Positions 1 through 64,000 of a stretch of DNA of 64,000 bases are shown here, piece after piece. How positions within the stretch are numbered: position 1 is the stretch's first letter; each line of letters opens with the position of its first letter. The stretch covers positions 1-64,000 of the forward strand of contig CAIPQN010000106.1 in the NCBI GenBank assembly GCA_903867225.1. Direction: 5' to 3'. The stretch is from an uncultured Pseudomonadota bacterium (GTDB lineage: Bacteria; Pseudomonadota; Gammaproteobacteria; Methylococcales; Methylomonadaceae). The notes under the pieces were generated by a model that saw only the letters and a list, made by a program, of their open reading frames with translations, did no database searches and was not told where the DNA came from. The position numbers and the translations under genes are program-made.

Positions 1-129
1 GGAATAAGAGAATGGACTTGTGCCGAGTGTGGCACGACGCATGACAGAGATGTTAATGCGGCTAAGAACATTCTCGCGCTTGGACATAAGCGTCTAGCTG
101 TAGGAATCACCGCCTCTTTAGGGCGGTGA
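1..129 (+). pseudogene. tnpB: 3' end of tnpB (IS200/IS605-type RNA-guided nuclease), 5' side outside window
   Basis: The first 42 codons read in frame to a TGA and encode the C-terminal zinc-ribbon and RuvC-III part of a TnpB/OrfB protein: the half ribbon CAECG, then the signature [12 protein letters not shown] containing the last RuvC aspartate. TnpB is an RNA-guided DNA endonuclease carried by IS200/IS605-like elements. Only this tail lies in the window, so I cannot say whether the whole gene is intact or whether a tnpA transposase accompanies it. The end of the gene overlaps the element's right-end hairpin, as is usual for this family. Confidence 0.85.
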
Positions 130-141
130 GGATGTCAAATT
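108..141 (+). mobile_element. Right end of IS200/IS605-type element with terminal hairpin (probable 3' part of the guide RNA)
   Basis: A perfect 8-bp stem, CACCGCC(C/T) type, with a six-base TCTTTA loop spans about 108-127, followed by GAGGATGTCAA. Subterminal hairpins of this kind with this trailing sequence mark the right end of IS605-family elements. In tnpB elements the same region forms the 3' part of the omega/reRNA scaffold, whose guide is taken from the flanking DNA just beyond the end. The exact cleavage point (about 137-141) is inferred. Confidence 0.65.
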
Positions 142-282
142 GCGGCAACAGACATGATTCCCGCGTTACACAAACATTCTTCACTACCCAACTTTTTTGG
201 ACAATCCACCATTTTCGCCAGCGGCATTATTTTTATGCAGTTGATTGTGACCTTTGAAAATTTTTTATTCTCTAAACCATAA
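139..282 (+). pseudogene. Truncated C-terminal tail of a membrane protein, possibly a ZIP-family metal transporter
   Basis: Immediately after the mobile-element end an open frame of about 47 codons runs to TAA at 280-282. It encodes a segment ATDMIPALHKH, then a hydrophobic stretch (FASGIIFMQLIVTF) and a short polar end. This resembles the last two membrane segments of ZIP-family transporters, where an A-x-x-D-x-x-P-E/A-L motif precedes the final helix. The upstream part is missing, replaced by the IS element. The ZIP assignment is tentative and rests on this short motif and on the metal-related genes that follow. An internal ATG at 154 has no convincing ribosome site. Confidence 0.35.
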
Positions 283-296
283 AAAAACACGAAATT

Positions 297-975
297 ATGA
301 GTGCCTTACCTAAATTTAAATTTGAACCCGAAAACACTTTTTCAACCGCGTGCGTTTCTTATCAACTCACTGATTTAACCGAAATTTATCAACCAAACGT
401 TAATGTGTGTGTTGTGAATCGCACCTTTGACCAAGAAATCAATCACTTTGTAAAAGCCTTATTTGCCGCGCAACTTCACGTTAGCGTTGTTGAAAGCCTA
501 AACGTTGAAACGTTTGATTTCGCAAAATTATTACCGCAAGCCAAACAGTTACGCGGTTACGCGGAATTTCACCAAGACATTGAACATTTAGTGACTGTTT
601 TTGCTGAATTATTTGAATTGCAAACGGTCGGTTTGCGATTGCAATTACTTAAAAATGCGATGTGTCCAAAATTTCACGTTGACCACGTTCCATGCCGTTT
701 AGTTTGTACTTATGGCGGTTTAGGCACGGAATGGTTAAACGATTGTTATGTTGATAGAAGAAAATTAGGTACAGGTTCAAATGGTTTAAGCGATGATAAA
801 TCGGGGCTTATTTGCGCTGATTTAGATGTGATTAACACCATGCCAGCGGGTGCCGATTGGCTTGCTCAAAGGTTCAAATTGGCAAGGCAATGAACAAAAT
901 GGCGCGGTGCATCGTTCGCCAAAAGTGACCGAAAATTTACCTTATCGGCTTTTATTAACATTAGATTTTGCTTAG
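297..975 (+). pseudogene. DUF1826 family protein gene with a single-base frameshift
   Basis: The ATG at 297 opens a 198-codon frame matching the DUF1826 family (cores such as FHVDHVPCRLVCTYGG and GTEWL). The normal C-terminus does not appear in this frame. It is found in another frame immediately downstream: LLKGSNWQGNEQNGAVHRSP and then [11 protein letters not shown], ending at TAG 973-975. Removing one base, for example G855, joins the two parts into a protein of about 225 residues, the normal length. The stop lies 10 bases before the next gene's ATG, so the intact gene was the proximal member of an operon with the COG0523 gene. DUF1826 genes are often neighbours of COG0523 genes in zinc-related clusters of Pseudomonas. 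The biochemical function is unknown. The break could be real or an assembly error. Confidence 0.75.
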
Positions 976-985
976 AGATATTTTT

Positions 986-1969
986 ATGACAACTGAAACT
1001 TTAACTCGCATTCCCGTCACCGTTTTAACAGGCTTTTTAGGAGCTGGAAAAACGACTTTATTAAATCGCATTCTTTCTGAAGAACACGGACAACGCACTG
1101 CTGTTATCGAAAATGAATTTGGCGAAGCAGGCATTGACAACGCTTTGCTCATTCAAGGTGATGAACAAATTGTTGAAATGAATAATGGCTGTATTTGTTG
1201 CACGGTGCGCGGCGATTTAGTACGCATTTTAGGCGAACTCGCGCAAAAACGTGAAAATGGGGACTTGCATTTTGAGCGCGTCATCATTGAAACAACAGGA
1301 CTTGCTGACCCCGCGCCCGTCGCTCAAACTTTTTTTGTTGAAGAATCCATTGCAAATGCTTATTTACTTGATGGAATCATTACAGTCGTTGACGCGAAAC
1401 ACGGTTTAAAACAGCTCGATTTAACCCACGAAGCAGAAGAACAGGTGGGTTTTGCAGACCGTTTGCTGATTTCAAAAACAGATTTAGTCACGCCCCAAGA
1501 ATTAGAATTATTAACGGCAAGATTGAAAAAAATTAACGTCAACGTGCCGATTAAACACGTTCATTTTGGTAAAACGCCAATTGATGAAGTGTTAGATATT
1601 CGCGGGTTTGATTTAGATGCCATTTTGAAAATTGAACCCGATTTTTTAAATGATGTTGAACATGAACACGACGACAGCATTACCTCTTTTGTGTACAAAA
1701 GCGAAATTGCTTTTGATGCGGCAAAAATTATCGCGTTTATGGATATTATGATTCGTTTGTATGGTGAAAATTTATTGCGTTACAAAGGCATTTTGAATGT
1801 TGCGGGTTGCGATAAAAAAATTATTTATCAAGGTGTTCACATGATTTTAGATGAAACAATGGGTGAACCTTGGGGAAATGAAAAACGCGAATCAACATTG
1901 GTTTTTATCGGGCGTGATTTATTTCAAAAACAAATTATCGACGCGCTTGATGATTGCAGGGTGCAATAA
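986..1969 (+). CDS. CobW/COG0523 family GTPase (putative metallochaperone), copy A
   Basis: A 327-residue G3E P-loop GTPase. It shows the Walker A motif GFLGAGKTT near residue 15, the family metal site GCICC at about residues 65-70, the ETTGLADP switch and an SKTDL guanine-recognition motif, followed by the CobW C-terminal domain. COG0523 proteins deliver metal ions, often zinc, to client enzymes. An acidic/His stretch (VEHEHDD) precedes the C-terminal domain and could bind metal. I chose ATG 986 because AGAG lies 8 bases upstream; an in-frame TTG at 968 overlaps the previous gene. It sits 2 bases upstream of fhcA and is probably co-transcribed with it. The metal specificity (zinc) is inferred from context only. 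Confidence 0.9.
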
Positions 1970-1971
1970 AA

Positions 1972-3654
1972 ATGCTCATTCGTTTAAAAGGCGGACGAGT
2001 TTTTGACCCCGCGCAAAATCTAAATGGTGAAATTGGTGATATTTGGTTTGCAGACGGTTTCATTATTTCAAAACCTGACCATTCAAAAATGCCTGATGTC
2101 GATTACGACATTTCAGGCAAAATTGTAATGGCTGGCGCGGTGGATATTCACAGTCATATCGCAGGCGGAAACCTGAATACAGCGCGTTTGTTATTGCCTG
2201 AACAACATCGAAATTTTGTGGCGCGAAATCTCAATCATGCCTTTAGCACCGCCCGTTGGTCGAGTACCGAAATTGGCTATCGTTACGCCCAAATGGGTTA
2301 TACCACCGTTGTTGAACCTGCGATTTTGCCCGCGAATGCGCTGGACGCACATTTGCAAATGTGCAGACATTCCCATCATTGATACGGCGGGTTTAGCGAT
2401 TTTAGGCAATGATGATTTTTTGTTACGCTTACTTCGTGCGAAAGCCAGTCAAAACCAAATCAATGATTACGTTGCGTGGACGTTGCACGCGACAAAATGT
2501 TTAGGTTTGAAAGTCATTAACGCAGGCGGCGCGAATGCGTTTAAAAACAATGTGCGTTCTTTTGATTTAGATGACATCGTGCCTGATTACGGCGTGAGTT
2601 CTCGGCATATTTTGCAAACGTTGCAACGCGCCGCGTGTGACATTCAACTCCCGCATCCTGTTCATGTGCATTGTAATAATTTAGGTATTCCAAATAACGT
2701 AGACACGGCAATTGCGACAATGGAAGCCGCACAAGGTTTGCCGATGCACTTAGCGCATATTCAATTTTACGGTTACGGCAATCAAGGTGAACGCGGATTT
2801 TCTAGCGAAAGCGCGAAGCTTATCGACGCATTTCATAAACATCCCAATATCCCAATATCACAATGGACGTAGGACAGGTTTTGTTTGGTCAAACAGTTAC
2901 CATTTCTGGTGATGTGATTGCTCAATTTAGCCGTCGAAATGATGCAAATCCTAAAAAATGGGTGGTTTGGGACGCTGAATGTCAAGGCAGTGGCGGCGTT
3001 GTGCCGTATCGTTATCAAGCAAAAAGTTTTGTGAACAGTTTGCAGTGGTTGATTGGTTTAGAAATTTTCCTGTTAGCGCAAGACCCTTGGCGATTATTTT
3101 TCACAACTGACCACCCAAACGGCGCACCTTTTACTTGTTATCCGCAACTGATTCGTTTGCTGATGGATTACGATTATCGCTTGGAATGTATTTCGCAATT
3201 ACACCCACAAGCGGTAGAAATGACATTAGTCAAAGATTTGAAAAAAGAATTTTCGCTGTATGAAATTGCCATTATGACGCGCACCGCCGCCGCACAAATG
3301 CTAGGTTTAAAAGACCGTGGACATTTGAAAGCAGGCGCGATTGCAGATATTGCCGTTTATCATCCGCAAAAGGACAAAGAAGCGATGTTTAATCGTGCAG
3401 ATTTAGTCTTTAAAAATGGCGAATTAGTGGTTAAAAACGGTGAAGTGCAAACTCGTAAAAAAGCGACCACACAAATTATGCAACCGCATTTTGATTCTCA
3501 AATTAGACGCGACGTTCAAGCCTATTACGACCAATTTTATAATTTGAAATTGCATCATTTTGAAGTGGAAAACGTCAGCGCAATTCAAACTGATGACGAG
3601 CGTTTTTCTGCTCATGCTTGTGGCAAACCTTACGAGGCGTTGAATGTCGGCTAA
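1972..3654 (+). pseudogene. fhcA: Formyltransferase/hydrolase complex subunit A (FhcA), broken by two frameshifts
   Basis: Three consecutive reading frames together encode one amidohydrolase of about 557 residues matching FhcA, the zinc-dependent formyl-H4MPT hydrolase subunit (FwdA/FmdA relative) of methylotrophic formaldehyde oxidation. Conserved parts are all present: VDIHSHIAGG (first His pair), ATKCLGLKVINAGG (the Lys likely to be carboxylated), HVHCNNLG, LAHIQFYGYG and TTDHPNGAPF. The first break is one extra base near T2362; the second is a duplicated 8-mer at 2843-2858. Removing these restores the frame through DVGQVLFGQTVTIS. There are no other stops, so inactivation looks recent. 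fhcA normally sits with fhcB, fhcC and fhcD; here it is alone between two COG0523 GTPases, which suggests a paralogue. No protein of full length can be made as the sequence stands. Confidence 0.85.
2843..2858 (+). repeat. Tandem 8-bp duplication causing frameshift in fhcA
   Basis: CCCAATAT occurs twice in direct tandem (2843-2850 and 2851-2858). With one copy deleted the reading is HPNI-T-MDVGQVLFGQ, exactly as expected for FhcA. The duplication therefore adds 8 bases and shifts the frame. Such short tandem duplications are typical of replication slippage. Confidence 0.85.
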
Positions 3655-4618
3655 AGAAATGCAACAAATTCCCGTTATCGTGATTAGTGGCTTTTTAGGA
3701 AGCGGTAAAACAACGTTGTTAAATTCACTGTTGCATCATTTTCCAAAATCAGCGGTGATTATTAACGAGTTCGGCACGATTCCAATTGACCAAGATTTGT
3801 TGCAAAAACATCACGCGCCTAAAGCCACATTGGTGGGCGGGTGTTTGTGTTGTCAAACACGCGATGCGTTAATGCCAATGCTTAAAAATTTACGCATGGC
3901 GTGGGAAAGTCAAACTGAAAAACCGTTTGATTACGTCATTATTGAAACCAGCGGCGTTGCGAATCCTGAACCTGTGTTAGATATTTTATTAACGCAAAAA
4001 TGGTTATCCGCGCGTTATCGTTTGCAAAATGTTATCAGTACATTTTCTGCAATTTCTGATGAAAATGTGCTGCGTTTTCCACAAATGCAAGCGCAACTGG
4101 CATGGGCAGATACGATTGTTTTAACGCACACCGATTTAGTCACGGAACGGCAAATTCAAAAATGTTTTGCAACAATTGAAAAATTCGCGCCTAACGCCAC
4201 CAAAATCAACGCGCCATTTGGCGCGATTTCACCAAGTTTGCTTTTCACACAACAAACTGCTGACAAAAAAACAGTGCAACGCAATCAAGCTGAAGATGAT
4301 TTAACGGCGAAACGTTTTAAAAGTATCTGTTTGCGTTTTGAAAATCGGATTGAATGGCATTTGTTGCAAGCGGTTTTAATCGATTTGCTGACGACATATC
4401 ACCGTGAATTAGTGCGCGTGAAAGGCGTGATTTATACCAAAGAACATGAAAAACCAATGATTGTACAAGGCGGAAATGGTTATTTGCATTCGCCAATGTT
4501 TTTAGAAAGGCGCGAAAAAAATGATGAAATTGGACGTTTGGTTTTTATTACCGATGGTGAATTAGTCAATCTTGCTGAAGATTTAATGGCGAAATTACAA
4601 AAAGTTAAACAAATTTAA
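3644..4618 (+). CDS. CobW/COG0523 family GTPase (putative metallochaperone), copy B
   Basis: A 324-residue second COG0523 protein: Walker A GFLGSGKTT near residue 16, metal motif GGCLCC near residue 67, ETSGVANP switch, LTHTDL guanine-recognition motif and a CobW C-terminal domain ending near residue 315. It is divergent from copy A in sequence and has no His-rich stretch, so the two are not a recent duplication. The ATG overlaps the last 11 bases of fhcA, showing translational coupling, and the znuD-like gene follows after a short gap. Two COG0523 proteins flanking a zinc amidohydrolase suggest metal delivery or metal sparing, but the client is not proven. Confidence 0.9.
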   Translation: MSAKEMQQIPVIVISGFLGSGKTTLLNSLLHHFPKSAVIINEFGTIPIDQDLLQKHHAPKATLVGGCLCCQTRDALMPMLKNLRMAWESQTEKPFDYVIIETSGVANPEPVLDILLTQKWLSARYRLQNVISTFSAISDENVLRFPQMQAQLAWADTIVLTHTDLVTERQIQKCFATIEKFAPNATKINAPFGAISPSLLFTQQTADKKTVQRNQAEDDLTAKRFKSICLRFENRIEWHLLQAVLIDLLTTYHRELVRVKGVIYTKEHEKPMIVQGGNGYLHSPMFLERREKNDEIGRLVFITDGELVNLAEDLMAKLQKVKQI

Positions 4619-4633
4619 AAAATGGAGAATCTT

Positions 4634-6703
4634 ATGAAATTGAAAAAAATACCGTTGTTATTGTTACCTGTTTTTGCTGCGCCAATTTATGCCGACGAAT
4701 CGCAAATACAAAAACTCGATGACATGATTGTCAGCGCACCGTTTGTGGAATCGGTTGATGATTCGGTGCATCCGATTACGATTTTAAACGGCGCAGAATT
4801 GCGTTCAAAAGTCGGTTCAACGTTGGGCGAAACCTTGCAAAATGAACTCGGCGTAACCAATCAATCGTTTGGTTCAGGCGTGGGAATCCCCGTCATTCGT
4901 GGGCAATCGGGTTCGCGTGTGAAAGTATTACAAAACAGTTTGGGCAATAATGATGCGTCATCATTGAGCGCAGACCACGCTACAGGCGTTGATCCGATTA
5001 TTGCCGAACGAGTTGAAATTTTACGAGGGCCTTCAACGTTGCTTTATGGAAGTGGCGCGATGGGCGGCATTGTGAACGTGATTGACAATCGCATTCCTGA
5101 AAAGATGTTCGATAAAATCATCGGCGGCGCAGGTGAGCAACGTTACGATTCGGCAACTGACGAAACATCTAGCGCATTAAAACTTGAAGGCGGGAAAGGG
5201 AATTTTGCGTATCACGTTGATGGTTTTTATCGTGATGCAGGAAATACCAGCATTGGCGGCGTAGCCATTGATGAAGCACGAGCGCGTCAACATGACCCTA
5301 GTTTTAACGCCGTTCCAGCAGGTGAATTACAAAATTCTTATGGCTTCACGGACAATACGCAAAGTCGAGCGCGAGGCGGCAGCGCAGGTTTTTCAATGAT
5401 TGGCGATGTTGGGTTAATTGGAGCGGCAATCAATCAAACCGAGCGAAATTACGGTATTCCACCCGATGGACACGGCGAAGACCCTGTTCATGTTGAAATG
5501 AAACAAACGAAATACGATTTTAAAAGTCAGCTCAATAATCCATTAGCATTTATCGAAAAAGCCAAACTCAAATTTGGTTACACCGATTACGCACACACCG
5601 AATTTGATGACAATGTCGCAGGAACGACATTTTTAAATCAAGCCTACGAAAGTCGTTTTGAATTAGAACACGCGCCGATTTTGAAAAATAACAAAGGTGT
5701 TTTGGGCTTTCAATCGACAAACAGCACGTTTGAAGCAATCGGCGAAGAAGGGCAAATTGTGCCGAAATCAGACATTGCGACTTACGGAATTTTTAACGTC
5801 GAATCGCTCAAAGTCGGCGCGGTGACTTACGAATTAGGCGGGCGCGTTGAATCAACACAAATCACGCCCGAAGGTCGCAACGATGTTTCTTACATTCCGT
5901 TAAGCGGTTCGATGTCGGCGATGTGGCAAATGAATTCGCAAAATAAACTCAGTTTAGCGTTCACCCATTCGCAACGTGCGCCGCAAATTCAAGAATTATT
6001 TTCAAATGGTTTTCATCATGCAACGCGCAGTTATGAACTCGGCAACGAAAATTTGCAAAAAGAATTGTCGAATAATTTGGATTTAGGTTATCAATTTGAT
6101 GCGTCTTGGGTGCAAGCCGATTTCAACTTTTTTCATAATTGGGTGAGCGATTACATTTACCAACAACGCGATTCGGCACAATTATTTAATGCAGAAGACG
6201 GCGAATTTGTTGCAAACGACAGCGATTGTGCCGAATGTTTCCCGCTTTTACACAGTGAGCAACAAGCCGCGATTTTCAAAGGGTTTGAAGCAAAAACCGT
6301 TTTTCCACTTTTGGATAATAAATTTGGCGCGGTGGATTTAACCTTGTTTGGCGATTACACGCGCGGCACATTTAATAAAGGCGGCAACGTGCCGAGAATG
6401 CCGCCATTGCGTTATGGCACGCAGTTGAGTTACGAAAAAAATGATTTTTCAGGAAATGTGCGTTTAACTCGCGGCGAATCGCAAACAAATTCGGGCGAAA
6501 ATGAAACTACAACACCTGCGTATTTGCTGTTGAACATCGGCACACAATACAAAATAGCGAGTTTTGCGAATTCAGAAATTTTGTTATTTGCGAAAGGTAA
6601 AAATTTACTTGATGAAAATATCCGCAGTTCAGTGTCGTATTTGCGAAACTTTGCGCCCGAAGCGGGTCGTAGCGCAGAAGTCGGAATTCGAGTGAGTTAT
6701 TAA
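4634..6703 (+). CDS. TonB-dependent outer-membrane receptor, ZnuD-like (probable zinc uptake)
   Basis: About 689 residues. ATG 4634 has GGAG at good spacing and gives a clean signal peptide ending PIYA-DES; the ATG at 4622 lies on that ribosome site and is unlikely. A plug domain (GVGIPVIRGQSGSRVKVLQN, then VERVEILRGPSTLLYGSGAMGG-like) precedes a 22-strand barrel ending in the aromatic-terminated RVSY. Features shared with ZnuD-type receptors are the NYGIPPDGHGEDPVHVEMKQ region and an extracellular loop with paired cysteines (CAEC) next to LLH. It is last in the run of COG0523 genes, consistent with import of zinc or another metal. Substrate is inferred. It converges with the next gene so closely that the stop codons overlap in the palindrome TTAA. 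Confidence 0.85.
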   Translation: MKLKKIPLLLLPVFAAPIYADESQIQKLDDMIVSAPFVESVDDSVHPITILNGAELRSKVGSTLGETLQNELGVTNQSFGSGVGIPVIRGQSGSRVKVLQNSLGNNDASSLSADHATGVDPIIAERVEILRGPSTLLYGSGAMGGIVNVIDNRIPEKMFDKIIGGAGEQRYDSATDETSSALKLEGGKGNFAYHVDGFYRDAGNTSIGGVAIDEARARQHDPSFNAVPAGELQNSYGFTDNTQSRARGGSAGFSMIGDVGLIGAAINQTERNYGIPPDGHGEDPVHVEMKQTKYDFKSQLNNPLAFIEKAKLKFGYTDYAHTEFDDNVAGTTFLNQAYESRFELEHAPILKNNKGVLGFQSTNSTFEAIGEEGQIVPKSDIATYGIFNVESLKVGAVTYELGGRVESTQITPEGRNDVSYIPLSGSMSAMWQMNSQNKLSLAFTHSQRAPQIQELFSNGFHHATRSYELGNENLQKELSNNLDLGYQFDASWVQADFNFFHNWVSDYIYQQRDSAQLFNAEDGEFVANDSDCAECFPLLHSEQQAAIFKGFEAKTVFPLLDNKFGAVDLTLFGDYTRGTFNKGGNVPRMPPLRYGTQLSYEKNDFSGNVRLTRGESQTNSGENETTTPAYLLLNIGTQYKIASFANSEILLFAKGKNLLDENIRSSVSYLRNFAPEAGRSAEVGIRVSY

Positions 6704-7671
6704 ACGACTCTGTCGGGCAATGTTTCGTTGGCAAAATAAGCCGCTAAATTCGCCAATACTTTTTCGCCCATCGCAGTGCGGGTTTCAAGGGTTGCGCTAC
6801 CTAAATGCGGCAATAATGCGACGTTTTCTAATTCTAAAAATCCTTCGTGAAGGTTTGGTTCATTTTCATAAACATCTAAACCTGCACCAGCAATTTGTTT
6901 CGTTTTCAGCGCGTCGATCAACGCCTGGCTATCGACCACGTCGCCGCGTGCGGTATTGATTAAATGCGCTGTTGGTTTCATAAATTTTAATGTTTCGGCA
7001 TTGATTAAATGTTTTGTGTTTGTGCCAGCTGGACAATGCAACGACACAAAATCGGCTTGTCGCAATAATTCTTCTAGCGTTCCACAGCGTTTGGCGTTCA
7101 AATCCTGAATTACATATTCATCTGCCGCACTCGGATTGAAATAAATAATGTTCATGTCAAAACCGTGATGTGCTTTTCGCGCCATAGCTTGTCCAATGCG
7201 TCCGAATCCAATTAAACCAAGCGTTGCACCCGTGACATTTGAACTCAGCATACTGGTTGGACACCAACCCGTCCATTTTTTTTCCCGTACCAAACGATCA
7301 CCTTCCGCGCCCCGTCGTGCTGTCATCAATAACAATGTCATAGCAATATCGGCGGTGCTTTGCGTCAAAACATTCGGCGTATTGGTAACGATTAAATCAT
7401 TGGCTTTCGCAGCTTCAATATCGATATGGTTATAACCGACACCAAAATTTGCCAAAATTTTGCAGCGTTTATTTTCAACATTCAAAACCTCTGCGGGAAA
7501 GGAATCGCAAACCGTCGGACAAACGGCATCGTAATTCTGCAATGCCGCCTTGAATTCATTGGCGGTTAATGGGCGGTCAGTTTCGTTTAGTGTCACGTCA
7601 TATAAATCACGCAATTTCATTTCAACAGATTCTGTCCAACGGCGAGTGATGAAAACTTTAGGTTTATTCAT
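6700..7671 (-). CDS. D-isomer 2-hydroxyacid dehydrogenase: hydroxypyruvate/glyoxylate reductase
   Basis: A 323-residue member of the 2-hydroxyacid dehydrogenase family. It has the Rossmann motif GLIGFGRIGQAMARKA, the substrate loop NFGVGYNHID, the NTARGDVVD segment with the catalytic Arg, the Glu in DVYENEP and the catalytic His in PHLGSAT. It reduces glyoxylate or hydroxypyruvate with NAD(P)H. In methanotrophs this serves the serine-cycle reactions or glycolate salvage. Start 7671 (MNKPKVFITRR) matches the family; an upstream in-frame extension to 7734 has no homologous sequence. It is divergent from fdsG, so promoters for both must lie within 7672-7836. Confidence 0.88.
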   Translation of the reverse strand: MNKPKVFITRRWTESVEMKLRDLYDVTLNETDRPLTANEFKAALQNYDAVCPTVCDSFPAEVLNVENKRCKILANFGVGYNHIDIEAAKANDLIVTNTPNVLTQSTADIAMTLLLMTARRGAEGDRLVREKKWTGWCPTSMLSSNVTGATLGLIGFGRIGQAMARKAHHGFDMNIIYFNPSAADEYVIQDLNAKRCGTLEELLRQADFVSLHCPAGTNTKHLINAETLKFMKPTAHLINTARGDVVDSQALIDALKTKQIAGAGLDVYENEPNLHEGFLELENVALLPHLGSATLETRTAMGEKVLANLAAYFANETLPDRVV

Positions 7672-7836
7672 GTTTGAAGCTCCAAAAATTACAAGGTGAA
7701 AATAATAACGATTGCAAAGGCATTTCAACACCAAATTCCACGCTATTGGTAGTATTTTTATAGTATGACAACTGTGCTATTCTATCGCCGATTTTTTATA
7801 AAAGCCCTTATAACAAAGCCTGATGACGATAAAAAT

Positions 7837-8304
7837 ATGACTCAAATAAATATGATGCAGACCGTGCAGACAATCGTCGCGGATCTCAAAGATAAACCAG
7901 GTGCATTACTTCCGATTTTGCACGCCATACAGAACACGCTAGGGTATGTACCGCCTGAAATCGTTCCAACTATTGCAAAAGCATTGAATCTTTCACGCGC
8001 TGAAATTCATGGCGTAATCAGTTTTTATCATTATTTTCGTGATCACGCACCAGGCAAAAAAACGGTGCGTATTTGTCGCGCCGAATCGTGTTTAGCGATG
8101 AGTGGCAAAGACTTAGAAAACCATGCGAAAGCTAAACTTGGCATTGATTATCACGAAACGACAGCCGATGGAAAATTCTCGCTTGAACCTGTTTATTGTT
8201 TAGGAAATTGCGCGTGTTCGCCTGCGATTCAAATTGATAATGACGTTTATGGCAGAGTTTCCAACACGGATTTTGACGAAATTTTGAAGGAGCATTCAGC
8301 ATGA
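7837..8304 (+). CDS. fdsG: NAD-dependent formate dehydrogenase gamma subunit (NuoE-like)
   Basis: A 155-residue thioredoxin-fold [2Fe-2S] protein of the NuoE/FdsG family. The four cluster ligands are visible as CRAESC (C80 and C85) and CLGNC (C121 and C125). FdsG transfers electrons within the soluble FdsABG complex that oxidises formate to CO2 and reduces NAD+. ATG 7837 is preferred because the family begins near this residue; the frame is open upstream to 7765 but lacks homology, and ATG 7852 is an alternative. Its stop overlaps the fdsB start (ATGA), and it is the first gene of the fds operon. Confidence 0.92.
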
Positions 8305-9845
8305 GCGTAACAGTTTATATTCCTTGCGATTCAAGCGCAGTTTCAATTGGTGCAGACCGCGTGGCAAATGCCGTTGCACAAGAAGCGAAAAATCGTGGCG
8401 TTGAAATTAACGTTGTTCGCAATGGTTCACGCGGTTTGTATTGGCTTGAACCGATGGTTGAAGTTGCAACCGATAAAGGTCGTGTTGCTTATGGCGCGGT
8501 GAAAACGTCAGACGTTGCTGGTTTATTCGATGCGGACTTTTTAAACGGCGGCGCACATACGTTGAATTTAGGGTTAACCGAAGAAATTCCGTATTTGAAC
8601 AAACAGCAACGCTTAACGTTTGCGCGAGTTGGAATTACCGACCCTGTGAGTGTTGAAGATTATGTTGCCCATAATGGTTATCGTGGTTTGAAAAATGCGT
8701 TGAGCTATTCGCAAGCAGACGTTGTAAAACACGTTTCGGATTCAGGTTTGCGTGGACGTGGTGGCGCGGCGTTTCCAACAGGCATCAAATGGAACACTGT
8801 TTTAAATACGCAAGCTGACCAAAAATACATTATCTGCAACGCTGACGAAGGCGATTCGGGTACATTTTCTGACCGTATGATTATGGAAGGTGACCCACTT
8901 GTTTTAATCGAAGGCATGACGATTGCAGGTTTAGCGGTTGGCGCGACGCAAGGTTATATCTATTTGCGTATCGAATACCCACACGCGCTTGAAATTTTAA
9001 ATAAAGCGATTGAAAACGCCACAGCGGCTGGTTATTTAGGCGAAAACATTCAAGGCAGTGGCAAAACGTTCCATTTAGAAGTTCGTCAAGGTGCTGGGGC
9101 TTATGTTTGTGGCGAAGAAACCGCGTTAATGGAAAGTTTAGAAGGCAAACGCGGTTTGGTGCGTTTCAAACCACCATTGCCAGCAATCAGCGGTTTATTC
9201 GGCAAACCGACCGTTGTGAACAACGTGATTTCACTCGCTTCTGTGCCAATAATTTTAGATAAAGGCGGCGATTTTTACCGCGACTTCGGCATGGGACGCT
9301 CACGCGGTACATTACCGTTGCAACTTGCAGGAAATTTGAAACACACTGGTTTAGTCGAATTAGCCTTTGGCGCAACATTGCGCGAAGTGCTTTACGATTT
9401 TGGCGGCGGCTCGGCGACAGGCAAACCCATTCGTGCCGTGCAAGTCGGCGGCCCACTAGGTTCGTATTTACCAGAATCACAATTTGATACACCACTTGAT
9501 TACGAAGCCTTTGCCGAAATTTGGGCGGTTTTAGGTCATGGCGGCATCGTTGCATTTGATGAAACCGTTGATTTAGCGCAAATGGCAAAATACAGCATGG
9601 AATTCTGCGTTGAGGAATCGTGCGGAAAATGTACGCCTTGTCGAATTGGTTCAACACGCGGTTATGAAGTGATGGATGAAATCGTGAACAAACGCGATTT
9701 GGACAAAAACATTCCCTTGCTACGTTCATTATGCGACACGATGTTAAACGGTTCGCTTTGTGCGATGGGTGGCATGACTCCGTATCCTGTGTTGAGTGCG
9801 CTCAATCATTTCCCTGAAGATTTTGGAATTGAAAAAAACGTTTAA
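8301..9845 (+). CDS. fdsB: NAD-dependent formate dehydrogenase beta subunit (NuoF-like)
   Basis: A 514-residue FdsB. An N-terminal thioredoxin-like domain (about 1-115) is followed by the FMN- and NAD-binding core ([10 protein letters not shown] near 150, [10 protein letters not shown] near 180, [13 protein letters not shown] near 260), a SLBB region and the C-terminal [4Fe-4S] motif [10 protein letters not shown] (C441, C444, C447). It is the diaphorase subunit that passes electrons from formate to NAD+. Length and order match complete FdsB. In typical operons fdsA follows directly; here 474 bases with an unrelated gene intervene. Confidence 0.95.
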
Positions 9846-9885
9846 TTGTTCGAGTCACGAAATTTTATTTTCAGGAGTTAAAAAC

Positions 9886-10290
9886 ATGTCTAATGAGCCA
9901 CATCACAAAATAGAAGAACACGCAAAAGACGTATATGTAGCCACTGGCATCGCTGCTACTGTTGCTGCTGGTGCAGCTACTATTGCAGCACCAACTGGGT
10001 TGTCTGCAGTTGGAGTTGCTCTTGGTCTTACAAGTGCGCCTTTAGCTGTTACAGCAGCACCAATAATTGGTGCTGTAGCTGGAGCAGCGGGTGTAGCTTA
10101 TGGAGTAGCTCATTTTTATGCAAAATGGAAAAACAAACAAATAAATCCAGATGAGTTTGAAAAAGCTCAGCATATATTGTCAGATAAACAACTAAAAGCT
10201 ATTGAAGAATTAGAATATGCCTACAACGAAGGTTTTTTATCTGATGAAGATTTTCAAAAGAAACTTGAAAACATTATTCCTCAGCCTTGA
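9886..10290 (+). CDS. Unknown small protein with hydrophobic Ala/Gly core and SHOCT-like C-terminus, inserted between fdsB and fdsA
   Basis: A 134-residue protein not found in standard fds operons. ATG 9886 has a good AGGAG 8 bases upstream; the longer frame back to 9796 overlaps fdsB and lacks a ribosome site. Residues about 1-14 are polar and His/acidic. Residues about 15-75 are Ala/Gly/Val-rich and hydrophobic, enough for two membrane hairpin segments. A short basic stretch (KWKNKQ) follows, and the last 40 residues (LEYAYNEGFLSDEDFQKKLE) resemble the SHOCT short C-terminal domain. Codon choice (GCA/GCT alanine, few GCG) differs from the flanking fds genes, suggesting later insertion. Function is unknown; it keeps the operon's direction and should be co-transcribed. 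Confidence 0.75.
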   Translation: MSNEPHHKIEEHAKDVYVATGIAATVAAGAATIAAPTGLSAVGVALGLTSAPLAVTAAPIIGAVAGAAGVAYGVAHFYAKWKNKQINPDEFEKAQHILSDKQLKAIEELEYAYNEGFLSDEDFQKKLENIIPQP

Positions 10291-10319
10291 AACATAAATG
10301 TTCCCTTTAGGATAAAACT

Positions 10320-13166
10320 ATGAGCATTGATAAAGACAAAGATTACGGCACGCCAGCAAGTGCTTCCACTGAATTAGTCAATTTAGAAATTGACGGTTTC
10401 AAAGTAACCGTTCCTGCGGGAACGTCTGTAATGCGCGCAGCGGCAAGCATTGGCATTGATATTCCAAAACTCTGCGCGACAGATAGTATTGAGCCATTTG
10501 GTTCATGTCGTTTGTGCGTGGTGCAAATCGAAGGCGGACGCGGTTTGCCAGCTTCATGTACCACGCCTGTTTATGAAGGCATGAAAGCGGTTACGCAAAA
10601 CCAAAAATTAGCGGACGTGCGTCGCGGTGTTATGGAATTGTATATCTCGGATCACCCTCTGGATTGCTTAACGTGTTCGGCAAACGGCGATTGTGAATTG
10701 CAAGATATGGCGGGTGCGGTTGGTTTACGCGAAGTGCGTTACAAACCTGTTGAAACACATTTGGGCGCAGAAAAAGACACGTCAAATCCGTATTTCACGT
10801 TTGACCCAAGCAAATGTATCGTTTGTTCACGTTGTGTTCGGGCTTGTGAAGAAACACAAGGCACATTCGCATTAACCATCGACGGACGCGGCTTTGATTC
10901 AAAAGTTTCACCAGGTCAAAACGAAGATTTTTTAAGTTCTGAATGCGTATCTTGTGGCGCGTGCGTTCAAGCCTGTCCGACCGCAACGTTGATGGAAAAC
11001 AACGTTATCGAAAGCGGTCAACCTGAACATGCGATTATTACGACTTGCGCGTATTGCGGCGTGGGCTGTTCATTCCGTGCTGAAATGAAAGGCGAGCAAG
11101 TCATTCGCATGGTGCCAGACAAAAATGGTCAAGCGAATCACGGTCATTCATGCGTAAAAGGACGTTTCGCCTTTGGTTACGCAACCCATAAAGACCGTAT
11201 CACCAAACCGATGATTCGCGCCAGCATTCAAGATGCGTGGAAAGAAGTTTCTTGGGAAGAAGCGATTGCTTACGCAGCATCGGAAATGAAACGTATCCAA
11301 GCAAAATATGGGAAAGATTCTGTCGGTGGTTTAACGTCATCACGTTGCACCAACGAAGAAGCGTATTTAGTGCAAAAATTGATTCGCGCAGGTTTTGGTA
11401 ATAACAACGTCGATACTTGTGCGCGGGTTTGCCATTCACCAACAGGCTACGGTTTGAAACAAACTCTCGGCGAATCGTCAGGTACGCAAAATTTCGATTC
11501 TATTATGAAAGCCGACGTGATTGTGGTCATGGGTGTGAATCCAACTGACGGGCATCCTGTGTTTGGTTCGCAAATGAAAAAGCGTTTGCGTCAAGGTGCA
11601 AAATTGATTGTTATCGACCCACGCGAAATTGATTTAGTGAAAACGCCTCACGTTCAAGCGGATTACCATTTAAAACTTCGCCCAAGTACCAACGTCGCAA
11701 TCGTGAATGCGTTGGCGCACGTTATTGTTTCTGAAAATTTGGTGGATGAAGAATTTGTGAATGCGCGTTGTGACATGGCTTCATTCAACAAATGGCGCAC
11801 TTTTGTTGCTGACGAACGTCATTCGCCAGAAAACACCGAATCGATTACAGGTGTTCCCGCTGCTGACATGAGAGCGGCGGCACGTTTATATGCAACAGGC
11901 GGAAATGCGGCATTCCATTATGGTTTAGGTGTAACTGAACACAGCCAAGGCTCAACCGCAGTTATTGGTATTGCAAACTTAGCTATGGCAACAGGCAACA
12001 TCGGACGTGACGGCGTGGGGGTAAATCCTTTGCGTGGTCAAAATAACGTGCAAGGTTCATGCGATATGGGTTCATTCCCGCATGAATTACCTGGTTATCG
12101 TCACGTTGCAGACCCAGAAACGCATGATTTATTTGAAAAAACATGGAACGCAACATTAAGCACCAATCCAGGTTTGCGAATTCCAAATATGTTCGATGCT
12201 GCATTAGACGGAACTTTCATGGGCTTGTATTGCGAAGGTGAAGACATCGCGCAATCTGACCCAGATATTACCCACGTTCATGCGGCATTACAGAAAATGG
12301 AATGTGTGATTGTTCAGGATATTTTCCTAAACGAAACAGCGAAATTCGCGCACGTTTTCTTACCAGGTGCATCGTTCCTCGAAAAAACAGGTACGTTCAC
12401 TAACGCAGAACGTCGTATTTCTCCCGTTCGTAAAGTCATGCGTCCGCTTGCAGGTTATGCAGATTGGGAAGTGACGCAATTGTTATCAAACGCGCTTGGT
12501 TATCCAATGAATTATTCAGACCCGTCTGAAATCATGGACGAAATCGCCAGTTTAATTCCAAGTTTCACAGGCGTGAGTTACTCGAAAATTGACGAACTCG
12601 GCAGTGTTCAATGGCCTTGCAACGATGAATCACCTGACGGTACGCCAATTATGCACACAGAAGAATTTTTGCGTGATGACGGCAAAGGCTTATTCATGTT
12701 GACCGAATATGTGCCAACGATTGAAAAAGTCACACCGATGTATCCGTTGATTTTGACGACGGGGCGTGTTTTGGCGCATTACAACGTAGGCGCACAAACT
12801 CGCCGTACCGAAAACGTGACGTGGAATCCTGAAGATATTTTAGAAATCCATCCACACGATGCTGAGGATCGCGGCATCAATGACGGCGATTCGGTGGGCA
12901 TCAAGAGTCGCGCAGGTGAAACGGTGTTACACGCGATTGTGACTGACCGCGTGCAACCTGGCGTAGTTTATACCACGTTCCATTTCCCTGAATCGGGCGC
13001 GAACGTGATTACAACGGATAACAGCGATTGGGCGACAAATTGCCCTGAATATAAAGTTACAGCTGTGCAAATCACGAAAGTAACGAAAAGTTCAGAATGG
13101 CAAGAAGGTTATCGTGCATTCACTGACACGCAACTTGATTTGTTAGCGCAAGCGGCTCATGCCTAA
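10320..13166 (+). CDS. fdsA: NAD-dependent formate dehydrogenase catalytic alpha subunit (molybdopterin)
   Basis: A 948-residue FdsA, the bis-MGD (Mo or W) subunit oxidising formate to CO2. It begins with a [2Fe-2S] ferredoxin domain (CATDSIEPFGSCRLC), a His-liganded cluster (HPLDCLTC...CELQ), and two ferredoxin-like [4Fe-4S] clusters (CIVCSRCVRAC and CVSCGACVQAC). The [4Fe-4S] cluster of the molybdopterin domain (CAYCGVGC) follows, then the active-site pair Cys371-His372 in ARVCHSPTG, and a molydopterin-dinucleotide-binding C-terminus. The active-site residue is Cys, not selenocysteine, and the enzyme is cytosolic with no Tat signal. The final codons overlap fdhD by 8 bases. Confidence 0.95.
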   Translation: MSIDKDKDYGTPASASTELVNLEIDGFKVTVPAGTSVMRAAASIGIDIPKLCATDSIEPFGSCRLCVVQIEGGRGLPASCTTPVYEGMKAVTQNQKLADVRRGVMELYISDHPLDCLTCSANGDCELQDMAGAVGLREVRYKPVETHLGAEKDTSNPYFTFDPSKCIVCSRCVRACEETQGTFALTIDGRGFDSKVSPGQNEDFLSSECVSCGACVQACPTATLMENNVIESGQPEHAIITTCAYCGVGCSFRAEMKGEQVIRMVPDKNGQANHGHSCVKGRFAFGYATHKDRITKPMIRASIQDAWKEVSWEEAIAYAASEMKRIQAKYGKDSVGGLTSSRCTNEEAYLVQKLIRAGFGNNNVDTCARVCHSPTGYGLKQTLGESSGTQNFDSIMKADVIVVMGVNPTDGHPVFGSQMKKRLRQGAKLIVIDPREIDLVKTPHVQADYHLKLRPSTNVAIVNALAHVIVSENLVDEEFVNARCDMASFNKWRTFVADERHSPENTESITGVPAADMRAAARLYATGGNAAFHYGLGVTEHSQGSTAVIGIANLAMATGNIGRDGVGVNPLRGQNNVQGSCDMGSFPHELPGYRHVADPETHDLFEKTWNATLSTNPGLRIPNMFDAALDGTFMGLYCEGEDIAQSDPDITHVHAALQKMECVIVQDIFLNETAKFAHVFLPGASFLEKTGTFTNAERRISPVRKVMRPLAGYADWEVTQLLSNALGYPMNYSDPSEIMDEIASLIPSFTGVSYSKIDELGSVQWPCNDESPDGTPIMHTEEFLRDDGKGLFMLTEYVPTIEKVTPMYPLILTTGRVLAHYNVGAQTRRTENVTWNPEDILEIHPHDAEDRGINDGDSVGIKSRAGETVLHAIVTDRVQPGVVYTTFHFPESGANVITTDNSDWATNCPEYKVTAVQITKVTKSSEWQEGYRAFTDTQLDLLAQAAHA

Positions 13167-13992
13167 CGATGAATTTCTAGCGTCGGTATTGGAATTGGGC
13201 TGGTCAAGTTACCAATCCGTTTCGGTTGAACGCTTCAAAAATGGTGAACTTTCAACAGTTGATGATTTTGTCGCAGAAGAAGTGCCTGTTGTTTTGATGT
13301 ATAACGGCGTGTCACACGTCGTTATGCTGGCAACACCAACGAATTTAGAAGATTTTGCGCTCGGTTTCAGTTTGACCGAAGGCATTATTGCGAATGCGGC
13401 AGAATTGGAATCGGCGAAAGTTTATCAACGTTCAAACGGCATCGAAGTTCAGCTAAAAATTCCCGAAGCTCGTTTTCAATGTTTAGCCGATAAAGGACGT
13501 AATTTAACAGGTCGCACAGGTTGTGGTTTGTGTGGTGCGACGACGTTAAAACAAGCGATTAAACCCACTCGTTCTGTGTCAGGAAATTTGAAGATTTCGC
13601 CTGAACATTTAAAAAGCGTTGCATTGTTGTCGCAGCATCAAAAACTCAATCAAATCACGGGCGCGATTCATGCCGTAGCGTGGGTTGAACCTGAAAAAGG
13701 TATTGTCGAGTTACGCGAAGATGTGGGAAGACACAATGCGCTAGATAAATTGATTGGGGCATTGTTGAAACGCGGCACGGATTTTGGCGCAGGTTTTATG
13801 ATTACGACCAGCCGCGCGAGTTATGAAATGGTGCAAAAAGCGACGGCTGTGGGTGTGACAGTTTTGGTCGCAATTTCAGCTCCTACAGCACTTGCGATTC
13901 GTTTAGCACAAGAATCAGGTTTAACGTTAATAGGTTTTGCGCGAGATGAAACTTGCGTGATTTACAGTCATTCACAACGATTTATGGAATAA
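13159..13992 (+). CDS. fdhD: Formate dehydrogenase accessory sulfurtransferase FdhD (FdsC)
   Basis: A 277-residue FdhD-family protein that carries sulfur from a desulfurase to the molybdenum cofactor of formate dehydrogenase. The CxxC sulfur-transfer motif is visible as CGLCG (C122 and C125), preceded by GRTG. Conserved blocks DFALGFSLTEGI and DVGRHNALDKLIG are present, the latter being part of the cofactor-binding region. It overlaps fdsA by 8 bases and is followed after 4 bases by fdsD, the standard fdsGBACD arrangement. Confidence 0.93.
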   Translation: MPNDEFLASVLELGWSSYQSVSVERFKNGELSTVDDFVAEEVPVVLMYNGVSHVVMLATPTNLEDFALGFSLTEGIIANAAELESAKVYQRSNGIEVQLKIPEARFQCLADKGRNLTGRTGCGLCGATTLKQAIKPTRSVSGNLKISPEHLKSVALLSQHQKLNQITGAIHAVAWVEPEKGIVELREDVGRHNALDKLIGALLKRGTDFGAGFMITTSRASYEMVQKATAVGVTVLVAISAPTALAIRLAQESGLTLIGFARDETCVIYSHSQRFME

Positions 13993-13996
13993 AAAA

Positions 13997-14218
13997 ATGA
14001 GTACGAAAATTGAAAAATTAGTCAGAATGGCAAATGACATCAGCAATTTTTTTGATGCCGACCCCGATAAAATCATTGCGGCAGATGGTGTAAAAAATCA
14101 CATTTCGCGCTCGTGGGAATTGCGAATGCGTCAGGCAATTGTTGAACATTTAAACAGTCACGATGGTGAAGGTTTATCGCCGTTGGCGAAAACAGCAATT
14201 GCTCAAATTACCATTTAA
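13997..14218 (+). CDS. fdsD: Formate dehydrogenase delta subunit
   Basis: A 73-residue FdsD (NAD-dependent formate dehydrogenase delta chain) recognised by the N-terminal KLVRMANDISNFF, the central SRSWELRMRQAI and the ending LSPLAKTAI. It has no cofactor motif; in related systems it helps assemble or stabilise the FdsABG complex. It is the last gene of the fds operon and lies 4 bases after fdhD. Confidence 0.9.
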   Translation: MSTKIEKLVRMANDISNFFDADPDKIIAADGVKNHISRSWELRMRQAIVEHLNSHDGEGLSPLAKTAIAQITI

Positions 14219-14263
14219 GAGCGTGCGTTTTTAACATTAAAAATTATAGTTTGAACATCAAAA

Positions 14264-14327
14264 TGGGTAGTATCTTGTTTTTATTGAAACGATTTTCACG
14301 GCATCAATACAACTGAAATACTACCCA
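14264..14327. repeat. Inverted repeat between convergent fdsD and pyrD
   Basis: A perfect 10-bp inverted repeat, TGGGTAGTAT at 14264-14273 and ATACTACCCA at 14318-14327, encloses 44 AT-rich bases. It lies between two converging operons and could form a long-loop hairpin acting as a transcription barrier. It has no U-run next to the stem, so it is not a classical intrinsic terminator. It could also be a small intergenic repeat element. Confidence 0.5.
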
Positions 14328-14347
14328 AATTCTTAGTTGGATTGAGT

Positions 14348-15367
14348 TTATTTTGCTGATGACAACGTATTTACACACTCTCTAATCAACGATGCACCGT
14401 GGTAAATTAAGCCTGTATAAATTTGAACCAAACTCGCCCCAGCGTCTAATTTTTCTTGTGCATCGATTCCGCTCATAATGCCACCCGCTGCAATAATTGG
14501 TATTTTTCCATTCAATTCAGCCGCGAATAAACGTACCCTTTCTGTTGCCATTTCTTTCACTGGCGCACCGCTTAAACCACCCATTTCATTCGCCAAAGAA
14601 TGCCCCAAAATTTTATCGCGTGAAATCGTTGTATTCGTTGCAATCACGCCGTCGATAGAAAAATTCAACAATAAATCGGCAATGTTTTGCACTTCTTCGG
14701 GCGTTAAATCAGGCGCGATTTTCAACACCAACGGTACATAACGCCCGTGTTCGTGTTGCAGTTTCAACTGTTCTTCTTTCATGGTTGAAATTAGTTTTTT
14801 TAGTTCATCGCCTTGCTGTAATTGCCGTAGATTTTTCGTGTTAGGTGAAGAAATGTTCATTGTGACGTAACTTGCAACCGAATAGGCTTTGCGTAAACCA
14901 ATCAAATAATCATCAAGTGCGTTTTCAATTGGCGTATCAGCATTTTTACCAATGTTAATACCGAGAACGCCTGAATACGAACTACGCTTTACTTGCTCAA
15001 GCAAATAATCGATGCCTTTATTGTTAAAACCCATGCGGTTAATAATCGCTTCATGTTCAGGCAAACGAAATAAACGCGGTTTAGGATTTCCCGCTTGGGG
15101 ACGTGGTGTAACGGTACCAACTTCTAAAAAACCAAATCCCAACGCGGCAAAACCTTCTAAACAATCGCCATTTTTATCCGCACCTGCAGCTAAACCAACA
15201 GGATTTTTAAACCTCAAACCCATTACTGTGACGGGTTTATCAGGAATTTTTGGGTAAATCAGCCCAGCGGCATTTTTGGTTGCCATCAAAACTTTCAAAC
15301 TCAATTCATGCGCGATTTCTGGGTCAACCGCAAAAACTAACGGACGTAATAACGAATAAGGATTCAT
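14348..15367 (-). CDS. pyrD: Dihydroorotate dehydrogenase (quinone), class 2
   Basis: A 339-residue class-2 PyrD, which oxidises dihydroorotate to orotate using the quinone pool in pyrimidine synthesis. The FMN barrel shows the characteristic blocks NPVGLAAGADKNGD, NRMGFNNKG, GINIGKN, NISSPNTKNLRQLQ with the catalytic Ser nearby, and IPIIAAGGIMSG. The N-terminal amphipathic segment (YSLLRPLVFAVDPEIAHEL) is the membrane/quinone-binding extension of class 2. Its start overlaps the thiO stop by 4 bases, so it is last in an rlmD-thiO-pyrD operon. Confidence 0.96.
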   Translation of the reverse strand: MNPYSLLRPLVFAVDPEIAHELSLKVLMATKNAAGLIYPKIPDKPVTVMGLRFKNPVGLAAGADKNGDCLEGFAALGFGFLEVGTVTPRPQAGNPKPRLFRLPEHEAIINRMGFNNKGIDYLLEQVKRSSYSGVLGINIGKNADTPIENALDDYLIGLRKAYSVASYVTMNISSPNTKNLRQLQQGDELKKLISTMKEEQLKLQHEHGRYVPLVLKIAPDLTPEEVQNIADLLLNFSIDGVIATNTTISRDKILGHSLANEMGGLSGAPVKEMATERVRLFAAELNGKIPIIAAGGIMSGIDAQEKLDAGASLVQIYTGLIYHGASLIRECVNTLSSAK

Positions 15368-16473
15368 AGTGATTTTTTGGGTAAATGTTTAAAAAATTGA
15401 TACGGTTCTGGATTCACAACGGGCAAACGATTCAAAATTAAATCCACCAATAATTGCGCCGAAGCTGGCGACATGGTTAAGCCATTGCGAAAATGTCCCG
15501 CGTTTAAACTGAGATTATGAATTTCAGGATGTCGCCCGATGTAAGGTACGCCATTTTCAGTCGCAGGACGCAATCCTGCCCAATGTTTAATCATCGGCGC
15601 AGTTTTCAATGCAGGTAATAATTTCGTCGCAAATTTTGTGAGTTGGTCGTGTGCCTCAATGGTAAGCGTTTTGTGAAAAACGTCATGTTCAACCGTGCTG
15701 CCGACAATAATTTTACCGTCACGGCGCGGAATCAAATAACGATCGCCGTCTAAAATAATGTGCCGCAATGTTCCGAGTGGCGCATCAAATAACAACATTT
15801 GTCCTTTCGCGGGATAAATTTCTGGGGCATCGAGCAGCCCAATCAAAAGTTGCTGAAAAATTGACCGTGTCCACGCGCCTGTTGTCAGCACGATTTCATT
15901 CACTGCAAATCTACCGTGATTTGAATGTACGTCATGAAGGCGATTGTGTTCAAGTGTGAAACTCGTGATTTCACAATTTTCAATCAGTTGCCCGCCTTTA
16001 TTTAACACATCTCGTTTCAAGGCTTGCAAAAAACGAGGATTGCGAATTTGTGCAATTTCTGGCAAGAAAATCGGATTTAACGTGTCTGCGTTTAATTGTT
16101 CAAAAATATCACTATCAGGCGTTTCGATTTTAATTTGTGAATTTACACACCATTTACGCGCCAAAATGTCATCGGGATTTTGCGTAATCAACAAGCCACT
16201 TTGCGTCCATTCGGGATCAATGCCCGTTTGTTCTTGCAAATCAACTGCGATTTCGGGATAACGTCTCAAACTCGGCAGCACTAAATCCGTAATCGATTTC
16301 GCTTGTCGCCACGGATAAAGCGGCGACAAAATGCCGCCGCCCGCCCACGAAGCCTCTTGTCCACAGACATTTTTTTCTAAAAGTGTGACCGACGCGCCAG
16401 CGTTTAAAAATTCACGCGCCGTCATCAATCCCATCACGCCGCCGCCGATAATCGTAATGTCTGAATTTTGCAT
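15364..16473 (-). CDS. thiO: Glycine oxidase ThiO (FAD-dependent amino-acid oxidase)
   Basis: A 369-residue DAO-family flavoprotein with the N-terminal dinucleotide motif GGGVMGLMTA, the SWAGGGILSPLYPW active-site region and the C-terminal block AGHFRNGLTMSPASA that binds FAD and substrate. The family oxidises glycine to iminoacetate for the thiazole of thiamine. The ThiO assignment is by overall sequence; no thi gene adjoins it, so another glycine or D-amino-acid oxidase role is possible. It lies 3 bases downstream of rlmD and overlaps pyrD. Confidence 0.85.
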   Translation of the reverse strand: MQNSDITIIGGGVMGLMTAREFLNAGASVTLLEKNVCGQEASWAGGGILSPLYPWRQAKSITDLVLPSLRRYPEIAVDLQEQTGIDPEWTQSGLLITQNPDDILARKWCVNSQIKIETPDSDIFEQLNADTLNPIFLPEIAQIRNPRFLQALKRDVLNKGGQLIENCEITSFTLEHNRLHDVHSNHGRFAVNEIVLTTGAWTRSIFQQLLIGLLDAPEIYPAKGQMLLFDAPLGTLRHIILDGDRYLIPRRDGKIIVGSTVEHDVFHKTLTIEAHDQLTKFATKLLPALKTAPMIKHWAGLRPATENGVPYIGRHPEIHNLSLNAGHFRNGLTMSPASAQLLVDLILNRLPVVNPEPYQFFKHLPKKSL

Positions 16474-16476
16474 GAT

Positions 16477-17817
16477 TTAGCCTTTGATAAAAAACGCCAT
16501 CGATTCAACGTGACCTGTGTGTGGAAACATATCCATCACGCCTGCTTTGACAAGTTTATAACCCAATTCATTCACCAAAATTCCTGCATCACGCGCCAAT
16601 GTTGACGGATTACAAGACACATAAACAATTTGGTCTGGCTGCCAACGTTTCAAATGATGCAAAATTTCAGATGCGCCTGCACGCGACGGATCGAGCATGA
16701 TTTTGTTGTAACAACGATTCGCCCACGGCATTTCGCTAATGTCTTTCGTTAAATCGGCGGCGTAAAATTCGACGTTTTCGATATTGTTATGACGGGCATT
16801 TTCTTTCGCATGATTGACGAGCGGTTGATCGCCTTCAACACCGACGACGCTGCCCGCATATTTCGCCAACGGCAAAGTGAAATTCCCTAGCCCACAAAAT
16901 AAATCCAATACGTTATCGTCTTTGGTTAACGCCATAATCTCCAGCACACGGTTAATCATTTGACGATTGATACCGTAATTCACTTGCGTGAACATCGCAG
17001 GACGGAATTTAAACTCGATACCGTGGTCAGGCAGCGCGTAAGTCAGCATCATTTCGGGTTCACCATCGAGCGGCACAATCGTATCTGGACCTTTCGATTG
17101 CAAACAAATACTGAGGTCATGTTTGTGTGCGAACGCTCGCATTTTTTCTTTATCTTCGAGCGTTGGCGGTTCAAGTACACGGAACGCTAACACGCATTTT
17201 TCGTCACCAATCGCCACTTCGATTTGCGGAATTTTTTCTCGAATGGTCAAACTTTCAATCATTTCGCCCAATTCAATTAGGCGTGTGCCAATCATCGGGT
17301 GCATGACCGCACAACTGTTTATTTCAGCTAAATAAGGATTACGGCGTTCACGAAAACCAACTAAAACACGATTTTTCTTGGCGACGTATTTCACGCCCAT
17401 TCGCGCTTTGCGGCGATAACCCCAATGTTCACCCACCATTGGCGACCATAATTCTGGCGTTTCAACTTTGCCAATGCGCTTAAATTGTTCGGACAATAAT
17501 TCTTGTTTGATTTGAATTTGCGCGGTGACTTCGACGTGTTGAAAACTGCAACCGCCACATACGCCGTAATGTGGACAGGGTGCATCGACACGAACGTCGG
17601 CGCGAGTTAATAAATTAACAACTTTACCTTCTGCGTAATCTTTGCGGCTATCGGTATAAATGAATTCGACTTGTTCAGTCGGCAAGGCTTCGTCAATGAA
17701 AACAACTTTGCCATCAATGTGCGTCACACCGCGTCCGTCATGCGCTAACGATTCGATTGTGGCGAGCGTTGGAATATCTGAAAAGGTTTTTTTGCGACTG
17801 CGGATTCTTTTTGCCAT
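16477..17817 (-). CDS. rlmD: 23S rRNA (uracil-1939-C5)-methyltransferase RlmD
   Basis: A 446-residue RlmD/RumA. An N-terminal TRAM domain (about 12-70) binds RNA, a [4Fe-4S] motif CPHYGVCGGC lies at about residues 80-90, and the C-terminal Rossmann domain has DLFCGLGNFTLPLA as the SAM-binding motif. The catalytic Cys is in VYVSCNPSTLARD. It methylates U1939 of 23S rRNA using SAM. The length is standard. It is the first gene of the operon with thiO and pyrD, and is divergent from ubiC. Confidence 0.95.
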   Translation of the reverse strand: MAKRIRSRKKTFSDIPTLATIESLAHDGRGVTHIDGKVVFIDEALPTEQVEFIYTDSRKDYAEGKVVNLLTRADVRVDAPCPHYGVCGGCSFQHVEVTAQIQIKQELLSEQFKRIGKVETPELWSPMVGEHWGYRRKARMGVKYVAKKNRVLVGFRERRNPYLAEINSCAVMHPMIGTRLIELGEMIESLTIREKIPQIEVAIGDEKCVLAFRVLEPPTLEDKEKMRAFAHKHDLSICLQSKGPDTIVPLDGEPEMMLTYALPDHGIEFKFRPAMFTQVNYGINRQMINRVLEIMALTKDDNVLDLFCGLGNFTLPLAKYAGSVVGVEGDQPLVNHAKENARHNNIENVEFYAADLTKDISEMPWANRCYNKIMLDPSRAGASEILHHLKRWQPDQIVYVSCNPSTLARDAGILVNELGYKLVKAGVMDMFPHTGHVESMAFFIKG

Positions 17818-17930
17818 AAGTATTTTTGATTGGATTGAAGTAAAAATGTTCGCAACATTGTAACAGTTCGTAGCTGACAGGGCTTTTCTTTGCTAGGATT
17901 TGTACGCCTATTAACTTTCTCGTATTCATA

Positions 17931-18470
17931 ATGTCTTACAGTCGATTATTTAAACATGAACCGCGCTGGCTGTCAGCGAATCACAACCTGCGTAAATTAT
18001 TGCCAATAGGTTTGCAATCGTGGCTAAACGAATCCGAATCACTCACGCAACGTCTTCGTAATCAGTTTGAAAATATCCACGTTCAGGTTTTATTTGAGAA
18101 ACACCAAACGCCATTTTTAACAGAATGGCGAATTTTAAAACAACCAGAACAACGTTATTGTTTGGTGCGCGAAGTCGTTTTGTTGTCGAATCAAACACCA
18201 TTGATTTTGGCACGAACCGTAATTCCCGCGAAAACATTAAAAATCGCGCAAGGGAATTTGGCGCGTTTAGGTACTCGTCCATTGGGTGAAGTTTTATTTT
18301 CTGCACCGAGTTTGCAACGTGAATCCGCAGGTATTACGCGGATTGAACCGAATCAATGGGCAAGTGATTTTCAAATTACCGCACCATTGTGTGGACGACG
18401 CACGCAATACAGTATTTGCGAGCAGCCGATGTTAGTGAGTGAATTTTTTTTACCGAGTTTATTTTTATGA
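17931..18470 (+). CDS. ubiC: Chorismate lyase
   Basis: A 179-residue UbiC, which cleaves chorismate to 4-hydroxybenzoate and pyruvate, the first step of ubiquinone synthesis. Recognised by the VREVVLLS block, the ARTVIPAKTL segment with the active-site Arg, and GTRPLGEVLF and RESAGI near the C-terminus with the catalytic Glu. The stop overlaps the dtd start (ATGA). Other ubiquinone genes in the window (ispB, ubiG) are elsewhere. Confidence 0.92.
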   Translation: MSYSRLFKHEPRWLSANHNLRKLLPIGLQSWLNESESLTQRLRNQFENIHVQVLFEKHQTPFLTEWRILKQPEQRYCLVREVVLLSNQTPLILARTVIPAKTLKIAQGNLARLGTRPLGEVLFSAPSLQRESAGITRIEPNQWASDFQITAPLCGRRTQYSICEQPMLVSEFFLPSLFL

Positions 18471-18937
18471 TTACAATTATTCAGCGCGTCACCGAAGCAA
18501 GTGTTACCGTTAATGGCGAGATAATTGGCGAAATTCAACAAGGAATTTTGGCATTAATCGCCGTCGAAAAAGCTGATACATTTACGATTGTAGAACGATT
18601 GCTTGAACGTATTTTGAATTACCGCATTTTTGCGGATAGCGACGACAAAATGAATTTAAGTTTGCGTGATATTAGCGGCGGATTATTGCTTGTGCCGCAA
18701 TTCACGCTGGCGGCAAATACCGATAAAGGTAATCGTCCGAGCTTTGCCTCTGCTGCGCCACCTGAATTTGGACGCGAAATGTTTAATTATTTACAAAAAC
18801 ACGCGCTGCAAAGTTATAACAATGTGCAATTCGGAGAATTTGGCGCAGATATGAAAGTTGCATTACTTAACGATGGTCCTGTGACTTTTACGCTGAAGGT
18901 TTTTAAATCGCCTGAATTCAAGGATGGGCTGAAATAA
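18467..18937 (+). CDS. dtd: D-aminoacyl-tRNA deacylase
   Basis: A 156-residue DTD, which removes D-amino acids (and misattached glycine) from tRNA. The family motifs are clear: QRVTEASVTVNGE at the start, LLVPQFTLAA (normally SQFTL, here with Pro replacing Ser), the SFASAAPP block and NDGPVTF at the end. The Ser-to-Pro change in the SQ motif is unusual but lies beside, not in, the cross-subunit Gly-Pro chirality filter (DGP). It is translationally coupled to ubiC. Confidence 0.93.
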   Translation: MITIIQRVTEASVTVNGEIIGEIQQGILALIAVEKADTFTIVERLLERILNYRIFADSDDKMNLSLRDISGGLLLVPQFTLAANTDKGNRPSFASAAPPEFGREMFNYLQKHALQSYNNVQFGEFGADMKVALLNDGPVTFTLKVFKSPEFKDGLK

Positions 18938-18983
18938 GATAGAATATCGCCTGATTTAACACTCTAGTTGGAATTGAAAAAAT

Positions 18984-20198
18984 ATGACAAACACAAAAAA
19001 AGTAGTTTTAGCGTATTCAGGTGGGTTGGATACATCGGTAATTTTAAAATGGTTACAAGACGTTTATCAATGTGAAGTCGTCACATTTACGGCGGATTTA
19101 GGGCAAGGCGAAGAAGTTGAACCCGCTCGCGCAAAAGCGCAATCTTTAGGCATTAAAGAAATTTATATCGACGATTTACGCGAAGAATTTGCGCGTGATT
19201 TCGTCTTTCCAATGTTCCGCGCTAACACAATTTATGAAGGCGAATATCTTTTAGGAACTTCGATTGCGCGTCCGTTAATTGCGAAACGTTTGATTGAAAT
19301 CGCCAACGAAACGGGTGCCGATGCCATTTCACACGGCGCGACGGGTAAAGGCAATGACCAAGTACGCTTTGAACTTGGTGCGTATGCGTTACGCCCTGAT
19401 ATTCATGTGATTGCGCCTTGGCGCGAATGGGATTTGAACTCACGTCAATCGTTGCTTGATTACGCCGCGAAACACGGCATTCCTGTTGAACAAAAACAAG
19501 GCGGTTCGTCGCCATATTCGATGGATGCAAATTTACTGCACATTTCCTACGAAGGTCGCGTGTTAGAAAATCCGTGGACTGAACCCGAAGAAACGATGTG
19601 GCGTTGGACGGTTTCCCCTGAAAATGCACCAGACCAAGCAACGTATATTGAACTGACTTATGCAAAAGGCGACATCGTAGCAATTAACGATGAAGCGGTT
19701 TCACCTGCAACTGTTTTAGAACGCTTGAATAAAATCGGGGGTGAAAATGGAATTGGACGTTTAGACATCGTTGAAAATCGTTATGTCGGCATGAAATCAC
19801 GCGGTTGCTACGAAACGCCTGCTGGAACCATCATGATGAAAGCGCATCGTGCCATTGAATCGTTGACGCTAGATCGTGAAGTCGCACATTTGAAAGATGA
19901 ATTGATGCCGCGTTATGCAACGTTGATTTACAACGGTTATTGGTGGAGTCCAGAGCGTGAAATGTTGCAAGCGATGATTGACCAATCGCAACTCAACGTA
20001 AATGGCAAAGTGCGTTTAAAACTTTACAAAGGCAACGTGATTGTGGTCGGACGTGAATCTGCCACAGACAGTTTGTTCGACGAAAGTATTGCGACATTTG
20101 AAGATGATGAAGGGGCTTATGACCAAAAAGATGCAGCTGGGTTCATCAAATTAAATGCGTTGCGTTTGCGAATTGCAGCAAAACGTAAAGTGAAATAA
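18984..20198 (+). CDS. argG: Argininosuccinate synthase
   Basis: A 404-residue ArgG joining citrulline and aspartate with ATP to form argininosuccinate. The PP-loop [11 protein letters not shown] is at the N-terminus; the citrulline/aspartate-binding blocks [14 protein letters not shown] and [13 protein letters not shown] and the C-terminal [12 protein letters not shown] are conserved. Length is normal. A strong hairpin terminator follows the stop. Confidence 0.97.
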
Positions 20199-20216
20199 GT
20201 CGTTTTTTCTACCTAT

Positions 20217-20257
20217 AAAAAAAGGCGGTGTGAAATTATTTCACACCGCCTTTTTTG
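20217..20257. terminator. Bidirectional intrinsic terminator between argG and the 96-residue unknown gene
   Basis: An 11-bp stem GGCGGTGTGAA / TTCACACCGCC (20224-20234 with 20240-20250) with a short loop is flanked by A-runs on the left and a T-run on the right. It can terminate argG from the left and the converging operon from the right. Confidence 0.92.
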
Positions 20258-20280
20258 TTTATAACGCGTTGAAAATCGCG

Positions 20281-20571
20281 TTATTCCTTCGTCCAACCTT
20301 GCAAAATTTCAATCATCGTTTTCGCTTGATCAACACTCGAAATGTTAAATTTCGATTTTTGCTGATATTTGCCTTCGCGTTTTTGGTAGCGACGAATGGT
20401 GAATTTGTCGTCACCATATTCGCCTTTGCTCGCGTTCCATTCTTTGTAACGGAACATCAACGTAGCCCACGCGCCTTTCGTTAAGACTTTTTTGTCGAGT
20501 TCCTTGACGGTGATTACACCGTTATCTTCGTATTCGATAGTTAATTCATCTACGGTTGAATTCTCAGCCAT
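20281..20571 (-). CDS. Conserved unknown protein, 96 residues
   Basis: A small acidic/basic mixed protein with no membrane segment or signal peptide. It starts MAENSTVDELTIEYEDNG, has a central aromatic-rich block (WATLMFRYKEWN) and a basic KFTIRRYQKREGKY segment, and ends in a helix (SVDQAKTMIEILQGW). The layout suggests a small single-domain protein with a strand-rich centre, but I do not recognise the family. It lies 14 bases downstream of purA on the same strand with an AGAAAAAATGG-type start, so it is probably co-transcribed with purA and stops before the shared terminator. Confidence 0.75.
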   Translation of the reverse strand: MAENSTVDELTIEYEDNGVITVKELDKKVLTKGAWATLMFRYKEWNASKGEYGDDKFTIRRYQKREGKYQQKSKFNISSVDQAKTMIEILQGWTKE

Positions 20572-20585
20572 TTTTTCTGCTCCGA

Positions 20586-21917
<1,332 letters not shown>

Positions 21918-21978
21918 TTAAATGTTTTGTCATTTTCTAAATCCTATTAACACCACAGAACTATAGTGCCAATTTAGA

Positions 21979-22440
21979 TTATTTTTTAGCAAATTCACTT
22001 TTTTCAAATTCAAGTCGCCCAGCTTCTTGATACAGTTCCGCAAGAGCCGATTCTGCTTTTTCATAAAAATGCTTTAAGTTTTCTTCTTTTCTGATAAGCG
22101 GGTGAGAACCTAAAAATTGATAAATGTAATCTGAGGCTACAAAAGCTCCTCTATCCATAAACTCAAAATAATGTCCGTCATTGATTTCCGAGTAGTCATC
22201 ATCGTCTACCAACACTTTTTTTCCATCAATAATTTTTTCTTCTAGCAATGGGCGTTTGAATGCTTGCAGAAAATAACGAATATCTTCCCTTAATTCTGCT
22301 ACTGACGTGCCACTAGGATTTACTGAATTTTGCGTCCAACCAGAAATAGAATTGCCTTCGTAATAAACTTCATGGATTTCATATTGCGCTGCATCATTAT
22401 CAGCAAAAGTCTTTTTGATGATTCGGTAATTCCAAGTCAT
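21979..22440 (-). CDS. Unknown soluble protein, 153 residues, inserted between hisZ and purA
   Basis: A start at 22440 with AGGAA six bases upstream gives MTWNYRIIKKTF, a beta-rich N-terminal half with EIHEVYYEGNSISGWTQN, an acidic middle (DDDDYSEIND) and a helical end rich in Glu/Ala/Lys. Similar N-termini (TWNYR-x-x-K and YEIHEVYY) occur in uncharacterised bacterial proteins. There is no signal peptide, membrane segment or catalytic motif. Codon use is more AT-rich than its neighbours. It interrupts the otherwise conserved hisZ-purA pair. Function unknown. Confidence 0.7.
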   Translation of the reverse strand: MTWNYRIIKKTFADNDAAQYEIHEVYYEGNSISGWTQNSVNPSGTSVAELREDIRYFLQAFKRPLLEEKIIDGKKVLVDDDDYSEINDGHYFEFMDRGAFVASDYIYQFLGSHPLIRKEENLKHFYEKAESALAELYQEAGRLEFEKSEFAKK

Positions 22441-22457
22441 TTTGTTTCCTTTTATTT

Positions 22458-23645
22458 TTAAAATGATTCAACAACCCAAACACCATCCGAATTTTTCACT
22501 AAAACTGCCGTGCAATTTAATTCTTCTGCACCACCAATTTGATTTGGTAATTGCTGAACTACTGCACGATTTTGAGCGCGTAAAGCTCGAATTGTTTCGC
22601 ATAAAGCCACATCTTCAACGTAAGGCGCAAAAATCAACTCACGTTCTGGTTGTTCAATACCATTTTGTTTATTGAGTGCCGTTAAAACTTTCAAATCCGC
22701 ACTAAAACCTGTTGCGGGACGTTCACGCCCAAAAATTGCACCAATGTTATCGTAACGTCCGCCGCGTGCTATTTCTTTACCAATTGAAGGAACAAATGCC
22801 GCAAATACAACGCCTGTGTGATAGTGATAACCGCGCAATTCTGCTAAATCGAAACTGATTGAAAGCGACGGGAAATAACGCGCCAAAGCTGTTGCAATGG
22901 CATCTAAATCGTCTAAGGCTTTTTGAGCATTTACAGATTTAAACAATTCGCGTGCTTTTACCAAAACCGTTTTATCGCCATTCAATTCAGGCAATTTCAA
23001 TAATGCAGCTTTTAAATCGTCTGCTAAATTGTAACTTTCGAGTAATTCTTTTAATTCAGGACGCGCTTTACGTTGCAACACATCAAACAATTCACTTTCT
23101 TGCGCCGATGTTAAATTCGCTTCTTCTGCCAACGCGCGATAAATTCCAACATGACCCAAATCTAAATGCACATTCAAAACACCCGACATTGCCAACATTT
23201 CAAGCATCAAACGAATGACTTCTAAATCGCTTTCTTTGCCCGCATGACCATAAAGTTCTGCGCCAATTTGCATCGGTGAACGTGATTTTTCGAGCGCGTC
23301 GCCGCGTGTGTGTAAAATCGTCCCGACATAACACAAGCGTGTTGGATGTTCGTTTTTTAAATTATGGGCATCAATTCGCGCCACTTGCGGAGTCATATCG
23401 GCACGAACACCGAGCATTTTGCCACTGATTTGATCGGTCAATTTAAACGTTTGTAAATCCAATTCATGCCCCGAACCCGTCAACAACGAATCTAAAAAGT
23501 CGATAAACGGCGGCACGACTAATTGATAACCCCACAACTCAAACGTTTGCAGTAATTTTGCGCGGAGAATTTCCAAACGTTGCGCTTCATCGGGAAGCAT
23601 TTCATCTATGCCGTCAGGTAACAGCCAAGCATCATTTTGTTGCAT
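22458..23645 (-). CDS. hisZ: ATP phosphoribosyltransferase regulatory subunit
   Basis: A 395-residue HisZ, a paralogue of histidyl-tRNA synthetase that lacks aminoacylation activity and forms a complex with short-form HisG to start histidine synthesis. Recognised by LLPDGIDEMLPDEAQRLE, the class II core VRADMTPQVARIDAH, the RLCYVGTILHTRGD block and the ARGGRYDNIGAIFGRERPATGFS region. ATG 23645 (MQQNDAWLLPDG) is chosen over the upstream TTG at 23660 because GGA lies 7-8 bases before it. The order hflK-hflC-hisZ is conserved. Confidence 0.92.
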   Translation of the reverse strand: MQQNDAWLLPDGIDEMLPDEAQRLEILRAKLLQTFELWGYQLVVPPFIDFLDSLLTGSGHELDLQTFKLTDQISGKMLGVRADMTPQVARIDAHNLKNEHPTRLCYVGTILHTRGDALEKSRSPMQIGAELYGHAGKESDLEVIRLMLEMLAMSGVLNVHLDLGHVGIYRALAEEANLTSAQESELFDVLQRKARPELKELLESYNLADDLKAALLKLPELNGDKTVLVKARELFKSVNAQKALDDLDAIATALARYFPSLSISFDLAELRGYHYHTGVVFAAFVPSIGKEIARGGRYDNIGAIFGRERPATGFSADLKVLTALNKQNGIEQPERELIFAPYVEDVALCETIRALRAQNRAVVQQLPNQIGGAEELNCTAVLVKNSDGVWVVESF

Positions 23646-23716
23646 TTTTTTTCCATTCAAAGAAAACGCCCCAAATGCGGAGCGTTTAGTTTTAAAAATG
23701 TGTTCGATTTAAAAAT

Positions 23717-24571
23717 TTATTTCCGATTTTTAAAATACTGGAAAAAGTCAGAATTTGGTTCTAAAACAAGCATACTAGAACCTGTAAAGGTCTTTTTATA
23801 GGCATTCAAACTACGGTAAAAAGTGAAAAATTCGCTGTCTTGATTGTAGGCTTTAGCATAAATTTCAGCTGACGTTGCATCGCCTTCACCGCGTAATTTT
23901 TCTGCATCACGATAAGCGTTTGCAAGTGTCACAACACGTTGTCTATCTGCATCAGCACGAATGCGTTCAGCGGCTTCTGCGCCTTCAGAACGAAATTCCC
24001 GTGCTACACGTTCGCGTTCAGCTTCCATTCGACGAAACACCGAACTACTGACTTCTTCAGGCAAATCGATTCGCATTACTTGTACATCGACGATTTCCAT
24101 TCCCAACGCAGCAGCTGGCGCACTGGCATTTTTAATCAATAATTCGCGGATTTCACTGCGATCGGTTGAAACTAATTGTTTGATATTACGCTTACCAAAT
24201 TCACCACGAAACAAATCTTTTACAATTTGATCTAAACGCAAATTCGCTTGGTCGGTATCACCCGCAACTACGGTATAAAACGTTTTCACATCGCCGATTT
24301 TCCATTTTACAAACGAATCGACAATCACATTTTTCTTTTCAGCCGTCAAAAAACGTTCAGGTTTTGAATCCATTGTTTGAATTCTGGCATCGAAATGTTT
24401 GATGTTGTTAATTAACGGTAATTTAACGTGCAATCCTGGCGTGTAATCATCTTTGACGATTTCACCGAGTTGAAATTTAATGGCTTTTTCACCTTCGTTG
24501 ACGGTGAAAAGGCTCATCATACCGACTAAAAAAACACTGGCTACGCCTAATACGATTTGATTTGAATTCAT
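23717..24571 (-). CDS. hflC: HflC, modulator of FtsH protease
   Basis: A 284-residue SPFH/stomatin-family membrane protein. One N-terminal membrane anchor (about 6-22), then the band-7 domain beginning FTVNEGEKAIKFQLGE, and a coiled region RMEAERERVAREFRSEGAEA. HflC pairs with HflK in a large periplasmic cage around FtsH and limits access of membrane substrates. The start lies 1 base after hflK, showing tight coupling. Confidence 0.95.
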   Translation of the reverse strand: MNSNQIVLGVASVFLVGMMSLFTVNEGEKAIKFQLGEIVKDDYTPGLHVKLPLINNIKHFDARIQTMDSKPERFLTAEKKNVIVDSFVKWKIGDVKTFYTVVAGDTDQANLRLDQIVKDLFRGEFGKRNIKQLVSTDRSEIRELLIKNASAPAAALGMEIVDVQVMRIDLPEEVSSSVFRRMEAERERVAREFRSEGAEAAERIRADADRQRVVTLANAYRDAEKLRGEGDATSAEIYAKAYNQDSEFFTFYRSLNAYKKTFTGSSMLVLEPNSDFFQYFKNRK

Positions 24572-24572
24572 T

Positions 24573-25811
24573 TTAACGTCCTCTCATATCGTTTTGACGA
24601 CTGCGAATTGAATGTTCAAGACTTGGAACAGAAACAGGAGCATTTGTATTTTGTGAAATCACAGGTTGCTCAATGGTTGCTGATGAAACGTGAGGTGCAT
24701 TCACAACGGGCGTATTTGTATTTTGTGGCGGTGCAATCATTTTATCGAGTGGCAAATACATCATGTTATTGCCATTTTTCACGTCAACAATCACGTTATT
24801 GGTACTACTCAAAACCGATTCCATTGCGTCAATATATAAACGCTTGCGGGTTACATCAGGAGCTTTGGTGTATTCGGTCAAAAGTTGTGAAAAACGACTG
24901 GTTTCACCTTGCGCTTGAGCAATCACCTGTTCTTTATAACCTTCGGCTTCTTGCGTTTTACGCGCGGCTGCACCGCGAGCTTTTGGAATGACATCGTTTG
25001 CGTAGGCTTGCGCTTCGTTAATTAAACGCTGTTCATCTTCACGCGCTTTAATTGCATCTGCAAAAGCATTTTGAACTTGTTCAGGTGGCTGTGCGTCTTG
25101 TAAATTGACGCTGGTAACTTGAATACCTGAATTGTAGTTATCCATTACTTCTTGGATTTCTTTTTTGATTTCAGCGACAATTTCACTGCGACCCTCGGTT
25201 AAAACAAAGTCCATCGTGCTGCCACCAATTACGCCACGCTGTGCGCTTTCGGTAACGTGTTTCAAGGTTGCGGCAGGATTGGCGACGTTGAAAATAAAGG
25301 CTTTCGCGTCTTTAACTTGGTATTGAACCGCTAAACGCACATCAACATAATTTTCGTCTTTGGTCAGCATTAACGCTTCTTTTGGAACAGAGCCGCCATT
25401 TACTAAATCGCCATTACCGTTGCTGCGATAACCGACTTCGATAAAGCGTTGTTGTTTAACATTTACTAAATTCACTTGTTCAATCGGTGCGGGTAAATGC
25501 CAATTTAAACCAGCTTGTGTTGTACCAATATATTTACCAAAACGAGTTTCGACACCGTGATTTCCTTCATCCACAATATAAAACCCACTTAATCCCCAAA
25601 TAATTCCTGCACCAAGAGCCAATAAACCTAAGCCTTTAAGCGAATTTCCAGAGAAACCGTCGCCATTTCCACTGCCGTTGTCACCACCAAAAATTTGTTC
25701 CAATTTTTTTTGAAGTGAACGGATTGCTTCATCTAATTCGGGAGCATCGTCATTTGCGCTGCGTCCACTCCATGGATCTTTTTTACCGCCACCAGGTTCA
25801 TTCCAAGACAT
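24573..25811 (-). CDS. hflK: HflK, modulator of FtsH protease
   Basis: A 412-residue SPFH protein with a Gly-rich cytoplasmic N-terminus (MSWNEPGGGKKDPWSG), one membrane segment (about 60-78), the band-7 domain starting IVDEGNHGVETRFGK and a coiled-coil arm. The C-terminal tail is Asn/Pro/Val-rich and variable. ATG 25811 with AAGGAA upstream is the family start; the open frame extends back into ispB without homology. It works with HflC to control FtsH. It begins 16 bases after ispB, an unusual upstream neighbour, since hfq-hflX normally precede it. Confidence 0.94.
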   Translation of the reverse strand: MSWNEPGGGKKDPWSGRSANDDAPELDEAIRSLQKKLEQIFGGDNGSGNGDGFSGNSLKGLGLLALGAGIIWGLSGFYIVDEGNHGVETRFGKYIGTTQAGLNWHLPAPIEQVNLVNVKQQRFIEVGYRSNGNGDLVNGGSVPKEALMLTKDENYVDVRLAVQYQVKDAKAFIFNVANPAATLKHVTESAQRGVIGGSTMDFVLTEGRSEIVAEIKKEIQEVMDNYNSGIQVTSVNLQDAQPPEQVQNAFADAIKAREDEQRLINEAQAYANDVIPKARGAAARKTQEAEGYKEQVIAQAQGETSRFSQLLTEYTKAPDVTRKRLYIDAMESVLSSTNNVIVDVKNGNNMMYLPLDKMIAPPQNTNTPVVNAPHVSSATIEQPVISQNTNAPVSVPSLEHSIRSRQNDMRGR

Positions 25812-25827
25812 AATTTTTCCTTCTTTT

Positions 25828-26817
25828 TTAATAGTTTCGTTGAACCGCAAATTTTGCCAATAAAATCAGCGCATTTTTATATTCTGATTCAGGTAATACA
25901 TTGAGGGAATCAATTGCTTTTTGCGCTTCTTCGTCAGCACGTTGTTCGGTATAAGTAATCGCATTAGTACGTTTTACAACCGCATAAACGTCGTTGAAAA
26001 CCTCTCGATTTCCCGCTTTAATTGCTGAAATAATAATTGCTGCTTCATCAGGTGTACCATTTTGAATCGCGTAAATTAACGGTAATGTCGGCTTGCCTTC
26101 GGCTAAATCATCACCTAAATTTTTACCTAATTCTTCTGCACTCGCTTTGTAATCAAGCGCGTCATCAATCAATTGAAACGCAATGCCTAAATGTTGACCG
26201 TATTGTGCCAACGCGGTTTCAATTTCAACAGTTGAACCAGAAATAATTGCAGCTAATTGCGTCGCAGCACTGAATAAAATTGCGGTTTTACGCGCAATCA
26301 CTTCTAAGTATTTTGCCTCTGTTGTTTCGGGGTTGTTACAGTTTAATAATTGTAAAACTTCGCCTTCTGCAATTGCCGTCGTTGTTTTTGATAATAAACC
26401 CATCACGCGCATATTATCAGTACGAACCATCATTTCAAACGCGCTTGAATAAAGGTAATCGCCGACTAAAACGCTGGCGGCATTTCCCCAAACTGCATTT
26501 GCCGATTCTTTACCACGTCGCAAATCTGATTCATCAACAACATCATCGTGCAATAACGTAGCAGTGTGAATAAATTCAACAACAGCAGCGAGAATTAAAT
26601 GGTTTTTCGAAACATTACCTAACGCTTTTGCGGCAAGTAATAACAACATCGGACGCAAACGTTTACCACCATTGCCAACAATATAACGACCGATTTCGTT
26701 AATCAAAATCACGTCAGAACGCAGCTCATCAATAATCAATTGATCAACAGCTTTGGCTTCAGAAAGGGTTAATTGTTTAATTGCGTCAAAATCAATCGGG
26801 GCGGAAGATGAACTCAT
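25828..26817 (-). CDS. ispB: Octaprenyl (polyprenyl) diphosphate synthase
   Basis: A 329-residue trans-isoprenyl diphosphate synthase making the ubiquinone side chain. It shows GGKRLRPMLLLLAAKA, the first Asp-rich motif LLHDDVVDESDLRRG and the second motif QLIDDALDY with GKNLGDDLAEGKPTLPLI. Small residues upstream of the first motif indicate a long-chain product; the exact length cannot be read from sequence. A TATAAT-like element (26853-26858, minus strand) lies upstream. hflK follows closely. Confidence 0.93.
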   Translation of the reverse strand: MSSSSAPIDFDAIKQLTLSEAKAVDQLIIDELRSDVILINEIGRYIVGNGGKRLRPMLLLLAAKALGNVSKNHLILAAVVEFIHTATLLHDDVVDESDLRRGKESANAVWGNAASVLVGDYLYSSAFEMMVRTDNMRVMGLLSKTTTAIAEGEVLQLLNCNNPETTEAKYLEVIARKTAILFSAATQLAAIISGSTVEIETALAQYGQHLGIAFQLIDDALDYKASAEELGKNLGDDLAEGKPTLPLIYAIQNGTPDEAAIIISAIKAGNREVFNDVYAVVKRTNAITYTEQRADEEAQKAIDSLNVLPESEYKNALILLAKFAVQRNY

Positions 26818-27012
26818 TCGTTTTGTATTTTAGCTAAAGTTAAATTGGGCGCATTATAACGTATAAACAACTCTAAAAGGCTAGACTTCCAAAATGTCAG
26901 CATCTCAAAAAAACCTCTAAATTACTTATCGCATTGTTTTGCGGCGATTATTCAAACCTGATACGCTAATCTATTGTCATTTATGCTATCCACTTTGAAT
27001 AAATAAATCATT

Positions 27013-28467
27013 ATGAATCCAAATTTAAACAAACAAACCGTCACTTGCCCAAAATGTTCAGAGCAAATTAACGTCAATGCGCTATTACATACCCAAATTG
27101 AAGCCGAATTACACCAATCTTTTGCAAACCAATTAGCGCAAAAACAAACACAATTTGAACAACAATTAAAAGCCGAAAAAGCAACGTTAGAACAACATTT
27201 AAAAGCGAGTTTAGCGGCTGATTCAGAAGCACAAATTCAAGCAATGCGAAATGAATTAAATGAACAATCGCAAAAATTGCGTGATTTCAACAAAGCAAAA
27301 GCTGATGTTGAACGCTTGCAACGTGAAAAAGAGGGGTTACGCGAAACCATTGAAGCGGAATCGGAAGCAAAATTAAACCAGCGTTTACGCGCCGACCGCC
27401 AAAAAATTGAACAGACGCTAAAAGCTAGTTTTGCGGCTGAATCGGCAGATCAAATTCAATCAATGCGAAATGAATTAAATGAACAATCTGAGAAATTACG
27501 CGAATTCAATAAAGCTAAAGCCGATATTGAACGCTTAACCCGTGAAAAATCAGAATTAAAAGAAACGCTCGAAGCCGAATCCGAAGCCAAATTAAATCAA
27601 CGTTTGCGCGAAGAAAAACAAAAAATTGAAAGCGGTTTAGAACTCAAAATGCGTGATAAAGAATATGAAATTGAAAAGTTAAAAAATCAAATTCAAGAAG
27701 CGCAACGTGTCGCTGAACAAGGTTCAAATCAAGCGCAAGGCGAAGCCCAAGAATTAGCGATTGAAGAATGGTTACACGCCGAATTTCCTTTTGATGAAAT
27801 TGAAGAAATTAAAAAAGGTCAACGCGGCGCGGATTGTATTCAAATTATTCACACGCGCTCACGCCAAAATTGCGGAAGGATTTATTATGAAAGCAAACGC
27901 ACGCTTGAATTCGGTAAAGATTGGATTGAAAAATTCAAAGCGGATTTGCAGGCAAAAAATATCCCCGTTGGCGTTTTGGTGACACAAGCGATGCCGAAAG
28001 ATATGGATCGAATGGGTTTAAAAGAGGGTATTTATATTTGTACATTTGAAGAATTCAAAGGCTTGAGTGCAGTTTTGCGGCAATCAATTATCGATATTAG
28101 CAACGTCGAAATTGCCCAAGAATTTAAAGGTGAAAAAATGGCACAACTTTATGATTTTTTAACCAGTAACGAGTTTAAGCTGAACATTCAAGCGATAGTC
28201 GAAAGTTTCATTCAAATGGAAGATGACTTAAACAAAGAGCGTAGAACAATGGAAAGCTTATGGAAACAACGTGAAAAACAAATCCGAAAAGTCATGAGTA
28301 ATACGTCAGCTTTATATGGTTCGATTCGCGGTATTGCGGGAAATGCTATTCAATCCGTGTCGCAATTGGAATCGAATGTCCCCGTAATTGAATCGACAAA
28401 ACCAGCGTTAGTTTCGCCATCAAACAAACCTAATTTGACAGGTGTTAAACAGGATAGTTTGTTTTAA
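27013..28467 (+). CDS. DUF2130 family protein: zinc-ribbon, long coiled coil and nuclease-like domain
   Basis: A 484-residue protein. The N-terminus has a single CPKC knuckle (CPKCSEQINVNALL). Residues about 30-245 are a highly charged coiled coil that contains two copies of a 73-residue unit. Residues about 250-390 are the DUF2130 core, where GADCIQI and YYESKRT fit the D...ExK pattern of PD-(D/E)xK nuclease folds. A final helical region (about 390-450) leads to a Pro/Ser tail. DUF2130 proteins are widespread but uncharacterised; a DNA-processing role is inferred from the fold pattern. It is transcribed alone, 47 bases ahead of prfC. Confidence 0.85.
   Translation: MNPNLNKQTVTCPKCSEQINVNALLHTQIEAELHQSFANQLAQKQTQFEQQLKAEKATLEQHLKASLAADSEAQIQAMRNELNEQSQKLRDFNKAKADVERLQREKEGLRETIEAESEAKLNQRLRADRQKIEQTLKASFAAESADQIQSMRNELNEQSEKLREFNKAKADIERLTREKSELKETLEAESEAKLNQRLREEKQKIESGLELKMRDKEYEIEKLKNQIQEAQRVAEQGSNQAQGEAQELAIEEWLHAEFPFDEIEEIKKGQRGADCIQIIHTRSRQNCGRIYYESKRTLEFGKDWIEKFKADLQAKNIPVGVLVTQAMPKDMDRMGLKEGIYICTFEEFKGLSAVLRQSIIDISNVEIAQEFKGEKMAQLYDFLTSNEFKLNIQAIVESFIQMEDDLNKERRTMESLWKQREKQIRKVMSNTSALYGSIRGIAGNAIQSVSQLESNVPVIESTKPALVSPSNKPNLTGVKQDSLF
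27199..27636 (+). repeat. Two tandem 219-bp units inside the DUF2130 coiled coil
   Basis: Unit 1 begins LKASLAADSEAQIQAMRNEL at 27199 and unit 2 begins LKASFAAESADQIQSMRNEL at 27418, a period of 219 bases or 73 residues. The protein copies are nearly identical (shared core MRNELNEQS and KAKAD.ERL.REK and ESEAKLNQRLR), while codons have begun to drift. The exact multiple of the heptad-like helix keeps the coil in register. Confidence 0.88.
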
Positions 28468-28514
28468 ACCCGTTACAATTAACGACTTAATTTTTATATT
28501 TTTAGAGTTTATAA

Positions 28515-30095
28515 ATGCCTCAAAATCTTAGTGAATTACAACGCCGTCGCACGTTTGCGATTATTTCTCACCCCGACGCGGGTAAAACCACCGTTACTGA
28601 AAAATTATTGTTATTCGGTGGCGCGATTCAATTAGCGGGTTCAGTGAAAGGTCGAAAAGCCGCTCGACACGCGACTTCTGACTGGATGGAAATGGAAAAA
28701 GAACGTGGGATTTCTGTCACCACGTCTGTGATGCAGTTTGAACACAAAGATTGCGTCATAAACCTACTCGACACACCAGGTCACGAGGATTTTTCGGAAG
28801 ACACTTATCGCACTTTAACCGCTGTCGATTCGGCGTTGATGATTATCGACGTAGCGAAAGGCGTTGAAGAACGCACGATTAACTTGATGGAAGTGTGCCG
28901 TTTGCGAACCACGCCAATTTTAACGTTCATCAACAAATTAGACCGTGAAGGACGCGAACCGATTGAATTGATGGATGAAGTTGAACACGTTTTGAAAATC
29001 CAATGTGCGCCAATGACCTGGCCAATCGGCATGGGCAAACGTTTCAAAGGTGTTTATCACTTGTACAAAGACGAAATCCATTTATTCAGCGCACAACACG
29101 GCGGCAAAATCGCTGAAGCCGAAGTGATTAAAGGCTTAAATAATCCAAAATTGGACGAATTACTCGGCGACCAAGCGCAAGAATTACGCGACGAAATTGA
29201 TTTAGTGAAAGGTGCGAGCCACGAATTTAATTTGCCCGATTATTTAGCGGGAACCTTAACGCCTGTTTTCTTTGGTTCTGCGGTGAACAATTTCGGCATT
29301 TTAGAATTGCTCGATGCGTTTGCTGAATATGCGCCCTCCCCTTTGCCACGCCAAACGATTCAACGCGAAGTTTCACCAACAGAAGAAAAATTCACAGGAT
29401 TTGTATTCAAAGTTCAAGCCAATATGGATCCATCTCATCGTGACCGCGTGGCATTTTTGCGTGTCTGTTCGGGTAAATTCGACAAAGGCATGAAAATTCA
29501 TCATGTTCGTTTAGGGAAAACTATTCAAATTGCAAACGCGATTACTTTCCAAGCAGCAACGCGTAATACAGTTGAAGAAGCCTATGCGGGCGACATTATT
29601 GGTCTACATAATCACGGCACGATTCAAGTTGGCGATACATTCACGCAAGGCGAAACTTTGAAATATGGCGGCATTCCATATTTCGCGCCAGAATTATTTC
29701 GCCGTGTAGTTTTAAAAGATCCGCTTAGAGCAAAAGCGTTGCAAAAAGGCTTAATTCAACTTACCGAAGAAGGCGCGACGCAATTATTTCGTCCTTTAAA
29801 AAATAACGATTTAATTTTAGGCGCGGTTGGCGTGTTGCAGTTCGACGTGACGGCGTATCGCTTGAAAGGCGAATACAACGTGGAATGTGTTTATGACGCA
29901 ATTCCAATTTCGGCGGTGCGTTGGGTGAGTTCTGAAAATCCAGCAAAACTCGAAGAATTCAAAAAGAAAGCCTTTGATAATTTAGCCGAAGATGGCGGTG
30001 GTTATTTGGTTTATGTCGCAAATAGTCGCGTGAATTTACAACTCGCCGAAGAACGTTATCCCGATATTAAATTTAGTTCGACACGCGAATTGTAA
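28515..30095 (+). CDS. prfC: Peptide chain release factor 3
   Basis: A 526-residue translational GTPase that recycles RF1/RF2 after termination. G1 is [15 protein letters not shown], the switch II motif is [14 protein letters not shown] and the guanine motif NKLDREGR; the RF3-specific insertion [12 protein letters not shown] and the C-terminal domain with [13 protein letters not shown] are present. The length is normal. It is followed after 22 bases by surE. Confidence 0.96.
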
Positions 30096-30117
30096 AAAAC
30101 AATTTTAGGAGAATCAG

Positions 30118-30873
30118 ATGCACATTTTATTGAGTAATGATGACGGTTATTTAGCAGAAGGATTAGTTGCACTTGCTAAGGCTTTGGCGGATTGCGGCAC
30201 AATTTCGGTGGTTGCTCCAGACAGAAATCGCAGTGCGGCAAGCAATTCGCTCACGTTAGATATGCCGTTACGCGCCACGTTAGCCCATAACGGTTTTACG
30301 AAAGTAGACGGTACGCCGACGGATTGTGTGCATTTAGCGATTACGGGATTATTAGAGACTGAACCCGATATGGTTTTTGCAGGTATCAATCATGGGGCGA
30401 ATTTAGGCGATGACGTTTTATATTCGGGAACTGTTGCAGCGGCGACGGAAGGACGTTTTTTAGGTTTGCCAGCGGTTGCTATTTCGCTTGTTGGCGATCA
30501 TCCCGAACATTTTGAAACCGCTGCTCAAGTTGCTGTGATTTTATTAAAACAAATTTTCGCTCATCCGTTGCCTGAAAATACCATTTTGAATGTCAACGTG
30601 CCTGATTTACCGTTTTCTGAATTAAAAGGTTTTCAAGCCTGTCGTTTGGGACAGCGTCATAAATCCGAACCTATTATTCAACGCGAAGATCAACGTGGAC
30701 GGCGCATTTATTGGGTTGGTGCAGCGGGTGAAGAGCAAGATGCGGGTGAAGGCACGGATTTTCACGCCATCAATAATGGCTATGTTTCTGTCACGCCGTT
30801 GCAATTGGATTTGACGTGGTATGAACGCATTGAAAATTTGAAAACGTGGTTGCCTGAGAAAATTACTTTATGA
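30118..30873 (+). CDS. surE: 5'-nucleotidase SurE
   Basis: A 251-residue SurE, a metal-dependent survival nucleotidase. The N-terminal active-site [11 protein letters not shown] carries the metal-binding Asp pair; [15 protein letters not shown] and [21 protein letters not shown] contain the remaining ligands. The ribosome site AGGAG precedes the ATG. The stop overlaps the pcm start (ATGA). surE-pcm-yqaA is a conserved gammaproteobacterial order. Confidence 0.95.
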
Positions 30874-31538
30874 CATTGCGGCATTTACAAGGTAGCGGCA
30901 TGACTTCGCAACGTACCCGAAACCGTTTGATTACTCGGTTGACGGAACAAGGCATTGTTGATGAGCGAATTTTAGAAGTCATGCGGACAACGCCACGTCA
31001 TATTTTTGTAGATGAAGCCTTAGCAAGTCGCGCTTATGAAGATACTGCGTTGCCGATTGGTTACAATCAAACGATTTCGCAACCTTACACCGTGGCGCGA
31101 ATGACAGAATTGTTATTAGAAAATACTGAAACCTTAGATAAAGTTTTAGAAATCGGTACAGGTTGTGGTTATCAAACCGCGATTTTGGCGCAATTAGTCC
31201 GTGAAGTGTATTCGGTAGAGCGTATTTTACCGCTGCAAAAAAAAGCCAAAGTTCACACAGAATTATTGAAGCTAAAAAACATTCGTTATTCTTACAGCGA
31301 TGGCAGTTGGGGTTGGGAAGAATACGCGCCATTCGATGGTATTTTAGTTGCCGCTGCGCCAAATGAAGTACCCGAAGCATTATTGCAACAACTCGCCGTC
31401 GGCGGTGTGATGCTAATTCCCGTTGGTGAACAAGGCGGCAAACAAACGCTGCAACGTATTACGCGCACCGAAAGTAGTTTTTACGTTGAAGAATTCGACC
31501 CCGTTATTTTTGTTCCATTTTTAGCAGGAAAAGAATGA
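30870..31538 (+). CDS. pcm: Protein-L-isoaspartate O-methyltransferase
   Basis: A 222-residue PCMT that methylates isoaspartyl residues to allow repair of aged proteins. The SAM motif [17 protein letters not shown], the substrate loop [17 protein letters not shown] and the [11 protein letters not shown] segment are diagnostic. Start 30870 is coupled to surE by ATGA; an internal ATG at 30900 (MTSQRTR) is an alternative and gives a length nearer to the family core. Confidence 0.95.
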
Positions 31539-31541
31539 ATT

Positions 31542-32123
31542 ATGTTTCAAAAGTTATACGATAAAACACTCCGTTGGTCACGGCATCGACACGCTACTCG
31601 TTACTTAGGTTTTGTGAGTTTTGCAGATTCCTCATTTTTTCCGATTACACCACTCGTGATGCTTGTGCCAATGGTTTTAGCGCAACGTGATAAAGCCTTT
31701 CGCTTTGCATTTTTAACGACTTTAATGTCAGCGTTAGGCGCGATATTAGGCTATAGCATTGGTTATTTTCTATTTGAAATGATTTCGCCGTGGTTGCAAA
31801 CGACACATTATTGGAATGATTATTTGGCGGCAAAAATTGAAGTTGATAAATGGGGAATTTGGGCGGTGTTAATCGGGGGATTTTTACCCATTCCGTACAA
31901 GATTTTCACGATTACAGCGGGTTCATTAGATATGGCGTTATTGCCATTTCTTTTGGTATCAACATTAGGACGAGGCAGTCGATTTTTTCTCGTGGCATTT
32001 TTATTAAAATTTGGCGGAGCAAAATTTGAAACAAAATTACGAAATTACATCAACAAAATTGGCTGGTTTTGTGTGGTGTTAATTATCATTGGTTTGGGGA
32101 CATACCAATTTTTGAAGAATTGA
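31542..32123 (+). CDS. yqaA: YqaA family inner-membrane protein (SNARE-associated/VTT domain)
   Basis: A 193-residue membrane protein with about four hydrophobic segments. FADSSFFPITPLVML near residue 25 and GGFLPIPYKIFTITAG near residue 105 are the re-entrant loop motifs of the DedA/VTT superfamily, to which YqaA belongs. It is placed after pcm, 3 bases downstream, as in other gammaproteobacteria. Its function is not established; relatives are linked to lipid transport and membrane homeostasis. Confidence 0.85.
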   Translation: MFQKLYDKTLRWSRHRHATRYLGFVSFADSSFFPITPLVMLVPMVLAQRDKAFRFAFLTTLMSALGAILGYSIGYFLFEMISPWLQTTHYWNDYLAAKIEVDKWGIWAVLIGGFLPIPYKIFTITAGSLDMALLPFLLVSTLGRGSRFFLVAFLLKFGGAKFETKLRNYINKIGWFCVVLIIIGLGTYQFLKN

Positions 32124-32125
32124 AA

Positions 32126-32647
32126 ATGAATAAATTTAATTTACAACCAAACAATAAAGAACATTTGATGCGTGAAAACGATTTCATCGTTTCCAAAACC
32201 GATTTACGCGGTGTTATCACTTATGGAAATCCTATTTTTGTTGAATTTTCTGGCTATGATGAAAGTGAACTTTTAGGGGTGGCGCAAAATGTTATTCGCC
32301 ATCCCGATATGCCACGCGCTTTGTTTTCTCTCATTTGGTCAACCATCAGAGCGGGCAATGAATGTTTTGGCTACGTCAAAAATTTATCTAAAGACGGGAG
32401 TTTTTATTGGGTATTTATGCACATCACTCCTGAGTTTTCACCTGAAGGTATCAAAATCGGTTATTACTCTGTTCGGCGATGTCCTAAACGCAGTGCTATC
32501 GAAAAAATAGAACCCATTTATCAAAAAATGCTCGCGGCAGAAAAAGCAACAAATATAGAAAATGCCATTGATGCAGGTACGCAAGTGTTAACAGATATTC
32601 TTAATTCAACAGGACGTAACTATGAAGACTTTATTTTTTCACTCTAA
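32126..32647 (+). CDS. Single PAS-domain protein (Aer-like), input of the Sia-type operon
   Basis: A 173-residue soluble protein with one PAS domain at about 20-125. The sequence SKTDLRGVITYGNPIFVEFSGY and the following RHPDMPRALF and GYVKNLSKDGSFYWV are typical of the FAD-binding PAS of the aerotaxis receptor Aer, so redox or oxygen sensing is plausible. It lacks membrane and methyl-accepting domains. The C-terminal 45 residues are helical. ATG 32126 is 2 bases after yqaA; the open frame upstream lies inside yqaA. The 3' end overlaps the phosphatase gene by 26 bases, so the two are tightly coupled. Confidence 0.85.
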   Translation: MNKFNLQPNNKEHLMRENDFIVSKTDLRGVITYGNPIFVEFSGYDESELLGVAQNVIRHPDMPRALFSLIWSTIRAGNECFGYVKNLSKDGSFYWVFMHITPEFSPEGIKIGYYSVRRCPKRSAIEKIEPIYQKMLAAEKATNIENAIDAGTQVLTDILNSTGRNYEDFIFSL

Positions 32648-33893
32648 GTACGGTCGTTGGATTTACCTTTCTTTGCTACTAACCATCGGTGGTTTGCTGT
32701 TTTTTAATCCGCTATACGCCTTTATTCCACTGGGATTGAGCGTGATTTTGCTATTTATTCTCGACAAAAATCAAGCGGAAAGCATGGCTGAATTAACGAT
32801 TGTGTTAAAAGAAATGAAAACGGGGAGACTTTCATCTCGGTTGCCTTATATAAATTCTGATCCAGCCCAAGAAAAAATTCGTATCGCGCTCAATACCGCA
32901 TTGGATCAAACGGAAACCACCATCATTGAAATGTTAGGTGCAATGGATGCCGTCACAAAAGGTCATACTTGGCGACGATTGCAAATTCAAGGTGTAGATG
33001 GTTCGTTTAAAAAGGCGTTAGTAAAAATGCAAGTGATGCTTGATAACCTTGCAGAACGCACAGCAGATTCGGAAAAAATACATAACGAAATAGCAGAAAT
33101 TCACTGTCAAACCAGAGATTCCATTGAATATGCGTCCATTATTCAACGCACTATTTTGCCGAATTTGAGTGATTTTCAAAACGCATTTTCGGACAGTTTT
33201 GCCCATTGGAAACCCAAAGATATTGTAGGTGGCGATATTTGGTTTTTTGAACCACTGGCGAATGAAGGCGAATATCTTTTGTTTGTGATTGATTGTACAG
33301 GGCATGGTGTACCAGGGGCATTTGTTACCATGCTGGTTAAAAGTATTCAGCGAACCATTATGCTTGAGTGCAGAAACACGAAAAAAGAAATTCATCAGCA
33401 ATTTCCAAGTCAGATTCTTTCGATTTTTAATCGTGAAATTAAACACCTGCTTAACCAATATAAGCGAGAAAGTGAAAGTAACGTGGGCTTTGACGGTGGT
33501 ATTTTGTACATTAACAAAACTGAAGGCATTATTCGTTTTGCTGGCGCAGGAACGCCATTATTTTTGGTAGATTACGAAGGAAAATGCACCACAATTAAAA
33601 GCGATAGATGCAGCGTAGGCTATCGTTCTTCGGACGAAAATTTTATATTTACAGAGCAAGAATTTAAAATTGATTCATTCGACAAAATTTATCTTTCCAC
33701 AGACGGTTTATTTGATCAACTCGGTGGCAATAAAGATTTTCCTTACGGCAAAGCACGACTTATTTCAATTCTCGAAAAAAATAATCATCAATCCATGGAA
33801 CACATTAGAAGATTGATAATGAATGATGTTTCATACTGGCGAAGAAATGCAGAACAAAATGATGATATTACTTTTATCGGAATCAAAATCTAA
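32622..33893 (+). CDS. SiaA-like membrane-anchored SpoIIE/PP2C serine/threonine phosphatase
   Basis: A 423-residue protein. Two hydrophobic segments lie at about 13-30 and 32-47 with almost no loop, followed by a HAMP-like/helical region to about 180 and a SpoIIE-type PP2C domain to the end. Metal ligands are visible: GGDIWFF, DCTGHGVPGAF, STDGLFDQ and QNDDITFIGIK. In Pseudomonas SiaABCD, SiaA dephosphorylates the partner protein SiaC. The same order (phosphatase, kinase, partner) follows here. AGGA precedes the ATG, inside the PAS gene. Unlike SiaA of Pseudomonas, there is no large periplasmic sensor region, which fits a separate PAS input protein. Confidence 0.85.
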   Translation: MKTLFFHSKYGRWIYLSLLLTIGGLLFFNPLYAFIPLGLSVILLFILDKNQAESMAELTIVLKEMKTGRLSSRLPYINSDPAQEKIRIALNTALDQTETTIIEMLGAMDAVTKGHTWRRLQIQGVDGSFKKALVKMQVMLDNLAERTADSEKIHNEIAEIHCQTRDSIEYASIIQRTILPNLSDFQNAFSDSFAHWKPKDIVGGDIWFFEPLANEGEYLLFVIDCTGHGVPGAFVTMLVKSIQRTIMLECRNTKKEIHQQFPSQILSIFNREIKHLLNQYKRESESNVGFDGGILYINKTEGIIRFAGAGTPLFLVDYEGKCTTIKSDRCSVGYRSSDENFIFTEQEFKIDSFDKIYLSTDGLFDQLGGNKDFPYGKARLISILEKNNHQSMEHIRRLIMNDVSYWRRNAEQNDDITFIGIKI

Positions 33894-33912
33894 CGTTTAG
33901 AAAATTTTTATT

Positions 33913-34470
33913 ATGAATGTCACAAAAGAATTTGTTAAACAAAATGGGGTTTTATTTTTGTCGTACACGACTTTTTTATCTCAAGCCTTAATCGTAATAC
34001 TTACTAATTTGATAGAAGAAGAAACCAAAGTCAGTAAGGTTAGTATTGGCGATTCCAGTAATATCCTAACGATATTTATTGAACTCGCTCAAAACGTCTT
34101 GAACTATTCAAAAACAAACGAACTTGAATCAAATGAATGTAAATCCGAAGGCTTAATCACTGTTGGCAAATCTATAATTGACTCACAACAATTTTATTAC
34201 ATTGCCTGTCAAAATATAGTGGCATTAGCAGACAAAGAAAAAATGCAGCCAAAACTGGAAGAAATTTTAAAGTTAAATAAAAATGATTTAAAAAAGAGAT
34301 ATAGAGAACTTAGAAAAAGTGGTAAAAATACACATAACAACGGTGGTGGAATTGGCTTTTATGAAATTGCTAAACGAAGCGATAAAATCGAATTTGAGTT
34401 TAGTCAAATAAACGAAGATAAATTTTATTTTCAATTCACATCATTCGTGAACATTAAATCTACGGAATAA
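33913..34470 (+). CDS. SiaB-like kinase (DUF6272, GHKL fold)
   Basis: A 185-residue protein similar to SiaB-family kinases. An N-box-like segment (ELAQNVLNYSK near residue 58) and a Gly-rich G-box (NGGGIGFYEIAKRS near residue 143) define a GHKL/anti-sigma-type ATP site. In Pseudomonas, SiaB phosphorylates SiaC. Overall composition is Lys/Asn-rich and AT-rich, more than the flanking housekeeping genes. It is 19 bases after the phosphatase and 3 before the SiaC-like gene, in the same operon. Confidence 0.82.
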   Translation: MNVTKEFVKQNGVLFLSYTTFLSQALIVILTNLIEEETKVSKVSIGDSSNILTIFIELAQNVLNYSKTNELESNECKSEGLITVGKSIIDSQQFYYIACQNIVALADKEKMQPKLEEILKLNKNDLKKRYRELRKSGKNTHNNGGGIGFYEIAKRSDKIEFEFSQINEDKFYFQFTSFVNIKSTE

Positions 34471-34473
34471 AGC

Positions 34474-34887
34474 ATGGAAAATCTAAATATCGAAGCTACA
34501 AAATACACGCCAGAAATTATTTTGCATAAATCAGGAAAATTCAGCATCAAAGGTAAATCTTATCCTGAGAATACGTTTGAGTTTTATGCTCCTGTGACGG
34601 CTTGGTTTAAGCTCTATTTTTTGATTGATTCGTTGCCAAAAGTACATTTTGTAACAGATGAAATGCCAAAGGCATTAACATTAGATATGGAAATTATTTA
34701 TTTTAATTCAAGTAGTTCCAAATGGTTTTTTGATCTTTTTGATATTTTTGATGAACACAAAGAAAGTTTTGATATTTCGATTAATTGGCTATACGACGAA
34801 GATAACGAAAGTGCGCGTGAAGCGGGTGAAGATTTCATAGAGGATTTTGAAAATCTCAATATCAAACTCGTGCCAAAACAGGGTTAA
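34474..34887 (+). CDS. SiaC-like partner-switch protein (DUF1987)
   Basis: A 137-residue DUF1987 protein recognised by the start LNIEATKYTPEI, the GKSYPENTFEFYAPV block, the central YFNSSSSKWFFDLFD and the acidic INWLYDEDNESAREAGEDF. In Pseudomonas, SiaC is the switch: unphosphorylated SiaC binds and activates the diguanylate cyclase SiaD. The Ser-rich YFNSSSSK segment is where phosphorylation would be expected. It sits directly before the HD-GYP gene, in the position occupied by siaD elsewhere. Confidence 0.88.
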   Translation: MENLNIEATKYTPEIILHKSGKFSIKGKSYPENTFEFYAPVTAWFKLYFLIDSLPKVHFVTDEMPKALTLDMEIIYFNSSSSKWFFDLFDIFDEHKESFDISINWLYDEDNESAREAGEDFIEDFENLNIKLVPKQG

Positions 34888-34895
34888 ATTGAAAT

Positions 34896-36248
34896 ATGAA
34901 AACCGATCTAAATCCCATGATTGTTGAACTCGAAAATCTTAAAAATGAATTCTCAAAAACGACTGATAAGCTAATTAAAAATATCTATCGCCAAGATAAA
35001 ATCATGCTTAGAAGCGATAAACGACAACAATATGAATATGACCATTTACAAGACCGATTAGCAGAAGTAGAAAAACTTGAATTAGCGCAAGAAGAATTGA
35101 TGGATTCTTTCATTGTGCTTATCGCAGGTGCGATTGATGCCAAATCAAAATATACAGGTGGGCATTGTGAGCGAGTTCCAGAATTAGCGATGATGTTAGC
35201 GCAAGCCGCAACGGATTGTAACGAAGGTATTTTTGCCAATTTTGAACTCAAAACAGACGACCAAATAAGAGAACTTAAAATTGCCTCTTGGTTGCATGAT
35301 TGTGGAAAAGTCACAACGCCTGAATATGTGGTTGATAAGGCGACAAAATTGGAAACAATTTACAATCGAATCCACGAAATTCGTACACGATTTGAAGTAA
35401 TTTATCGCGATTTTCAAATTAAAGCGTTGGAAAGAAAACTTCAAGGTGAAAATGCGGCTGATGTTGAAAGCTGGTTAAATATCGAATTACAAAAACTTCA
35501 AGATGATTTTCAAATAATTGCAAAAGCTAATTTGGGCGCGGAGTTTATGCAAAAAGAAGATCAGGAAAAAATTAAAATCATCGCGCAACGTGAATGGATT
35601 CGACATTTTGATTGTTCAATCGGTCTGGCATTTGAAGAACGTCAGCGTGTAAAAAAAGATAATGCTCAAACGCCCAGTGTTGAATATCTGCTTTCAGATA
35701 AAAAAAGTCATATTCAACCCAGAGAAGATTTTGATTATGAAGATTATGAAGCGCGGGGCTTTAAAATGCCTGTTCCTGAACATCTCTATAACTTCGGCGA
35801 AGTTTATAATTTAACGCAAAGTAGAGGCACGTTGACTCCAGAAGAACGCTTCAAGATTAACGAACACATCACCATGACGATTAAAATGCTTGAAACATTA
35901 CCGTTTCCAAGCAATTTAAAAAATGTTCCAATTTATGCAGGAATGCACCACGAAACATTGATTGGAACGGGTTATCCTCGAAAATTGACGATTGATGATA
36001 TGCCGATTCCAGCGCGAATTATGGCGATTGCCGATATATTTGAAGCATTAACTGCACCCGACAGACCATATAAAGAACCAAAAACATTATCCGATTCAAT
36101 CAAAATTCTAAATTCGATGGTTGAAAAGCAACATATTGACGGTGACATATTCCGTTTATTTTTATCGAGTGGTATTTATAAAAAATACTCGGATAAATTT
36201 TTAAAACCCGAACAAAACGATGATGTTAATGTCACCAAATACATATAA
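34896..36248 (+). CDS. HD-GYP domain protein (probable c-di-GMP phosphodiesterase) with N-terminal coiled coil
   Basis: A 450-residue protein. Residues 1-70 form a charged coiled coil (NIYRQDKIMLRSDKRQQYEY). The HD-GYP catalytic core starts near residue 68: His90 in GGHCERV, His134-Asp135 in WLHDCGK, then about 190 residues of extra mainly helical sequence, HHETLIGTGYP (about 350-361) and RIMAIADIFEALTAPDRPY. HD-GYP enzymes hydrolyse c-di-GMP to pGpG or GMP. There is no receiver domain, so control probably comes through the coiled coil. It is the last gene of the PAS-SiaABC-like operon and is followed by a terminator. An activity other than c-di-GMP hydrolysis cannot be excluded because of the insertion. 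Confidence 0.88.
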   Translation: MKTDLNPMIVELENLKNEFSKTTDKLIKNIYRQDKIMLRSDKRQQYEYDHLQDRLAEVEKLELAQEELMDSFIVLIAGAIDAKSKYTGGHCERVPELAMMLAQAATDCNEGIFANFELKTDDQIRELKIASWLHDCGKVTTPEYVVDKATKLETIYNRIHEIRTRFEVIYRDFQIKALERKLQGENAADVESWLNIELQKLQDDFQIIAKANLGAEFMQKEDQEKIKIIAQREWIRHFDCSIGLAFEERQRVKKDNAQTPSVEYLLSDKKSHIQPREDFDYEDYEARGFKMPVPEHLYNFGEVYNLTQSRGTLTPEERFKINEHITMTIKMLETLPFPSNLKNVPIYAGMHHETLIGTGYPRKLTIDDMPIPARIMAIADIFEALTAPDRPYKEPKTLSDSIKILNSMVEKQHIDGDIFRLFLSSGIYKKYSDKFLKPEQNDDVNVTKYI

Positions 36249-36276
36249 AAACAGGCAGAAAATCTGCCTGTTTCTG
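36249..36276 (+). terminator. Intrinsic terminator after the HD-GYP gene (shared with the converging GGDEF-EAL gene)
   Basis: An 11-bp stem AAACAGGCAGA / TCTGCCTGTTT (36249-36259 with 36263-36273) with a 3-base loop and a T-run after it. It starts right at the stop codon region and lies between two convergent genes. Confidence 0.88.
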
Positions 36277-36283
36277 TCTAAAT

Positions 36284-39200
36284 TCATTTCATTTTAATTA
36301 GTAAATTCACAAATTCATCTGCTGGAATTGGCTTACTTTTGATGAAACCCTGATAAATATCGCAGCCTTTCAATTTCAAGAAATTCAACTGTTCAACCGT
36401 TTCAACCCCTTCCGCCAAGATTTTAAAGCCTAGCGTTTGACCCATTGAAATAATCGCTGACGTAATCGCCATATCATCTAAGTGGTGCGGAATATCATCA
36501 ATGAAACTTTTATCAATCTTCAACACATCTAACGGAAAACGTTTTAAATAAGACAACGACGAATAGCCTGTGCCGAAATCATCAATGGCTAAATGAATTC
36601 CTAAATCACGCAATTTCGTTAGAATTCCAATAACCACTTCTTGATGTTCCATCAAGCCGCTTTCGGTTAATTCGAGTTCTAACCATTCGGCTGGATAATT
36701 CGTTTCAGCCAAAACAGTGGTGACTAATTCCACCATGTCACAATGTTTAAATTGTGATGGTGATACGTTCACAGCCAAGCGAATTGGGGCAAATCCTGCG
36801 TCAATCCATTCTTTTCCTTGCCGACAAACATCACGCAACACCCATTCTCCGATGCTAATAATTAAGCCTGTTTCTTCAGCAATCGGAATAAATTTATAAG
36901 GCGCAATCAACCCTTCATTCGGTTCTTGCCAACGTACTAAAGCTTCTGCACCAATAATTTTGCCGCTTAAAATATCGACTTGCGCTTGATAATAAACACG
37001 CAATTCACCTTGCTCAATACCGCGTCGCAAACGCGCTTCTAAACTTAATCGTTCGCGTGCTGCCAGCGTTAAACTTTCTGAAAAATAAGCAAAACAACCG
37101 CGCCCATTATCTTTCGCCTGATAAAGTGCAATATCTGCATTATCCATTAACAATTCAGGTGTTCCACCGTGTTGCGGATAAAGCGCAATACCAATACTTG
37201 CACCAATTCGCACGTCATCACTTTGCGTTAATTGAAAGGCTACCGATAAAGCTGCCACAATTTCTGTTGCTACTCTTGCCGCATCGTCTTGATGACTAAT
37301 ATCTTCAAGTAACACTACAAATTCATCGCCACCTAATCGCGCCACCATGTCTGTGTTGCGTAATCGCAAATTAATTCGTTCAGCCACTTGTTTAAGTAAT
37401 TCGTCACCCGCTAAATGCCCTAATGTATCGTTCACATTTTTGAAGCGATCTAAATCCATCATCAGTACCGCGAGTTGCTTTTTTTCACGGAAACACATCG
37501 CAATACTATGATTTAAAGATTCTTCCAATTTACGTCGATTTGCTAACCCAGTCAGTGGATCATAAAACGCTAAACTTTTAATTTTTTCTTCCGCGATTTT
37601 AAATTCCGTAATGTCCACTATCGACGCAACAAAATGTGTCGTTACGTTTTTATCATCTTTAACGGCGGTAATCGTCAGCCATTCGGGATGAATTTCACCA
37701 TTCTTATTACGATCCCAAATTTCACCTTGCCATGAACCGATGCTTTGCAATTTCCCCCACATTTCTTTGTAAAATTCAGCACCGTGACGATTCGATTTTA
37801 AAAAGCTTGGCTTTTTGCCAATCGCTTCTTCTGCGCTGTAACCCGTGATGGTAGTAAACGAATTATTAACACGAATAATCACCGTATTTGCATCAGTAAT
37901 AATAATGCCTTCTTGTGATTCAAACGCAATCGCGGCGATTCGTTGTTCAACTTCAAGTAATTTACGTTTCGTAATGTTTCGCGCAATACCCAAAACGCCA
38001 ACAATGTTGCCATCAATATCATGTAATGGTGTTTTTATAGTTTCTACAACGGCTTGATGTCCATCATCGGCAAACGTAATGCTTTCTTCGGTTACAAAAA
38101 CTTTATTCGTCGCCATGATTTTTTGATCGTATTTCCAGTACGCATCAGCTAATTCTTTACTAACAAAATCGTAATCGGTTTTTCCTATTAAATCAGCTTC
38201 TTTTTCGCCAATATAACGTTCAAATGTTGGATTACAGGACAAATAAACACCGTCTTTGTCTTTGAGCCAAATTAAATCAGGAATGGCTTTAACAAGAGAA
38301 CGTAAATGTGCTTCGTTTGCGTTGTGAATTGCCAATAATTTTTGAAAACTCAATGCCATTGCATTGAAGTTTTCAGCAACTAATGCCAATTCATCCTCAG
38401 TTTCCAAAGTGATTCGAGAAGATAAATTGCCATCGGCAAATTTCTGTGCGGAATTCGCCAAAGAACGGATATTTCCCATCATGGCGTAATAAATTCCAAT
38501 GAAGAAATACTGCGCGATAATGAAAAGTAAAAATGCGCTGCCAATACTTTTTAAAAGTGATTTTTTAGCGTGCTGAATGCGATTTCCAAGTAAGGATTCT
38601 AATGCAGGTAATAAAACATCATTACTTTGTGCATAAATTTTATCGGTAGCACGAACATGCAACACAAAAAAATCGGTAGGTGAAAGTTTAAAGCGTTCCG
38701 ATAAAATATCGGCATTGACGGCATTGGTGATTTGCAAAACATTTCGCAAAATTTCTTTTGTGGAACTAATCATCACCGATTGCATATCGAGATTTGCCCG
38801 CCCTGTTTTTTCAAGGCTTAAATCAACCATTGATAGGCTTTCATTTAGTTCGGCAATTAACACGATGATGTCATTCTTTTGATGCTCGGATAATTGTTTG
38901 TTGGTTAACGTCGAAGCACTAAGCGCGTGTAATTGCCCCAATTTTTCTAACACATCAGGTACTTTGTTAATTATGGTATCCGTTAAATAATGTGTATCCG
39001 TTCCCGCATCAAACGTTAGCGCGTAATAATCCGCAACCGTTTCTTTGAATTGCTGAAATTGATTCAAGATTTCAACATGAGCCGCTAGATTTTGTTCATC
39101 TGTCCACGCGTCGCTTTTGATTTTTACACCATGCCAATTTGTTTTAATGGCACGCCAGTCTCTATTTAATCGCGTGTCATCGGGTTTAAGCAACGTGTCA

Positions 39201-39526
39201 TAAGGCAAACCATTGTCGACAAGCGTCATTTTTTCAGTCAATTTACTTTCAGCATTTTCTTGTTGATTACGTCGAAACGAATCGTGTGGCAAAGTAGTTA
39301 CATTTTGATATTGCTGAATAGTTTGCATCGTTTGTGACAATGGCTTAATCAGTTTAATACCTTGTAATTCACGATCAGTGGAATAAATGACTTGCGAAAA
39401 ATTGCTGTACAAACTGAAAAACATCACAACGATGGCAATAAGATAAATTAATCCCAACACCATAAATTTTTTGGTGTAGCCCAGTTTATTCATCAAAGCA
39501 ATAGCGGGTAAAAACAAGCCTCTCAT
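36284..39526 (-). CDS. Membrane sensor protein HAMP-PAS-PAS-GGDEF-EAL
   Basis: A 1080-residue c-di-GMP enzyme. One membrane segment near 20-42, a helical periplasmic region to about 330, a second membrane segment about 333-352, a HAMP domain, two PAS domains (about 405-530 and 535-655), GGDEF (intact motif RLGGDEFVVLLED near 727) and EAL (intact GAEALVRW near 858, plus DDFGTGYSSLSYL and AEGVETVEQL). Both catalytic motifs are preserved, so synthase and phosphodiesterase activities are both possible. It converges on the HD-GYP gene across a shared terminator. Its ligand is unknown. Confidence 0.92.
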   Translation of the reverse strand: MRGLFLPAIALMNKLGYTKKFMVLGLIYLIAIVVMFFSLYSNFSQVIYSTDRELQGIKLIKPLSQTMQTIQQYQNVTTLPHDSFRRNQQENAESKLTEKMTLVDNGLPYDTLLKPDDTRLNRDWRAIKTNWHGVKIKSDAWTDEQNLAAHVEILNQFQQFKETVADYYALTFDAGTDTHYLTDTIINKVPDVLEKLGQLHALSASTLTNKQLSEHQKNDIIVLIAELNESLSMVDLSLEKTGRANLDMQSVMISSTKEILRNVLQITNAVNADILSERFKLSPTDFFVLHVRATDKIYAQSNDVLLPALESLLGNRIQHAKKSLLKSIGSAFLLFIIAQYFFIGIYYAMMGNIRSLANSAQKFADGNLSSRITLETEDELALVAENFNAMALSFQKLLAIHNANEAHLRSLVKAIPDLIWLKDKDGVYLSCNPTFERYIGEKEADLIGKTDYDFVSKELADAYWKYDQKIMATNKVFVTEESITFADDGHQAVVETIKTPLHDIDGNIVGVLGIARNITKRKLLEVEQRIAAIAFESQEGIIITDANTVIIRVNNSFTTITGYSAEEAIGKKPSFLKSNRHGAEFYKEMWGKLQSIGSWQGEIWDRNKNGEIHPEWLTITAVKDDKNVTTHFVASIVDITEFKIAEEKIKSLAFYDPLTGLANRRKLEESLNHSIAMCFREKKQLAVLMMDLDRFKNVNDTLGHLAGDELLKQVAERINLRLRNTDMVARLGGDEFVVLLEDISHQDDAARVATEIVAALSVAFQLTQSDDVRIGASIGIALYPQHGGTPELLMDNADIALYQAKDNGRGCFAYFSESLTLAARERLSLEARLRRGIEQGELRVYYQAQVDILSGKIIGAEALVRWQEPNEGLIAPYKFIPIAEETGLIISIGEWVLRDVCRQGKEWIDAGFAPIRLAVNVSPSQFKHCDMVELVTTVLAETNYPAEWLELELTESGLMEHQEVVIGILTKLRDLGIHLAIDDFGTGYSSLSYLKRFPLDVLKIDKSFIDDIPHHLDDMAITSAIISMGQTLGFKILAEGVETVEQLNFLKLKGCDIYQGFIKSKPIPADEFVNLLIKMK

Positions 39527-39600
39527 GCAGTATCCTTTTCACATTGTTATATTTTTAGCATCTCTCATAATGATAACAGATGCGAATTTAGCCGCGCATA

Positions 39601-39626
39601 AAAAACCGCCAAAAAAGGCGGTTTTT
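39601..39626. terminator. Intrinsic terminator downstream of the OmpA-like gene
   Basis: Stem AAAAACCGCC / GGCGGTTTTT (39601-39610 with 39617-39626) with a six-A loop. On the minus strand it ends in a U-run and follows the ompA-like gene after 25 bases; the GGDEF-EAL gene starts beyond it, so that gene needs its own promoter within 39527-39600. Confidence 0.9.
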
Positions 39627-39651
39627 ATTTAACGAAGATTCCTCAATGGAA

Positions 39652-40731
39652 TTATTGAATCCAAATCAATTCAACACGACGATTACGTTCTTTTCCAGTT
39701 TCGCTGCTGTTGTCGGCAATTGGTTGGCTTTCACCATAACCGTGAGCTGTTAATTTGTTTGAAACGCCTTTTAGTTTCAAATAATTAGCAACAGATTGAG
39801 AGCGTTTTTGTGAAAGTCGCAAATTATATGTGTCTGATCCTTCGCTGCTGGTGTGACCTTGAACCTCTAAATCATTTTTTTGTGGATAAGCAATCAAACT
39901 TTTTGCTACACCGTCCAAAATGACTTTTGCATTTTGAGTTAATTCGGCTGAATCGTATTTGAATTGCACGCCTTTAATTTCCAAACTAATTGGACAACCG
40001 TGAGCATCAACTTTCGCGCCAGTAATTGTTCCAGGACATTGATCTAAACAGTTATTTACGCCATCATTATCATCGTCACGAGTTGAACAATCAGGTACAG
40101 GAGTTGGACGAACAACAGGTAATTCAATTTTAGGCTGTGGCTTTTCTGCTTTTTCACCTAAAGGAATGACAAAACCAACGTTGACAATCATTTCATTAAA
40201 ATCACTGCTTGTTGAATTATTGGCAAATGCGTTTGAATTATTGTTGCTGAAATTATTGTTGTAACGGTAACGCACGTCGCTTCGTAAGAAGAAACCTTCA
40301 CAAATTTCATAAGTTGCACCCAAACCCGCTTCACCGATAAAACCAATTTTGTCACCGTTTGGCATACTGGTACTTGCTGCACCTGCGCCAATAACTGCAT
40401 ACGGCGAGTATTTGTCACGGAAGAAATAGTATTGCAAATCTGCTGTTCCGCCTGCCATATTCGTGTTGCCAGAATTCATACCGAATGCCGAAGATGTTCT
40501 ACCGTAATCTTGATAAAAACCTTTCAATTCAACATTAAAGTGTTCATCCAGCATTTTACCGACTGCTAAACCACCACCCCAACCGTCACTGCTGTTACGA
40601 TTTTCATCGGTTAAAACAAATGAACCATAAGGCGCAACATACCAACGTGTATCAACATCGTTATTTGCTTGCGCTAAAACTGGTATCATTAAAGTGGCTA
40701 AAGCCGCCGCTGTGAGTGTTTTTTTAATCAT
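39652..40731 (-). CDS. OmpA-family outer-membrane protein
   Basis: A 359-residue protein. A signal peptide (cut after PVLAQA, about residue 22), an 8-strand-type N-terminal barrel to about 200, a Pro-rich link with a short calcium-type repeat (DDDNDGVNNCLDQCPGT) and a C-terminal OmpA peptidoglycan-binding domain (EVQGHTSSEGSDTYNLRLSQKR). It anchors the outer membrane to peptidoglycan. It lies alone, with a strong terminator after it. Confidence 0.93.
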   Translation of the reverse strand: MIKKTLTAAALATLMIPVLAQANNDVDTRWYVAPYGSFVLTDENRNSSDGWGGGLAVGKMLDEHFNVELKGFYQDYGRTSSAFGMNSGNTNMAGGTADLQYYFFRDKYSPYAVIGAGAASTSMPNGDKIGFIGEAGLGATYEICEGFFLRSDVRYRYNNNFSNNNSNAFANNSTSSDFNEMIVNVGFVIPLGEKAEKPQPKIELPVVRPTPVPDCSTRDDDNDGVNNCLDQCPGTITGAKVDAHGCPISLEIKGVQFKYDSAELTQNAKVILDGVAKSLIAYPQKNDLEVQGHTSSEGSDTYNLRLSQKRSQSVANYLKLKGVSNKLTAHGYGESQPIADNSSETGKERNRRVELIWIQ

Positions 40732-40749
40732 GTTGTTTCCTCATTATTT

Positions 40750-41298
40750 TTAAAATAAACCTAACTGCACTTGCGCCACTTCAGACATCATTTCGCGTGA
40801 CCATGGTGGATCGAGTACGATTTCAACATTCACACTCGCTACACTTGCTAAGGCTTTAATACCTTTTTCAACATCGCTTTGAATGACGGGTCCCATGCCA
40901 CAACCTGGTGCAGTGAGTGTCATCATAACATGAACATGGTAGTGGTCTTCGGCAACAGGATTCACTGCACAACTATAAATCAATCCTAAGTCCACCACAT
41001 TGACAGGAATTTCTGGATCATAAACTGTTTTCATCACCGCCCAACAGTTTTGCTCAATCGCTTGTGCAGAATTTTCGCTAACTAATGTTGCCGAATGATG
41101 CTCTTTTTTGCCTAGCGCATCGGCATCTTTGCCAGCAATCCGAACCAAATGCCCATAAGGCGTAAGCACCGTAAAATTATCGCCCAATGCTTGATGTAGT
41201 GTGACGATTTCACCCGCATTTAATTTACCAATATGCCCATCAGGAATCGTAATAATATCTACGTCGCGGGTTAACGTTATGCTTTCTTTTGCAGCCAT
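40750..41298 (-). CDS. sufT: Putative iron-sulfur assembly protein SufT (DUF59/MIP18 family)
   Basis: A 182-residue SufT-type protein. The N-terminal 85 residues are the SufT-specific extension with PDGHIGKLNAGE; the C-terminal MIP18/DUF59 domain has the motif VYDPEIPVNVVDLGLIY and the conserved Cys in LTAPGCGMGPVI. SufT acts in maturation of Fe-S proteins. There is no suf operon next to it in this window. It lies 6 bases after the SDR gene and is probably the last gene of the ubiG-gph-SDR-sufT run. Confidence 0.88.
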   Translation of the reverse strand: MAAKESITLTRDVDIITIPDGHIGKLNAGEIVTLHQALGDNFTVLTPYGHLVRIAGKDADALGKKEHHSATLVSENSAQAIEQNCWAVMKTVYDPEIPVNVVDLGLIYSCAVNPVAEDHYHVHVMMTLTAPGCGMGPVIQSDVEKGIKALASVASVNVEIVLDPPWSREMMSEVAQVQLGLF

Positions 41299-41304
41299 AA
41301 TTTT

Positions 41305-42036
41305 CTAAAGTTCCAAATTTAAAATTTCTGCGTCTATATCTTTTCCCGTGACGGTCAATCGATCGCTGAATAAATATTCATAAAGCGGAGCGAGCGAATC
41401 CATTGTGGGAAGTTTTGTTTTATCTTCGGCAGGGTGAGAGCGTTTGCGTAAGGGTGAATCAATAGGGTTAGGAATTAAGACATTCACGAAAATTTTCCCA
41501 GAGCTTTCAAATTCATCAGCCAAAATGTGTGCTAATCCTTCCATTGCAATTTTTGAAACGCCATAAGCTCCACCGTAAGCAGTCCCGTGACAAGCAGATG
41601 AATCAGAGGTAAAGACAATCGAAGCGCGTGCTGCTTTTTGCATCACAGGTAAAAGGACGCGAGTTAACAAAAATGGTGCATTTAAATTCACATTTAACGT
41701 GTGTCCCCACGCTTTTGTACTGTGTTGAATTAAAGGTGTGAAAGAACTGAATTCAACAGCAGAATGTAACAAACCGTGTAACGCGCCATATTTTTCGTTG
41801 ATACATTGTGCAAGTTCTTCATAATCATTTTCAGTCGCGCCCGCTAAATCAAACGGATACATAATCGGTTCAACGCCGCCTTCCGTTAAAATTTTGTCGT
41901 AAATAATTTCGAGTTTAGGCAAATTTTTATCGAGCAAAATAATTTGTGCGCCCAATTTTGCCAATGTTAATGCGGCTGTTGAACCCAAACCACCTGCTGC
42001 GCCCGTGATTAAAATAACATGATTTTTTAGTGACAT
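41305..42036 (-). CDS. Short-chain dehydrogenase (YciK-like)
   Basis: A 243-residue SDR: cofactor motif TGAAGGLGSTAALTLA, the NVNLNAPFLLTR segment and the catalytic YGGAYGVSK with Tyr-x-x-x-Lys preceded by the catalytic Ser of SDSSACHG. It resembles YciK of gammaproteobacteria, whose substrate is unknown. ATG 42036 is chosen; an open frame runs back into gph but without homology. It overlaps gph by 10 bases, so the pair is coupled. The gph-SDR pair following ubiG is a recurring gammaproteobacterial order. Confidence 0.88.
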   Translation of the reverse strand: MSLKNHVILITGAAGGLGSTAALTLAKLGAQIILLDKNLPKLEIIYDKILTEGGVEPIMYPFDLAGATENDYEELAQCINEKYGALHGLLHSAVEFSSFTPLIQHSTKAWGHTLNVNLNAPFLLTRVLLPVMQKAARASIVFTSDSSACHGTAYGGAYGVSKIAMEGLAHILADEFESSGKIFVNVLIPNPIDSPLRKRSHPAEDKTKLPTMDSLAPLYEYLFSDRLTVTGKDIDAEILNLEL

Positions 42037-42695
42037 AATGCGTTCTCCAACCAAGTGAGCAAATGTTGTGGGGAATGAATCAGCGCATTTGCCCCCCAAT
42101 TTTCGGGATTGTCATTTGCTTGCAAATAACCGTAAGTTGCAGCGAGCGTGTACATTTCAGCATTTTTTCCTGCCAAAATATCGTGCGCGGCATCGCCAAT
42201 ATAAACACATTCCGCCACTGAAACATTCACACGCTTACACGCTTCTAAAAGTGGAGCGGGATGCGGTTTTGGATTCGGCGTGGTATCACCACAAATTACA
42301 CACGCGGCACGATTTTGAAGTTCTAAAGCCCGAATTAGCGGTAGCGCAAAACGTTCACGTTTATTGGTTACAATTCCCCAAGATAGATTTCGTGTTTCGA
42401 TGAAATTCAGCACGTCCAACATACCCTCAAAAAATTGGCTATGTCGCGCAATGTTAGCTTCATATTCATTTAGCATTGTAGTTAAAATGGCGGCATGAAT
42501 TTCATCGTCAATCGCTTCTTTAAGACTCGCGTTAATCATCGCAATCGCCCCAAATGAAACGTGTGGTTTAACGTATTCAGCGGCAACAGGTGAAAAATCG
42601 TGGTGTGTCAAAGCGGAATTTAAACAGGCAATTAAATCAGGCGCGGTATCAACCAACGTGCCATCTAAATCAAATAAAACGCAGGATAATTTCAT
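42027..42695 (-). CDS. gph: Phosphoglycolate phosphatase (HAD family)
   Basis: A 222-residue HAD hydrolase: motif I VLFDLDGTLVDTAPDL, motif II SWGIVTNKR, motif III Lys in PKPHPAPLL, motif IV YIGDAAHDILAGKNAEM. It dephosphorylates 2-phosphoglycolate, relevant to glycolate/glyoxylate handling together with the reductase at 6700-7671. It overlaps ubiG by 1 base and the SDR gene by 10. Confidence 0.92.
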   Translation of the reverse strand: MKLSCVLFDLDGTLVDTAPDLIACLNSALTHHDFSPVAAEYVKPHVSFGAIAMINASLKEAIDDEIHAAILTTMLNEYEANIARHSQFFEGMLDVLNFIETRNLSWGIVTNKRERFALPLIRALELQNRAACVICGDTTPNPKPHPAPLLEACKRVNVSVAECVYIGDAAHDILAGKNAEMYTLAATYGYLQANDNPENWGANALIHSPQHLLTWLENALCH

Positions 42696-43399
42696 TAGGC
42701 GATTTTTTTGAAAGCCGCGATATAATTAACATCAACATCTTTACCGAGTGAAAAGTGTTGCGTAAGCGGATTGTACTCAATGCCAATGATGCCTTGAAGT
42801 TCTAAACCCACAGCACGAGCAGTTTGACTAAGTTCCGATGGTTTGATGAACGTTTTATATTCGTGCGTGCCTTTAGGTACCATTTGCAAAACATATTCAG
42901 CGGCAACAATCGCTAACAAAAAGGCTTTCGGTTTACGGTTTAATGTTGAGAAAAAAACCATACCGTCGGATTTAACTAATTTCGCACACGCAGCCACAAT
43001 TGAACCTGCATCGGGGACGTGTTCCAACATTTCCATACACGTCACGAAATCAAAACTTTCAGGCTGTTCTTCAGCAAGTTTTTCAACCGCAATTTTTTGA
43101 TAATTCACCGACGCTGTTTCGGTTTCTAAAGCGTGTAATTCTGCGACATCAATCAAATCGTGACTTAAATCAATGCCAAGAGCATTTACGCCCAATTGCG
43201 CCAAAGCTTCGGTCAAAATACCACCACCGCAACCTACATCAACGGCACGCTTGCCCGCGATTGATAGATATTCTTGAATGAACTTTAAACGAAGTGGATT
43301 TACAGCGTGTAAGGTTTTAAATTCACCTTGTTTATCCCACCAAAGTTCTGCCATTGAGCCAAATTTGTGAATTTCGTGAGCGTGTACGTTATCAGTCAT
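42695..43399 (-). CDS. ubiG: Ubiquinone biosynthesis O-methyltransferase UbiG
   Basis: A 234-residue class I SAM methyltransferase with the UbiG signature: FGSMAELWWDKQGEFKTLHA-like start, SAM motif AVDVGCGGGILTEALAQ, FVTCMEMLEHVPD and STLNRKPKAFLLAIVAAEY. UbiG performs both O-methylations in ubiquinone synthesis. It is first in the ubiG-gph-SDR-sufT operon. Confidence 0.95.
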   Translation of the reverse strand: MTDNVHAHEIHKFGSMAELWWDKQGEFKTLHAVNPLRLKFIQEYLSIAGKRAVDVGCGGGILTEALAQLGVNALGIDLSHDLIDVAELHALETETASVNYQKIAVEKLAEEQPESFDFVTCMEMLEHVPDAGSIVAACAKLVKSDGMVFFSTLNRKPKAFLLAIVAAEYVLQMVPKGTHEYKTFIKPSELSQTARAVGLELQGIIGIEYNPLTQHFSLGKDVDVNYIAAFKKIA

Positions 43400-43503
43400 T
43401 TTTGTTAATTCGAGTTCGTGTGAAAAGTGTTGATAGTCTACCGCATTAGTAGGTTATTCGTCATGCCTACAAATGGTACTTTTAAACTATAATAACGCAG
43501 TTA

Positions 43504-43635
43504 TTAATCTTCATCATCAGAATAAGGTTGTGATTTAATGCCTGTTGGAAGTTTGTGACTGTTTGCGGAACGTAACAAAATCAACAGCCCACCGACAACA
43601 AATAATACGATAACAACAAAAATTAGAACGCCCAT
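43504..43635 (-). CDS. Small single-span membrane protein (DUF2897-like), 43 residues
   Basis: ATG 43635 has GGAG about 8 bases upstream and gives a 43-residue protein: one strongly hydrophobic helix (VLIFVVIVLFVVGGLLILL) followed by a polar tail ending in acidic residues (SDDED). The longer frame to 43686 lacks a ribosome site. The size and layout resemble DUF2897 proteins, which have no known function. It lies upstream of ubiG on the same strand, separated by 104 bases. Confidence 0.7.
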   Translation of the reverse strand: MGVLIFVVIVLFVVGGLLILLRSANSHKLPTGIKSQPYSDDED

Positions 43636-43793
43636 TTGATTCTCCAATTTAAAAATGTAGGTCAAACAAAGTAAAAAAGTTATCAACTATAAACTTTTTC
43701 ATAATTTCAGCGAATGCAAAATCAGTCACACCGCTAATGATTCGTTATAATGCCCGCACCTTTTACTTTTCACCTAAATTATAAAAATAAAAA

Positions 43794-44324
43794 ATGTTTG
43801 AAATTGAATACGAATTCCGCGAAGACGACTTAATCCACTTCAATGAAGTGCAATTTACCCGTAATGAAGACATCCAAAGTAATATCCGCAAAAACCGTTG
43901 GCTTGTACCCGCTGTAATGGGATTGATTGGTGGTTTTTATTATTTTTATTATGGCGACAAAAATTCTGCGGCGTACATTGTCGTAATCGCTGCACTTTGG
44001 GGTTGGTTATCGCCGAAAGTTATGATGCTCGATTTGCGTCGCCAAATTCTTGCAAATTACACTTACAAAGAAAAAAATGCGATGTTCGGTACTTACACAC
44101 TCACAATGGACCCTGCACAAGCCCAGTATCTATTGGAAAAATCGCCCAGCGGTAAGCACAAAATGTTGTGGTCAGATTTAGTGCGAGTCGAATACAGCAA
44201 GCATTATGTTTATATTTATATTAGTTTAAGCACCGCTTTAGTCATTCCTCGCGAAACTGTAAAAAGTGGCGATTTGGCGGCATTTGCTAAACAAGCTGAA
44301 CAAATGATTGATCGAGCGGCGTAA
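43794..44324 (+). CDS. YcxB-like membrane protein
   Basis: A 176-residue protein with a soluble N-terminus (FEIEYEFREDDLIHFNEVQF), two adjacent membrane segments at about 40-55 and 60-78, and a C-terminal soluble domain with a YcxB-like pattern (LLWSDLVRVEYSKHYVYIYIS and VIPRETVKSGD). The family is uncharacterised. It starts a strand switch and lies 6 bases before the ABC-F gene, so both are probably transcribed together. A TATAAT-like element lies about 45 bases upstream. Confidence 0.8.
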   Translation: MFEIEYEFREDDLIHFNEVQFTRNEDIQSNIRKNRWLVPAVMGLIGGFYYFYYGDKNSAAYIVVIAALWGWLSPKVMMLDLRRQILANYTYKEKNAMFGTYTLTMDPAQAQYLLEKSPSGKHKMLWSDLVRVEYSKHYVYIYISLSTALVIPRETVKSGDLAAFAKQAEQMIDRAA

Positions 44325-44330
44325 CCAAAA

Positions 44331-46232
44331 ATGCTTAATTTTAGAAACATCACGCTTCGACGCGGCACACGAGTTTTATTTTCAAACGCTTCTTTTACGT
44401 TGCACAACGGACAAAAAATTGGTTTTACTGGCGCGAATGGTGCGGGAAAATCCAGTTTGTTTGCGATGGTAAAAAATGAACTTCATGCAGACGAAGGCGA
44501 TTTCACCATGCCGCCCAATTTAGCGGTCGCTCACGTCGCACAAGAAATGCCTGCGGTCGAATGTTCTGCGCTCGATTACGTTATGGATGGCGACGTAGAA
44601 TTGCGCCAACTTCAAAAACAATTAGACATCGCGGAACAAGCGCACGATGGTTTAAAACAAGCTGAATTGCACGCCGCGTTAGATGTGATTGGTGGTTATA
44701 GCGCGAATTCTCGGGCTGCACGTTTACTTGATGGTTTAGGTTTTACCGCCCCAAAAATGGAAAATTCCGTCAGTTCTTTTTCGGGCGGTTGGCGGATGCG
44801 GTTGAATTTAGCGCAAGCGTTAATGTGTCGTTCGGATGTTTTGTTACTCGACGAACCCACGAATCATTTGGACTTAGACGCAGTTTTATGGTTGCAAGAT
44901 TGGCTTGGTCATTACGCGGGAACATTGTTATTGATTTCGCATGACCGTGATTTTCTCGACACAATTACCGACCACATTGTTCACATTGAACAAGGGCAAG
45001 CTGAAATTTATACGGGAAATTATTCCGCATTTGAACGAATGCGAGCCGAAAAATTAGCACAACAACAATCTTCTTATCAAAAACAACAGCGCGAAATTGC
45101 TCACATTCAAAGTTTTGTGACCCGATTCAAAGCGCAAGCCACAAAAGCCCGCCAAGCGCAAAGTCGCATTAAAGCGTTAGAACGGATGGAATTGATTTCG
45201 ATGGCGCACGTTGATTCGCCGTTTAATTTCACGTTCTCTGCTCCGAAAAAAATGCCAAATCCATTATTGTCGCTGGACGACGTAACGATTGGTTATGACC
45301 AAAAGGTGATTTTACCGAACGTAACTTTGACGATTGCCGCTGGTGACAGAATCGGGTTACTTGGTTCAAACGGCGCGGGAAAATCCAGTTTATTAAAAAC
45401 TTTAGCAGGCACATTGCCGCTTTTGTCGGGTAAACGTTTAGAAGCGGATGCACTGAATATGGGTTATTTCGCTCAACACCAGCTTGAACAATTACACCTC
45501 GATGAAAGTCCACTTTGGCATTTTCAACAAATTGATAAACAAGCGACTGAAAAAGAATTGCGTAATTTTTTGGGCGGGTTTGATTTTTGTGGCGATAAAG
45601 TTATTGAAAAAGTTCAACCCTTTTCAGGTGGCGAAAAAGCGCGATTGGTTTTAGCGTTAATTGTTTATAAAAATCCGAATTTGTTGTTGCTCGACGAACC
45701 GACAAATCATTTAGATTTAGATATGTGTCATGCGTTGAGTGTCGCATTACAAGATTTTCAAGGCGCGATGGTTGTCGTGTCGCATGACAGACATTTACTG
45801 CGTTCGGTAACAGATACGTTGCTTTTAGTTGCAGATGAAAAGGTGGTTCCATTTGATGGTGATTTAGACGATTACCGCGCTTGGTTGACTGAACAAAAAC
45901 GAAATAATGAAGCACAAAATCAACCTGAAAAAGCTGACAATGTTTCTCGTAAAGACCAACGTAAATTGGATGCCGAACGTCGTCAAAAACAAAAACCGTT
46001 GCTTGACGCATTAAAAAAAGCTGAAGCAACAATGGAAAAATATCACGTCGAACAACGTGATTTAGAAACACAATTAGCGGATGAAAAAATTTATGCTGAC
46101 AGCGAAAAAGCCCGTTTAAAAACAGTTTTAGAACGAAAAGCACAAATTGATAAATTATTGGAAGATGCTGAAATGATTTGGTTAGAGTTACAAGAACAAG
46201 TTGATTTATCGTCAACTAACATGGACTCGTAA
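44331..46232 (+). CDS. yheS: ABC-F family ATPase (YheS-type)
   Basis: A 633-residue soluble protein with two ABC ATPase domains and no membrane segment. Walker A motifs TGANGAGKSSLF and LGSNGAGKSSLL, signatures SSFSGGWRMRLNLAQAL and QPFSGGEKARLVLAL, and Walker B LLLDEPTNHLDLD in both halves. The interdomain linker (about 230-300) is basic and helical, and a C-terminal coiled coil spans about 525-630. ABC-F proteins act on ribosomes to resolve stalled translation. The C-terminal coil is typical of YheS/Uup; YheS is preferred by domain order and start sequence. Confidence 0.92.
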   Translation: MLNFRNITLRRGTRVLFSNASFTLHNGQKIGFTGANGAGKSSLFAMVKNELHADEGDFTMPPNLAVAHVAQEMPAVECSALDYVMDGDVELRQLQKQLDIAEQAHDGLKQAELHAALDVIGGYSANSRAARLLDGLGFTAPKMENSVSSFSGGWRMRLNLAQALMCRSDVLLLDEPTNHLDLDAVLWLQDWLGHYAGTLLLISHDRDFLDTITDHIVHIEQGQAEIYTGNYSAFERMRAEKLAQQQSSYQKQQREIAHIQSFVTRFKAQATKARQAQSRIKALERMELISMAHVDSPFNFTFSAPKKMPNPLLSLDDVTIGYDQKVILPNVTLTIAAGDRIGLLGSNGAGKSSLLKTLAGTLPLLSGKRLEADALNMGYFAQHQLEQLHLDESPLWHFQQIDKQATEKELRNFLGGFDFCGDKVIEKVQPFSGGEKARLVLALIVYKNPNLLLLDEPTNHLDLDMCHALSVALQDFQGAMVVVSHDRHLLRSVTDTLLLVADEKVVPFDGDLDDYRAWLTEQKRNNEAQNQPEKADNVSRKDQRKLDAERRQKQKPLLDALKKAEATMEKYHVEQRDLETQLADEKIYADSEKARLKTVLERKAQIDKLLEDAEMIWLELQEQVDLSSTNMDS

Positions 46233-46310
46233 CAACGAAATTACACGTCATTCTAAGAAATCCGTAAAATAGTCACCTTAACGAAAACTTCCCTTGCTCC
46301 TTCTAAAATT

Positions 46311-47228
46311 ATGACTTTATGGAAAATTTTCACGACAAGCTTTGTGCTTCTCAGCGTCGCTTGTTCAACAACGCAAGTTAAAGAAACAACTGCGCCTAAA
46401 AAAGATACTTTTGAAAATTTTAATCGAGGTATGTATTCATTCAATGAAAATTTAGATAAGGCTATTTTAAAGCCAATTGCGAAAGGTTATATGTGGGCAA
46501 CACCTGATATTGTTGAAAAAGGTGTTACCAATTTTTTTAGTAATATCAATGATATTGGAGTTACGGTGAACGATTTGTTGCAATTTAAAATGACGCAAAG
46601 TGGCATGGATGCAAGTCGTTTTATTGTGAATACAACTGCGGGCGGATTAGGGGTTGTCGATGTTGCTCAAATGATAGATTTGCCAAAACATAATGAAGAT
46701 TTTGGACAAACATTAGGATTTTGGGGCGTTCCCACAGGTGATTTTTTAATGTTGCCATTTGCAGGTCCTAGTTCGCCGCGTGAAATGGCTGGAATGTTAG
46801 GCGATGCACTATTTAATCCATTTAGTTACACATTTTTATTTGGTGGTGGAGTAGCTGTAACTGCTGTAACCACTGGAGTAAGGGCGTTAGATGTCACAAA
46901 CACTCGTGCCACTTTGATGGGGACAGAAAAAATGGTCAATGAAGCGGCATCTGATAAATATAATTTCATCAAAAATGCTTATCAACAACGACGGGAATAC
47001 CTTGTTCACGATGGTAATGTTCCAGCCGAAGATGACATTGATTTGCTTGACGATGATGAATCATCAACACCCACTTCAACTTTAAAAAATTTACCCACAT
47101 CAAAAAATCCTGCTGCGGCTTCAAAATCACCGTCGTCTATCGAACTCAAATTCCAATTTAAAATGGATAGCTTGCCGCCTGTTATCAATAACTCTCGTCG
47201 TTTCTTAGAATTGAGCGCACCTAAATGA
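46311..47228 (+). CDS. mlaA: MlaA/VacJ family outer-membrane lipoprotein
   Basis: A 305-residue lipoprotein with lipobox LLSVAC at about residue 18. The MlaA domain includes FNRGMYSFNENLDKAI, RFIVNTTAGGLGVVDVA and DFGQTLGFWGVPTGDFLMLP followed by GPSSPRE. MlaA removes phospholipid from the outer leaflet of the outer membrane. The final 60 residues are Ser/Thr/Pro/Asp-rich and not conserved. The stop overlaps the pgaB start (ATGA), which ties it to the pga genes; the usual mlaBCDEF genes are not in the window. Confidence 0.92.
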   Translation: MTLWKIFTTSFVLLSVACSTTQVKETTAPKKDTFENFNRGMYSFNENLDKAILKPIAKGYMWATPDIVEKGVTNFFSNINDIGVTVNDLLQFKMTQSGMDASRFIVNTTAGGLGVVDVAQMIDLPKHNEDFGQTLGFWGVPTGDFLMLPFAGPSSPREMAGMLGDALFNPFSYTFLFGGGVAVTAVTTGVRALDVTNTRATLMGTEKMVNEAASDKYNFIKNAYQQRREYLVHDGNVPAEDDIDLLDDDESSTPTSTLKNLPTSKNPAAASKSPSSIELKFQFKMDSLPPVINNSRRFLELSAPK

Positions 47229-49150
47229 ACATGTTTCAAAGTTTCAAATTCGCCATTTTATTATCTCTACTTTTGGCGTTTAGTCCTTTTGCACACAGTA
47301 AAGATGGACACTTTTTAGTTTTAAATTATCACGACATTATTGATGAAGAAGACATCGTTGCACCATTTGACAGAATGGAAGTGAACAAACATTTTTTGGA
47401 AGACCAATTTATTTGGCTGAAAAAAAATGGTTACACCGTTGTTAGCGTTCAAGCTGTTTTAGATGCAGCAGCAGGTAAATCAACATTGCCTGAAAAAGCA
47501 GTTTTACTCACATTCGACGATGGATATTTGAGTTTTTACAGCAAAGTTTTTCCTTTGCTAAAAAAATATCATTATTCTGCAACTGTTGCTTTAGTTGGAA
47601 CATGGATGGACGGAAATGTGACCGCTGATGACCCTGGAAAACCGTTGATGAATTGGGATCAAGTTCGTGAAGTCGCTCAATCGGGCTTGGTCGAAATTGC
47701 TTCGCATACTTACAATTTACACAACGGCATTGTAGGTAATCCACAAGGCAACACACAAGCCGCTGCTGCCACATATTTGTATGATGAACAGATGTTGGTA
47801 TATGAAACCGATGAGCAATATCAAGCTCGCATTCATGCCGCCATGTTTAAAAGTGCCGAATTTATTTTCCAACACGCGGGCATTCGTCCGCGTGTAATAG
47901 TTTGGCCTTATGGTGAATACAATGAAATTTCAATTTCCGAAGCGAAAGCAGCGGGATTTGAAATCACAATGGGATTGGTTGACGGTTTTAATACGCTAGC
48001 AGATTTAGATGTATTACATCGCTTGATTATTGTGGACGACCCAAAAGTTGAAAAATTTGCAGAAATTTTGACAGGTTTGCGTGTGGAACAACATGTTCGT
48101 GCAGCTCATGTTGATATGGATTATTTGTACGATAAAGACGCTGAACAAACTGAAAAAAATATCAGCAGCCTTGTACAACGTATTAAAGATATGCACATAA
48201 ATACCGTGTATTTACAGGCTTTTGCCGATCCTGATGGTGATGGTAATGCGGAAGCGTTATATTTTCCCAATCGGCATTTGCCCGTCAAACAAGATTTATT
48301 TAATCGCGTCGCATGGCAATTGAAAAAACGTGCTGCCGTGAGGGTTTATGCGTGGTTGCCGATGATGGCATACCAAAGTAAAAAAATTGATAAATCATGG
48401 TATGTTCAAGAATGGCGCGACGGTAAAGCTCAAACATCTAGCCATATTTACACACGATTATCGCCATTCAATCCAGAAGCTAGACAATTTGTTGCCGAAA
48501 TTTATGAAGATTTAAGTAAATACTGCAATTTTGACGGCGTACTTTTTCATGATGATGGCATTTTGTCGGATTTTGAAGATGTTTCACCTACTGCGTTAGC
48601 TTATGGCAAACAAGTTTGGGGATTGTCTGATGATGTGAATAAATTACGCGCCACCAGTAAAAGTCGTTTGGAATGGGCAAAGCATAAAACGGAATTGATG
48701 GGGCAATTCACAGATGAATTAACGAATCGTGTCCGTTTTTATCGTCCGTACATTAAAACTGCCCGCAATTTTTATGCACTGCCTTTACTCGAACCCTACA
48801 GCGAAGAATGGTACGCGCAATCATTCAAATCTTTTCTGACGCATTATGATTATGTGGCGATTGAAGCAATGCCATTTATGGAAGAAGCAAAAAATCCCAA
48901 TCAATGGTTTACCAATTTAGTAAAAGCGGCCGCAAAAGAACCCGAAGGATTGAAAAAAACGGTGTTTGAATTACAAACTGTGAATTGGAAGAATCAACAA
49001 AAAATTCCGAGCAGTGTGTTTATTGAACAGCTAAATTTACTAAAAAAATTGGGTGTAAAACACATTGGTTATTACCCTGATAATGTCTATGAAAATCAGC
49101 CAAAATTGGAAGATTTACAACAACATTTTTCGTTGCCAGAGTTGCAATAA
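47225..49150 (+). CDS. pgaB: Poly-beta-1,6-N-acetylglucosamine N-deacetylase PgaB
   Basis: A 641-residue two-domain exopolysaccharide enzyme. A signal peptide (ending near FAHS, residue 21) precedes a CE4 polysaccharide deacetylase domain (about 28-280; YHDI, LLTFDDGYLSF and EIASHTYNLH with the metal-binding Asp and His pair) and a C-terminal glycoside-hydrolase-like PNAG-binding domain (about 295-630; VYAWLPMMAY and GVLFHDDGILSDFED). It deacetylates PNAG in the periplasm for export. Unlike E. coli PgaB, no lipobox Cys is seen. It is followed by pgaC after 3 bases. Confidence 0.93.
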   Translation: MNMFQSFKFAILLSLLLAFSPFAHSKDGHFLVLNYHDIIDEEDIVAPFDRMEVNKHFLEDQFIWLKKNGYTVVSVQAVLDAAAGKSTLPEKAVLLTFDDGYLSFYSKVFPLLKKYHYSATVALVGTWMDGNVTADDPGKPLMNWDQVREVAQSGLVEIASHTYNLHNGIVGNPQGNTQAAAATYLYDEQMLVYETDEQYQARIHAAMFKSAEFIFQHAGIRPRVIVWPYGEYNEISISEAKAAGFEITMGLVDGFNTLADLDVLHRLIIVDDPKVEKFAEILTGLRVEQHVRAAHVDMDYLYDKDAEQTEKNISSLVQRIKDMHINTVYLQAFADPDGDGNAEALYFPNRHLPVKQDLFNRVAWQLKKRAAVRVYAWLPMMAYQSKKIDKSWYVQEWRDGKAQTSSHIYTRLSPFNPEARQFVAEIYEDLSKYCNFDGVLFHDDGILSDFEDVSPTALAYGKQVWGLSDDVNKLRATSKSRLEWAKHKTELMGQFTDELTNRVRFYRPYIKTARNFYALPLLEPYSEEWYAQSFKSFLTHYDYVAIEAMPFMEEAKNPNQWFTNLVKAAAKEPEGLKKTVFELQTVNWKNQQKIPSSVFIEQLNLLKKLGVKHIGYYPDNVYENQPKLEDLQQHFSLPELQ

Positions 49151-49153
49151 GTT

Positions 49154-50461
49154 ATGACTTTTTTACCTTTTGAAATTTTTCAATCTTGGCAAAATTTTAT
49201 GATGTGGTGGTCGCCAATCGATAAATCTATCGAAGAATTTATTTATTATTACCCGCTTTTTATGGCTTACATTTGGATGTTTGGCGCAATTATTTTTTGT
49301 TTGCGTTACGAATGGCATAAATCCAAATCGCCATTTAAAAATGAGGACAATTTGCCAATGGTTTCAATTTTAATTCCCTGTTACAACGAAGGTGAAAACG
49401 TTCGGGAAACGATTGGTATTTTGGAACAACAGCATTATAAAAATTTTGAAATCATTGCGATTAACGACGGTAGTAAAGATAACACGCTCGAAATTTTGCA
49501 TGAACTAGCTACGAAATATGAAAATTTGCGCGTAGTAAATTTGGCGACAAATCAAGGCAAAGCAATGGGGTTGAGAACCGCAGCATTGTTGGCAAAAAGC
49601 GAGATTTTAGTTTGCATTGATGGCGATGCGTTATTGTCGCCTGATGCGGTTGGTTGGATGGTACGGCATTTTATTGAAAATCCAAACGTTGGTGCCGTCA
49701 CAGGAAATCCACGCATTCGTAATCGTTCTACTTTACTCGGACGTATTCAGGTCGGTGAATTTTCAGCGATTGTTGGAATGATTAAACGGGCGCAACGTTC
49801 TTATGGAAAAGTGTTCACGGTTTCAGGTGTTATCGCCGCATTTCGCAAAACTGCGTTGCACAACGTCGGTTATTGGAGCAACGACATGATTACCGAAGAC
49901 ATCGACATCAGTTGGAAATTACAGCTAGCAGGTTGGACGATTCGTTTTGAGCCGAATGCACTTTGTTGGGTGTTGATGCCCGAAACGTTAAACGGTTTAT
50001 GGAAGCAGCGTGTGCGTTGGTCGCAAGGTGGAAGCGAAGTTTTGCTACGTTATTTTCGAGATTTATTTCGATGGTCGGCGCGTGGAATGTGGTTGCTCTA
50101 TGTTGAATGTTTAATCAGTGTGACGTGGGCATTTTTGATTTTGTGTCATTTGCTTTTTGCACCAATGGAATTTTTGACTTCAACAGCCAATGAATCTTTG
50201 CATGATTTAAGCCCAAGCTGGACAAGTATGCTGCTGAGTGTAACGTGTTTGTTGCAATTTGGTGTTAGCCTAGCAATTGATTCACGCTATGAATCACAAA
50301 CAGGCGGCATCGGACGATATTATTATTGGATGGTTTGGTATCCAATTGTGTATTGGCTAATGAATGTCGGCACAACCATTGTTGGAACCATTCGCGCAAT
50401 CAAGAAAAAACGCGGACAACGCGCCGTTTGGGTCACTGTAGATAGAGGCTTGCGCGAATGA
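49154..50461 (+). CDS. pgaC: PNAG synthase glycosyltransferase PgaC
   Basis: A 435-residue processive GT2 glycosyltransferase in the inner membrane. One N-terminal membrane segment, a catalytic domain with ILIPCYNEGENV, VCIDGDALLSPDA (DxD-type), EDIDISWKLQLAG and the processive QRVRWSQGG motif, then three or four C-terminal membrane helices. It polymerises UDP-GlcNAc. In E. coli, PgaC and PgaD together bind c-di-GMP to become active. It overlaps pgaD by 4 bases. Confidence 0.95.
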   Translation: MTFLPFEIFQSWQNFMMWWSPIDKSIEEFIYYYPLFMAYIWMFGAIIFCLRYEWHKSKSPFKNEDNLPMVSILIPCYNEGENVRETIGILEQQHYKNFEIIAINDGSKDNTLEILHELATKYENLRVVNLATNQGKAMGLRTAALLAKSEILVCIDGDALLSPDAVGWMVRHFIENPNVGAVTGNPRIRNRSTLLGRIQVGEFSAIVGMIKRAQRSYGKVFTVSGVIAAFRKTALHNVGYWSNDMITEDIDISWKLQLAGWTIRFEPNALCWVLMPETLNGLWKQRVRWSQGGSEVLLRYFRDLFRWSARGMWLLYVECLISVTWAFLILCHLLFAPMEFLTSTANESLHDLSPSWTSMLLSVTCLLQFGVSLAIDSRYESQTGGIGRYYYWMVWYPIVYWLMNVGTTIVGTIRAIKKKRGQRAVWVTVDRGLRE

Positions 50462-50889
50462 AACAGTACATCATTAACGCTCCGCAATTACAGAGTCTGT
50501 CGAAACGCCTGAGTAGCTTTACCGTAATCGTTATTTGTTGGGTGATGTGGGGTTATTTGCTCTATCCTATTATCACTGTGATTAACTGGGTTCGTGGTGA
50601 TTTCACGGTAATTAACGAAATGCGCTGGTTCGGTGGTTATAAAAGCCTGTTAGATTTACTTGAAATTTACGTTGGCACTTTGATGATTTTAAGTATTGTG
50701 TGGATTGCGTGGATTTTGTTACGAAAACTGCGCCGACAACGAGTTCTACCTGCCGCCGAAAAATGTGTGACAGATGAGGAAATTGCGACATTTTATCAGA
50801 TTGATACAGAGCAAATTTTTCATTTTCGGAAACAGCAAAATGTGACGGTTTTTTTTGATAGCAATGGAAAAATCGTTGATTTGAAGTAA
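50458..50889 (+). CDS. pgaD: PgaD, accessory subunit of PNAG synthase
   Basis: A 143-residue membrane protein with two helices (about 23-45 and 68-95) and a soluble C-terminus, matching PgaD by size, by place after pgaC and by the segment WVMWGYLLYPIIT. In E. coli it combines with PgaC in c-di-GMP binding. The start overlaps pgaC by ATGA. Confidence 0.88.
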   Translation: MKQYIINAPQLQSLSKRLSSFTVIVICWVMWGYLLYPIITVINWVRGDFTVINEMRWFGGYKSLLDLLEIYVGTLMILSIVWIAWILLRKLRRQRVLPAAEKCVTDEEIATFYQIDTEQIFHFRKQQNVTVFFDSNGKIVDLK

Positions 50890-50923
50890 AAACTACATCA
50901 ATAATATCAAGGAGAAAGAAGTA

Positions 50924-51289
50924 ATGATTACAATTCTATTAGTTGACGATGACAACCTTAACCGCGATATGTTGACACAACATTTGAAGCGTAAAAATTA
51001 TACAGTCATTACAGCCGTTAATGGTTCGGAAGCGGTTGAAATAGCAGAAAAAGAACTTCCAAACCTTATTTTAATGGATATGAATATGCCGATGATGGAT
51101 GGATTGGAAGCGACTCGCCAAATCAAAAAAAATCCTTTAACAACCCACATTCCAATTATTATTTTGTCAGGACATGACATGCCATCGTATGTAGCTCAAG
51201 CCATTGCAGGTGGCAGTGATGATTACGATACAAAGCCTGTCAATTTTGAACGGTTGTTCGGAAAAATTCAGGCTATTTTGAAAAAATAA
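50924..51289 (+). CDS. Stand-alone response-regulator receiver (CheY-like)
   Basis: A 121-residue receiver domain with acidic pair VDDDN, phospho-accepting Asp in ILMDMNMPMMDG (about residue 52), the conserved Ser in IILSGH and Lys in DYDTKPV. There is no output domain. AAGGAG precedes the ATG. It lies 34 bases after pgaD on the same strand, so it probably belongs to the pga operon. Its partner kinase is not in view. The stop abuts the stop of the converging emrB gene. Confidence 0.92.
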   Translation: MITILLVDDDNLNRDMLTQHLKRKNYTVITAVNGSEAVEIAEKELPNLILMDMNMPMMDGLEATRQIKKNPLTTHIPIIILSGHDMPSYVAQAIAGGSDDYDTKPVNFERLFGKIQAILKK

Positions 51290-52807
51290 TCAATGCGCTG
51301 CTGTTGCATTTTTATCTGTGCCGACTTTGCTCAAAAGCGGCACGAGCAACACAGCAAAAAAGAAAATAAACGAAATAATTTGAAATAAATTATTAAACGT
51401 CATCACTTCAGCTTCACGCCACGCTAAATTCGTCAAACGTGCCAACTCGATTTGCGTTAAATGTTGTCCGATTTCATCAGTTGCACTAATCGATTCACGC
51501 AATCCCGCATAATGCGATTTGTTTAATATCAGCATTAACGTATTCGCCACCGCTAATCCCATCGCACCACCTAAATTACGCATTAAATTGTATAAACCGC
51601 TGGCATTTTTTACTTCTTCAATCGGTAATAAACCTAATGCTAACGTGTTAATCGGTAAAAAACACAACATCAACGCACTTCCACGAATCGCTTGTGGTAA
51701 AAAGAATTCCCAATAACCCGATTCCGCTGTCAGATTTCCGTTTAACCATGAACCTAAACCAAACAAACTCATTCCTAAACACAGCATTAAACGTAAATCG
51801 ATTTTCTTTTCGAGAGGACCTGCAATAAATGCAGATACCAACTGAAACAGCCCGACAACCATTAAATAATAACCAATCTGTAAACTGTTTAAGCCCTTCA
51901 CGCTTCCTAAATAAATCGGCGTTAAATAAATAATTGTATAAAGCCCAATTCCCAAAACAAAACTAAACGCACACCCAATCGCAAAGTTACGATTTCGAAA
52001 CGCATACAAATCAATAATTGCGTGCGGATTCGTCAACTCCCACCAAAACATCGCCGTGCCACTTATTGCCGCCACAACACTTAACATTAAAATCAAATCA
52101 TCTTCAAACCACTGATCGCGTGCGCCTTCTTCGAGAACATATTGCAAACTGCCTAAAAAAATTGCAATCAATGCAATGCCGATAAAATCAATTTTTTTGA
52201 GCAAATCCCAATTTGGTTTATCAATGTCTAAAAACGTAAACACCATAAAACAAACGATAAAACCTGGAATGATGTTGATTAAAAATAATAATTGCCAACT
52301 ATAGGCATCGGTTAAATAGCCACCAAAAACAGGACCGATCGTTGGAGCCATCGTGACAATTAAACCCAAAACAATACTCATCGTCGGTTGTAATCGGGGC
52401 GGAAACAAAATGAAAATAATCGTAAATGTCATCGGAATCATCGCGCCACCGAAAAAACCTTGAATGCAACGAAATACAATCATCGACGGCAAATTCCACG
52501 CAAACGCACAAGCTAAACTCGACAACGTAAATCCGCCCGCTGACAAAACATACAAATAGCGCGTGGAAAAAACGCGCCCCAGCCAACCCGATAACGGAAT
52601 AATGATAACTTCGGCGATTAAATACGACGTTTGTACCCACGCAATTTCATCTTGCGTTGCGGATAAACCCGCTTGAATTTCTTGCAATGAACTGGCGACA
52701 ATTTGAATGTCTAACACCGCCATAAACACGCCAATCGCCATGCTGAAAAAGCCAATCCATTCGCCTGTCGTTAAAATGCGTTCGCCTCTTTCATTAACAG
52801 CGGTCAT
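51290..52807 (-). CDS. emrB: DHA2-family multidrug exporter (EmrB-like)
   Basis: A 505-residue major-facilitator protein with 14 predicted membrane helices. It has the DHA2 signature near helix 1-2 (GVFMAVLDIQIVASSL) and helix 5 motif C region (GPVFGGYLTD). It exports drugs or organic anions with proton exchange, working with an EmrA adaptor and a TolC channel. Its start overlaps emrA by 4 bases, and the tolC-like gene is divergent upstream, giving a full tripartite set. Confidence 0.92.
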   Translation of the reverse strand: MTAVNERGERILTTGEWIGFFSMAIGVFMAVLDIQIVASSLQEIQAGLSATQDEIAWVQTSYLIAEVIIIPLSGWLGRVFSTRYLYVLSAGGFTLSSLACAFAWNLPSMIVFRCIQGFFGGAMIPMTFTIIFILFPPRLQPTMSIVLGLIVTMAPTIGPVFGGYLTDAYSWQLLFLINIIPGFIVCFMVFTFLDIDKPNWDLLKKIDFIGIALIAIFLGSLQYVLEEGARDQWFEDDLILMLSVVAAISGTAMFWWELTNPHAIIDLYAFRNRNFAIGCAFSFVLGIGLYTIIYLTPIYLGSVKGLNSLQIGYYLMVVGLFQLVSAFIAGPLEKKIDLRLMLCLGMSLFGLGSWLNGNLTAESGYWEFFLPQAIRGSALMLCFLPINTLALGLLPIEEVKNASGLYNLMRNLGGAMGLAVANTLMLILNKSHYAGLRESISATDEIGQHLTQIELARLTNLAWREAEVMTFNNLFQIISFIFFFAVLLVPLLSKVGTDKNATAAH

Positions 52808-53826
52808 AGCGGTTTCACTTGCACTTTTACAGTTGTAGATAAACCTGATTTGAGTAACGCCGTATTTTCATTGGCATCAAAAACTATTTTCACAGGTACA
52901 CGACGCACGATTTTAGTAAAATTTCCCGTCGCATTTTCAGCAGGTAAAAGACTAAATTCCGAACCACTTGCAGGTGAAAAACTTTCGACTTTTCCTGTGA
53001 AATGGATGTTCGGATACGCATCAACATGAATTTTAACGGGTTGCCCAATTTTCATATTTTCGATTTGAGTTTCTTTAAAATTGGCTTCTGCCCAAATTTT
53101 TTGTGTTTCAAGCAAATACGCTAAATTTGTTCCTGCTTGCACAAACGCGCCAAGTTGCACACCACGATGCCCAATTACGCCGTCGAATGGCGCACGAATG
53201 TTGGTATTTTCTAAATCAATTTTTGCCAACGCGACTTGCGCTTGTGCTTGTTTTACACGCGCTTGCGCTTGTTCAATTTCATGTTCAAAACTGGAAATTT
53301 GTTTATGTTGCGCCGCCACAGTCGATTTTGAACCTTGTAATTGCGCCGTTGTTTCTCTGGATTGCGAAAGCATTTTATCGAGCATTTGCGCGGGAGCCGC
53401 GCCACTTTCAACTAAGTGCATAAATCGCTGCAAATCTTTTTCAACATTATGTTGCCGCGCTTCAACCGCCGAAACATCGGCATTTGCCGTGGCAACATGC
53501 GCGTGTTGCGTATTTTTAGCCGCTTGCACACGCGCAATATCTGCTTGTGCTTCAATCACTTTTGCCTGTGCTAAATCGAGTTTGGCTTGATAATCGCGGT
53601 CATCAATCACAGCAACAATTTCACCTTGTTTTACACTTTGATTATCATCAATTCGCAAATCGGTAATGTAACCCGCTACTTTTGGTGTAATCAAAACGCT
53701 GTTGGTTTTTAAATAGGCGTTATCGGTGCTTTCGTAATGTTGGCGTTCTTCAAACCATGAAAAACCCGCCCAAGCCGCGTAAGCCAGTGCTGAAACTAAA
53801 AAAGAAAATATAATAAGACGCTTCAT
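52804..53826 (-). CDS. emrA: Membrane-fusion (HlyD/EmrA family) protein
   Basis: A 340-residue periplasmic adaptor: an N-terminal membrane anchor (about 5-20), a barrel/lipoyl region beginning YESTDNAYLKTNSVLITPKV, a long alpha-hairpin (about 80-185), the second lipoyl half with NTNIRAPFDGVIG and a C-terminal beta-barrel. It bridges EmrB and the outer-membrane channel. Overlap with emrB and divergence from the tolC-like gene support a single system. Confidence 0.92.
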   Translation of the reverse strand: MKRLIIFSFLVSALAYAAWAGFSWFEERQHYESTDNAYLKTNSVLITPKVAGYITDLRIDDNQSVKQGEIVAVIDDRDYQAKLDLAQAKVIEAQADIARVQAAKNTQHAHVATANADVSAVEARQHNVEKDLQRFMHLVESGAAPAQMLDKMLSQSRETTAQLQGSKSTVAAQHKQISSFEHEIEQAQARVKQAQAQVALAKIDLENTNIRAPFDGVIGHRGVQLGAFVQAGTNLAYLLETQKIWAEANFKETQIENMKIGQPVKIHVDAYPNIHFTGKVESFSPASGSEFSLLPAENATGNFTKIVRRVPVKIVFDANENTALLKSGLSTTVKVQVKPL

Positions 53827-53902
53827 AAATCTGCCACTGATGTTAAATTTGCTTTATTCTAACCGAATGCACAACTTACTCACTCACGGTAATTCCAACT
53901 TA

Positions 53903-55174
53903 ATGACACATTTAAAATTTTCCTTCACATTTTATTTATTATTCACAATCAATGCTCACGCTGAAACATTAGACGATGCGTGGGCAACCGCATTAAATAC
54001 CAATCATCAAATTAAAGCCGCACAAGCCAACACAGATGTTTCACAAGAACAATTACAAGCGGCGGAAGGTCAGAATTTACCCGATTTGAACGTCGGTTCA
54101 AGTTACACGCAATACAATGAAACGCCGTCAGCAAAAACCAATATTGGTGGAAAGTCAGCCCAATTTGCAATGCAACAAGATGGCAGTGTTCGAGCGCAAG
54201 CAATGGCAAGTTTGCCAATTTACACTAGCGGCAAAATCACTCATAACATCAATGCGGCACAAGCCAATTTAGATGCAACGCAAGCCAACGAAAAAGTCGC
54301 CGCATTGAATTTAAAAATGCAGGTTGCTGACAGTTACGTTGCCGTTTTACGTTTGGAAGATGCGGTGCAAGTCGCCCAAAGTCATATTCAAAGTTTAGAA
54401 AGTCATGCCAAAGATGTGAAAAATTTGTTTGAACAAGGTGTGGTAGCGAAAAATGATGTGTTGGCAGCGGATGTTGAATTACTGAATGCAAAACAACTTT
54501 TGTTACAAGCTGCAAACGTTTATGACAATGCCAAAGCGCGTTATAACCAGTTATTAACTCGCCAGTTAACAGCAAAAGTAGAACTCGCTAAAAATTTTCC
54601 TGAACCATTAAAAACAACGTTAGAAAATTTAAATCAAAGCGCGTTAAATCAACGTCCTGAATTATTAGTTTTGAATGAACAAATCGAAGCGTTACATGAA
54701 CAAATGCAAGCCATGAAGGCTAATTTAATGCCGCAAGTTGCCTTGAATGGGGGTTATCAATATCAACAAAACCGTTATCAGGCTTACGAAGGTTTGTGGC
54801 AGGCAAATGTGGGTGTGGATTGGAAATTATACGACGGCAGCACAAATCACAAAGGCGAAGCGTTAGAAAAACAAGCACTAGCTTTAAAAGAACAACATGA
54901 AGAATTATCGGGACAGATTTTATTGGAAGTTCGTCAAATTTGGTTAGATACGCAAGAAGCACAACAACGTTTACAAGTCGCGAAACAAGCGATTATGCAA
55001 GCGGATGAAAATTTGAAAGTGTCTACAGACCGCTATCAACAAGGTTTAGCAACACATACGGAAGTCATTCAAGCCGAAGATTTACGAACGAGAACACACA
55101 ATAATTTAAACAATGCGACGTATGATGTTGCGTTAGCGACTTTGCGATTGAAACGTGCAACGGGTAGTTTTTAA
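53903..55174 (+). CDS. TolC-family outer-membrane channel
   Basis: A 423-residue outer-membrane efflux protein. ATG 53903 gives a signal peptide ending NAHA-ETL, followed by two OEP repeats (about 20-215 and 225-415) rich in long coiled helices, as in TolC. In-frame sequence upstream to 53840 is non-homologous. It is divergent from emrA, so shared promoter sequences must lie in 53827-53902. It supplies the outer-membrane exit for EmrAB-type export. Confidence 0.9.
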   Translation: MTHLKFSFTFYLLFTINAHAETLDDAWATALNTNHQIKAAQANTDVSQEQLQAAEGQNLPDLNVGSSYTQYNETPSAKTNIGGKSAQFAMQQDGSVRAQAMASLPIYTSGKITHNINAAQANLDATQANEKVAALNLKMQVADSYVAVLRLEDAVQVAQSHIQSLESHAKDVKNLFEQGVVAKNDVLAADVELLNAKQLLLQAANVYDNAKARYNQLLTRQLTAKVELAKNFPEPLKTTLENLNQSALNQRPELLVLNEQIEALHEQMQAMKANLMPQVALNGGYQYQQNRYQAYEGLWQANVGVDWKLYDGSTNHKGEALEKQALALKEQHEELSGQILLEVRQIWLDTQEAQQRLQVAKQAIMQADENLKVSTDRYQQGLATHTEVIQAEDLRTRTHNNLNNATYDVALATLRLKRATGSF

Positions 55175-55190
55175 CTTTATGACAAACACA

Positions 55191-55226
55191 AAAAAGCCGC
55201 CGATTCTTACGAAACAGCGGCTTTTT
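55191..55226. terminator. Bidirectional terminator between the tolC-like gene and csp
   Basis: Stem AAAAAGCCGC / GCGGCTTTTT (55191-55200 with 55217-55226), 16-base loop, with A- and T-runs on both sides, between two convergent genes. Confidence 0.85.
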
Positions 55227-55239
55227 CATCTTACAAGAT

Positions 55240-55440
55240 TTAGACTAAAGTAACGTCTTCAGCTTGTGGACCTTTTTGACCTTGTGTCACTGTGAATTGG
55301 ACTTTTTGTCCTTCATCTAATGATTTGAAGCCTGATCCAGCGATGTTACGGAAGTGGACGAATACATCTGGACCACTTTCTTGTTGAATGAAACCGAAAC
55401 CTTTTTCAGCATTGAACCACTTAACTGTACCTGTTGCCAT
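55240..55440 (-). CDS. Cold-shock protein, CspA family
   Basis: A 66-residue cold-shock domain with both RNA-binding motifs: [15 protein letters not shown] (RNP1 KGFGFI) and VFVHF (RNP2). These proteins bind single-stranded RNA/DNA and act as RNA chaperones. A sigma-70 promoter lies about 150 bases upstream, giving a long leader typical of cspA-type thermoregulated mRNAs. It ends just before a strong terminator, so it is monocistronic. Confidence 0.95.
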
Positions 55441-55592
55441 TTTTGTAGCCTTTTAAAAATTTGAAATGTAAATCCCTTTCGGGGGTGGAGCTGTGAAATT
55501 AAAGATTACTTCATGGTTTAAACAGGACGAGCGGTACAACTAAAACTTCGTAGAGATAAGCATAACGGTAAATCTATTTCGAGCTGGCTGTG

Positions 55593-55621
55593 ATTTTATA
55601 GACGCACCCTAGATAAGTCAA
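55593..55621 (-). promoter_or_regulatory. Sigma-70 promoter of csp with a leader of about 145 bases
   Basis: On the minus strand TTGACT (55616-55621) and TAAAAT (55593-55598) are separated by exactly 17 bases. Transcription would start near 55586, which leaves a 5' leader of about 145 bases before ATG 55440, close to the long leader of E. coli cspA. Confidence 0.6.
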
Positions 55622-55648
55622 TGAATTTTCTATGACAAATATGTGTCA

Positions 55649-56062
55649 TTACTCCCAGCAATTCGTTCCTGTTGATGATGTTTTTACTCCTGTTGAATCC
55701 AACGTTAAATCTCCACAATCATCAGTACTAACAGGAGTAGCTTTTAATGTGTAATTTCCTGTTGTCAACGTTGGAATGCTTAAAACATAAGATTGTGTAC
55801 CACTACCATCTGTCGGAACTCTATCAGTAAAAATTGAAGTATCACCTGTCCCAACAGTTACGCCAGTGTAATCATTATTATTCTCTACACGCCACTGTTC
55901 CATCGCCGTCGCCATAGATACCAAAGCGGCTTGTGCTTCCGAACGTTTTGCTTTTTGAATATGACTCATGTAGCTAGGATAACCAACACTACTTAAAATC
56001 CCGATAATCGCTACTGTAATCATCAATTCAATTAACGTAAAACCCATTTGTTTCGCTTTCAT
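55649..56062 (-). CDS. Type IV minor pilin, PilE-like
   Basis: A 137-residue prepilin with a short leader cut at the prepilin-peptidase site QMG-FTLIELMITVAIIGIL, the long N-terminal helix, then a globular domain ending in the disulfide-forming pair within DDCGDL and NCWE, as in PilE minor pilins. ATG 56062 has GGAG 8 bases upstream (inside the rbfA end); the GTG at 56071 overlaps the rbfA stop. No other pilus gene is near. It replaces truB, which usually follows rbfA. Confidence 0.85.
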   Translation of the reverse strand: MKAKQMGFTLIELMITVAIIGILSSVGYPSYMSHIQKAKRSEAQAALVSMATAMEQWRVENNNDYTGVTVGTGDTSIFTDRVPTDGSGTQSYVLSIPTLTTGNYTLKATPVSTDDCGDLTLDSTGVKTSSTGTNCWE

Positions 56063-56067
56063 CGTTT

Positions 56068-56445
56068 TCACTCCAAAAGTTTATCTTCTTTTAAATCATC
56101 TGACACTTCGCTCAATAATTCAGCTACTCGCATTCCCGTATCAAACGAATCATCATAATAAAAACGTAATTCCGAAATATGCCGTAGTCGCATTCGTTTT
56201 GCCAACGCGTGTCGAATCAATGGTGACATTTCATTTAATGCTTTCGTACTCGCTTTTTTACCAGCGGCATCAGTATTCAAAACAGTGATATAAATCTTCG
56301 CCACAGCCAAATCTTTGGTCACAATCACTTCGTTAATCGTCACAAAACCAATGCGCGGGTCGCTAATTTCACGTTGTAAAATTAACGACAACTCTTTTTG
56401 CATTTGTGAAGATACTCGTGTGTGCCGAGCAAATTCTCTCGCCAT
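56068..56445 (-). CDS. rbfA: Ribosome-binding factor A
   Basis: A 125-residue RbfA, a 30S maturation factor that binds near the 16S rRNA 5' helix, needed at low temperature. Recognised by the start FARHTRVSSQMQKELSLIL, the KH-like core DPRIGFVTINEV and ELRFYYDDSFD. It lies 2 bases after infB. Confidence 0.93.
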   Translation of the reverse strand: MAREFARHTRVSSQMQKELSLILQREISDPRIGFVTINEVIVTKDLAVAKIYITVLNTDAAGKKASTKALNEMSPLIRHALAKRMRLRHISELRFYYDDSFDTGMRVAELLSEVSDDLKEDKLLE

Positions 56446-56447
56446 TT

Positions 56448-59150
56448 TTACAATTCCCGTTTGACTTCAATGCGTTCAAATACTTCGATTTGATCGCCAG
56501 CACGAACGTCGTTGTAATTTTTCACACCGATACCACATTCCATGCCCATTTTAACTTCGGCAATGTCATCTTTATAACGACGTAATGATTCCAACTGACC
56601 TTCATAAACAACCACATTGTCACGCAATACACGAATCGGTAAGTTACGTTTAACCGTGCCATCAAGCACCATACAACCTGCAATCGCGCCAAGTTTTGGT
56701 GATTTAAATACATCACGCACTTCAGCAAGTCCAACGAATTGTTCTTTAATTTCAGGTGCCAACATTCCGCTAATTGATTTTTTAATTTCATCAATCGCTT
56801 CATAAATGATGCTGTAATAATGCAAATCTACGCCACGTTCTTCAATCATTCGACGTGAAGTCGCGTCAGCACGCACGTTGAAACCAATCAAAATTGCGCC
56901 CGAAGCGAGAGCTAAATTCACATCACCTTCGTTAATACCACCTACGCCACCGTAAACGACTTTTACTTCGACTTCGTCATTCGACAATTCAACTAATGAG
57001 TTGCGTAACGCTTCCAAACTACCTTGTACATCAGTTTTCAATACTAAATTCAAAGACGATACTTCACCCGCTTTCATTCTATTGAAAACATCTTCAAGTG
57101 TTGTCGCTTGTTCTGCATGACGTTTGAGTCGTTTTCTGTCTTCGCGATGTTTTGCCAATTCTTTAGCGACACGCTCATTTTGAACAACCAAAAATTCATC
57201 GCCCGCATTTGGTGTGCTAGATAAACCTAAAATTTCAACAGGTTCACAAGGTCCCGCAGATTTGATAGCTTTACCATTTTCATTAAACATGGCTCGAACA
57301 CGACCATATTCCTGTCCACACAATACCATTTGTCCATTTTCTAATGTTCCGCGCTGAACAAGTATCGTTGCAACTGCGCCACGTCCACGATCTAAACGTG
57401 ATTCAATAACCAGACCCGATGCCGCACCTGCAACAGGAGCTTTAAGTTCTAAAATTTCTGTTTGAACAATCAGTGATTCGATTAACTCATCTACGCCCTG
57501 CCCTGTTTTTGCGGAAATTTTTAAGAATTGCACGTCACCGCCCCATTCTTCTGCCAATACATCTAACACAGATAATTCTTGCATTACTTTGTCAGGATTC
57601 GCACCAGGTTTATCCATTTTATTGATAGCGATAATAATTGGCACTTTCGCGGCACGAGCATGTTCAACAGCTTCTTTTGTTTGCGGCATTACACCGTCAT
57701 CAGCTGCAACGACGATAATCACAACGTCGGTAATATCTGCACCACGCGCACGCATTGCAGTAAATGCGGCGTGTCCTGGTGTATCCAAGAATGTAACAGA
57801 ACCGTGATCCGTTTTGACTTGGTACGCGCCAATGTGCTGGGTAATTCCACCCGCTTCACCAGCTGCAACACGGGTTTTACGAATGTAATCGAGTAATGAT
57901 GTTTTACCATGATCAACGTGTCCCATGATGGTAACAATCGGCGCACGCGGCAAATCTGGATAGGTTTCATCTTCGGTCACTTCGGCGAGCATTTCTTTCT
58001 CGAAATCATCATCGCTTTGCATAACGGGCGTATGCCCCATATCTTCAACCAAAATCGCGGCTGTATCTTGATCAATACTTTGATTGATAGTCGCCATAAT
58101 GCCGAGTTTCATTAAATGTTTAATTACCATCGCGGCTTTAACATTCATTTTGTTCGCTAATTCCGAGACGATAATCATCTCAGGAATCGTTACTTCATAA
58201 ACCATTTGTGCAACAGGCATTTCAAATTGATGCTTGCCGTCGTTTTGTTGAATAATGCGTGCCGTTGGTTGTTTCCCACCTTTTTTCTTACTATTACGTT
58301 TGGCATCTTTGCCTGTATAAGAAGAATTACCACCCGCTGGTTTCGCAGGACGACGAGTACGATTTTCTTCTTGTGTTTTCGCTGGGGCTGGCTGCGGTGC
58401 AGCAACTGCGGCTGATGCCGCAGCAGGACGCGAATTATTTTGTGCTGGTTTTGCAGGTTGTTTCGTGGGTTTATTACCTGCATTATTATGTGGCGGACGT
58501 GTGCCGTTTTGTGATGGTTTTGCTGCGGCAGGTTGCTTGGCTCTTTCTGCGGCTTGCAATTTTGCCGCTGCTTGTTGGCGAACTTTGTCCGCATTACGGT
58601 TAATTGAATCTTCTAAACGCTGATCTTTCGCCACTTGCATTTGGCGAGCAGTTTCATCTTCTTGCGCTTTGATTGTTTCAGGCGATAAATCAAAATTAAC
58701 TTTATTTTCCAAAGGTGTAGTTACTTCAGATGTTGTGGTTGTAGCAGTGTTTTCAACTGTAGCACTTGTATTTTTTTCAACTTGAGCATCAACGACTGGA
58801 ATGACAGGCGCAGCCGTTTTTGTTTCTACACTCTGTTCACGTTTGATATACGTTTTTTCTTTACGCACTTCCACACTAATCGTTTTCGTTGCTGAACCTG
58901 GTGTGCTGGCTTGTTTTAATTCACTTACTTTGCGACGTTTTAATACAACGCGATTCGGTGCATTTTCATTTTCACCTGTTGCTTTGCCATGACGTTGACG
59001 TAAATGAGCAAGTAATTTCGATTGCTCGGCATCGCTTACTTCTGCATCTGCAGTTGATGCGACTAATCCTGCTTCTTTCAACTGCACTAATAAACGATCT
59101 AATGGGATTTTGACGATTTCCGCTAACTGACGTACTGTTTTAACACTCAT
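56448..59150 (-). CDS. infB: Translation initiation factor IF-2
   Basis: A 900-residue IF-2. The IF2_N domain ([19 protein letters not shown]) opens the protein, followed by a long charged, Ala/Lys/Asn-rich linker (about 60-310), a second IF2_N-like region, the GTPase core ([12 protein letters not shown] near 405, [19 protein letters not shown]) and domains II-IV. It positions initiator tRNA on the 30S subunit. ATG 59150 (MSVKT) fits GAGGAG at a spacing of 8; the ATG at 59156 is only 2 bases from it, and the longer frame runs into nusA. Order nusA-infB-rbfA is conserved. Confidence 0.95.
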
Positions 59151-59163
59151 ATTCATTTCTCCT

Positions 59164-60681
59164 CTATGCGTCTGCTGACTCAACAAACCATGGTTCACGA
59201 GCCTTCATGATTAGTTTTGCGGCGCGATCTTCATCCACACCTGTGAATTTCAATAAATCATCGACTGCCTGCTCGGCTAAATCATCCATCGTTACAATGC
59301 CTTCATTTGCCATGGCGTGCGCTAATTCGCTATCCATACCGTCCATTGCAAGTAACGTTGCATCTGGCTGCACCGCATTTTCAATACTTTCTTCGGCTGC
59401 AATTGCACTGATAAGCAACGCATTTTTCGCCCGACTGCGTAATTCTTCAACGATTTCTTCATCAAAACCATCAATTTCTAACAACTCATTTGATGGCACA
59501 TAAGCGATTTCTTCAATCGTATTGAAACCAACTTCAACCAAAATGATTGCAATTTCATCGTCGATGTCTAACAACTCAATAAACATTTCCTTGATTTTAT
59601 TAGCTTCAGCTTCGTTAGACTCCACCGCTTTTGACGCATCAATGACGTTTAATTCCCAACCTGTCAATTGACTTGCCAAACGGACATTTTGACCAGACCG
59701 TCCAATTGCTTGTGAAAGACTCTGTGAATCTACCGCTAAATCCATGCTGTGTTTATCTTCATCGACAATAATAGAGCGAATTTCAGCAGGTGACATGGCG
59801 TTAATAACAAATTGCGGTTCACTTGGATGCCAAATAATAATATCAACACGTTCGCCTGCTAATTCATTTGTGACTGATTGCACACGCGAACCTCGCATTC
59901 CAACACACGCGCCAACAGCATCTAAACGTGGATCATTACTTTTCACAGCCAATTTTGCACGAGAACCTGCATCACGAGCTGCGCCCATAATGGTAATCAT
60001 GCCTTCTGCAATTTCGGGAACTTCCAAACGGAATAATGCCATTAACAACTCAGGTGAATTACGGCTAACAAAAAGCTGAGGTCCACGCGCTTCTAAGCGA
60101 ACTTCTTTTAAATAACCACGAATACGATCACCTAAACGCATCGCTTCACGCGGAATCATATCCTCTTTAGAAATATAGGCTTCAACATGACCACCCAATT
60201 CTAAGTAGACGCTGCCTTTTTCAATCCGTTTCACAGTACCCGTAATTAATTCACCAACACGCGATTTGTAGGCTTCAACGATTTTATTCCGTTCTGCATC
60301 GCGTACTTTTTGAATAATGACCTGTTTTGCAGTTTGCGCGGCAATTCGTCCGAAATCGACAGATTCAATTTCTTCGTAAATTACATCACCAATTTGCGCG
60401 TCTGGATTATCAAATTGTGCGACTTCAAGCAGAATTTGACTCATTGGTAAATCAACATCTCGCCCTAAATCAGCATTTGGCGCAACGACATCCCAACAAC
60501 GATGCGTTAAATAATCTCCCGTTTTACGATCAATTGCTACGCGAGCTTTAATTTGAGAACCGTAACGCTTAATTGTTGCAGCTTCTAATGCTGCTTCAAT
60601 CGCTTGAAATACGATTTCTTTTTCGATTTCTTTTTCATTAGAAAAAACTTCAACGACTAACAAAATTTCTTTATTTGCCAC
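59164..60681 (-). CDS. nusA: Transcription termination/antitermination factor NusA
   Basis: A 505-residue NusA. An RNA-polymerase-binding N-terminal domain (1-130), S1 (about 135-200, [20 protein letters not shown]), two KH domains (about 210-345, [13 protein letters not shown] and [14 protein letters not shown]), and two C-terminal acidic repeats (about 360-495) of the gammaproteobacterial type. It controls pausing, termination and rRNA antitermination. The start overlaps rimP by 11 bases. Confidence 0.96.
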
Positions 60682-61159
60682 TACTACGTCCTCCTTTGTC
60701 GAGTAAATAATCAGGAACTAAACGCGCTTTGCTCATGGCGGCAAAGGGAATGGATAATAACTGCTCGTTTTCTTCCAGTGTAATCACATCTTCTTCCACT
60801 TGAATAATTTTTCCAGTAATTTTGCGCCGTCCGTTGACTGGCGAAAATAAATGTACAGCAACTGTGCTGTCGATAAATCGTGCGAATTGACTGAGTTTAA
60901 AAAATGGTCGATCTTCGCCAGGCGAAGAAACTTCGAGTGAATAATTGTCAATAATTGGATCTTCAACGTCCAATACGCCGCTGACTTGATGGCTAACTTT
61001 CGTGCAATCCTCCACCAAAACGCCATTTTCAGTGTCGATATAAATGCGTAATAAACCGTGTCTTGGATGTGGGTTATATTCAATGCCAACGCATTCATAA
61101 CCTAAACCTTCAACAACGGGTTCGATTAACGCAAGCAGATGTTCTGGAGCCTGCTTCAT
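60671..61159 (-). CDS. rimP: Ribosome maturation factor RimP
   Basis: A 162-residue RimP needed for 30S maturation. Two small domains: residues 1-85 (LIEPVVEGLGYECVGIEYN and LRIYIDTENGVLVEDCTKVS, with VSSPGEDRPFF bridging) and an SH3-like C-terminus. GAGGACATT precedes the ATG. It starts the rimP-nusA-infB-rbfA operon behind two terminators and the initiator tRNA gene. Confidence 0.94.
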   Translation of the reverse strand: MKQAPEHLLALIEPVVEGLGYECVGIEYNPHPRHGLLRIYIDTENGVLVEDCTKVSHQVSGVLDVEDPIIDNYSLEVSSPGEDRPFFKLSQFARFIDSTVAVHLFSPVNGRRKITGKIIQVEEDVITLEENEQLLSIPFAAMSKARLVPDYLLDKGGRSSGK

Positions 61160-61185
61160 AATGTCCTCGCTTGATTTTAAATCAA

Positions 61186-61209
61186 AAAAAAAGAGCCGAA
61201 GGCTCTTCC
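61186..61209 (-). terminator. Intrinsic terminator/attenuator in the rimP leader
   Basis: On the minus strand: AAGAGCC-TTC-GGCTCTT followed by a run of nine T (61186-61194). The stem is 61193-61199 with 61203-61209. It lies 27 bases before the rimP start, so read-through from the tRNA or from a promoter upstream would meet it. Confidence 0.88.
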
Positions 61210-61268
61210 ATTAACAGCGTTAATTTATAGGCATGGAATAAAGCGACCTATCCAAAGCCTAGAAAATA

Positions 61269-61292
61269 AAAAACCCCAAAAATGGGGTTTTT
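61269..61292 (-). terminator. Intrinsic terminator after the initiator tRNA gene
   Basis: Stem AAAAACCCCA type / TGGGGTTTTT (61269-61278 with 61283-61292) with a short A/T loop, flanked by A- and T-runs, 8 bases beyond the tRNA 3' end. It would release the tRNA transcript. Confidence 0.82.
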
Positions 61293-61299
61293 AAAAATC

Positions 61300-61376
<77 letters not shown>

Positions 61377-61470
61377 ATTGATTTGCACAGTATATTGTTT
61401 TAATTGATTTTATACAATCTATTTTTATCAAAACGTTTGTTTAAAATTTATCCAACGTCCGTAATAAAAA

Positions 61471-61908
61471 TTAACGTAACGAATTCACACCTAAATTCGC
61501 CAACGCATCCGCACGTTCATTGCCTTGATTACCTGAATGACCTTTCACCCATCGCCAATCAATTGTGTGTAATTGAATTGCCAAATCTAAACGCTGCCAT
61601 AAATCTTCATTTTTCACTGGCTTTTTCGCGGCAGTTTTCCACCCTGCTTTTTTCCAATTCGGCAGCCATTTTGTAATTCCGTCCAAAACGTATTTTGAAT
61701 CAATATGTAATTGAACAACACACGGTTTTTTCAATGCTTCCAATGCTGAAATTGCCGCCATCAATTCCATTCGATTATTTGTGGTGTCATGTTCGCCACC
61801 GTGTAATTCTTTGATTGTGCCTTTATAACGCAAAATCACGCCCCAACCGCCCTTCCCTGGATTTCCACGACACGCCCCATCGGTATAAATAATTACTGGT
61901 TCAATCAT
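61471..61908 (-). CDS. rnhA: Ribonuclease HI
   Basis: A 145-residue RNase HI that removes RNA from RNA-DNA hybrids. All four catalytic carboxylates are visible: Asp in [11 protein letters not shown], Glu in NRMELMAAI, Asp in HIDSKYV and Asp in ERADALA; the basic handle [16 protein letters not shown] is present. It overlaps the methyltransferase gene by 8 bases, as in the yafS-rnhA arrangement of gammaproteobacteria. Confidence 0.96.
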
Positions 61909-62611
61909 AATGCTCTACCGTTGCGGCCATTGGATTTGCCACCGCTAAACGAGGTACAAATGTTTTACTTCCAGACATAGGAATTGGATTGAAACGTCGT
62001 TTAATCGCTTTCACCGCATAGGAGGAAGACGTAAATGAAAAACTATTTAACGCGTCCAAGCCATTTTTTGTTTTTGTAGAATCCAAATAAAACTCCGTTT
62101 TATTACTTACTTCAAAATTCAATAATTTTAACCAATCGAATAATCGAGAACGTGAAATAAAATTTCCGCGCCACGAATACGCTAATCGCTTATCTAACAA
62201 GTATTGATAACGCACCCAGAAACTCCACGGATTAAAATTCAAAACTAATAAAATGCCTTCAGGTTTCAAAATACGCTCCAATTCTCGAAAAGTTTGAAAA
62301 CGTGACGAATCAAATTCCAATAAATGCGGCACAATAATCATATCGACTGAATTGCTTTGAATCGGTAGTGCGTAAGATTTAGCTTGGATTTTTCCTGCGC
62401 CATCCCAGCCCAATTGTTTGGCATCAAGTACCGAAAAACTTTGATACAGTGAACAATCGATAAATTCATTTTCCCAGCCTAATCCACCAACTTGTAAAAT
62501 TGTTTGCTGACATCCAACAGTAATTGAACGCTGTAAGTAAGCGACTTCAAGTGATTTTAATAATTTTCCGCTTGGCGTTTGGTAATAAGCAAATAGAAAA
62601 TCGCGTTTCAT
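61901..62611 (-). CDS. YafS-like SAM-dependent methyltransferase
   Basis: A 236-residue class I methyltransferase-like protein. The first motif ([14 protein letters not shown]) is a weak form of the usual Gly-rich loop. The later region with [42 protein letters not shown] fits the fold. The weak motif is typical of the YafS group, whose substrate is unknown. It lies between the mltD and rnhA genes as in E. coli, but gloB is missing from this spot. It is divergent from mltD. Confidence 0.85.
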
Positions 62612-62662
62612 AATGACTACTCAATTTAAGGGCGTTTTAATGATTTTGAGCTAAAAAGTTAC

Positions 62663-62668
62663 TATAAT
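62663..62668 (+). promoter_or_regulatory. Possible -10 element of mltD
   Basis: A perfect TATAAT lies about 32 bases before the mltD start. The sequence 17 bases upstream (ATGATT) is a poor -35 match, so only the -10 is credible. Confidence 0.35.
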
Positions 62669-62699
62669 CAAAATACTTCGTAACTACAAAGGTCAAATG

Positions 62700-64000
62700 A
62701 TGCCAGTAAAACTAAACAGACACGTTAATTTATTAGTGATGTTAATGTTAATGACGCTCACAGCTGCAGGTTGTTCGCAAAATGCGAAAGACGCGCTTTC
62801 TGTTAATGAACTTCTTCCTAACCAAGATAACGCTTATGTTGATCATTACTATCAAAATTATCAACCAATAAACAAAACAGAAATCAGTAAAACAGCCGCC
62901 TCTCATAAAGATACAGTCTGGGAACGATTACTGTCTTTATATTCGTTACCGAAAATTGAAAACAATCGCATTGATCGTGAAGTCGAATGGTATTTGAATC
63001 ATCCTCAAGCGTTAAGCACAATTCAAAACCGCGCAGAACCTTATTTACATCTCATTCTTGATGAAATTGAAGCTAAAAATATACCTGGTGAATTAGCATT
63101 ATTGCCTGTGGTCGAAAGCGCGTTTGTACCAAATGCAAATTCCAGAGTAGATGCGTCAGGGTTGTGGCAATTTATGCCAGCAACAGGGCGAATGTTTGGC
63201 TTGCAACAAAATTCTTGGTACGACGGTCGCCGCGACGTTTATGCTTCAACAAAAGCTGCAACAACTTATTTAAAACAACTTAGTCAAAGTTTTGATGGGG
63301 ATTGGTTGTTAGCTCTTGCGTCGTATAATTGGGGCAAAGGCAATGTAAAAAAATCGATTGAACACAATGAAGGTCGCAATATGCCGACGGATTATTGGTC
63401 ATTGAGAATGCCAGAAGAAACGTCGAATTATGTACCGCGTTTATTAGCAATCGCCCAGATTTTTGCTCACGCTGATCAATATAACGTGAATTTGCACCAC
63501 ATTCCAAATAAGCCATATTTTGAAGTTGTACATTTAGATTCACAGTTGAATTTGAGCAAAGCAGCGGAAATGGCAAATATGTCATTGCACGATTTCTTAA
63601 CGCTCAATCCTGGTTTCAATAAATCAAAAACTGCTCCCGAAGGTTCTGGACCTAGACGCTTATTGATTCCTGTCGCAAAAGCGGAATCCTTCAAAGAGAA
63701 TTTAGCGCAATTGCCATTTGAAGAATGGATTTCAGAAGGCTTCAATGCTGACAACGATGATGAAAGCACTGCAATTTATTTAGAAGCAAAGCCAGCAGCA
63801 GGCGAAGTAAGTCACAAAGTTAAGACTGTTGCGATTAAGACCGTTGATAAGGTTAGTACAAAACAAAGTGTTAAGGTCTTACTGACTGCAAAAAAATTAG
63901 ATAAAAACGATAAAAAATCGGTTGTTGCATCAAGTAAAAAACCTGACACAAAAAACACATCAAAAATCCCAACCAATCACATCGTTGCGATGGCTCAAAA
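62700..64000 (+). CDS. mltD: Membrane-bound lytic murein transglycosylase D (3' end outside window)
   Basis: At least 433 codons, running off the window. A lipoprotein signal ends LTAAGC at about residue 25. The SLT domain (about 115-265) has the catalytic Glu in LPVVESAFVPNANS, then ASGLWQFMPATGRMFGL and LALASYNWGKGNV. A MltD-specific region follows and would lead to C-terminal LysM domains, only the linker (Lys/Ser/Thr-rich) being visible here. It cleaves peptidoglycan to anhydromuropeptides. Start 62700 was preferred to the adjacent ATG 62697 because AAAGG lies at better spacing. Confidence 0.93.
   Translation, partial: MPVKLNRHVNLLVMLMLMTLTAAGCSQNAKDALSVNELLPNQDNAYVDHYYQNYQPINKTEISKTAASHKDTVWERLLSLYSLPKIENNRIDREVEWYLNHPQALSTIQNRAEPYLHLILDEIEAKNIPGELALLPVVESAFVPNANSRVDASGLWQFMPATGRMFGLQQNSWYDGRRDVYASTKAATTYLKQLSQSFDGDWLLALASYNWGKGNVKKSIEHNEGRNMPTDYWSLRMPEETSNYVPRLLAIAQIFAHADQYNVNLHHIPNKPYFEVVHLDSQLNLSKAAEMANMSLHDFLTLNPGFNKSKTAPEGSGPRRLLIPVAKAESFKENLAQLPFEEWISEGFNADNDDESTAIYLEAKPAAGEVSHKVKTVAIKTVDKVSTKQSVKVLLTAKKLDKNDKKSVVASSKKPDTKNTSKIPTNHIVAMAQ

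Follow-up and report, generated by a model that had tools for sequence, protein, structure and literature searches.

A Sia-type partner switch with an HD-GYP phosphodiesterase as its probable effector in a probable methanotroph

The window analysed here is a stretch of 64,000 nucleotides, in which five genes encoding a PAS protein, a PP2C phosphatase, a DUF6272 kinase, a SiaC protein and an HD-GYP protein follow each other on the plus strand between positions 32126 and 36248. The features of this locus are listed below in their order along the sequence.

32126..32647, plus strand: Aer/CetB-type FAD PAS protein, 173 aa, proposed input (PF08447/PF00989, PAS_3/PAS)
32622..33893, plus strand: SiaA-like membrane PP2C phosphatase, 423 aa (PF07228, 2.3e-23)
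33913..34470, plus strand: SiaB-family serine/threonine switch kinase (DUF6272), 185 aa (PF19788, 2e-28)
34474..34887, plus strand: SiaC/DUF1987 phospho-switch adaptor, 137 aa (PF09345, 2.3e-32)
34708..34710, plus strand: codon of SiaC Ser79, aligned with phospho-Thr68 of Pseudomonas aeruginosa SiaC (YFN-S-SS vs YLN-T-SS)
34896..36248, plus strand: HD-GYP phosphodiesterase, 450 aa, proposed output (PF13487, 6.5e-45)
34914..35144, plus strand: stalk of the HD-GYP protein (residues 7-83), one unbroken predicted helix running into the HD domain (AlphaFold2, pLDDT 62-84 over the stalk)
34989..35042, plus strand: predicted SiaC-docking motif RQDKIMLRSDKRQQYEYD (residues 32-49), in register with SiaD R74-D91 of 7E6G
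36247..36275, no strand assigned: hairpin terminator at the operon end, usable from both sides

The PAS gene overlaps siaA by 26 bp and the following genes are separated by 19, 3 and 8 bp. These short gaps, together with the gene calls and family matches, bear out the single tight operon recognized in the first-pass annotation. The stop codon of a VTT/DedA-like gene lies at position 32123, only 3 bp 5' of the PAS gene, and the transcript may therefore begin further upstream. The entire five-gene set recurs in another species of the genus (L030/L200), with an HD-GYP protein 92% identical, and is thus neither a chance assortment nor an assembly artefact. The host bacterium is a probable methane-oxidiser.

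Membership of the Sia families was evaluated for the three switch proteins separately. The SiaA-like protein is composed of a transmembrane hairpin (about residues 14-46, read from the sequence), a helical linker and a SpoIIE/PP2C domain (residues 215-422) matching the SiaA PP2C structure 6k4e with E=1.2e-33. It is recognized by the NCBIfam SiaA model at 5e-54, but with 184 of the 700 bits required it stays far under the equivalog cut-off and, having a different N-terminus as well, cannot be called a SiaA orthologue. The kinase belongs to the SiaB-family subfamily NF038262 (112.6 bits for a cut-off of 85) and falls short of the SiaB equivalog model (63.6 of 225); its N-box (E57/N61) and G-box (G144/G146/G148) are invariant in alignment A2. 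The adaptor clearly qualifies as a SiaC protein by PF09345 (111.6 bits, cut-off 24.5) and matches the SiaC structure 6kko with E=1.1e-15, the NCBIfam SiaC equivalog score being insufficient (87.9 of 150 bits). It is the sole DUF1987 match in its own genome. The phosphorylation site is inferred by alignment: a phosphorylatable residue, Ser79, occupies the switch position, where Ser is also found in most sampled SiaC proteins. In the 6kko alignment some SiaC contact positions are strongly altered (R103 to Ser, L107 to Ala), which weighs against the proposed switch.

The HD-GYP protein displays all the catalytic and metal-ligand motifs of its family (HD, HHExxxGxGYP and the His/Asp ligands), with H134, D135, K138, H324, H351, H352, E353, G359, Y360, P361 and D380 invariant in 36 relatives (alignment A6); enzyme activity is inferred from these motifs. 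Its HD and GYP halves are separated by an insert of about 130 residues, a feature of its subclass, for which no characterised member was found. HD-GYP proteins that begin with a sensor region (L084 and L203 among them) belong to the same large-insert subclass and are 50-65% identical; in the present protein, a SiaC-docking helix stands in place of the N-terminal sensor.

This helix, placed directly before the catalytic domain as expected of a docking stalk, was compared with known and predicted SiaC-binding sequences. A long continuous stalk is seen in the SiaC-SiaD structure (PMC8457831), as predicted for the HD-GYP protein. RQDKIMLRSDKRQQYEYD aligns to the SiaD residues that contact SiaC in 7E6G, and most contact positions are kept or similar. 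It represents a divergent version of the motif, common to the HD-GYP proteins of Rhodoferax, Mariprofundaceae and Sulfurimonas and to unrelated hybrid histidine kinases, all encoded at siaC loci. By blastp, the N-terminus of the HD-GYP protein matches hybrid kinases encoded at SiaC loci (2e-9, 7e-7 and 2e-6), and the proteins have no catalytic domain in common. The first-pass annotation had proposed the N-terminal coil as the SiaC-docking part, and this proposal gains support from both the in-register match to SiaD and the homology restricted to the N-terminus. A PSSM built exclusively from SiaD-type cyclase stalks that bind SiaC gave the window helix a score of 2.5 in the correct register, which is not significant alone, and profile-profile comparison with SiaD stalks was modest (P=2.4e-4). 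The SiaD PSSM being insufficient for the window helix itself, the evidence for this helix consists of its homology to other SiaC-linked N-termini and of its linkage to SiaC. Position 29 of SiaC changes jointly with position 90 of the helix between two docking classes, and the window likely belongs to the second, in which SiaC Lys28 is paired with the helix RQDKIMxRSDKRQxxEYD.

The association of docking helix and SiaC was then surveyed across genomes. In a sample of 98 loci selected solely for the presence of SiaC, the docking-helix protein closest to it was a GGDEF protein in 33 cases, an HD-GYP protein in 26, a class III cyclase in nine and a histidine kinase in eight. The SiaD-only PSSM detected the motif in all 23 GAF-HD-GYP proteins at SiaC loci (scores 24.7-35.4) and in no HD-GYP protein without SiaC, where the maxima were 10.0 (9 proteins) and 13.7 (67 loci). 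A search of genome contigs for related loci, using the HD-GYP protein as query, returned siaBC at four of four HD-GYP loci with the helix and at none of 67 without (Fisher 1e-6). At the genome level, SiaC is present in 53 of 54 genomes with a SiaD-type helix vs 14 of 344 without a helix (1.3e-51). The siaB-siaC-HD-GYP core is also found in MAGs of Rhodoferax, Mariprofundaceae and Sulfurimonas, and such operons recur in several classes and two phyla. A chance neighbourhood was rejected, the operon core being conserved across four lineages, and so was a system unique to the present genome, the arrangement being widespread.

We hold with good confidence that the operon encodes a Sia-type partner switch with an HD-GYP c-di-GMP phosphodiesterase as effector, SiaC being most likely its activator. 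The proposed mechanism, for which no biochemical data are available, would operate in the following manner. The Aer/CetB-type FAD-PAS protein would sense the redox or oxygen state and act on the SiaA-like membrane phosphatase. A phosphate group would be added to SiaC Ser79 by SiaB and taken off by the SiaA-like protein. Unphosphorylated SiaC would dock on the N-terminal stalk of the HD-GYP protein via the SiaD-like motif and keep it as a parallel dimer. Hydrolysis of c-di-GMP would then most likely be turned on, as is the SiaD cyclase in Pseudomonas.

The closest known system is SiaABCD of P. aeruginosa, in which the phospho-switch turns on c-di-GMP production through SiaD (PMC8457831). Both share the gene order of SiaA-type PP2C phosphatase, SiaB-type kinase and SiaC (PMC8457831, PMC7647112), as well as an adjacent effector bearing a helical stalk with a SiaC-docking motif. 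They differ in several respects: the present effector is an HD-GYP protein, predicted to degrade c-di-GMP, and does not qualify as SiaD, a GGDEF protein that makes it; the docking motif is of a divergent class; the phosphosite is Ser instead of Thr; a separate Aer-type PAS protein is present; and none of the three switch proteins reaches its NCBI equivalog cut-off. In HptB-HsbR-HsbA-HsbD and BgrSTUWV, as discussed in PMC8457831, a STAS-like partner likewise binds a c-di-GMP enzyme according to phosphorylation state and thereby controls it, but the partner is STAS rather than DUF1987 and the target is a diguanylate cyclase. A similar idea was drawn in PMC9239204 from gene neighbourhood, for Campylobacterota clusters of the PP2C/STAS-kinase/STAS type that lie close to a 'c-di-GMP turnover enzyme'; the part of that article available to us mentions no docking helix and does not identify an HD-GYP protein as being under a SiaC/DUF1987 switch.

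The least certain element of the mechanism is its input. The PAS protein is of the Aer type, as first annotated: its best PDB match is the E. coli Aer PAS domain 8dik (E=9.2e-26), and of the FAD-contact residues R57, W70 and N85 are retained, H53 being replaced by Gln. Its control over SiaA is inferred by analogy with the two-protein receptor CetA/CetB of Campylobacter jejuni; there and in Aer of E. coli, an FAD-type PAS is likewise found beside a membrane-hairpin signalling protein (PMC2628428, PMC9668731), but the proposed output here is a PP2C phosphatase and not a chemoreceptor. Beyond the genus, related operons lack the PAS gene and carry GAF or NIT/SBP/PAS inputs, and the redox part is therefore lineage-specific. 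A DNA-level search for the gene in E. coli genomes gave no match. It remains a serious possibility, if not the favored one, that the PAS protein targets something else, such as a chemoreceptor, and that SiaA reads a membrane signal of its own. This restricted distribution would agree with it, as would the lack of a detectable HAMP domain in SiaA as contact for PAS (no Pfam match up to E=10, though the transmembrane hairpin is present by sequence). It is opposed by the 26-bp overlap of the PAS gene and siaA, by the retention of the pair in the operon of the second species (L200), and by CetB/CetA, whose adjacent genes also encode a PAS protein and a membrane-hairpin receptor (PMC2628428).

The sign of the regulation is also inferred. 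Unphosphorylated SiaC could instead block the HD-GYP dimer by sitting on the stalk, the phosphodiesterase being freed upon SiaC phosphorylation. The docking evidence locates the SiaC site and not its effect, and the geometry of GGDEF dimers is not obligatory for HD-GYP dimers. This reversal nevertheless appears unlikely: stalk binding activates in the sole measured case, SiaD (PMC8457831), and the predicted stalk continues straight into the HD domain, which fits dimer stabilisation. Activation by SiaC is accordingly retained as the preferred reading, with c-di-GMP as inferred substrate. It is rather improbable that the effector cleaves 3'3'-cGAMP, or that it is non-catalytic and works by protein contacts. 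The best PDB sequence match is indeed V-cGAP3, a 3'3'-cGAMP phosphodiesterase (E=1.4e-14), and no characterised member of the large-insert subclass was found; yet the core motifs are all invariant, the best Foldseek matches are the c-di-GMP HD-GYP structures 4r8z, 9rbz and 4mcw, and SiaC homologues are otherwise mostly tied to c-di-GMP synthesis.

An unlinked diguanylate cyclase or the adjacent GGDEF-EAL protein (36284-39526) as true SiaC partner, with the HD-GYP protein a mere neighbour, can be put aside as very improbable: the known partner is a GGDEF protein and the genome holds 14 GGDEF matches, but a search with the two docking profiles gives no plausible helix on any other of its proteins (A4 returns the HD-GYP protein and two weak matches with stops; A5 returns no SiaD-type helix, its best match, E=0.13, lying in a 46-aa frame), and siaC adjoins helix-bearing HD-GYP proteins in four distant lineages. 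The unlinked SiaD homologue that would have refuted the original proposal was rejected by this search, the genome containing one SiaC and one window-type helix in total. The coupling of a Sia-type switch to the HD-GYP protein, as first proposed, is strongly supported by the recurrence of the operons, the near-exclusivity of helix and SiaC, and the fact that no further protein of the genome carries the docking helix.

To our knowledge, SiaC has been known solely as the activator of one diguanylate cyclase. Since class III cyclases and histidine kinases also carry the helix, SiaC looks like a general adaptor. We judge it likely that SiaC/DUF1987 proteins are phospho-switched adaptors whose targets carry a portable N-terminal docking helix, placed by evolution before diguanylate cyclases, two kinds of HD-GYP proteins, class III nucleotide cyclases and (hybrid) histidine kinases. 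If so, swapping the enzyme behind the helix would let one input module make, break or replace second-messenger signals. The Sia switch would then be a common control of c-di-GMP synthesis and breakdown, and of other signalling enzymes, exerted via a short helix recognizable in sequence. A function could be assigned to many DUF1987/DUF6272 genes and SiaC targets would become predictable in each genome. In the present probable methanotroph, redox or oxygen state would be linked to the breakdown of c-di-GMP.

The first-pass annotation had described a tight operon and inferred that its Sia-type partner switch drives an HD-GYP phosphodiesterase. All five genes were indeed found, tightly packed on the forward strand, and the anatomy of the switch is as follows:

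32126-32647, + strand, Aer-type PAS protein
32622-33893, + strand, SiaA-like membrane PP2C phosphatase (26 bp overlap with the PAS gene)
33913-34470, + strand, SiaB-family kinase
34474-34887, + strand, SiaC/DUF1987
34896-36248, + strand, HD-GYP protein
36247-36275, hairpin terminator at the operon end

The stop of an upstream VTT/DedA-like gene lies only 3 bp from the PAS gene, so the transcript may begin further 5'. A convergent HAMP-PAS-PAS-GGDEF-EAL protein (36284-39526, - strand), a second c-di-GMP enzyme, lies directly behind the operon; no docking helix, the N-terminal segment proposed for SiaC binding, was detected in it. The genome (2.64 Mb in 110 contigs) contains exactly one SiaC and 14 GGDEF matches. 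It also has a pMMO/AMO-family gene, and the host is therefore probably a methanotroph. The same five genes occur together in one further genome of the genus (L030/L200; apparently the Kiruna MAG bin-05821), and SiaC is absent from the remaining genus members searched. The patchy distribution, together with a GC content dropping to 0.31 over siaB-siaC versus about 0.36-0.44 around the operon, hints at horizontal transfer.

The HD-GYP protein retains the HD, K138, H324, HHE, GYP and D380 signatures, invariant across 36 relatives, and its predicted model resembles the HD-GYP structures 4r8z, 9rbz and 4mcw. It belongs to a subclass in which an insert of about 130 residues separates the HD and GYP halves. 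The other members are larger sensor proteins whose similarity with the operon HD-GYP mostly begins only at residue 45-66, so the sensor half is replaced here by a 60-residue N-terminus. Residues 7-83 are predicted by AlphaFold2 to form a single unbroken helix leading into the HD domain, a layout also seen for the stalk of SiaD when crystallised with SiaC (PMC8457831). The N-box and G-box kinase residues are retained in SiaB, the catalytic domain of SiaA hits 6k4e, a SiaA PP2C structure, at 1.2e-33, and the SiaC switch segment is kept (YFN-Ser79-SS aligned to YLN-Thr68-SS of P. aeruginosa). Residues 50-64 or so of SiaC (34621-34665) hold an insertion of some 10-12 residues seen only in this genus and not in loci L201, L202 and L269.

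A docking motif model of 26 columns was trained solely on SiaD-type GGDEF proteins adjoining SiaC in the survey genomes, everything else being scanned. The motif was found near the N-terminus in 23/23 GAF-HD-GYP proteins at SiaC loci (24.7-35.4 bits; example YEKLFKGTQKLMRMSDRSEEKVKQAN), while nine HD-GYPs without SiaC scored at most 10.0; the SiaC-linked HD-GYPs therefore have the SiaD motif in common. Every remaining ORF scoring above 17 was a protein at a SiaC locus, the next best reaching 14.6. The window HD-GYP scored only 2.5, yet at its best position the register is exact. The SiaD residues contacting SiaC (R74, K77, V78, S82, D83, R84, Q86 and D91; PMC8457831), with numbering verified against the 7E6G chain and the helix aligned on S-D, correspond to R32, K35, I36, S40, D41, K42, Q44 and D49. 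Comparing profiles against the SiaD stalks yields P=2.4e-4, and the window helix was therefore assigned to a divergent docking class. This class is independently supported, at the level of sequence, by hybrid histidine kinases without an HD-GYP domain at three SiaC loci of another proteobacterial family (L163, L177 and L199), whose N-termini match that of the window protein by blastp (2e-9, 7e-7 and 2e-6; alignment A4 of window-type helices). The earlier proposal that the N-terminal coil docks SiaC is thus strengthened by the in-register match to the SiaD contact residues and by this homology, without binding data. The two docking classes covary at one contact pair, Asp/Glu at SiaC position 29 accompanying often Lys/Arg at helix position 90, and Lys accompanying Tyr/Phe; this is phylogenetically confounded, the second class being one clade.

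Association with SiaC was observed at two scales. Among 71 genome loci retrieved by HD-GYP patterns, siaB-siaC lies directly upstream in 4/4 with the helix (Kiruna, Rhodoferax, Mariprofundaceae and Sulfurimonas MAGs), versus SiaC in 0/67 without it within the stretch examined (Fisher 1e-6); one of the two patterns lies inside the helix, so that selection was partly on the helix and not on SiaC. The Sulfurimonas locus (L269) has this helix on a different, short HD-GYP domain. Across the phylum, SiaC is present in 67/398 genomes, and the SiaD-type helix profile matches 54/398, of which 53 have SiaC (Fisher 1.3e-51). Some helices lie on contigs apart from that of SiaC (G485:C98, G548:C74 and G501:C5 among others), suggesting unlinked extra SiaC targets.

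An unlinked SiaD homologue as the true partner of SiaC, which would have refuted the annotation, is disfavored by the absence of any other plausible docking helix in the window's own genome: the SiaD-type profile has no credible match there, and the sole plausible window-type match is the operon HD-GYP.

A survey of docking-helix proteins covered 98 loci located by SiaC alone, window included; two HD-GYP-found loci were left out, and sampling is uneven across the tree. The nearest docking-helix protein is a GGDEF protein at 33, an HD-GYP at 26, a class III nucleotide cyclase at nine, a histidine kinase at eight, and an unassigned HATPase/CheX protein and a PP2C protein at one each, with none within 5 kb at 20/98. 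The PP2C protein and the HATPase/CheX-like protein adjoin SiaC at L078:4991-6001 and L073:3848-6007. Three SiaABC loci from same-family or same-order genomes (L026, L028 and L031) encode a short SiaA, and no protein bearing a docking helix lies within 5 kb; their targets are presumably located elsewhere. In the SiaC tree, where many forks are unresolved, the window falls in a supported nine-member clade (HD-GYP at five loci, hybrid kinase at three, unknown at one) spanning Gamma-, Beta- and Zetaproteobacteria and Campylobacterota, separate from SiaCs of GAF-HD-GYP loci. SiaC-linked proteins form separate groups in the HD-GYP tree, starred branches forcing at least two changes, so that repeated recruitment of HD-GYPs to SiaC is probable.

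The proposed redox input stands only in part. The PAS protein is closest to the E. coli Aer PAS (8dik, 9e-26) and retains N85, R57 and W70, which in Aer bind FAD, H53 being replaced by Gln; the gene pair with SiaA resembles CetB/CetA, a PAS protein gene beside a membrane-hairpin partner (PMC2628428). Against it, no HAMP match to Pfam was found in SiaA, and related operons carry different inputs, namely GAF in Rhodoferax and NIT, SBP and PAS in Sulfurimonas. A redox input is therefore plausible, specific to the window lineage and unproven.

DUF1987 proteins were suggested to modulate adjacent proteins in the SiaD structure paper (PMC8457831), the only mention of DUF1987 in the literature searched, most subscription papers being outside the search. 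A Campylobacterota survey proposes, from gene neighborhood, 'a c-di-GMP turnover enzyme' as the target of PP2C/STAS-kinase/STAS clusters (PMC9239204). No report of SiaC paired with HD-GYP, or of a common docking helix, was found in this literature.

Class III adenylate/guanylate cyclases behind a docking helix beside siaC (L148, L146, L168, L158, L179, L183, L151, L185 and L187) possibly constitute a SiaC-controlled cAMP/cGMP branch, and histidine kinases at SiaC loci, several hybrid, with the helix as N-terminus (L123, L125, L137, L172, L163, L177, L199 and L079) a possible link from the partner switch to two-component signalling. For the window operon the anatomy, the motif and the association with SiaC are shown, whereas signal, binding, sign and substrate are all inferred; in the favored reading, the PAS redox state would set SiaA phosphatase activity, kinase and phosphatase would set the state of SiaC Ser79, and unphosphorylated SiaC would grip the HD-GYP dimer stalk, most likely activating c-di-GMP hydrolysis.
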